This document shows, in pieces, positions 1 through 26,352 of a stretch of DNA of 26,352 nucleotides. The stretch is from the IMG/VR virus record IMGVR_UViG_3300020205_001645, positions 1 to 26,352 of that record, one strand, 5' to 3'. Numbering within the stretch: the stretch's first letter is position 1; the number at the start of each line of letters is the position of its first letter. The DNA comes from a virus. The notes under the pieces were generated by a model. It worked only from the letters and a program-made list of their open reading frames with translations. It had not been told where the DNA came from and did no database searches. Made by a program: the position numbers and the translations under genes.

Positions 1-99
1 AGTTTCAATCTCGTCTGCTGAATACACAGATCCCTGTGTACTTGTTGAGGGTATGCTACTAGCAATCGGAATTGACAGATTTGGTCTTGCGAACGACAT
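1..99 (-). CDS. Partial CDS, unknown protein downstream of gp5 (5' end only)
   Basis: The reverse strand opens with an ATG at 99-97 and reads 33 codons without a stop to the window edge (MSFARPNLSIPIASS, then a Ser/Thr/Gln-rich stretch). The ATG lies one base after the gp5 stop codon, so this is very likely the next gene of the baseplate operon and is translationally coupled to gp5. The visible part is too short to assign. The position after gp5 is where some phages carry a PAAR-type spike tip, but no PAAR motif is visible here, so no function is given. Confidence 0.6.
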   Translation of the reverse strand, partial: MSFARPNLSIPIASSIPSTSTQGSVYSADEIET

Positions 100-100
100 A

Positions 101-1336
101 TCAGTCCTTGTTTCTTATTTGCAGATCAGTTGGGCTTAGTTTCTGTATCAGTCCATTGACCAATCCGCGAACCTTATCCATAAGGGTTTGCACATTCGAT
201 GCATTCTCGCCCTCGGGGTTTAGATCGATTCGGGGAGCCATTATCACCATATTTCCTTCGCTCGAAAGTGTGTATGTTCCTGATACTTTCTGTAAGAAGT
301 TACCACGAACATCTACAGTCATGTTGCCATGTGCGTACATCTTGGTATCACCCATGACTTCAATTTCCAAATCTTTGCCCATCATGATCTTCATTGTCTT
401 ATCTACATTGTATGAGCAGTTACCCTTGATGAGTACCATCTTGTCGTTGAGTGTGATGTCCCATGCATTCCCAACTACCTTGTGAACTTCACTTCCCTTG
501 GGATGAATTTCGGTGAATGTGCCTGAACAATGATACCAATGCATTCGTTCTGCACCAGGTGTGTCATCGTACTCAATAACATGCCCCGCCTGAGACTCAT
601 ATACATTATTGAATGGATATTGTGCTGCATACGGTGTCTCAGGCTCTGACCAAAATCCATAGAGAGCCGAAACGGAGAAATTCAAGTTGTCCTTTTTCTT
701 TTGAACAATTGTGTTTTCGATCTGCTCGTTTCTTGCTAATCGATTTGTGTCTGCTTCTCCCATGCGAGAAATCAGCGGGTAAAGACCCTGCGGATCAGCA
801 AAACCTCTATTGACATCCACCGTTGGGTTCTTTGGCAATTGATATGGCTTAATTCCCACATCATTCTTTGCTTCGTCCAACGACTCGATGATCTGTGCTT
901 TCCTGCTCTCAATCTCGTTGGTATAGATTCTCTTAATGTCTTCGGGATCTACGAATGGAAGATTGGGCAAATTGCTCAACTCGTTTGGAACGGGAATGTT
1001 GACAGTATTGATACCACCAATCGTTCCAAATACAACTGGCTCCTGCGAGTTCATACCATCTCTGTAGAAGCCGACTACCCATGCACCCTGAACCAATCCC
1101 GTGGGAGACCACCCCTTGCCCGAAACATTCGCGCTATTTACGGGCATTATAACATGTGCCCATGGTAAATCTTGTGTTGGGATTTGTGCCTTATCATCTG
1201 TGTGCCATCCAAGCACACGAACGCGGATGCGCCCCAACTTTAAGGGATCATAGATGTCTTCTACAACACCTTGCCACCACACGAAGCCATTTTTGCCCAT
1301 GTAGTCTGCTCTTAAAGGTTCTTGGTTACTGCTCAT
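101..1336 (-). CDS. 5: Baseplate hub spike protein, gp5-like, without lysozyme domain
   Basis: This 411-aa protein should form the central membrane-puncturing spike under the gp27 hub. Residues about 17-110 look like the gp5/VgrG OB-fold (WWQGVVEDIYDPLKLGRIRV, then VQGAWVVGFYRDG and EPVVFGTIGG). Residues about 240-390 are a C-terminal gp5/VgrG-type region of short repeated strands rich in Gly, Val, Asp and Lys, as expected for the triple beta-helix needle. T4 gp5 (575 aa) carries a T4-lysozyme domain between these parts; the linker here (about 115-240) is charged and helical in composition and shows no lysozyme-like motif. The start overlaps the gp27 stop as ATGA. Assignment as gp5 is confident; loss of lysozyme is inferred from length and missing motifs. 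Confidence 0.88.
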   Translation of the reverse strand: MSSNQEPLRADYMGKNGFVWWQGVVEDIYDPLKLGRIRVRVLGWHTDDKAQIPTQDLPWAHVIMPVNSANVSGKGWSPTGLVQGAWVVGFYRDGMNSQEPVVFGTIGGINTVNIPVPNELSNLPNLPFVDPEDIKRIYTNEIESRKAQIIESLDEAKNDVGIKPYQLPKNPTVDVNRGFADPQGLYPLISRMGEADTNRLARNEQIENTIVQKKKDNLNFSVSALYGFWSEPETPYAAQYPFNNVYESQAGHVIEYDDTPGAERMHWYHCSGTFTEIHPKGSEVHKVVGNAWDITLNDKMVLIKGNCSYNVDKTMKIMMGKDLEIEVMGDTKMYAHGNMTVDVRGNFLQKVSGTYTLSSEGNMVIMAPRIDLNPEGENASNVQTLMDKVRGLVNGLIQKLSPTDLQIRNKD

Positions 1337-2805
1337 GATGTCTCCAATGCTAGGTCAGCCTTCTTATAATCTGCGATTGGTTCAGCGAACGAATCTCTAG
1401 AAAGAGTCATAGTCATGGTGTGTTCGCGATCAGTAACCATATGCTTAATAGTGGTCACTAAGTATCGACCCTTGAGATAATCATCCTCATAGTTGTCTTG
1501 CTTTTTTGTTGCTTCTTTCGAAATTGTCTTGAAGTCTATTACCTGACCCACCTTAACATTTGTATCACCATAACACGAAATTATCAGGTTGATTGAGTTC
1601 AACTGATTCAGCAATGATTGTCTTATCAAAACTGTTTCATCTGGATCGTGAACTTGTATCAGTCCTGCCATTGAATATGAAGATTTGGGATAGAATCTAA
1701 TATGAGATTCAACCGCATCTGTGTAATCAATTTTTTCCATCGGTACTAGTGGGTTCTTTTCAAGGTGTGCCGCATCATTCATGAAAGACTTGTCATACTT
1801 AAATTGAGTTGTACCCCATGTTTTTGTTGTCATGTCGTGGGTCATTACCGCAGACGCAAGCATCCCCAAGTTCTGCTGTTTGATTTTGTCGGTCATATCT
1901 TCAACAATCAAAGAGTGAATATTTCGCAATTCAGATTCAAGCATTCTTGCACCATCGTCGCTGCGGAAACCTTCGGGATAATTTGTGTATGTGAAAGATG
2001 GGTCTGCTGTTTTTAATGCTGAGAGTGGCATAAAATGATGCCCATCTGAATTCTGAAAAAGCACATAATCACACATCGAAGTATCTGACTTTGCTCTTGC
2101 TCTATGTGCCAACCAATTGATTGCATACAGGGGAGACCAATAAGGGATTACATATGATCGATTGTCAAAGGTCTCGATTATCGTGGCCAAATGGATTTTG
2201 TCATCGTCTAGCACTTCCCGCGCAAGCCCTATAGCACCGCCCACGATGGCTCCTGCGACCGATCCGACCAACGGGAGGACTGCACCACCAACTAAGCCAC
2301 CAACGGCAGCACCGCCCGCTAGCGCAGATATAAGCCCATTGTTCTCTCCGTTATCAACGGCCAAAAATTCATCAAAAATGTTCTTTGCCATTTTCGAAAC
2401 GGTCATGTTTCGATATGATTTTGAAACTTTTGTTTGCATGCTTTTGATTGCCTGTGTTGCAACAAATTCAACCCGAATCATCTGTGTGGCTTCCTGAGCC
2501 GTTTCGGTAAGCACGGAAATCTTATAGGTTCTGAACACCAATTTGATTGGCTTGCCGCCTCCCATGGGAGATCTATAAATGATCGTCAGCGTCTCTGCTC
2601 CAATGATCGGGAAGTTCTTCACGATGTTCATTGAATCAATCAGAGTAATGCTGCCCGACATACAATTACTAAAGATGTCCTCATAGACAATGAAGTTCTC
2701 AAAGATTCCCTTGAGACTCATTGTAAATCCCGAATAGGATCGGAGTGTGATCTCATCGATCACAACATCACCAGGCTTAACCATTGTGTCTGTAGACTCT
2801 ACCAC
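1333..2805 (-). CDS. 27: Baseplate hub subunit, gp27-like, with a glycine-zipper insert
   Basis: This 490-aa protein resembles gp27, the trimeric hub that joins the gp5 spike to the tail tube. Evidence is the N-terminal tube-fold pattern (residues about 15-125, including YEDIFSNCMSGSITLIDSMN and VFRTYKISVL) and its position immediately before gp5. T4 gp27 has 391 residues. Part of the extra length is a Gly/Ala-rich hydrophobic segment at residues 158-194 with repeated GG and GxxxG spacing, followed at once by an acidic turn. The start is GTG at 2805, supported by a GAGG Shine-Dalgarno in the same context (AGGTAATTC before the start) that precedes gp53. It lies 8 bases after gp53 and overlaps gp5 by 4 bases, so the operon is tightly coupled. 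Confidence 0.75.
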   Translation of the reverse strand: MVESTDTMVKPGDVVIDEITLRSYSGFTMSLKGIFENFIVYEDIFSNCMSGSITLIDSMNIVKNFPIIGAETLTIIYRSPMGGGKPIKLVFRTYKISVLTETAQEATQMIRVEFVATQAIKSMQTKVSKSYRNMTVSKMAKNIFDEFLAVDNGENNGLISALAGGAAVGGLVGGAVLPLVGSVAGAIVGGAIGLAREVLDDDKIHLATIIETFDNRSYVIPYWSPLYAINWLAHRARAKSDTSMCDYVLFQNSDGHHFMPLSALKTADPSFTYTNYPEGFRSDDGARMLESELRNIHSLIVEDMTDKIKQQNLGMLASAVMTHDMTTKTWGTTQFKYDKSFMNDAAHLEKNPLVPMEKIDYTDAVESHIRFYPKSSYSMAGLIQVHDPDETVLIRQSLLNQLNSINLIISCYGDTNVKVGQVIDFKTISKEATKKQDNYEDDYLKGRYLVTTIKHMVTDREHTMTMTLSRDSFAEPIADYKKADLALETS

Positions 2806-2813
2806 GAATTACC

Positions 2814-3797
2814 TCATGTGTTCACTTGGAATAGCCGCCTAAAATCTCTCAGAAGCGGGTCAATATATTCGGGACGCATCACCTTTATATTCCGCTTTGC
2901 ATCATTACGAACTTCCTCGTGATTGATGTTCAATGTACTAATTGCATATCCCATATCTTCGTTGTTGTCATCGACACCCAAAGGAATCAGTTCTGTGTTT
3001 CCCAATGTATACCGATCAATCAAAGCGGATGGGCTTTCGTTTCTTATTACTCTTTGAAATTGATCAGTTGTTAGCGTCACGGGTCTGTAGAGAGGCGACA
3101 CAATCTCGCCATCTTCTTTCTGAAAGTGATGCAGACTGTATCGGTTGTCATCGGTAAATCTGATGAGTTGAGCGGCGATTCGTTTTCCATTTCGATTTGT
3201 CGTAAACAAATCATGTGTGATATCTTCGGGTCTTCCAATGGCATTTCCCGCAAGTCTCTGAAGATTTGGCTGTATTGCAAACACACCATTGATGTCCGCA
3301 ACTTCAATTTTATATAAAGTTGGATCCCAAGACTTTACCGTTGCAGTAGAAATTATATTTCCCCTGAAGTCTACTTGTTCGATTCTATCGCCAACTTCAA
3401 AATGTGGAACTCGACGATCTAAAGGTGTGATTTTTCCAGACGGGAGCCTTCCTTTGTTGTAGTCCCACAACAATGGTGGATATATGAACAGGCTCTTTCC
3501 TGTATACACATTCTCCATCTGCTTTTCAAATTCATTAATGCTCAAAGGCCAAGAAAAATATGGATCTAAAATTTCGTTGAACATCAAGACCATCCAATGA
3601 TAATCCGATCTTCCATAAACTCTGTTGGCAATGGTCTCGGGACGCTCCTCATCACGGATCGTATATTCCAAGGCGGTAGCCTGAGTTTCCTTGATGATGT
3701 CCAGTATCTTGGCGCGTGTGAGGATATTTTTGACAAGAACTAGATTGCCCCTGTCATCCGTATAGCCAACATTAGGTAGAAAGTTGAAGTATCCCAT
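2814..3797 (-). CDS. 53: Baseplate wedge subunit, gp53-like
   Basis: This 327-aa protein matches gp53, which clamps neighbouring wedges around the hub during baseplate assembly. The N-terminus (YFNFLPNVGY) and the block ERPETIANRVYGRSDYHWMV followed by LMFNEILDPYFSWPLS at about residues 52-87 are typical of gp53, including the small LysM-like region with its Tyr-Trp pair. T4 gp53 is 196 aa; the C-terminal 130 or so residues here are an extension common in marine relatives and not assignable. The start has an AAGG Shine-Dalgarno 7 bases upstream, and that sequence includes the gp48 stop codon. It lies between gp48 and gp27 in one operon. Confidence 0.85.
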   Translation of the reverse strand: MGYFNFLPNVGYTDDRGNLVLVKNILTRAKILDIIKETQATALEYTIRDEERPETIANRVYGRSDYHWMVLMFNEILDPYFSWPLSINEFEKQMENVYTGKSLFIYPPLLWDYNKGRLPSGKITPLDRRVPHFEVGDRIEQVDFRGNIISTATVKSWDPTLYKIEVADINGVFAIQPNLQRLAGNAIGRPEDITHDLFTTNRNGKRIAAQLIRFTDDNRYSLHHFQKEDGEIVSPLYRPVTLTTDQFQRVIRNESPSALIDRYTLGNTELIPLGVDDNNEDMGYAISTLNINHEEVRNDAKRNIKVMRPEYIDPLLRDFRRLFQVNT

Positions 3798-3805
3798 GAA
3801 TTACC

Positions 3806-5017
3806 TTAAGATGATGGCATATTGCCTAGTTCCCAACCAAATCTGTCTCGGGTGAGGATTTCAAGTTCGCTGAACGCCAAGTCCATTATAATTTTTGTTG
3901 GTGCTGCACCAAATCCGTCTGTTTCAAATGTGGTGAATGTGGTTTCCTCTCCATACTTTACCTTTACGCCTGTTAGAGCGCACTTATGGATATATGGCAG
4001 ATACCCGTTTTGCAGACCATCTGCGGTAAGAAACTTAATTTGAAACTCTGCGGGGTAATCAAGAAACCGACCTGATCCTTCAGCACGGGCGGGGTGAGAA
4101 AAGAACTTCAACAGACCAATGATTTCGTGACAGGTCTTCACTTCCTCGCGGTTTCTAGGAAGAAAAGTATAAGAAAAGTTAAATTCGCGGCGTTTTACCT
4201 CTTTGAATAGATGCAAAGACATGGGATTGACAACTTGTCTCTGTTGTGCAGATGCAAATTTTGCAAATGTTCCCGCTTCCGCACCGACCAAATCACCCAA
4301 TACATCCAAAACCTTCAGATTTGCCATTCCAATTTTTTTACCAATATCTCTTGCAGCCGCAGCATCCCCTCCACCCGCAAGTGCTTTAGGAAGTTTCAAT
4401 GCATCAAGACCCGACATGTTTGCGTCCTCATATGTCATCGAATACCCAACTTCTAATCCTGTGGGCATGTACAGGTATATACGCTGAAGTATGGGCGCGG
4501 TACCTCCTGCCAATCCTGTCTGTTCTTCTGTGTAAGAGTCTCGACCACGGCCTTGCCCCTTCAGGTTACCGTCAGCAAATGCTTGTTTTGCTGTGTCAAA
4601 AATTACACCTACCCCCGACAGAAGTGCGCCAGCGGCATTAGTTACCATTCCCATGACATCGGATTTTTCCTCGGGGGTTGCATTCGCCTCCGCTGCCTTT
4701 TGGGCACCTTTTAACTTGCCCAAAATACTTTCACCAAACTTAGCGAATGCCTCTCGTTTTGTAGATAGGAATTGGGGATTGTTTTCCCATATTTCTATAC
4801 ACATGATACTTTGGTGCGATGGATCTGTTAAAAGGTCATATGGGTACTTGTAGTATCCCGCAGCCCGTGATGAGAGGAGCCTGTCAACTGTACCACCACG
4901 ACCATCATTGAAGAGTTTATCCTCGAATGCGGATGATTTTTTCCGAAGTAAACCCTCCACGCGGCTCTGAATGTCCCGTATACCACTTCCAATATTAGCG
5001 TTGTTGCCTTCTGCCAT
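3806..5017 (-). CDS. 48: Baseplate tail-tube cap protein, gp48-like
   Basis: This 403-aa protein is the likely gp48, which with gp54 caps the hub and starts tail-tube polymerisation. Evidence: the block YPYDLLTDPSHQSIMCIEIW near residue 60, ILQRIYLYMPTGLEVGYSMT near 175, and a C-terminal tube-type domain (FNFSYTFLPRNREEVKTCHE, then FFSHPA). A Gly/Ala-rich middle (about 115-150) may be disordered or contact the tape measure. gp48 and gp54 are related; this one is assigned gp48 because the plus-strand protein at 6141 fits gp54 better. It is first in the minus-strand operon. Its ATG lies only 6 bases after a TATAAATA late promoter and has no Shine-Dalgarno, so the late mRNA is probably leaderless. 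Confidence 0.75.
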   Translation of the reverse strand: MAEGNNANIGSGIRDIQSRVEGLLRKKSSAFEDKLFNDGRGGTVDRLLSSRAAGYYKYPYDLLTDPSHQSIMCIEIWENNPQFLSTKREAFAKFGESILGKLKGAQKAAEANATPEEKSDVMGMVTNAAGALLSGVGVIFDTAKQAFADGNLKGQGRGRDSYTEEQTGLAGGTAPILQRIYLYMPTGLEVGYSMTYEDANMSGLDALKLPKALAGGGDAAAARDIGKKIGMANLKVLDVLGDLVGAEAGTFAKFASAQQRQVVNPMSLHLFKEVKRREFNFSYTFLPRNREEVKTCHEIIGLLKFFSHPARAEGSGRFLDYPAEFQIKFLTADGLQNGYLPYIHKCALTGVKVKYGEETTFTTFETDGFGAAPTKIIMDLAFSELEILTRDRFGWELGNMPSS

Positions 5018-5023
5018 ATGGTG

Positions 5024-5031
5024 TATTTATA
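5024..5031 (-). promoter_or_regulatory. Late promoter box TATAAATA for the baseplate operon
   Basis: The minus strand reads TATAAATA, the exact T4 late promoter core recognised by gp55. The gp48 ATG (5017) begins 6 bases after it. A late start site lies about 5-7 bases past the box, so transcription should begin at or beside the start codon. It is the left half of a divergent pair. Confidence 0.85.
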
Positions 5032-5038
5032 GGGTTTC

Positions 5039-5046
5039 TATAAATA
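5039..5046 (+). promoter_or_regulatory. Late promoter box TATAAATA for the gp4 operon
   Basis: The plus strand reads TATAAATA, an exact T4-type late core, 7 bases from the opposing box. It drives gp4 and probably gp54, gp26 and the tape measure. Expected transcription start is near 5052, leaving a leader of about 16 bases that holds the GGGAGA ribosome site. Confidence 0.85.
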
Positions 5047-5054
5047 GTAGATAC

Positions 5055-5060
5055 GGGAGA
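5055..5060 (+). promoter_or_regulatory. Ribosome binding site that fixes an ATT start for gp4
   Basis: GGGAGA lies 7 bases before an in-frame ATT at 5068. It is the only good Shine-Dalgarno between the in-frame TAA at 5041 and the conserved gp4 N-terminus, and no ATG, GTG or TTG occurs in frame before residue 25 of the protein. It is the main evidence for the ATT start. Confidence 0.7.
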
Positions 5061-5067
5061 TACTGTC

Positions 5068-5532
5068 ATTACATCTGGAAACTCGTACAAAGGAAAGTAC
5101 ACACCGAAGCGTCCGCAGAAGTACAAGGGCAATTCAAGCATGTGCTTCTACAGATCTTCGTGGGAACGAAGGTTTATGACCTTCTGTGATGAAAACGACT
5201 CTGTGGTCGAATGGTCATCGGAGGAGGTTGTCATTCCCTACATTTCTCCTATTGACGGAAGGCGACATCGCTATTTTGTTGACTTTTGGGTGCGGTTGAA
5301 AAAACCCGATGGGGCTATTGAAGAGTGCTTGATTGAAGTTAAGCCAAAAAAACAAACTGTGAAACCTGAGCAACCAAAATCAAAGCGGATATCCAAGTCC
5401 AAATTATTTGAGATTAGAAATTGGATGATAAATTCGGCAAAATGGGCAGCGGCTGAGGATTATTGTGTCGATAGAGGTTGGAAATTCAGACTCCTTACTG
5501 AAGACAATATCTTTGGAAAGAATGCAAAATGA
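5068..5532 (+). CDS. 4: Head completion protein, gp4-like (ATT start)
   Basis: This 154-aa protein (T4 gp4 is 150 aa) completes filled heads before tail joining and has a PD-(D/E)XK/TnsA-like nuclease pattern. The conserved N-terminus TSGNSYKGKYTPKRPQKYKG runs upstream of the first ATG (5140), so the gene must start earlier. The only plausible initiator after the in-frame stop at 5041 is ATT at 5068, with GGGAGA 7 bases before it. The core YRSSWERRFM, WSSEEVVIPY, RYFVDFWV and LIEVKPK supplies the acidic and lysine positions of the nuclease fold. It is the first gene after the plus-strand late promoter and overlaps the next gene as ATGA. Identity is strong; the unusual start codon is inferred, and a base error (ATT for ATG) is possible. 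Confidence 0.85.
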   Translation: MTSGNSYKGKYTPKRPQKYKGNSSMCFYRSSWERRFMTFCDENDSVVEWSSEEVVIPYISPIDGRRHRYFVDFWVRLKKPDGAIEECLIEVKPKKQTVKPEQPKSKRISKSKLFEIRNWMINSAKWAAAEDYCVDRGWKFRLLTEDNIFGKNAK

Positions 5533-6122
5533 CCAAACAACAGGTAAACAAAGTAGTCAACCAATTTCGAAACACCACCAATTTCAACTTGGGGGACGAG
5601 AGAGCAACACGGTGGTTGGCAAACAACTTGTCCAAAATCAAGACTACGATGAAACAAGATCTTTTCATCGAACAGGGGAAGAGGCTTGTTCGGAAAAGGA
5701 TGACTCCAGGAAACATGGTCTTCTTCGGCTACAGTCCAAAAACCAAAGACGAACTTATGTTTTGGGATGAGTTTCCCGTGACTATCATTCTCTGTCCCCA
5801 AAAGGGAGGATTCCTAGGACTAAATCTTCACTATCTACCTCCTGCGGCGAGAGCGGATTTTTTAAACAAACTCCTCAAGTATGTGTCCGATCCAAATTGG
5901 GTTAACAAAAACAATACATCCGTAGAATTTCGCATCACATATGCCCTACTCAAGAACAGCGCAAAAATGAAAGCGTTTCGTCCTTGCATCAAGCGATATT
6001 ACTACAACCACATCGTGTCGAATGTTGCTTATATTCAGCCCCAAGAATGGAAAATGGTTCCGTTCTTCCCCCTAGACAAGTTCAGGGGCGCAAGTCGCAC
6101 AGATGTTTGGGCTTTGGCATGA
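5529..6122 (+). CDS. Conserved T4-superfamily virion protein, possibly DNA end protector (gp2-like)
   Basis: This 197-aa protein has the pattern of a protein found beside gp4 in T4-like phages: PGNMVFFGYSPKTKDELMFW, DEFPVTIILCP, a Gly-rich turn and LGLNLHYLPPAARADFLNKL, then a C-terminal block with FRPCIKRYYYNHIVSN and a final KFRG. In T4 the neighbour of gene 4 is gene 2, which protects the packaged DNA ends, so gp2 is the best guess. I cannot confirm this from sequence alone and leave the symbol empty. It begins in an ATGA overlap with gp4 and is followed 18 bases later by gp54, so it belongs to the late head/tail operon. No signal peptide or membrane segment is visible. Confidence 0.7.
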   Translation: MTKQQVNKVVNQFRNTTNFNLGDERATRWLANNLSKIKTTMKQDLFIEQGKRLVRKRMTPGNMVFFGYSPKTKDELMFWDEFPVTIILCPQKGGFLGLNLHYLPPAARADFLNKLLKYVSDPNWVNKNNTSVEFRITYALLKNSAKMKAFRPCIKRYYYNHIVSNVAYIQPQEWKMVPFFPLDKFRGASRTDVWALA

Positions 6123-6140
6123 TAGATACTTTATAGAACT

Positions 6141-7187
6141 ATGGATATCAAAGGAAATCTACAAGCGGCAAGGGCAAGAGCGGCATATCAATCATATGTC
6201 AAGAATCCCGAACCATCGTTTCAAGACACCGTCTACGGGCGGGCGCGTGAGACGGGATGGGCGGCAGGAAATCGTTGGTTGACTATGGTATTTCCAAATC
6301 AACAGGTGCGTGATGCTCTTGGAATGCGTTTTGTTCCAGATGTTGCCCGATTGGCTACTACATGCAAATCGATAAACCTCAACGAACAGACTTGGTATAG
6401 CACCGAGCAAAACTACATCAACGCGGGGCCAACCCGTGTCTTTCCTTACAAAAGAAACACCAACAATGCATCAGGCATCAAGGTGCAATTCAATGTTGGA
6501 ACGGACATGTTTGAAAAAGAGTTCTTTGAGGGATGGTTACGGTATATCCAAGACCCATACACACGGGCATGGAAGTTTTATGACGATTACGCCAAAGACA
6601 GTTTCATATATCTCCTTCTTCTCCCGAATCATGTGCAAAACTTTGCCATGGCTATGGAAGCCATGAAGCAAGGTCAGATAGTTGGATATAAATTTACCGA
6701 TGTGTATCCGTTCTCCTTGAATGTAAACGGTGGGAATCTCAACTATAACAATGTAACCGAACCACTATTCTCGGATATTGGATTCATGTATCACGATATG
6801 ATTCCTCTACAGGAACAGACAATTCGCTCCAGTCGGATTATTCCCACGGTTACCGACACAGGATATCCCGTTATCGAGCGAGATCGATTCAAAGATATCC
6901 TTACGGCAAGCCAAGCGGGGATCGACAAGGCGGTCAATGGATTTGCCCTTGGTACGATTGCGGAACGCGGTGCATTCAATGCCCTCAGACAGCAACAACG
7001 CAGCGTCCTAGAGTCTTATGTCAAGCAACTAGAGGAATATCAGGTAACCGATCTACCGCGAGGTGTGGATGGCAGAGTAGTATATGCCACCCCCCGACAG
7101 GGTGGACTTGACTTGGGTCTGACTCTCTTGTCTCAGACTCAAGGTTTCTTTGGTGCAGGATTCTTTGGAAACGGATTTAATCCATAA
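6141..7187 (+). CDS. 54: Baseplate tail-tube initiator, gp54-like
   Basis: This 348-aa protein fits gp54 (320 aa in T4), which sits on the baseplate hub with gp48 and nucleates the tail tube of gp19. Its centre shows the tube-fold pattern: EKEFFEGWLRYIQDP near residue 120, then FAMAMEAMKQ near 167, GYKFTDVYPFSLNVNGGNLN and a beta strand ending FMYHDMIPL. The C-terminus ends in a Gly/Phe-rich tail (GFFGAGFFGNGFNP). The Shine-Dalgarno is weak (ATAGAAC), so translation may depend on coupling to the previous gene, 18 bases upstream. It is followed by gp26. An alternative is gp48, but the minus-strand gene at 3806 fits that better. Confidence 0.72.
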   Translation: MDIKGNLQAARARAAYQSYVKNPEPSFQDTVYGRARETGWAAGNRWLTMVFPNQQVRDALGMRFVPDVARLATTCKSINLNEQTWYSTEQNYINAGPTRVFPYKRNTNNASGIKVQFNVGTDMFEKEFFEGWLRYIQDPYTRAWKFYDDYAKDSFIYLLLLPNHVQNFAMAMEAMKQGQIVGYKFTDVYPFSLNVNGGNLNYNNVTEPLFSDIGFMYHDMIPLQEQTIRSSRIIPTVTDTGYPVIERDRFKDILTASQAGIDKAVNGFALGTIAERGAFNALRQQQRSVLESYVKQLEEYQVTDLPRGVDGRVVYATPRQGGLDLGLTLLSQTQGFFGAGFFGNGFNP

Positions 7188-7209
7188 CTTTTTATAATAG
7201 GAGATCACG

Positions 7210-7917
7210 ATGTCACTCGCAGGACTTATTGCTTCAACCCCCAAGTCACATACAACCCTTCCCATCAGCGGAAAAAAAGTCGAATATCGCCCATTCATCG
7301 TTAAAGAGGAAAAGATTCTTCTTATGGCGGCAGAAAGCAAGGACGAAAAGACTATTAATTCTGCGATCAGAGAAGTCATATCTGCGTGCACAAACGGAAC
7401 CGTAGATGTGTTCAAATTGCCACTTACAGACATGGAGTATCTGTTTCTTCAACTCCGTAGCCAATCTGTAGGCGAGACTGCAAAGCCAAGCATCAAGTGC
7501 AACAAGTGTGGTTTGCCAACTGAGGTTGAAATTAATCTTAAGGAAATCCAACCAACCAACGATCCAACTCATAAGAAGATCATTCCCATCGTTGGGGACA
7601 TCAGCGTAGTAATGCGATATCCAACTGTTGATGACTTGAAGGAAATTGAAGACCAACCCGATATCGAAAAGGCTTTCATAATTTTAATCAAGTCCATCGA
7701 CAAGGTATATCAGGGAGAGAAGATATTCAATGCATCTGAGATGGATCCAAATGAAGTTCGTTCGTTCATCGAAGAGATGACACAGGAACAGTTCAAGAAA
7801 CTTTTTGCATTCATCGAAACGATGCCCAAGTTGGAGAAAAAGGTAAACTTCAATTGCAAGCATTGCAATCATGAAAATGATATCGTTTTGAGAGGAATCA
7901 CGAGTTTTTTCTCCTAG
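7210..7917 (+). CDS. 26: Baseplate hub / tail assembly protein, gp26-like (zero-frame product)
   Basis: This 235-aa protein matches the T4 gp26 family (T4 gp26 is 208 aa), needed for hub assembly. N-terminal features are LPISGKKVEYRPFIVKEEK and KLPLTDMEYLFLQLR. Two CxxC pairs, C97/C100 (CNKC) and C216/C219 (CKHC), probably bind one zinc ion. The protein ends RGITSFFS. A strong TAGGAGAT ribosome site lies 7 bases before the ATG. The last codons form a T TTT TTC slippery heptamer, so part of the translation probably continues in the -1 frame (see the fusion entry). It lies directly before the tape measure, the usual place for tail assembly chaperones. Confidence 0.83.
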   Translation: MSLAGLIASTPKSHTTLPISGKKVEYRPFIVKEEKILLMAAESKDEKTINSAIREVISACTNGTVDVFKLPLTDMEYLFLQLRSQSVGETAKPSIKCNKCGLPTEVEINLKEIQPTNDPTHKKIIPIVGDISVVMRYPTVDDLKEIEDQPDIEKAFIILIKSIDKVYQGEKIFNASEMDPNEVRSFIEEMTQEQFKKLFAFIETMPKLEKKVNFNCKHCNHENDIVLRGITSFFS

Positions 7918-8105
7918 CCTCCACCCATGATAATCTTTTCAACATGCTCTCTGTGAACTTTGCGATGATGCAAAACTTCAACTACACGCTAGTTGATCTA
8001 GAGAGCATGATGCCATGGGAGCGGAGGGTTTATATTGATTTGTTGATGCAGCATTTGAAAGAAGAAAAGGAACGAATGGAATCTCTGAAGAGTCAACGGG
8101 GATAA
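7210..8105 (+). CDS. gp26 -1 frameshift extension product (298 aa), candidate tail assembly chaperone
   Basis: If ribosomes slip back one base on T TTT TTC (7905-7911), gp26 residues 1-234 are joined to 64 more residues encoded from 7911 to 8102, with the stop at 8103. The extension begins LLASTHDNLFNM and contains NFNYTLVDLESMMPWERRVY and a charged helix (HLKEEKERMESLKSQRG). The -1 frame is open from the slip site without a stop, and the internal ATG at 7944 has no Shine-Dalgarno, so frameshifting explains expression better than reinitiation. The arrangement (short zero-frame product, rarer extended product, tape measure 12 bases later) is that of lambda G/GT. Frameshifting itself is inferred, not shown. 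Confidence 0.7.
7905..7911 (+). promoter_or_regulatory. Slippery heptamer T TTT TTC for -1 frameshifting
   Basis: In the gp26 frame the codons are AGT TTT TTC TCC TAG, so T-TTT-TTC fits the X-XXY-YYZ pattern exactly, two codons before the gp26 stop. Both tRNAs can re-pair after a one-base slip back, and the new frame is open for 64 codons. Confidence 0.75.
7943..8009 (+). repeat. Inverted repeat around the internal ATG of the gp26 extension
   Basis: CATGCTCTC (7943-7951) and GAGAGCATG (8001-8009) are perfectly complementary over 9 bases, with a 49-base loop. The left arm contains the internal ATG (7944). In mRNA the stem would begin 31 bases after the slippery site. It may hide the internal start codon or act as a distant frameshift stimulator; chance is also possible. 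Confidence 0.4.
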
Positions 8106-8116
8106 AGGACAGATAG

Positions 8117-10810
8117 ATGGCTGAACCAACACAAGGCAATCCTACACCACCAAACAACCAAGACGGGCTTAGACCACCCGTGTCGAATGAGGCCTCAACA
8201 AAGGCGTTCGACAAGTTTTTTGCTGAAATGGAATCCCTCAAGAAGACCATCGAAGAATCTAAAAAAGTACTAGAAACACAGAAGAAACTCCAAGCCGACC
8301 TTAATAAAGCGTCCCTAGACGAACAAAAGGCTAGAGACAGTATCACGGTCGGTATAAAGAAATTGGATGCCGAAACACAGAAGTATAAAAACACTCAAGG
8401 CGAGTGGCTTGCTGAAACCGAAGCAATGCAAGCCAAATATGTTGATGATGTTGAGCGTCTTCGAGAAGCACACCGCGAGACCGAAAAAAGTTTCTTTGAT
8501 GTATCAGATGCATTGATGACCAATACGAAACTGATTGGCGATGAAAGAGATGCCAGACAGTCTGCTTTGTTTGGTATGAGAGACTTGCGCGATGCGATGA
8601 GAGAGTTCGATCCCGAAATTGCTGCGGGGATGAGCAAAGCATACGGAGAAGCAGCAAATTTAGTTCTTGAGTCAAATAAAGAACTAGATGCTGCTAACGC
8701 TACTGTAGCAAAAGAGTCGGGCGAAGAACTGTCAAAAGCATTGGGTGAAATGGCTGAGGGATTGAGAGATGCAAATTCGTCAGATGTTCGGGCAGAGGCA
8801 CTCAGACAACAAGAAGCCGTCTTTGAAGCACAGCAAGCATTTGCACAAGAAACCAAAAAACTAGCAGATGAATTATCAACAACCGAGATTGCTCAACAAC
8901 TCGCACAGGCGGGTGGTGTTGTTGGTATTGGTGATATCAAAAAAGAGATTGATAATATTGGCGGATTGACCGAGAAGGCTGTCGCTCTCTATAAAACAAA
9001 AAACAAAGAGGCAAGCGACAGCGATATCAAACGATACAAAGAACAGTTTGTTTATCAACAGAAATCGTTAATTCAACAGCGGCTTGAACAGAAGTTTACC
9101 AAAGAACTTGATGAGCAACGAAACAAGCGCATTCTCAAAATTGTAGAAGAGAAAAAGGTATCCAAAGATGCCGCTGCAAGGATTGATGTTGGTAGTAGTG
9201 AAGGTAAAGAAGCCGACGCAAATTTGATTAAGAGACACCAAGACACTATGAAAGGTCTTGAGGGTCTCAATGCAACTCAACTTGCAATGCTAGAAAATGC
9301 AAAAGAGAGTGATATGAGGTTGGCAGAAAAGGAAGCAGAAGCAGTAAACGATGTCCCTGCGTGGGCACAAAAGTTCACAGATTCGATTGCAATCCTTAAT
9401 GACACCATGGGGGGTATGTTCAAGAAGGAAGATGGTTGGTTCAAAACCATACTTCTAATCCTAGCCGTCAGCGTTGGTGCAGTTCTTGGATATATCTTTT
9501 ACAAGGTTATGTTTATCTTCAACATTCTCAAAGGCGTTTTAGGTCTGCTTACCAATCTCCCATTTGGAATTGGTAAAGCAATCGGAGGAGTCTTTGGAAA
9601 ATTGGGTGGTATTGGTGGAGGCATCGGAAAGATCTTTAGCGGTATCGGAACTAAATTGGGTGGGTTTGGAAAGGGGCTTGCTACCCTTTTCCCATTCTTA
9701 GGAAGATTTGGAGCAGCCTTTAAATTTGGGTTCCGCGTTCTTGGCAAATTCTTTTTCTATGCTCAACTTGCAGTCGATGCGGTTTACGGAGCATATAAGG
9801 GATTCCAACAATTGGGCAACATTAAAGGTCTCATCATGGGTGCTATTGCACAGATGATTAGTGGATTGACATTTGGACTTCTCGACTTCCAAGACATTTT
9901 TAACTTTTTCAATACAACAATGGGAGATGTGTTTGATGGGATCGCGGGTGTATTTGAGCCGATAGTAGAATTCTTCCAAAAGGTCTACACAAACTTTGTG
10001 GATACATTCTCTCGGATAATGGCTGTTTTTAAGGGAGATGGATCTATCTTTAGCAAGATCTTCAAGGTGATTCAAATCGCAATTACCGCAATGGTGAAAA
10101 ACATAGTCTCTTATGTCATCATGATAGTAAAGACAGCCTTTAATTTATTCGTAGTTTTACCTTACAAAATCAATAAGTTCATTGTGGAGATGCTTGTTAA
10201 GTTGGCCGAGTTGACTTATAGTGCTTTCATGTCGCTGTGGGAATATATTTCAAGCGGTGAAATATTGGCAGATGTTGTAAATTTTGGCGCATGGCTTTAC
10301 ACGGAACTTATTGATTTATTTGCAGGAATTATAAACTCAATCGCCGATGGATTGGGCGAATTGCCAATAGTGGGTGGGTATATCAAGGAAGCCTTGGGGG
10401 GTGGCGCGGGTGGCGATGGTCTTCAACTTGCTGTAGAGAAGAGTGCTGAAATTGTCCAAGATGCAAAGGAAAGCGCAGATACAATTTCATCTAATGTTGC
10501 AACAAGTGTTCCAGGTGGTACAGTAGAATTCGCCGATTCATCGGTCACTCCAATTGCAACACCAAGTGGAAAAGTTCAATTCGCCGCGCCAAGTTATGCG
10601 GCAAGCACAGTTAACAATGCTACTACAAATAATTCTAATGCGAGAATGGAAGCAGCCAACCAAGGTGGAACTGCTGTGGTCAATGCACCGACAACAACAA
10701 ACATTTCGGGTGGTGGTGGTGGCGAGAGCAATGTAATGTTCCCAACAAACAATAGAAATACAGAACCTACACTTCGCGCTTTGTTGTTTCAGGAATGTCC
10801 CGCCCTATAA
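8117..10810 (+). CDS. 29: Tail length tape measure protein, gp29-like
   Basis: This 897-aa protein has the make-up of a tape measure. Residues about 25-420 are highly charged, helical and Ala/Glu/Lys/Gln-rich, suited to a long coiled coil. A hydrophobic segment follows near 440-475 (TILLILAVSVGAVLGYIF), then a Gly-rich stretch near 490-545 with glycine-zipper spacing, and further hydrophobic helices to about 760. The C-terminal 100 residues are low-complexity Ser/Thr/Asn/Gly. T4 gp29 has 590 residues; at the usual 1.5 angstroms per residue this protein predicts a tail of about 130-135 nm. Its position just after the gp26 frameshift cassette supports the call. The ATG follows an AAGGA site. 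It converges on gp32 with a terminator between. Confidence 0.85.
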   Translation: MAEPTQGNPTPPNNQDGLRPPVSNEASTKAFDKFFAEMESLKKTIEESKKVLETQKKLQADLNKASLDEQKARDSITVGIKKLDAETQKYKNTQGEWLAETEAMQAKYVDDVERLREAHRETEKSFFDVSDALMTNTKLIGDERDARQSALFGMRDLRDAMREFDPEIAAGMSKAYGEAANLVLESNKELDAANATVAKESGEELSKALGEMAEGLRDANSSDVRAEALRQQEAVFEAQQAFAQETKKLADELSTTEIAQQLAQAGGVVGIGDIKKEIDNIGGLTEKAVALYKTKNKEASDSDIKRYKEQFVYQQKSLIQQRLEQKFTKELDEQRNKRILKIVEEKKVSKDAAARIDVGSSEGKEADANLIKRHQDTMKGLEGLNATQLAMLENAKESDMRLAEKEAEAVNDVPAWAQKFTDSIAILNDTMGGMFKKEDGWFKTILLILAVSVGAVLGYIFYKVMFIFNILKGVLGLLTNLPFGIGKAIGGVFGKLGGIGGGIGKIFSGIGTKLGGFGKGLATLFPFLGRFGAAFKFGFRVLGKFFFYAQLAVDAVYGAYKGFQQLGNIKGLIMGAIAQMISGLTFGLLDFQDIFNFFNTTMGDVFDGIAGVFEPIVEFFQKVYTNFVDTFSRIMAVFKGDGSIFSKIFKVIQIAITAMVKNIVSYVIMIVKTAFNLFVVLPYKINKFIVEMLVKLAELTYSAFMSLWEYISSGEILADVVNFGAWLYTELIDLFAGIINSIADGLGELPIVGGYIKEALGGGAGGDGLQLAVEKSAEIVQDAKESADTISSNVATSVPGGTVEFADSSVTPIATPSGKVQFAAPSYAASTVNNATTNNSNARMEAANQGGTAVVNAPTTTNISGGGGGESNVMFPTNNRNTEPTLRALLFQECPAL

Positions 10811-10842
10811 AAACAACCGCCACCCATTTCTGAGTGGCAGTT
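10807..10842 (-). terminator. Rho-independent terminator of the gp32 operon
   Basis: On the minus strand a 9-bp stem, AACTGCCAC pairing with GTGGCGGTT through one G-U, encloses a 10-base loop and is followed by GTTTTTAT. It lies 32 bases past the gp32 stop. On the plus strand the stem has a C-A mismatch and no T-run follows, so it mainly stops minus-strand transcription before the tape measure. Confidence 0.75.
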
Positions 10843-10873
10843 GATATGCGTCCACGGCATGGTTGCTTACGAA

Positions 10874-11803
10874 TCAATCATCGTCATCAGCCAACTTCTT
10901 AAAGTAGGCAAATGCATCTTCGCCTTCATCCTCTGACTTGGGTGCCTTGCTATGAGACTTCTTTGCAGGAGTCTCTTCTGCAACGGGTGCAGACTTAGAC
11001 TTCATCTTGCTACGAAAGTCTTCAGGCTCTGCATCTTCCGCACGGGCAGCGGAACCTTCTACTGCGCCACCCTTAAGTACCTGATCCATACGACCCTTCA
11101 GTTCCTCATAAGACTTGAACTGATCGGGTGTGACGAATGGCTGTAGCGCATGCTGTGTCTTCCATACCGACTCAAGACGCTTGTCATCGCCATCAAACAA
11201 TTCTGATGGGGCTTGAAATCCACTCTTCTCGTATGAAACATAACCCGATTCAAGATGAGCCTTCAACTTGAAGTTTGCACCTTGCCAAAAGTCAAACGGA
11301 TTGATCTTGGTTTCATCAGGCGTGGTTGGGTTCATTGCCTCCTGCAACTTGTCAAAGATCTTCTTTCCGAACTTGTAGAGGAAAACCTTGCCTTCGTTAT
11401 CACGATTTGTTGGATCGTTCACCACAAGGATATTGGCAATGTAAGACAACTTGCGCTTACGATCACGGGCGATGCCCTTGTTTGATTCGAGACCGCTGTT
11501 CCAAAGTTCGTTATTTGCCTCACATACAGGGCACTTCTTCCCAACGGTGGTCGGGCAGTTCTCAATCATCCAACCGCCCTTGCCTTGGAATCCGTGGGAG
11601 AACAGTCGAACCCATGGAATGTCCTCTCCCTCTACGGGGGGCAAGAACCGAACGACTGCATATCCATTACCCGCCTTGTCGCGCTCTAGCGACCAAAAGC
11701 GATCATCATCATAGTTCTTCTTGTCGCTGCTCTTGCTCATTTCCTTCGACAACTTGTCGATGCTTGACTGAGCGTTCTTCTTCATGCTTGCGAATCCTGA
11801 CAT
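10874..11803 (-). CDS. 32: Single-stranded DNA-binding protein, gp32
   Basis: This 309-aa protein (T4 gp32 is 301 aa) coats single-stranded DNA in replication and recombination and recruits UvsY. The core DRFWSLERDKAGNGYAVVRF and WVRLFSHGFQGKGGW is characteristic. H70, C83, C91 and C94 (in ENCPTTVGKKCPVCEANNE) correspond to the zinc ligands of T4 gp32. The N-terminal basic residues fit the cooperativity domain, and the acidic tail (EDEGEDAFAYFKKLADDDD) fits the protein-interaction domain. A good AAAGGAG site lies 9 bases before the ATG. A sigma70-type promoter stands just upstream and a terminator just downstream, so gp32 can be made as a single early transcript as well as from the upstream operon. 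Confidence 0.95.
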   Translation of the reverse strand: MSGFASMKKNAQSSIDKLSKEMSKSSDKKNYDDDRFWSLERDKAGNGYAVVRFLPPVEGEDIPWVRLFSHGFQGKGGWMIENCPTTVGKKCPVCEANNELWNSGLESNKGIARDRKRKLSYIANILVVNDPTNRDNEGKVFLYKFGKKIFDKLQEAMNPTTPDETKINPFDFWQGANFKLKAHLESGYVSYEKSGFQAPSELFDGDDKRLESVWKTQHALQPFVTPDQFKSYEELKGRMDQVLKGGAVEGSAARAEDAEPEDFRSKMKSKSAPVAEETPAKKSHSKAPKSEDEGEDAFAYFKKLADDDD

Positions 11804-11843
11804 GTTTTGTATCTCCTTTGTATTGTGTAAAATGATTTAACTA

Positions 11844-11872
11844 AGTATAATGCGTATTTTTGTATTAGTCAA
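11844..11872 (-). promoter_or_regulatory. Sigma70-type early promoter of gp32
   Basis: The minus strand reads TTGACT (11872-11867), 17 bases, TATACT (11849-11844). The -35 overlaps the last codons and stop of gp33. The expected start near 11837 leaves a leader of about 33 bases containing AAAGGAG. Confidence 0.8.
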
Positions 11873-12104
11873 GGGGCAATTTTGAAGATTTCTTCATTCC
11901 CCTTAACATATTTCGATCCTCAAACTCTGCCTTCAGTTTTTCCCGAATCGGCTTTGTGACCAACTTGGCGACCGACTCGGGTTCGATGCCGTGCTTCTCA
12001 CACAGTTCAAGAATGGCATCGATGTATTTGCCCTCCTTTCGATTCTTACAAAGTTCTTCAATCTCTTTGCTGAATGTTTCTTCGATATTTATAATTGAAC
12101 CCAT
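11865..12104 (-). CDS. 33: Late transcription coactivator, gp33-like
   Basis: This 79-aa protein resembles the short gp33 of marine T4-like phages. gp33 bridges host RNA polymerase and the sliding clamp so that gp55 can activate late promoters. Evidence: FSKEIEELC, then YIDAILELCEKHGIEPESVA and KLVTKPIREKLKAEFEDRNM, a helical pattern shared with T4 gp33, and the end SSKLPLD, similar to the clamp-binding C-terminus of the family. Its start overlaps the previous stop by one base (TAATG). Presence with gp55 in this window supports a T4-type late switch. A TATAAATA sequence lies inside its first codons. Confidence 0.8.
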   Translation of the reverse strand: MGSIINIEETFSKEIEELCKNRKEGKYIDAILELCEKHGIEPESVAKLVTKPIREKLKAEFEDRNMLRGMKKSSKLPLD

Positions 12105-12346
12105 TATGGAACACTCTCATCTTCTGTTGGATCTGCGGTTTCAATTGGCATCTCTCCAATGCTATCAACCCAACGATTGATGCCAACTTCAAACTCGTCG
12201 GCTGTTAGGAGAATTCCAATCTGTTCTCCTTTATCTGTCATAAAACGGATGCAATGATATCGCTCTTCCGTAGGAGGAACAACAGCCTCGTCCACGCGCG
12301 TGAATGTCCAACCAAATCTTTCAAACAGTCTTTTGAGCCAACTCAT
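12104..12346 (-). CDS. Small unknown protein between nuclease and gp33
   Basis: The most likely start is the ATG at 12346, giving 80 aa (MSWLKRLFERFGWTF...). It is preceded at 6 bases by AGGAGATC (12358-12351), while the longer reading from 12463 has no comparable site and overlaps the nuclease gene deeply. The chosen start overlaps the nuclease C-terminus by 26 bases. The protein has a basic amphipathic N-terminus and an acidic C-terminus (ETADPTEDESVP), with a predicted beta section between (YHCIRFMTDKGEQIGILLTA). I do not recognise a family. It lies in the gp33-gp32 operon and is translationally coupled. Confidence 0.65.
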   Translation of the reverse strand: MSWLKRLFERFGWTFTRVDEAVVPPTEERYHCIRFMTDKGEQIGILLTADEFEVGINRWVDSIGEMPIETADPTEDESVP

Positions 12347-13004
12347 TGGCGATCTCCTGTACTCTCTTAAAATTGTTTTTTGCCCAATAGGATCGGATGA
12401 CATTTGCCAATCCTTCTTTAAAGTCTCTGCGATGTTCGACAAACTCTTGAGCAGTACCTTCATCTGTTGTTATTAGCACAACAAGCCGCTCAATTCGTGT
12501 GCCCGTTCGTTCTTCCCACATGTATGAATATGCGGATGCTTGGTGAAAGTAGTTAGTAATCCAAGATCGCTTTTTCTCTTTCGATGCAGTCTTGAAGTCA
12601 ATAATAGCGGGTTCTCCACAATATTCACCAATGCAATCAGTTCGTCCCGCAAGCATCAGATTGTCTGACCACAGACCATTTTCAATTGCATAGATCTCTC
12701 CTATGTTTTCCAAAAGGGGTAGGATCGGATCGAAGTGTACGCGATCACCGATCTCCTTGGGAACAACATTGTTTCTGAGATATTCTTCAACCAAGGTGTG
12801 TAATTTGTTTCCACGATTCATCGCCATTCGCGACTTCTTGTCGTTCTCGGGATTCTCTCGCCACTTCTTCCACTTCGCGGCATCTTCGTGATTGACCACC
12901 GTGGTTACTGATGGGTACCACTTACCATTAGTTGGCGATTGGTAGTAGCGTCCGACCCCATCTGCTTCTACCGAAACGAGTTGTTTCGCATCATTTGTGT
13001 TCAT
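12321..13004 (-). CDS. PD-(D/E)XK (RecB/Cas4-like) nuclease
   Basis: This 227-aa protein has the motifs of the PD-(D/E)XK exonuclease superfamily. The N-terminus resembles phage members that begin with a short beta section (YYQSPTNGKWYPSVTTVVNH). The active site is AGRTDCIGEY, then AIIDFKTASKEKKRSW, giving the D...DxK pattern near residues 120-140, followed by the QxxxY motif in HQASAYSYMWEE. The likely role is DNA end processing in replication, recombination or host DNA breakdown. The ATG lies 2 bases after the FmdB-like stop. Family assignment is good; the exact substrate cannot be told. Confidence 0.8.
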   Translation of the reverse strand: MNTNDAKQLVSVEADGVGRYYQSPTNGKWYPSVTTVVNHEDAAKWKKWRENPENDKKSRMAMNRGNKLHTLVEEYLRNNVVPKEIGDRVHFDPILPLLENIGEIYAIENGLWSDNLMLAGRTDCIGEYCGEPAIIDFKTASKEKKRSWITNYFHQASAYSYMWEERTGTRIERLVVLITTDEGTAQEFVEHRRDFKEGLANVIRSYWAKNNFKRVQEIANELAQKTV

Positions 13005-13006
13005 TG

Positions 13007-13261
13007 TTAATAATCTTTCATTCCATGACGAGGATGCGCTGATTTGATCTTGGAAATAACTTCCCTAAAGCCGCTGTCGGGTTTAAGAACACCCAACCTA
13101 ACGGGATCAATAACGGGAGGCGCAGTTGGAATATACTGCTCCACTTCTTTCTTACCACATTTCGGACAGGGGCTTTTGCATGGCTTATCGTGATCCTTCA
13201 TCCGAAGAAATTCTTCGAACTTGTGGTCACATGCATGACAGATATAATCATAGTTTGGCAT
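13007..13261 (-). CDS. FmdB-type zinc ribbon protein
   Basis: This 84-aa protein has the FmdB pattern: MPNYDYICHACDHKFEEF with a first CxxC, then CPKCGKKEVEQYIP with a second, which should bind one zinc. The C-terminal half is unassigned. Such proteins are common in marine T4-like phages and are often described as putative regulators, but their function is unknown. A late box (GATAAATA) overlaps the stop codon of the upstream gene, 11 bases before this ATG, so the gene can be transcribed separately late in infection. No Shine-Dalgarno is visible in those 11 bases. Confidence 0.85.
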   Translation of the reverse strand: MPNYDYICHACDHKFEEFLRMKDHDKPCKSPCPKCGKKEVEQYIPTAPPVIDPVRLGVLKPDSGFREVISKIKSAHPRHGMKDY

Positions 13262-13272
13262 AGTGAGTATTC

Positions 13273-13280
13273 TATTTATC
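13273..13280 (-). promoter_or_regulatory. Late promoter box GATAAATA overlapping a stop codon
   Basis: The minus strand reads GGATAAATAG. Its TAA (13278-13276) is the stop codon of the upstream 179-aa gene. The FmdB-like ATG lies 11 bases past the box. Confidence 0.65.
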
Positions 13281-13815
13281 CAACTTCGTTAACAAACCAT
13301 GATGGAACGGGTGTCTTAGCCCACTTGGCAAAACGCTTCTTTTCGCCGATATAGTAATTGCGATACGCAGTAACAGCATCTTTACATCGGTATTGCTCGG
13401 GCATTGCCTGTGCAAATGGTGTTAATGAACCAATCTTGATGTTTTGAGGGCAACTGAAAAGAACACTCAATAGATCATGCATGGAGTGTTTTTTGTGGTA
13501 TCGATTTGTATATTCAAACATGAGACTTGATGCATGTTGCCATAGCCAATCGTAGTTACACGATGTCTCCATTGCCCAACGAGTACATGGATGATTTACC
13601 ATTGTAGCAAGACAAAGTCGATTGTCGTATTCGGGGTGAACCCAATGCTTGATCTTGCGACCACTCTTGGAAATACGAATCGTTGGTTCGCCATCAAGCA
13701 CACGATGTGCCGTAGAAAGCATTTGCACACTTTCAACAATCATCTTCACAACATGTTTGTCACAAAGATCGTGTGCCGCATCATGCGGTGAAGATTGTAC
13801 TACGAAGATGTTCAT
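13276..13815 (-). CDS. Conserved phage protein of unknown function (MNIFV...CDKHVVKM family)
   Basis: This 179-aa protein belongs to a type I recognise from many large phages but cannot name: the start MNIFVVQSSPHDAAHDLCDK, then HVVKMIVESVQMLSTAHRVL, a mid-region HPCTRWAMETSCNYDWLW, EYTNRYHKKHS, and LTPFAQAMPEQYR with a C-terminal AYRNYYIGEKKRFAKWA. The many conserved His, Cys, Trp and Tyr residues suggest an enzyme or nucleic acid-binding protein, but no known catalytic motif is obvious. It starts just after the upstream stop (TGATATATG) with AAGGA 9 bases before. Its stop codon is part of a late promoter box for the next gene. Confidence 0.75.
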   Translation of the reverse strand: MNIFVVQSSPHDAAHDLCDKHVVKMIVESVQMLSTAHRVLDGEPTIRISKSGRKIKHWVHPEYDNRLCLATMVNHPCTRWAMETSCNYDWLWQHASSLMFEYTNRYHKKHSMHDLLSVLFSCPQNIKIGSLTPFAQAMPEQYRCKDAVTAYRNYYIGEKKRFAKWAKTPVPSWFVNEVG

Positions 13816-13818
13816 ATA

Positions 13819-14076
13819 TCAGTCCTTGAAGGAGTGGTCATTCCAAAGGTGCCACAATCGGTGTTTGATAATTGCCCAACCAAGACCAAGCCAAGACTCG
13901 GCATCATATCTTCCCGCAGAACACAGCATGGTGTATTGCCGTGGGGCATTGTATGATGCATCAAACTTGATGTCATTGAAAGTTAAGTCAATAGGCTTGG
14001 CATCGGGTGCCAATTCAGGTTCCATCTTGACTGTCTTTACTTCTCTTTTGCGGACGATTTTACTTGCCTTAGCCAT
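13819..14076 (-). CDS. Small basic unknown protein
   Basis: This 85-aa protein has a Lys/Arg-rich N-terminus (MAKASKIVRKREVKTVKMEP) and an aromatic, Trp-rich C-terminus (LGLGWAIIKHRLWHLWNDHS). I do not recognise it. Its ATG overlaps the stop of the upstream 72-aa gene by 8 bases, consistent with coupled translation in the operon driven from 14323-14350. No zinc, nuclease or membrane motif is visible. Confidence 0.6.
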   Translation of the reverse strand: MAKASKIVRKREVKTVKMEPELAPDAKPIDLTFNDIKFDASYNAPRQYTMLCSAGRYDAESWLGLGWAIIKHRLWHLWNDHSFKD

Positions 14077-14287
14077 TGCGGTGCGCTCCCATTTGTTCGA
14101 TGTTCTGTTCTTTGACCCAATATGTATCAGGCCCCCACTCGCTGCTGTGGGTGGTGACCAAATACTGCTTTCCCCAATTTGGGTGGACTTCTACCCGCCG
14201 AACAATAGCAGTTTTTCGCTCTTCTCGGAGCCAAACTTTTTGTTGTGGGGGAGTTGTCGTATATTGCTTGTTTGTGTTGTTTTCCAT
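14069..14287 (-). CDS. Small unknown protein, first gene of the minus-strand operon
   Basis: This 72-aa protein has a Thr/Gln-rich start (MENNTNKQYTTTPPQQKVWL), then a beta-rich basic part (TAIVRRVEVHPNWGKQYLVT). It is not recognised. Support for being real is a GAAAGG site 9 bases before the ATG and a near-consensus sigma70 promoter about 35 bases upstream. It begins an early operon that runs through the 85-aa and 179-aa genes towards the nuclease and gp33. A long open frame on the other strand covers this region but has no promoter or ribosome site. Confidence 0.65.
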   Translation of the reverse strand: MENNTNKQYTTTPPQQKVWLREERKTAIVRRVEVHPNWGKQYLVTTHSSEWGPDTYWVKEQNIEQMGAHRNG

Positions 14288-14322
14288 GTGTGTAGCCTTT
14301 CAATTAAACTGCGATTGTGTTA

Positions 14323-14350
14323 AGTATACCACGAATTTAGATCCTGTCAA
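14323..14350 (-). promoter_or_regulatory. Sigma70-type early promoter of the minus-strand replication operon
   Basis: The minus strand reads TTGACA (14350-14345), 16 bases, TATACT (14328-14323). The -35 is exact consensus. The expected start near 14316 leaves a leader of about 28 bases to the ATG at 14287. Confidence 0.8.
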
Positions 14351-14358
14351 GTGGTCTG

Positions 14359-14365
14359 CTAAATA
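14359..14365 (+). promoter_or_regulatory. Late promoter box CTAAATA
   Basis: GCTAAATAAG lies 19 bases before the ATG of the 14385 gene, with GAAGAGG between them as ribosome site. It stands back to back with the early promoter at 14323-14350, so this junction fires leftward early and rightward late. Confidence 0.65.
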
Positions 14366-14384
14366 AGAACAGAAGAGGTACATT

Positions 14385-14822
14385 ATGCCAACCACCCTGA
14401 CAATTCCCGAAGTACTGAAGAAAATCTCGCAAACTACAAAGAACCGCGAAGACACGGTTCGCCTTTTGCGGGAAAACGGAAGCCACGCCCTGAAGCAGTT
14501 GCTGCACTATGCATTTTTTGACAATGCACGGTGGTACAGAAGCGATCTTCCCCCCTATACTCCCGATCAAGCCCCCGAAGGCTTGACTGTATCGAGCCTG
14601 TTCCAAGAGAGCAAGCGACTTTACATCTTCAAAGAGTCCTATAACCTTCCAAAAGAACGAAAAGACATTCTTCTGATTCAGATCCTTGAAGCAGTTCATC
14701 CTGACGAAGCACAGATGATCAAGGAACTCATTTCGGGAACTTTTGTGTATGGCTATGGGTTGTCCAAGCAGACTGTACAAGAGGCATTCCCCGATATCGC
14801 TACTTCTGTGGTTGCTTCGTAA
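14385..14822 (+). CDS. Conserved T4-like phage protein of unknown function (DUF6433-like)
   Basis: This 145-aa helical protein resembles a family widespread in T4-like phages and often listed as DUF6433. Features are a helical N-terminus (TIPEVLKKISQTTKNREDTV), a conserved block near residues 45-62 (FDNARWYRSDLPPYTPDQAP), and EAVHPDEAQMIKELISG leading to the C-terminal QEAFPDI. Function is unknown. The family name is from memory and needs a search. It has its own late promoter box and a GAAGAGG site, and its last 23 bases overlap the end of the opposing RuvC-like gene. The opposite frame is also open here but has no start signals. Confidence 0.75.
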   Translation: MPTTLTIPEVLKKISQTTKNREDTVRLLRENGSHALKQLLHYAFFDNARWYRSDLPPYTPDQAPEGLTVSSLFQESKRLYIFKESYNLPKERKDILLIQILEAVHPDEAQMIKELISGTFVYGYGLSKQTVQEAFPDIATSVVAS

Positions 14823-15348
14823 TAGCATACCGCGCAAGGAAGTAAGAGTCAACTATATCAGAGACAGGACTTCCACAGTCCTTGCTTTCTTTCTCCATTG
14901 ATACCATAAGATCAATTCCTGTCTGCTCTTTGAATGCGGCATGCATCACACATTTGTCTGCGTTGCCTTTACCAGCAGCAAATTTCTTGAGGGCGGTAGG
15001 GGCAATCATGTGGAAGTGTATTTTCTCTTTCCATAGTTTATGTTTAAGCAATCCACAGTTCTCACCGATATGAAAAACCTTTCCCTTGGCTCCCATGGCA
15101 TAGTCTTCGATTACAAGGGCATCAGCATCGACTTTGCATTTGGAAACTGCCCAAGTAGAAATTGAATCATATCTTTGCTCGGGGGACAGAAAGTCTATCT
15201 GTGGTTCTCCAATACAGGTAATGAATCCAAAAGTTCGTGTAACCTGATTTCGTTTTACTGATGTCAAGAACCAACAGGTGGCTCGGTCGCCGTCTATCAG
15301 CGTGACAGCGGGTGATGTCATAGAGTAGTCAATGCCAAGGACTTTCAC
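14800..15348 (-). CDS. RuvC-like Holliday junction resolvase / RNase H-fold nuclease
   Basis: Starting at the GTG at 15348 the protein has 182 aa and opens KVLGIDYSMTSPAV, the first strand of a RuvC-type RNase H fold with D7. Later acidic residues fall at E81 (ALVIEDYAMGAKGK) and D164/D167 (SDIVDSYFLARYA), and FAAGKGNADKCV matches the Gly-Lys-Gly segment of the family. T4 itself resolves junctions with endonuclease VII (gp49), which is unrelated, so this may be a substitute or an additional enzyme. The upstream reading to 15477 adds a Ser/Ile-rich part that runs antisense through the start of uvsY and is not credible. No Shine-Dalgarno precedes the GTG. The gene is divergent from uvsY and converges on the 14385 gene. 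Confidence 0.75.
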   Translation of the reverse strand: MKVLGIDYSMTSPAVTLIDGDRATCWFLTSVKRNQVTRTFGFITCIGEPQIDFLSPEQRYDSISTWAVSKCKVDADALVIEDYAMGAKGKVFHIGENCGLLKHKLWKEKIHFHMIAPTALKKFAAGKGNADKCVMHAAFKEQTGIDLMVSMEKESKDCGSPVSDIVDSYFLARYAITKQPQK

Positions 15349-15359
15349 ATAAGTATGTA

Positions 15360-15387
15360 TTGCATTTGTCGAATACTGTGCTAGAAT
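15360..15387 (+). promoter_or_regulatory. Probable sigma70-type promoter of uvsY
   Basis: TTGCAT (15360-15365), 16 bases, TAGAAT (15382-15387), with TGC just before the -10 as in extended -10 promoters. The expected start near 15394 is next to the uvsY ATG at 15395, so this mRNA may lack a leader. No Shine-Dalgarno is present. Confidence 0.5.
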
Positions 15388-15394
15388 ACAACAA

Positions 15395-15832
15395 ATGAAC
15401 ATCGAACGAATCAAAGAAATGGTCGAAGCAGACCTAAAAATTGACGGAACCGAACTCGGCGATGAGTCGATTCGCACCCCACAGTTGCACGGTAAATATC
15501 TTAATATCTACCACGATGAATCTCTAATTCTCAAGAAGTTGGATGCCGATTGGAAGATCATCCGCAAACAGAAGTGGGAATACTACAACGGCAAGATGTC
15601 TCACGATGAACTGACTAAGTTGGGGTGGGAGCCGTTTGGACATCGCATCCTCCGACAGGACATGGACACATACATGGATTCAGATGAAGATCTAGTCCGA
15701 TTGAGTTCAAAGATTGATATGCAAAATGCAAAGGTTGATTTCTTGGACAGCATCATCAAGGGCATCAACAACCGCCAATGGCTGATTCGCAATGCCATCG
15801 AGTGGCGAAAGTTCATGAGCGGGGTAACCTAA
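15395..15832 (+). CDS. uvsY: Recombination mediator UvsY
   Basis: This 145-aa protein (T4 UvsY is 137 aa) loads the UvsX recombinase onto gp32-coated DNA. It shows the family layout: MNIERIKEMVEADLKIDGTE, a central ADWKIIRKQKWEYYNGK, and a C-terminal helical part (DFLDSIIKGINNRQWLIRNA, then EWRKF) that in T4 makes the hexamer. UvsW follows 8 bases later, as in T4, which strengthens the call. The stop codon TAA (15830) is also part of a CTAAATA late promoter box. No UvsX gene lies in the window. Confidence 0.9.
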   Translation: MNIERIKEMVEADLKIDGTELGDESIRTPQLHGKYLNIYHDESLILKKLDADWKIIRKQKWEYYNGKMSHDELTKLGWEPFGHRILRQDMDTYMDSDEDLVRLSSKIDMQNAKVDFLDSIIKGINNRQWLIRNAIEWRKFMSGVT

Positions 15833-15835
15833 ATA
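15829..15835 (+). promoter_or_regulatory. Late promoter box CTAAATA overlapping the uvsY stop codon
   Basis: CCTAAATACC contains the uvsY stop codon (TAA at 15830). The uvsW ATG lies 5 bases after the box, so transcription would begin at the start codon. T4 uvsW is a late gene, which fits. Confidence 0.75.
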
Positions 15836-15840
15836 CCTGA

Positions 15841-17382
15841 ATGGCCGTGATTGAAGTTCGTATTATGAACACCGCATATCTTCGTGTTGTTACGGAGAAT
15901 GGGATTGCTCATGAACTTCAAGAGTACTTTACATTTGATGTGCCAGGTGCCAAATACACACCCGCGTACAAGCGGCGAGTGTGGGATGGCAAGATAAGAC
16001 TCTTTAACGCATACTCAGGGCTTCTGCCATCGGGACTCATGGACTACCTTGCAACATTTGCAAAGGATCGAAACTATGAGTTGCGGGTCGATTCTTCTGT
16101 ATCACAACCTGAGATCAAGTTTGATTGTGAGAAGGTCAAAGGATTCATCAAGTCGCTGAACCCGACTGCTGATGGAAAGCCTTTGGAACCGCACGATCAC
16201 CAAATCGATGCGGTGTGTCATGCACTCAATCAATCACGCTGTGTGCTGTTATCACCCACGGCTAGCGGGAAGAGTCTTGCAATCTATTCGATGATAAGAT
16301 ACTACCAAAATGCAATTGCCCCAAACAGAAAAATACTAATAATCGTCCCAACCATCTCGTTAGTTGCACAGTTGTATTCTGATTTTAAGGATTACTCGGG
16401 TACCACAAATTGGAATGCAGACAAAAATTGTCACCGTATAGTCGGTGGTGAATCTAAGTTGACCGAGAAACAGATTGTTATTTCTACATGGCAAAGTATC
16501 TACAAATTGCCCCGTGCATGGTTTGATAACTTCGAAGTTGTTATTGGCGATGAAGCACACCTCTTCAAGTCACAATCACTCACCACAATAATGAACAAGT
16601 TGATTGATTGTCCATATCGGATTGCACTTACAGGAACACTTGATGGAAGCAAGATCCACAAATTAGCAATAGAGGGTTTATTTGGGCCTGTACATCGTGT
16701 CATCACGACGAAGGAACTAATGGATCGAAACCTCTTAACCAATTTGAGAATTGAATGTCTTATGTTGCGATATCCAATGGAAGTCCGAAAAGCAGTATGT
16801 GGTCTAGACTACCACAATGAGATTGATTGGTTGATAAACTGTGATAAACGAAACGAGTTTATTGCATTTTTAGCAGCAGCAACCCGTGGTAATACTCTTG
16901 TTTTGTTTAACTATGTTGAGAAACACGGTAAACCACTTTATGAGTTAATCAAGAAAACTGCTACAACCGTAATAGAAAACCGCAAAGTGTTTTTTGTAGC
17001 AGGAGAAACTGAATTGGAGCAGCGAGAAGGTATTCGCAGTATTGTAGAGAAAGAAGAGAATGCAATCATCGTTGCCTCTTATGGAACCTTTAGCACGGGA
17101 ATCAATATTCGCAGCCTCAAAAATGTAATCTTTGCGAGTCCGTCAAAAAGCAGAATTAGAGTCTTACAGAGTATTGGTCGGCAATTGAGAAAGTGTGATG
17201 GGAAGCATATTGCCAAGTTGTATGACATCGCAGATGATTTACACCACGGCGAAAACCTTAATTACACGCTACAACACTTTTTGAAGCGTGTAAAAATATA
17301 CGAGTCTGAGCAATTCCGCTACAGGTTGGTTAAATTGCCAATTGAAATGCGAATAAAAAGACCCAAGAAGGAGAACACATGA
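15841..17382 (+). CDS. uvsW: DNA/RNA-DNA helicase UvsW
   Basis: This 513-aa protein (T4 UvsW is about 500 aa) is a superfamily 2 helicase that unwinds R-loops and branched DNA and shifts replication from origin-dependent to recombination-dependent initiation. Motifs: the N-terminal UvsW domain (about 1-100), Walker A SPTASGKS at 138-145, GDEAH with the DEAH box at 237-240, and TGT at 264-266. The second RecA domain carries LVLFNYVEKHGKPL, ASYGTFSTGINI and the arginine-containing QSIGRQLRK. No Shine-Dalgarno precedes the ATG, which is 5 bases from a late promoter box. The stop overlaps the next gene as ATGA. Confidence 0.95.
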   Translation: MAVIEVRIMNTAYLRVVTENGIAHELQEYFTFDVPGAKYTPAYKRRVWDGKIRLFNAYSGLLPSGLMDYLATFAKDRNYELRVDSSVSQPEIKFDCEKVKGFIKSLNPTADGKPLEPHDHQIDAVCHALNQSRCVLLSPTASGKSLAIYSMIRYYQNAIAPNRKILIIVPTISLVAQLYSDFKDYSGTTNWNADKNCHRIVGGESKLTEKQIVISTWQSIYKLPRAWFDNFEVVIGDEAHLFKSQSLTTIMNKLIDCPYRIALTGTLDGSKIHKLAIEGLFGPVHRVITTKELMDRNLLTNLRIECLMLRYPMEVRKAVCGLDYHNEIDWLINCDKRNEFIAFLAAATRGNTLVLFNYVEKHGKPLYELIKKTATTVIENRKVFFVAGETELEQREGIRSIVEKEENAIIVASYGTFSTGINIRSLKNVIFASPSKSRIRVLQSIGRQLRKCDGKHIAKLYDIADDLHHGENLNYTLQHFLKRVKIYESEQFRYRLVKLPIEMRIKRPKKENT

Positions 17383-17828
17383 CACAATTCTACCCCATCA
17401 AACTGATAAAGATGATGACAGGTGAAATGTTAGTGACAGGAATATCCAATGCGGGAACTCAATCGTATGTGTTTGAGAGACCGATGGTTCTTCTTGCCGT
17501 TGCTCTTCCAAATCAAAAAAAGAATGTACCCCAAGAGGTTACAGTCATGTTAAGAGATTGGATTGAGTTCAGCGAAGATGATTACTATATTGTTTCAAAG
17601 AAAGCAATCATGTGTATCATGAAACCAAATAGGGACATAGTTGCAGATTATAGCCAAGCAAAAATTCACTCAGATATCCTTGGAGACATGATTGAAAGTG
17701 GACTGATTGATGGAACAAAGACAGTCGAAGGTCTAGAAACAGACGATGACGATGATGAGGAAGATGATATGGAACACGAGGACGATGTTGATGAGTTCCC
17801 TGGTTGGGGTGGAGACCCTCGGCTCTAG
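17379..17828 (+). CDS. Sm-like small protein with acidic tail (conserved in marine T4-like phages)
   Basis: This 149-aa protein begins FYPIKLIKMMTGEMLVTGIS and continues to YVFERPMVLLAV. The pattern of a strand, GE, strand and a later (L/F)xxP strand resembles an Sm/LSm fold and is shared with the 105-aa protein at 21655. The C-terminal 30 or so residues are very acidic (ETDDDDDEEDDMEHEDD) and end GWGGDPRL. Acidic tails like this occur on nucleic acid-binding or partner-binding proteins. Function is unknown, and the Sm-like call is inference from strand pattern. The start overlaps the uvsW stop (ATGA), so it is coupled to uvsW. It is followed by the repeat-rich gap. Confidence 0.65.
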   Translation: MTQFYPIKLIKMMTGEMLVTGISNAGTQSYVFERPMVLLAVALPNQKKNVPQEVTVMLRDWIEFSEDDYYIVSKKAIMCIMKPNRDIVADYSQAKIHSDILGDMIESGLIDGTKTVEGLETDDDDDEEDDMEHEDDVDEFPGWGGDPRL

Positions 17829-17897
17829 TACTCTAAGTACCTTAAGTACTCTCTTAGTAATTATCTAAGAAGATACTTAGTAGTACTCTATAGGTAC
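17828..17897. repeat. Cluster of five GTAC palindromes with an internal hairpin
   Basis: The gap from 17829 to 18043 holds no credible gene. Its left part has GTAC at 17828, 17837, 17846, 17883 and 17894, mostly as AAGTAC or AGTAC(T/C). Within it, 17843-17857 and 17865-17879 form a 15-base arm pair (12 of 15 matched) around a 7-base AT loop. A second short inverted repeat, ATTGTCT (17945-17951) and AGACAAT (17981-17987), lies further right. No T-run follows the hairpin, so it is not a classical terminator; it may be an mRNA processing, protein-binding or recombination site. Confidence 0.55.
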
Positions 17898-17991
17898 TAT
17901 TGTTCTCTTTAAACTCAAGAGTATCTAGTATCAGACTTTGGTAAATTGTCTTTGATTTCACAAAACGAAAAAGATTCTTCAGACAATCTTC

Positions 17992-18020
17992 TTTACTATG
18001 TGGGGGAATGGTGTTATAGT
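17992..18020 (+). promoter_or_regulatory. Probable sigma70-type promoter of gp55
   Basis: TTTACT (17992-17997), 17 bases, TATAGT (18015-18020), with TGT directly before the -10 as in extended -10 promoters. The expected start near 18027 leaves a leader of about 17 bases with CGGAG before the gp55 ATG. An early or middle promoter is expected, since gp55 must be made before late transcription begins. Confidence 0.55.
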
Positions 18021-18043
18021 TCACACAACAACACGGAGATACA

Positions 18044-18622
18044 ATGGCTAAAAAACGAGAAGGCAATCACTATATCGACAATGAACGGTTTTTAGAAGAA
18101 CTTGTTATACACAAGACTGCTGTTACAAAAGCCAAGAAGGAAGGCATTAAGCCTCCAGGTGCAACCAACTATATTGGACAATGTTTTCTTGATATTGCAA
18201 ACAATCTGGCGAAGAAGCCTAACTTTGCAAACTACACCTACAAGGACGAAATGGTGTCGGATTCAGTTGAGAATTGCATCATGTATGTAACCAACTTTGA
18301 TCCCAAAAAGTCTAGGAACCCATTCGCATTTTTCACACAGATCATCTATTATGCTTTTCTTCGTAGAATTCAAAAAGAGAAAAAGCAAATGTATATCAAG
18401 ATGAAATGCTTCGAGCAAAATGATCCAACAGGTCGTTTTCGAAATTGGATGGAGGGCGAACACTTGAAGTACGGGGAAGCGGGTCAAAGTCCATTCTCCG
18501 ATTTTATTGCGGAGAACAGCCCAACATCAGAATCACTCAAACCCAAGAAAAAGAAAAAGCGCAAAAGCAAAGGCTCAGGCGATGAAAAAACAAACTTGGA
18601 CGATGTGATGGAAGACAAATGA
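18044..18622 (+). CDS. 55: Late sigma factor, gp55-like
   Basis: This 192-aa protein (T4 gp55 is 185 aa) replaces the host sigma factor for late promoters. It shares the T4 layout: NHYIDNERFLEELVIHKTAV, CFLDIANNLAKKPNFANYTY, MVSDSVENCIMYVTNFDPKK and the region-2-like NPFAFFTQIIYYAFLRRIQK with EKKQ after it. The C-terminus differs from T4: PFSDFIAENSP is followed by a Lys-rich run (SLKPKKKKKRKSKGSGDEK) and ends DVMEDK, with no exact SLDFLYE-type clamp motif. The ATG follows CGGAG. It overlaps gp47 as ATGA. The TAAATA boxes in the window are its expected targets. Confidence 0.92.
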   Translation: MAKKREGNHYIDNERFLEELVIHKTAVTKAKKEGIKPPGATNYIGQCFLDIANNLAKKPNFANYTYKDEMVSDSVENCIMYVTNFDPKKSRNPFAFFTQIIYYAFLRRIQKEKKQMYIKMKCFEQNDPTGRFRNWMEGEHLKYGEAGQSPFSDFIAENSPTSESLKPKKKKKRKSKGSGDEKTNLDDVMEDK

Positions 18623-19662
18623 TTGCAATTATCAACGACACACATTTTGGTGCCCGAAACGACAACCCGATCTTTCTAGAACATTTCATGGAGTTTTGGG
18701 AACAAGAGTTTTTCCCGATTCTAGAAGATAGGGGGATCAAGCGAATCATACACTTGGGTGATTTTTTAGATCGCCGCAAGTTTGTGAATTTTCACACCCT
18801 GAGTCAAGTTCGGACTAGGTTCCTAGAACCCATCAAACAAATGGGCATTCAGATGGATATCACTCTAGGCAATCATGATGTGTTTTTTAAGAACACCAAC
18901 CGACTCAATTCTGTGAATGAACTGTTCTCGGGATATTCAAATATCCACATCCACGAAAATCCTGTTGTATTGGATTTGGGGGAGATGAACATTGGTATGG
19001 TTCCTTGGATTACAAAGGACAATGCTGATGAATGTCTGAAGTTCATCGCGTCCGCGCCCGTGCGCGTACTTATGGGACACTTTGAGGTGCGTGGGTATGA
19101 AGTGCTTCGGGGTGTTGAACACCATGATGGTATAGATCCAAATTTGTTTAGCAGTTATGAATCTGTGTACAGCGGTCACTTTCATTGTCGCCACAGCAGA
19201 GCGAATATTCATTATTTGGGCACACAGTATCAAATGACTTTCGGCGACTTGAACGAGCGCAAAGGATTTAGCATCCTACACCCACGCACGGGAGAGATGG
19301 AGTTTATCGAAAACCCAAAGCAGATATTTCAGCAGATCGACTACGACGATACAAAACAGGACTACAATATTCTTAACTGTAAGCAGTATAAGAACACCTT
19401 TGTCCGCATCTTGGTCAAGAATAAGACCCGACCAATCATGTTTGACAACCTGTTGGATCGACTGAACGATGCTCCAGCACACTCGGTCAGTATCACAGAT
19501 CAGACCGAAAAGGAAGTAAACAAGAACGATATGGTTGTAGATGTGTCAAAAGACACACTTAGTCTAATTTGCGATGAAATTGACACTATACAGGGATTGC
19601 AAGATCCTGTACGACTAAAGACTCTGATTCGGGAAATTTATAGCGAATCTTTGCAGGGCTAA
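18619..19662 (+). CDS. 47: Recombination nuclease subunit gp47 (Mre11/SbcD-like)
   Basis: This 347-aa protein (T4 gp47 is 339 aa) is the metallophosphatase subunit that works with gp46 to resect DNA ends. Metal-binding motifs are in order: NDTHFG (D7, H9), LGDFLDRR (D48), LGNHDVFF (84-87), MGHFEVRG and SGHFHCRH. The C-terminal part (about 250-347) fits the gp46-binding and capping region. It overlaps gp55 by ATGA and is therefore co-transcribed with it. Unlike T4, where genes 47 and 46 lie next to each other in one direction, gp46 here is 2.3 kb away on the opposite strand. The stop codon TAA is part of a late promoter box. Confidence 0.95.
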   Translation: MIAIINDTHFGARNDNPIFLEHFMEFWEQEFFPILEDRGIKRIIHLGDFLDRRKFVNFHTLSQVRTRFLEPIKQMGIQMDITLGNHDVFFKNTNRLNSVNELFSGYSNIHIHENPVVLDLGEMNIGMVPWITKDNADECLKFIASAPVRVLMGHFEVRGYEVLRGVEHHDGIDPNLFSSYESVYSGHFHCRHSRANIHYLGTQYQMTFGDLNERKGFSILHPRTGEMEFIENPKQIFQQIDYDDTKQDYNILNCKQYKNTFVRILVKNKTRPIMFDNLLDRLNDAPAHSVSITDQTEKEVNKNDMVVDVSKDTLSLICDEIDTIQGLQDPVRLKTLIREIYSESLQG

Positions 19663-19665
19663 ATA
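19659..19665 (+). promoter_or_regulatory. Late promoter box CTAAATA overlapping the gp47 stop codon
   Basis: GGCTAAATACG contains the gp47 stop codon (TAA at 19660). The ATG of the next gene lies 7 bases past the box and lacks a Shine-Dalgarno. It would drive the small gene, the pseudoprotease gene and perhaps the second Sm-like gene late. Confidence 0.7.
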
Positions 19666-19672
19666 CGATGAA

Positions 19673-19891
19673 ATGGCCAAGCACTTCAACACGCTGATTC
19701 AAGACATCAAGGAATGGAGTACTGTTCCTACAAGTGGTAGTGGAGACACCACCACAATTATGTCTCTTCGGACGGGTAAGGCAGACAAGGCAAAGAAGCC
19801 TACTGTAAGACAATTGAAGAACAAGTCTCCCTCCCGTGTTGAAATTGGAAAACTAAAAAACGCAAATTGGGGCATGGGGGGTATCACATGA
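19673..19891 (+). CDS. Small basic unknown protein before the pseudoprotease gene
   Basis: This 72-aa protein (MAKHFNTLIQDIKEW...) is Lys-rich in its second half (GKADKAKKPTVRQLKNKSPS) and ends with Gly-rich WGMGGIT. I recognise no family. It begins 7 bases after a late promoter box with no Shine-Dalgarno, and its stop overlaps the ATG of the next gene as ATGA. Position suggests a late protein coupled to the large virion-like protein downstream, such as a small structural partner or chaperone; that is inference from position only. Confidence 0.65.
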   Translation: MAKHFNTLIQDIKEWSTVPTSGSGDTTTIMSLRTGKADKAKKPTVRQLKNKSPSRVEIGKLKNANWGMGGIT

Positions 19892-21624
19892 TATTTGGAT
19901 ATCAAAAGAAGGCGACTGTAATTGCCGCCAACAATTTGCTTGGGTACGACAACTTCGTCACAAGTGACTTTTCCAAACAGTTTATCCACGGAGAAAACTT
20001 GGAAATTTCATACCCACCTGACCATATTTTGGCAGGAAACAAATACACACACGATTATGCTGGCATAGGCAACACCATATTCGGCAATTATATCGCAGAG
20101 CAATCTAGAGAGACTAAAGTCTTTGAGGAAAACTCAGTCTTAAGTGTCAATAAGGATTTTGTATACCCATATCAAAGCAATTTTCTAATACAGTACTTTC
20201 CCTCGGTGAGCAGCGGATTACGCCCGATTACAGACAGAGGAGTCACCGCCGACATGGGCGTTGACTCATTCATTATCAAAGGATCGATCATCAGCGGAAT
20301 CTCAAGTGGTGCAAAGAGGTTTTATGCAGGCCCGTTCAAGGGATTTACCAAAGAGATTGAGTGTATTTGTGAAGGGGCAACCGCAGTAAACTTGATGGAC
20401 GGAACAGACTGTAAAGGCAATCTAAAGGGTGGATATTACGAAGAGGGATATACCCCCTACAAGCAAGACATGTTCAAGTATGCGGGTGAACCAAAGATGC
20501 GAGTTGATTTTGTTCAACCTATCAACCCCACCTTCATGAAAGATACACCTTACGAGGGGCTGAACTACTCTTGGCTGAATATTAGAGACCGAGCCAAAAG
20601 ACCGATTCCATATAGCATGTTTACCGATAGTGGCAAAGGGGTTTCAGCAGTATTGATAACACCAAGACATGCTATTGTGTCGGCAGAAGCAGACATCGAT
20701 GTTTCCAATCTTAAGTTTTATTCAGAGGCATCGGGACTAACAACGGCTACCGCTTCTACAAGCGTTTCAACATTCAAACAGATGTGGGATGCAATCGGAT
20801 TCATCGATGAAAACTCATCGTCCGATGTTCTTCTGAAGTACCAAGAACTGTCAAGTTACTTTAACGATATCAAGATCATCACCTTTGCACAGGCGTTGTC
20901 CAATGACATTACGCCCATCGGAATTATTGATATCAACAGCACAGACCCAATTTTCTTTGCTTTGGCTATAGGTCAAGAGGCGCGGGGTCACCACGGGATG
21001 TTCTGCCCTCCGATAAACAAGACTGATTTCAACCCATCTGTTTTGCCAAGATTGACATTCAAACAGACGAATAGTTGCTCACACATACCCACTTCGGCTT
21101 CCCATGAATTGGTTGGGACAGATGGAACCGAAAGAACAATAGCAGTTGTGCGGGGTGATGTTGGAAGTCCTGTAATCACTTACTATCGAGATAATCCTGT
21201 GTTTGTTGGATTGGTTTCGGGAGCAGGATACACATACTATTCCAATCCACTTTCGGATATTTCGTTTGCTCTACTTCGAGGGGTTGGTATTGGATCATCA
21301 AAACAAATACAATTCCCATGGGGACAATCTTGGTCTCCACTATCTTTTTTAAATGCGTACTTAAGAATAGTAGGACAGGGTGTGGTATCGGTTGTTCCTG
21401 TTAGATCAGAAAACGACACAAATGAGACATATCCATATCCTGCCGTTGAATTTGGAACCGTATCACCAACAACCTCACGCAAAAGAATGGTTGTTAATAA
21501 GGATCAGGGAGTTGGTGTAAAGTTCAGCGAAAGTGGTGGCGAGAAGTTCACAAATAGACCGTACTTACAAACTGAAACAACAAACGAAATTGGAACAACC
21601 GTGTCTGTGGACTTTACTGTATAG
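19888..21624 (+). CDS. Large virion-like protein with an inactivated trypsin-like domain
   Basis: The likely start is the ATG at 19888, in an ATGA overlap and 7 bases after a GGGGGG run, giving 578 aa; a TTG at 19867 would add 7 residues. The N-terminal half (MIFGYQKKATVIAANNLLGY...) is not recognised. From about 250 to 470 it follows a chymotrypsin-fold layout: SAVLITPRHAIVSAEADID corresponds to the strand ending in the catalytic-His motif, and RGDVGSPVITYY to GDSGGP. The expected His is E267 and the expected Ser is V425, so peptidase activity is very unlikely. The Tyr/Asn/Ser-rich composition and late promoter suggest a structural or host-binding protein. It separates gp47 from gp46. The fold is inferred from motifs. 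Confidence 0.65.
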   Translation: MIFGYQKKATVIAANNLLGYDNFVTSDFSKQFIHGENLEISYPPDHILAGNKYTHDYAGIGNTIFGNYIAEQSRETKVFEENSVLSVNKDFVYPYQSNFLIQYFPSVSSGLRPITDRGVTADMGVDSFIIKGSIISGISSGAKRFYAGPFKGFTKEIECICEGATAVNLMDGTDCKGNLKGGYYEEGYTPYKQDMFKYAGEPKMRVDFVQPINPTFMKDTPYEGLNYSWLNIRDRAKRPIPYSMFTDSGKGVSAVLITPRHAIVSAEADIDVSNLKFYSEASGLTTATASTSVSTFKQMWDAIGFIDENSSSDVLLKYQELSSYFNDIKIITFAQALSNDITPIGIIDINSTDPIFFALAIGQEARGHHGMFCPPINKTDFNPSVLPRLTFKQTNSCSHIPTSASHELVGTDGTERTIAVVRGDVGSPVITYYRDNPVFVGLVSGAGYTYYSNPLSDISFALLRGVGIGSSKQIQFPWGQSWSPLSFLNAYLRIVGQGVVSVVPVRSENDTNETYPYPAVEFGTVSPTTSRKRMVVNKDQGVGVKFSESGGEKFTNRPYLQTETTNEIGTTVSVDFTV

Positions 21625-21654
21625 CCTACATACTTGTCCATAGGAGATATTATC

Positions 21655-21972
21655 ATGAGCGAAGTGAAACTGTTTAGATTGAATTCGGGTGAAGAAGTAA
21701 TCAGCAAGGTATTGGAGAATTCCAAAACCTCGGGTACTTGGCTACTCAAATCCCCCGCCATCATCCTGCCAATGGGCAACGGAAAATTGGGAATGGCACC
21801 GTGGCTACCATATTGCGAAACGGATAACATGGAACTTCCTGAGAAGGCTGTTGCATTCGTTGCAGTTCCAAGAGTTCAGTTGGTTAACGAATACAACGAA
21901 AACTTTGGATCTGGTCTTGTAGTTCCAGACAGAAGCGTGGAAGCCCCGCCTCTACGATTGATTACAGAGTGA
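21655..21972 (+). CDS. Sm-like small protein, paralogue-like to the one at 17379
   Basis: The start is the ATG at 21655, with TAGGAGAT 7 bases upstream; a TTG at 21634 has no such site. The protein has 105 aa: SEVKLFRLNSGEEVISKVLE, then TWLLKSPAIILPMGNGKLGM and APWLPYCETDN. It shares the opening strand-GE-strand pattern and the later L..P strand with the 149-aa protein at 17379 and with small proteins common in marine T4-like phages. An Sm/LSm-type fold is a reasonable inference; function is unknown. The C-terminal third (residues 70-105) is unassigned. Its stop abuts the end of the converging gp46 gene. Confidence 0.75.
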   Translation: MSEVKLFRLNSGEEVISKVLENSKTSGTWLLKSPAIILPMGNGKLGMAPWLPYCETDNMELPEKAVAFVAVPRVQLVNEYNENFGSGLVVPDRSVEAPPLRLITE

Positions 21973-23670
21973 TCAGAACGCCCTGCTAAAGTTTCCACGC
22001 TTTACGAACTGAATGCAGCGGTCAAACTTATCCTGAAGTATTTCCTTAGGCTTATGGCTAATGACGAAGGTGTTTGTTCCCGCCTTCCCATTAGCCATAA
22101 TGTCGAGGAATGCTTCTGTTGCCTGATCATCCAAACTACCATCCAAGATCTCGTCAAGGATCAGTAGATTGGTTGTGATAGAATTTTTCGTGGATGCAAT
22201 TGCTCTCCATGCGAAAAGCAATGCCAAATCAATTTTCTTCTTTTCGCCTTCGCTGAACGATGGATATGTAAACACATCACGGTGTCGTGATTTGATCGTC
22301 TCGTTGAACTCTTCATCGAGATTGAAATTGACAAAGAAGTTCATCTGTGCGAGATACTTGTTGATTGTGTCATTGATTACAGGAATATAGTTTTTGATGA
22401 TTCGGCTTTTGATACCCGAATCCTTTAGTAGAGTTCCCGCCAACGACAGATAGTGTTGTTCTTCGATCAAATCTCTTTTTGCTTCTACTGCCTCGTCTTC
22501 GGATGTAATAGCAACCAAAAGATCATCGGCAACATTGCCAACCTTTGAGGTTTTCTTCGATGTGATCGTTTTTATGTGCTTTTCGGTAGATTCAATCTCG
22601 TTCGTCTTTTTCATTATCAGCGTGTTTGATGTATTGATCTGCCGCATCACTTCTTGAATCTCTGTCAATCGATTCTCGGTAATGTCGATTTCTTTTACAA
22701 GATCCGCAACGGCCTTATCCATTTCACCAATCTTGTTCTTGCCCCGTTCGATTGCGCTCTGTTTAAAATCATCGGCAATTTTTTGTGAGCATGTTGGACA
22801 ACTATCGTTCTTCTCGTAGAACAAAATCTCTTTTCCGAGAGACTGAACCTTCTTCTGAATCTGAGACTTTAGTTGACCATATTTCTCATGGGTAGTTGCT
22901 ATCTTATCACTATCAGAGATCGTTTCGGTAAACTCCGATATATTGGCGATTGCTTGCTTTATATCTTCTTTTGCTGCTTCGATTGTCTTATTAGCAGCAT
23001 CAATTTGTTCTAATTCCCACGCTTCGTCGATGTCGCTGCGCTTCTTCTCGTCCTCGCACATTCGCTTTAGAGTGGAGACACGCTCACGCGCAAGCACTAG
23101 AGCAGATTCTGCATGCTGCAATTCTTCTTTATTGCTGCTGATTCTTTCTCTTAGGTGTATGTTCATAGACGAGAACACACCAATATCAAGAATGGTTTCA
23201 ACAACAGCCCTTCGTTCCGCTGCCGTAAGTCGCATGAAAGGAACATAGTTTGCAGATCCAAGGATCACAACTTGACAAAATGATTTGTAGTTCATGCCGA
23301 GGATTGATTCCTCAAGCATTTTCTGCCCGTCTTTTGACTTTGAATCCTGATCTAGTTGCTTATCATCTTTCCAAATTTCAAAGACTTTGGGTGCATGACC
23401 GCGAATTATCTTATAGTCTGACTTTCCATCCGAGAACTCAATCTCAACGATACAGTCCTTCTCGTTTACTGAGGAGACTAACTGAGGGAGATTAACACTT
23501 CGATATGGCTTGTTAAAAAGGACAAAAGTAAGAGCATCTAAAAGAGTACTCTTACCAGCCCCGTTTTCCCCCAAAATGAGGGTGGTTTCAGTCTTATCGA
23601 ATTGAATGTCCGTGAAGGTGTTTCCCGTGCTGAGAAAGTTCTTCCAACGGATCTTCTTGAACTTGATCAT
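21973..23670 (-). CDS. 46: Recombination nuclease subunit gp46 (Rad50/SbcC-like)
   Basis: This 565-aa ATPase (T4 gp46 is 560 aa) partners gp47 in DNA end resection. Motifs: Walker A GENGAGKST at 34-42, Q-loop region near 130 (YKSFCQVVILGSANYVPFMR), two coiled-coil arms (about 170-285 and 300-385), the zinc hook CPTC at 291-294 between them, the signature FSEGEKKKIDLALLFAWR and Walker B NLLILDEILDGSLD, then the H-loop VISHKP. A perfect-consensus sigma70 promoter lies 33 bases upstream, so it is transcribed early on its own and not with gp47. It converges on the Sm-like gene with no terminator visible. Confidence 0.96.
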   Translation of the reverse strand: MIKFKKIRWKNFLSTGNTFTDIQFDKTETTLILGENGAGKSTLLDALTFVLFNKPYRSVNLPQLVSSVNEKDCIVEIEFSDGKSDYKIIRGHAPKVFEIWKDDKQLDQDSKSKDGQKMLEESILGMNYKSFCQVVILGSANYVPFMRLTAAERRAVVETILDIGVFSSMNIHLRERISSNKEELQHAESALVLARERVSTLKRMCEDEKKRSDIDEAWELEQIDAANKTIEAAKEDIKQAIANISEFTETISDSDKIATTHEKYGQLKSQIQKKVQSLGKEILFYEKNDSCPTCSQKIADDFKQSAIERGKNKIGEMDKAVADLVKEIDITENRLTEIQEVMRQINTSNTLIMKKTNEIESTEKHIKTITSKKTSKVGNVADDLLVAITSEDEAVEAKRDLIEEQHYLSLAGTLLKDSGIKSRIIKNYIPVINDTINKYLAQMNFFVNFNLDEEFNETIKSRHRDVFTYPSFSEGEKKKIDLALLFAWRAIASTKNSITTNLLILDEILDGSLDDQATEAFLDIMANGKAGTNTFVISHKPKEILQDKFDRCIQFVKRGNFSRAF

Positions 23671-23702
23671 CGTGGTGTGGTCACTCCAAATAGCATTTCA
23701 AA

Positions 23703-23731
23703 ATTATACACCACAGATGAGGTGTTGTCAA
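23703..23731 (-). promoter_or_regulatory. Perfect-consensus sigma70 promoter of gp46
   Basis: The minus strand reads TTGACA (23731-23726), 17 bases, TATAAT (23708-23703): both hexamers exact with the ideal spacer. The -35 lies 1 base after the stop of the 37-aa gene. The expected start near 23696 gives a leader of about 25 bases with a TTGGAG site. Confidence 0.9.
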
Positions 23732-23732
23732 G

Positions 23733-23846
23733 TCACTTATTCCATGGCATCTTTGTAGATAGCCACTTCCACGCGGGTACACCCACGAGGGCACCTGCAA
23801 CAAACATCAATACACTCCACCACATTGTTCCTAAAATATGTTCCAT
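23733..23846 (-). CDS. 37-aa single-span membrane peptide
   Basis: A small open frame reads MEHILGTMWWSVLMF and continues with VAGALVGVP, then WKWLSTKMPWNK. Residues about 7-25 form one hydrophobic, Trp-rich membrane segment and the C-terminus is basic. An AAAGGAG site lies 7 bases before the ATG, and a late promoter box (CTAAATA) stands 21 bases upstream, so expression is well supported despite the length. It sits between the 752-aa gene and the gp46 promoter. A holin-like, antiholin or superinfection role is possible, but nothing in the sequence decides it. Confidence 0.7.
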   Translation of the reverse strand: MEHILGTMWWSVLMFVAGALVGVPAWKWLSTKMPWNK

Positions 23847-23867
23847 TTGTGTTCTCCTTTCTATCTG

Positions 23868-23874
23868 TATTTAG
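23868..23874 (-). promoter_or_regulatory. Late promoter box CTAAATA overlapping the stop of the 752-aa gene
   Basis: The minus strand reads CCTAAATACAG. Its TAA (23873-23871) is the stop codon of the 752-aa gene. It lies 21 bases before the ATG of the 37-aa membrane peptide, with AAAGGAG between. Confidence 0.7.
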
Positions 23875-26129
23875 GTTGTGAAATATTGGTTGGGCAAGTG
23901 CCGCAATGGTTCTCTATTTGATTGTGTTCGCAATGCAGCAACGGATACCAATGGATTTAGAATAGTATCTGCTGATTGAATGAATGTTGCATATGACTTA
24001 TTTCTGATGATGGGGCTATAAACCCCTTTCCAGTCTTTTGTCATCTCATTTTGATTTCTTGTTACAATGAATCTGTTACCATTGGATCTTCTGTAATTGG
24101 TGACATCGTGTATAAGAACAAAGTTACTTGTTGGCTCACCACCATTGAGTTGCAATGTAAACCCGCTTGCCATACAAGCAGAAGGGGTGCCTGTGCCTGG
24201 CCCGTTACAATCATTCGACGCACAGAAACATCCAACACCTGGCCCACCAGTTCCACTCACAGCAGTTCCAAATTCAAGATTAGTTATACATTGGCAACTG
24301 TTGCTAACTGTCACCTGTCGAACACAATCGTTTCCACATGCATAGTCACCAATCATTGAGTCTACATTGATAGAAGTTGGAACACAGTCATCCGCACACT
24401 CTGCAAATTTATTGCAGGGCCCCTCTGTGTTTGGTTCACCAATTATTGTGATCGGGGGGCAATCAAAACACCCATCTCCTTCTGGATAGTCACATTCAAT
24501 AAATTTAATACAACAACATGTGGAAGGATTCCCACCACCACTTCCAAATGGATTCTCTGGATCGGTTTTACATGGATTTGGACAGTTACAATTGCTTGTA
24601 ACAGGTTCATCGTTGACAAATCCCCAAGACTGTTTGTTGTATACCGCATCACTCGCAGTCGTATTTGTTGATTGCTGTGATCGAGTTGTAAATTGATCTC
24701 CAACTGGATTATTCGCACCACGAATCCAACCATTGGATGGTGCTTTTGCTACATGCACGGTTGTTCCATGACCTGCCAAGTTCACACTTTCGCGAATTTC
24801 ATTTAGATATGCGACTGTGTTTTTTCCACCAAAGCGAAGCAGATCTGTTTTTATACAAGGATCTGTGTACCCAATTGCGGAAGGGGTATACCCATCAGAA
24901 TATGTCCCACCATACAACAGAGAAGAAAAAAAGTTTCTTGCTCTGATCTGTGCATCATATCCTGTAGCACCTATACCAATATCTGCTGTACATGCAATGT
25001 CAATAAGCGAAGGCATTGGATCATAAAATACAAATCCATTAACGAAACCATCAACTGCTCCCTGAATCATGTCGTGTCGGAATGTTATGTCGGGATAGTA
25101 TCCCTCTGCTGCATTTGCAGTTGTTCCTTGATACGAAGTTCCATCGATGTTGTAATACCCACCCTCGCGTTTATATTCAGTTACATTGTATATTGATTCG
25201 GGATCGTCAAATCGATTCAATCTGCGCGAGGGGTACATCGGTGATATTAGCGCATTGCTTTTAACCAAAAGACTTTGTGCTTTGCTCCACGACAGTTGAC
25301 AGACTCTTCTATTTCTTTTGTAGTTTGCGTTTGGATTGTATCCATACTCATAGAAGGGAAGTCCATCTGTGTGGGGTACACGAATATCGGGACATATCCA
25401 ATCGACAGCACAATTGTCAAATACCACCTTCTGCACACCCGCTGTCACGATTTGTTCGTAGAAGGATTGGAGAGTCGTGGGTACATTGTCCCAATCATAA
25501 AACGGTGACGCGCTACTTCCAGTTGGATGCTGTGGATCCCACCAAGATGGCGAGGTGTAATTACCGTTGTTGGTAAGAGATGGATCCCAAATTGGAGATT
25601 GACCAATTGGTGGTGCATATGCCATCTGATATGGAAGATGCGGCAGACCTGCAATCGCCCAATCTATGTTTGGGTATTGGTTTTTTAGGACTCCAAAGAC
25701 TGCTTTGATTCCATTCACATATTGTGTTGTGTTTGTACCTGCAACTGTTCCCGTGGATCCTCTAGTTGGGCCTAGAATTCCGTCTCCAACAATGTTGACC
25801 CAATCGGGGGAACCCCTCAAGTCAATTAGACCAAGACCTGTACTGGATGGGGTGACAGGGAAGCGGCTCTGTACATAGCCCGTAATCGCCGCTGTAGCCC
25901 CCAGAGAGTGTGTGTAGTAAGTTAGCCCCTTGTCAGACACAAACCACACAGAGAGGCTTCCTGTGGCTCCCTCGCTGCCTGAGATGGTGTTGAAATAAGC
26001 ATCTACATGCTGCCCGTAAATACCATAGTCATTTTGGGGGAGCGAAAAGGTAACGCCGCCCGAGTTTACTTTACTTTGGGAGAACGAATACGCATGGTTG
26101 TAGAGTTGATAGTAGGATTTATTTGACAT
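23871..26129 (-). CDS. 752-aa late protein with a 20-cysteine segment, possible adhesin or glycosidase-like virion protein
   Basis: This large protein has a late promoter 24 bases before its ATG. Residues about 90-420 have the feel of a TIM-barrel glycosidase: NYPNIDWAIAG style strands, VQKVVFDNCAVDWICPD near 235, and FDDPESIYNVTEYKREGGYY; this is weak inference. Residues 514-652 hold 20 cysteines in 139 residues (SNCNCPNPC, TCCCIKFIECDY, CNKFAECADDC, CQC, CFCASNDC), separated by Gly/Pro-rich turns, a disulfide- or metal-rich module. The final 100 residues are ordinary. No signal peptide is visible. Tyr, Asn, Gly and Ser richness suggests a tail fibre or other exposed virion protein. No family recognised. 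Confidence 0.65.
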   Translation of the reverse strand: MSNKSYYQLYNHAYSFSQSKVNSGGVTFSLPQNDYGIYGQHVDAYFNTISGSEGATGSLSVWFVSDKGLTYYTHSLGATAAITGYVQSRFPVTPSSTGLGLIDLRGSPDWVNIVGDGILGPTRGSTGTVAGTNTTQYVNGIKAVFGVLKNQYPNIDWAIAGLPHLPYQMAYAPPIGQSPIWDPSLTNNGNYTSPSWWDPQHPTGSSASPFYDWDNVPTTLQSFYEQIVTAGVQKVVFDNCAVDWICPDIRVPHTDGLPFYEYGYNPNANYKRNRRVCQLSWSKAQSLLVKSNALISPMYPSRRLNRFDDPESIYNVTEYKREGGYYNIDGTSYQGTTANAAEGYYPDITFRHDMIQGAVDGFVNGFVFYDPMPSLIDIACTADIGIGATGYDAQIRARNFFSSLLYGGTYSDGYTPSAIGYTDPCIKTDLLRFGGKNTVAYLNEIRESVNLAGHGTTVHVAKAPSNGWIRGANNPVGDQFTTRSQQSTNTTASDAVYNKQSWGFVNDEPVTSNCNCPNPCKTDPENPFGSGGGNPSTCCCIKFIECDYPEGDGCFDCPPITIIGEPNTEGPCNKFAECADDCVPTSINVDSMIGDYACGNDCVRQVTVSNSCQCITNLEFGTAVSGTGGPGVGCFCASNDCNGPGTGTPSACMASGFTLQLNGGEPTSNFVLIHDVTNYRRSNGNRFIVTRNQNEMTKDWKGVYSPIIRNKSYATFIQSADTILNPLVSVAALRTQSNREPLRHLPNQYFTT

Positions 26130-26153
26130 AGTACAGGCCTTAAAAGTTACCTG

Positions 26154-26160
26154 TATTTAG
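26154..26160 (-). promoter_or_regulatory. Late promoter box CTAAATA of the 752-aa gene
   Basis: The minus strand reads GGGCTAAATACAGG, 24 bases before the ATG at 26129. The G-rich double repeat at 26161-26186 lies directly upstream of it. The leader contains ACAGG and CCTGT arms that could form a small hairpin before the start codon. Confidence 0.7.
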
Positions 26161-26186
26161 CCCTGTCCCCAACCCGTCCCCAACCC
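26161..26186 (-). repeat. G-rich tandem repeat with G-quadruplex pattern
   Basis: On the minus strand, two copies of GGGTTGGGGAC stand in tandem followed by AGGG. The pattern G3-TT-G4-AC-G3-TT-G4 fits a compact quadruplex with 2-base loops. It fills the space between the stop of the upstream gene (26187) and the late box (26160). Confidence 0.6.
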
Positions 26187-26352
26187 TCACTTTTTTACAG
26201 GCTTTATTAAAGACTGTCCAAAGTTGATCACACTTTGAACCGATTTGCCAACACATTGATTGTTGTAGATGATTTCCGACAGTTCCCGTTCTTTAGCATG
26301 ATCGTTTTTGAACTTCGTGATTTCTTTTTTAGTAACGGGCTGTTCGTCGTGC
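26187..26352 (-). CDS. Partial CDS, unknown protein (3' end only)
   Basis: The minus strand is open from the window edge to a TGA at 26189-26187, encoding about 54 residues: HDEQPVTKKEITKFKNDHAK, then RELSEIIYNNQ and an end in SLIKPVKK. The charged, helical composition is credible; a second frame is open for about 40 codons but is Ser/Thr/Lys-rich with a poor pattern. No family is recognised. It ends just before the G-rich repeat and the late promoter of the 752-aa gene, so it is the upstream neighbour of that gene on the same strand. Confidence 0.55.
   Translation of the reverse strand, partial: HDEQPVTKKEITKFKNDHAKERELSEIIYNNQCVGKSVQSVINFGQSLIKPVKK

Follow-up and report, generated by a model that had tools for sequence, protein, structure and literature searches.

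A gp26-like gene with a run of six T's near its end raises the question of whether one gene can give two forms of a tail chaperone by programmed −1 frameshifting. The gene lies in a 26,352-nt stretch of viral DNA (IMG/VR record IMGVR_UViG_3300020205_001645, positions 1 to 26,352; hereafter, the window), and the features of the locus are collected in Table 1. On the sequence evidence described below, −1 slippage at the six T's almost certainly gives this uncultured T4-like phage a second gp26 of greater length.

Table 1. Features of the gp26 locus in the window, with the evidence for each.
Feature	Position	Strand	Evidence and remarks
Tail-tube/tube-initiator-like ORF (gp54-type), upstream of gp26	6141..7187	+	phrog_3629 tail tube E=6.9e-8, phrog_45 E=2e-5
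gp26-like ORF, putative short tail assembly chaperone (TAC-N)	7210..7917	+	235 aa; Pfam T4_baseplate PF12322, phrog_150, AlphaFold2
Internal Shine-Dalgarno (SD)-like sequence, GAGAGGA region, 5′ to the slip site	7890..7897	+	anti-SD energy −6.0 kcal/mol; SD-type motif
Slippery heptamer T TTT TTC	7905..7911	+	sequence read; position common to 99/104 gp26 clusters
−1 frame extension (TAC-C; gp51-like C-terminal domain), 64 aa	7911..8105	+	phrog_634, phrog_150 C-terminus, dN/dS proxy
0-frame TAG stop, end of the short form	7915..7917	+	sequence read
Tape-measure-like ORF, 897 aa	8117..10810	+	position, long hydrophobic middle, relatives' lengths, L026 homologue

The gp26-like ORF matched the T4_baseplate family over its full length in a Pfam profile search (PF12322, E=3.4e-60, 2-218/219), and phrog_150 in a PHROG profile search (E=7.9e-60). 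By these matches the protein is a clear homologue of T4 gp26; together with the phrog_634 match of the extension (see below), they bear out the T4-like assignment made by an earlier sequence-only reading of this DNA. The AlphaFold2 model was confident (pLDDT 90) and matched viral gp26 models strongly in the fold comparison. A search of the PDB with the same model returned nothing significant, with the HK97 tail assembly chaperone 2ob9 matched weakly (E=2.0, prob 0.35, TMt 0.46). The gene order with a gp54-type ORF upstream of gp26 is the same in Mosig and KVP40, and the 26 kb record carries other T4-type genes (gp4-, gp2-, gp5-, gp48-, gp32-, gp55-, gp46/47- and UvsY-like). The gp47-like (SbcD; 18619-19662, +) and gp46-like (SbcC; 21973-23670, −) ORFs lie on opposite strands with other ORFs between them, and two long ORFs gave no Pfam or PHROG match (19867-21624, +, 585 aa; 23874-26129, −, 752 aa). 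A nucleotide search returned no close relative of the window among named phages.

The ORF downstream of gp26, with its hydrophobic centre, differs in length among relatives (475 to 978 aa). Its homologue in L026 matches tape-measure PHROGs (E=7.7e-10) and the window's own ORF does so weakly (E=0.15), thus we call it tape-measure-like, mainly on the basis of its relatives. In three loci (L040 1206-3809, L181 2186-4015, and L119 3411-5564), the ORF in this position contains endolysin-, peptidase- or transglycosylase-like domains. The gp26 cassette sits directly upstream of the tape-measure-like ORF with its heptamer in phase, which is the G/GT-like (TAC-N/TAC-NC) layout that the sequence-only reading had recognized.

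The 3′ end of the gp26 frame reads ACG AGT TTT TTC TCC TAG. As first noticed in the sequence-only reading, T TTT TTC is an exact heptamer in X XXY YYZ phase, as needed for tandem −1 slippage. From 7911, the −1 frame translates as LLASTHDNLFNMLSVNFAMMQNFNYTLVDLESMMPWERRVYIDLLMQHLKEEKERMESLKSQRG, 64 codons open from the slip site to a TAA stop at 8103-8105, as that reading had also stated; the distance from this stop to the next ATG (8117) is 11 nt, and not the 12 bases first given. When the segment is shuffled under a first-order Markov model, an open frame of 64 codons arises by chance in about 1.5% of cases; by itself the open frame is thus weak evidence, and the strong evidence comes from conservation.

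We therefore considered gp26 loci drawn from IMG/VR and from named phages, 175 in total, grouped in 104 clusters at 70% identity. The heptamer was present at the homologous place in 170/175 loci and 99/104 clusters, with the −1 frame open every time, as the sequence-only reading had predicted for relatives. The variants among the 99 clusters were T TTT TTC (63), T TTT TTT (31), and T TTT TTA (5), and in 98 of the 98 testable clusters the −1 extension was complete, with a length of 55-75 aa. The place of the heptamer is kept even where the 0-frame stop has shifted (L026, L040, L048, L075, and Mosig). Named carriers include S-PM2, S-WAM1, S-CAM1, P-HM2, S-PRM1, BUCT-ZZ01, Mosig, and Melnitz, as well as KVP40, ValKK3, Ah1, Moby, Atu_ph04, ORM_20, and SRB7757.

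Some gp26 homologues end differently. In three Ackermannviridae loci (L176 2741, L177 2795, and L178 2738; Ds9CZ, MDA2066, and Matapan) the gene ends GA(A/G) ATT TTC ATT TAA, with no U6 heptamer yet with a conserved −1 open frame, and two of the three have no ATG near the stop; another slip motif or coupling may operate here. In Vibrio phage K483 (L174 2669) the end is CTT TTC AAG TAATGG, without the heptamer and with a −1 frame ATG that overlaps the stop, and translational coupling probably takes the place of frameshifting.

The extension also bears the marks of a coding sequence. The dN/dS proxy between the window and its relatives was 0.03-0.22 in the −1 frame and at least 0.75 in the other two frames, which argues for strong purifying selection on the extension in the −1 frame only; conservation and dN/dS together rule out a chance open frame as its explanation. 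The extension matched phrog_634, the 'baseplate hub assembly catalyst' of the gp51 family (E=4.8e-20), and the C-terminus of phrog_150, and an HMM built from the extensions matched the gp51 C-termini of Aes012, T4, and Acj61.

This homology brings up the first alternative, namely that the extension is a separate small protein, a free gp51, started within the −1 frame, for instance at ATG 7944 by translational coupling. Indeed, a separate 'gp51' is annotated in S-PM2, P-HM2, Mosig, and Melnitz and is frequent in GenBank cyanophage records, and ATG 7944, the earliest in the frame, is conserved across the window's clade. However, the first −1 frame ATG wanders from codon 1 to codon 32 past the slip site among the clusters and is absent in one of them. 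The mean SD energy of the earliest possible start is 0.06 kcal/mol, versus −5.7 for gp26 starts, and a value of −5 or lower is reached by 2% of the first possible extension starts versus 74% of gp26 starts. The sequence-only reading held that ATG 7944 was the sole internal ATG and had no ribosome site; the latter agrees with these energies for first possible starts, whereas the former does not stand, since more in-frame ATGs follow. Moreover, purifying selection in the −1 frame extends to the 11 codons that precede ATG 7944; their conservation at the protein level is not required of a product that begins at this ATG, and a free gp51 leaves the conserved phase of the heptamer unexplained. The pattern named in advance as contrary to frameshifting, a lost heptamer with a downstream ORF keeping its own start and ribosome site, was absent among the 99 frameshift-type clusters. 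A free gp51 was thus rejected, as it has neither a conserved start nor an SD sequence, and we judge it very unlikely.

T4 itself serves as a natural control, and it also speaks against a free gp51, since it encodes the domain as a gp26-type fusion: in T4 gp51, the extension comes after a PF12322 domain that is complete (E=3.9e-52). T4 gp26 ends GAG TTC TTT GAG, with Phe-Phe kept and the heptamer lost, and the two-gene arrangement is shared by Aes012 and Acj61. Two genes thus replace the frameshift, and the T4 lineage encodes its short and long forms as genes 26 and 51, respectively. Cyanophage gp51 was described as about 20% of the T4 length, without the first ~200 residues (Sullivan et al. 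2010, PMC3037559), a truncated look that the frameshift would explain. GenBank records of cyanophages, among them KU686210 and KU686193, often leave the extension without annotation or name it as a separate gp51, endolysin or hypothetical protein.

A second alternative is that the −1 shift arises by transcriptional rather than ribosomal slippage. In AT-rich genomes, slippage of RNA polymerase can be promoted by T runs, and the six-T run could be read in this way. On the other hand, the codon phase of the heptamer is strict, with TTT, TTC or TTA as third codon, and a conserved SD-like element lies upstream at translational spacing; both indicate the ribosome, and transcriptional slippage appears extremely improbable.

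As for this element, a 2014 study in E. coli defined experimentally the position of stimulatory SD-type motifs, 6-17 nt upstream (PMC4066793), and the motif of the window lies within this range. By the same criteria, an SD-like motif is present in 73/99 clusters versus 9.5% of background positions. A GGAGG/GAGGG-type sequence is conserved in the family, ending about 10 nt 5′ of the heptamer, and the family mean anti-SD energy was −6.68 kcal/mol versus −4.99 under synonymous codon resampling (z −12.7). Among eight control segments, seven had |z| ≤1.5, and the eighth (offset 150) was weaker than expected (z 3.8). Within the window's clade the codons at the site are AGA GGA, AAG GGG, AGG GGG, CGG GGG, and GGA GGA: the amino acids differ and the SD character is the same. 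We found no prior description of this conserved element in the literature covered, Vladimirov et al. 2022 itself lying outside that coverage, and it may be new. It is a directly testable candidate stimulator.

Downstream of the slip site, no hairpin was found in the window (dG −0.5, p=0.985), and a downstream hairpin was rejected as part of its signal. In the −20..+60 fold of the window the T-run itself pairs with GAGAGGAA, which we do not regard as a stimulator. Across the family, downstream structure was in excess of synonymous expectation (mean z −1.15; control segments, −0.16 to −0.36), and 26/98 relatives had a hairpin at p≤0.05, including S-PM2, L033, L044, L059, L067, S-PRM1, and others. 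In L086, L067, L059, L044, and L182, strong hairpins of 8-14 bp, differing in sequence, lie within the coding extension just past the heptamer; the S-PM2 hairpin just downstream of the heptamer is GTTCTATAATAATctcgaaaATTATTATAGAAC. These 8-14 bp hairpins are likely lineage-specific stimulators.

Lastly, codon usage was considered as the origin of the T-run. Although Phe is encoded by TTT in only 68% of cases, the first Phe is TTT in 99/99 clusters, and the codon before it ends in T in 99/99 as well. Given codon usage, log10 P is about −24 for the preceding T and about −21 for the first TTT with clusters taken as independent, values that are overstated and indicative only, since the clusters are related. 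Codon usage cannot explain the conserved heptamer. That the T-run merely encodes a conserved gp26 Phe-Phe, with no slippage, is vanishingly improbable: the pair is invariant in 56 aligned gp26 proteins and kept in T4, but the codon statistics and the T4 control, in which a separate gp51 gene goes with Phe-Phe and no heptamer, rule it out, and five clusters keep the heptamer with Leu (TTA) as the second residue.

The programmed −1 frameshift is thus supported by the heptamer in 99/104 clusters and by −1 coding selection. The slip-site sequence, its phase and conservation, selection in the −1 frame, gp51 homology, and the fused counterpart in T4 were all observed, and as a whole they are very probably best explained by a frameshifted tail chaperone gp26. 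The lambda gpG/gpGT heptamer differs from T TTT TTC. The abstract of Vladimirov and colleagues reportedly names T4 genes 26 and 51 and describes frameshifting as conserved in several T4-like groups. A 2016 review (PMC5009743) still excepted T4 from G-T frameshifting. The study by Vladimirov, Gautam & Davidson (2022, Virology 566:9-15, pmid 34826709), presented as having identified the tail assembly chaperone genes of T4-like phages, is cited in PMC10885494 for T4-like phages in which a short gene occurs together with a fused long one, and in PMC12846349 for slippery poly-T sites within the TAC-N genes of T4-like phages. As far as these citations and the abstract tell, frameshifting in several T4-like groups and the two-gene alternative were already known, contrary to what the sequence-only reading assumed, and the window is a well-supported further case. 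According to the same sources, it has in common with T4-like TAC-N/TAC-NC (gp26/gp51) the gene family (PF12322 plus the gp51 C-domain), the place before the tape measure, and the poly-T slip site. T4 has two genes and a lost heptamer, whereas the window, in common with cyanophages, KVP40, and others, has a single gene with frameshifting.

The layout is that of lambda, where a −1 frameshift takes place at the 3′ end of the chaperone ORF, immediately ahead of the tape measure gene (Xu, Hendrix & Duda 2004; PMC5009743). The TAC of phage Adele (Pakpunavirus/Andersonviridae, PMC12846349) follows the same logic, with poly-T slippage, a −1 frame open for more than 200 bp, and a misannotated downstream ORF, but it has a GTTTTT motif and belongs to a different phage family. 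E. coli dnaX/IS911-type signals (PMC4066793) share an SD-like element placed 6-17 nt before the heptamer; they have an A-run instead of a U-run, and their downstream stem-loop is found in some gp26 relatives and not in the window.

By analogy with these systems, gp26 would act as a tail assembly chaperone of the phage. Most ribosomes would end at TAG 7915 and release the 235-aa short form, and a fraction would move back by one base at T TTT TTC, probably aided by pairing of the SD-like sequence with 16S rRNA, giving a long form of 298 aa with the 64-aa C-terminal domain. As in lambda G/GT, the role of the short form may be to coat the tape measure protein and that of the long form to bring in tail-tube subunits, and neither form would remain part of the virion. 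More broadly, we somewhat favor the idea that gp26 outside the T4 subfamily contains a frameshift cassette of two or three parts, in which the SD-like element ~10 nt upstream and the U6 heptamer, joined in some lineages by a stem-loop, set the short-to-long ratio, and which was dismantled once the long form became gene 51 in the T4 lineage.

This uncultured lineage supports the view of frameshifting as the common route to two chaperone forms in T4-like phages outside the T4 subfamily, and many of the 'gp51' or 'hypothetical' proteins in GenBank are probably wrongly annotated fragments of a single long protein.
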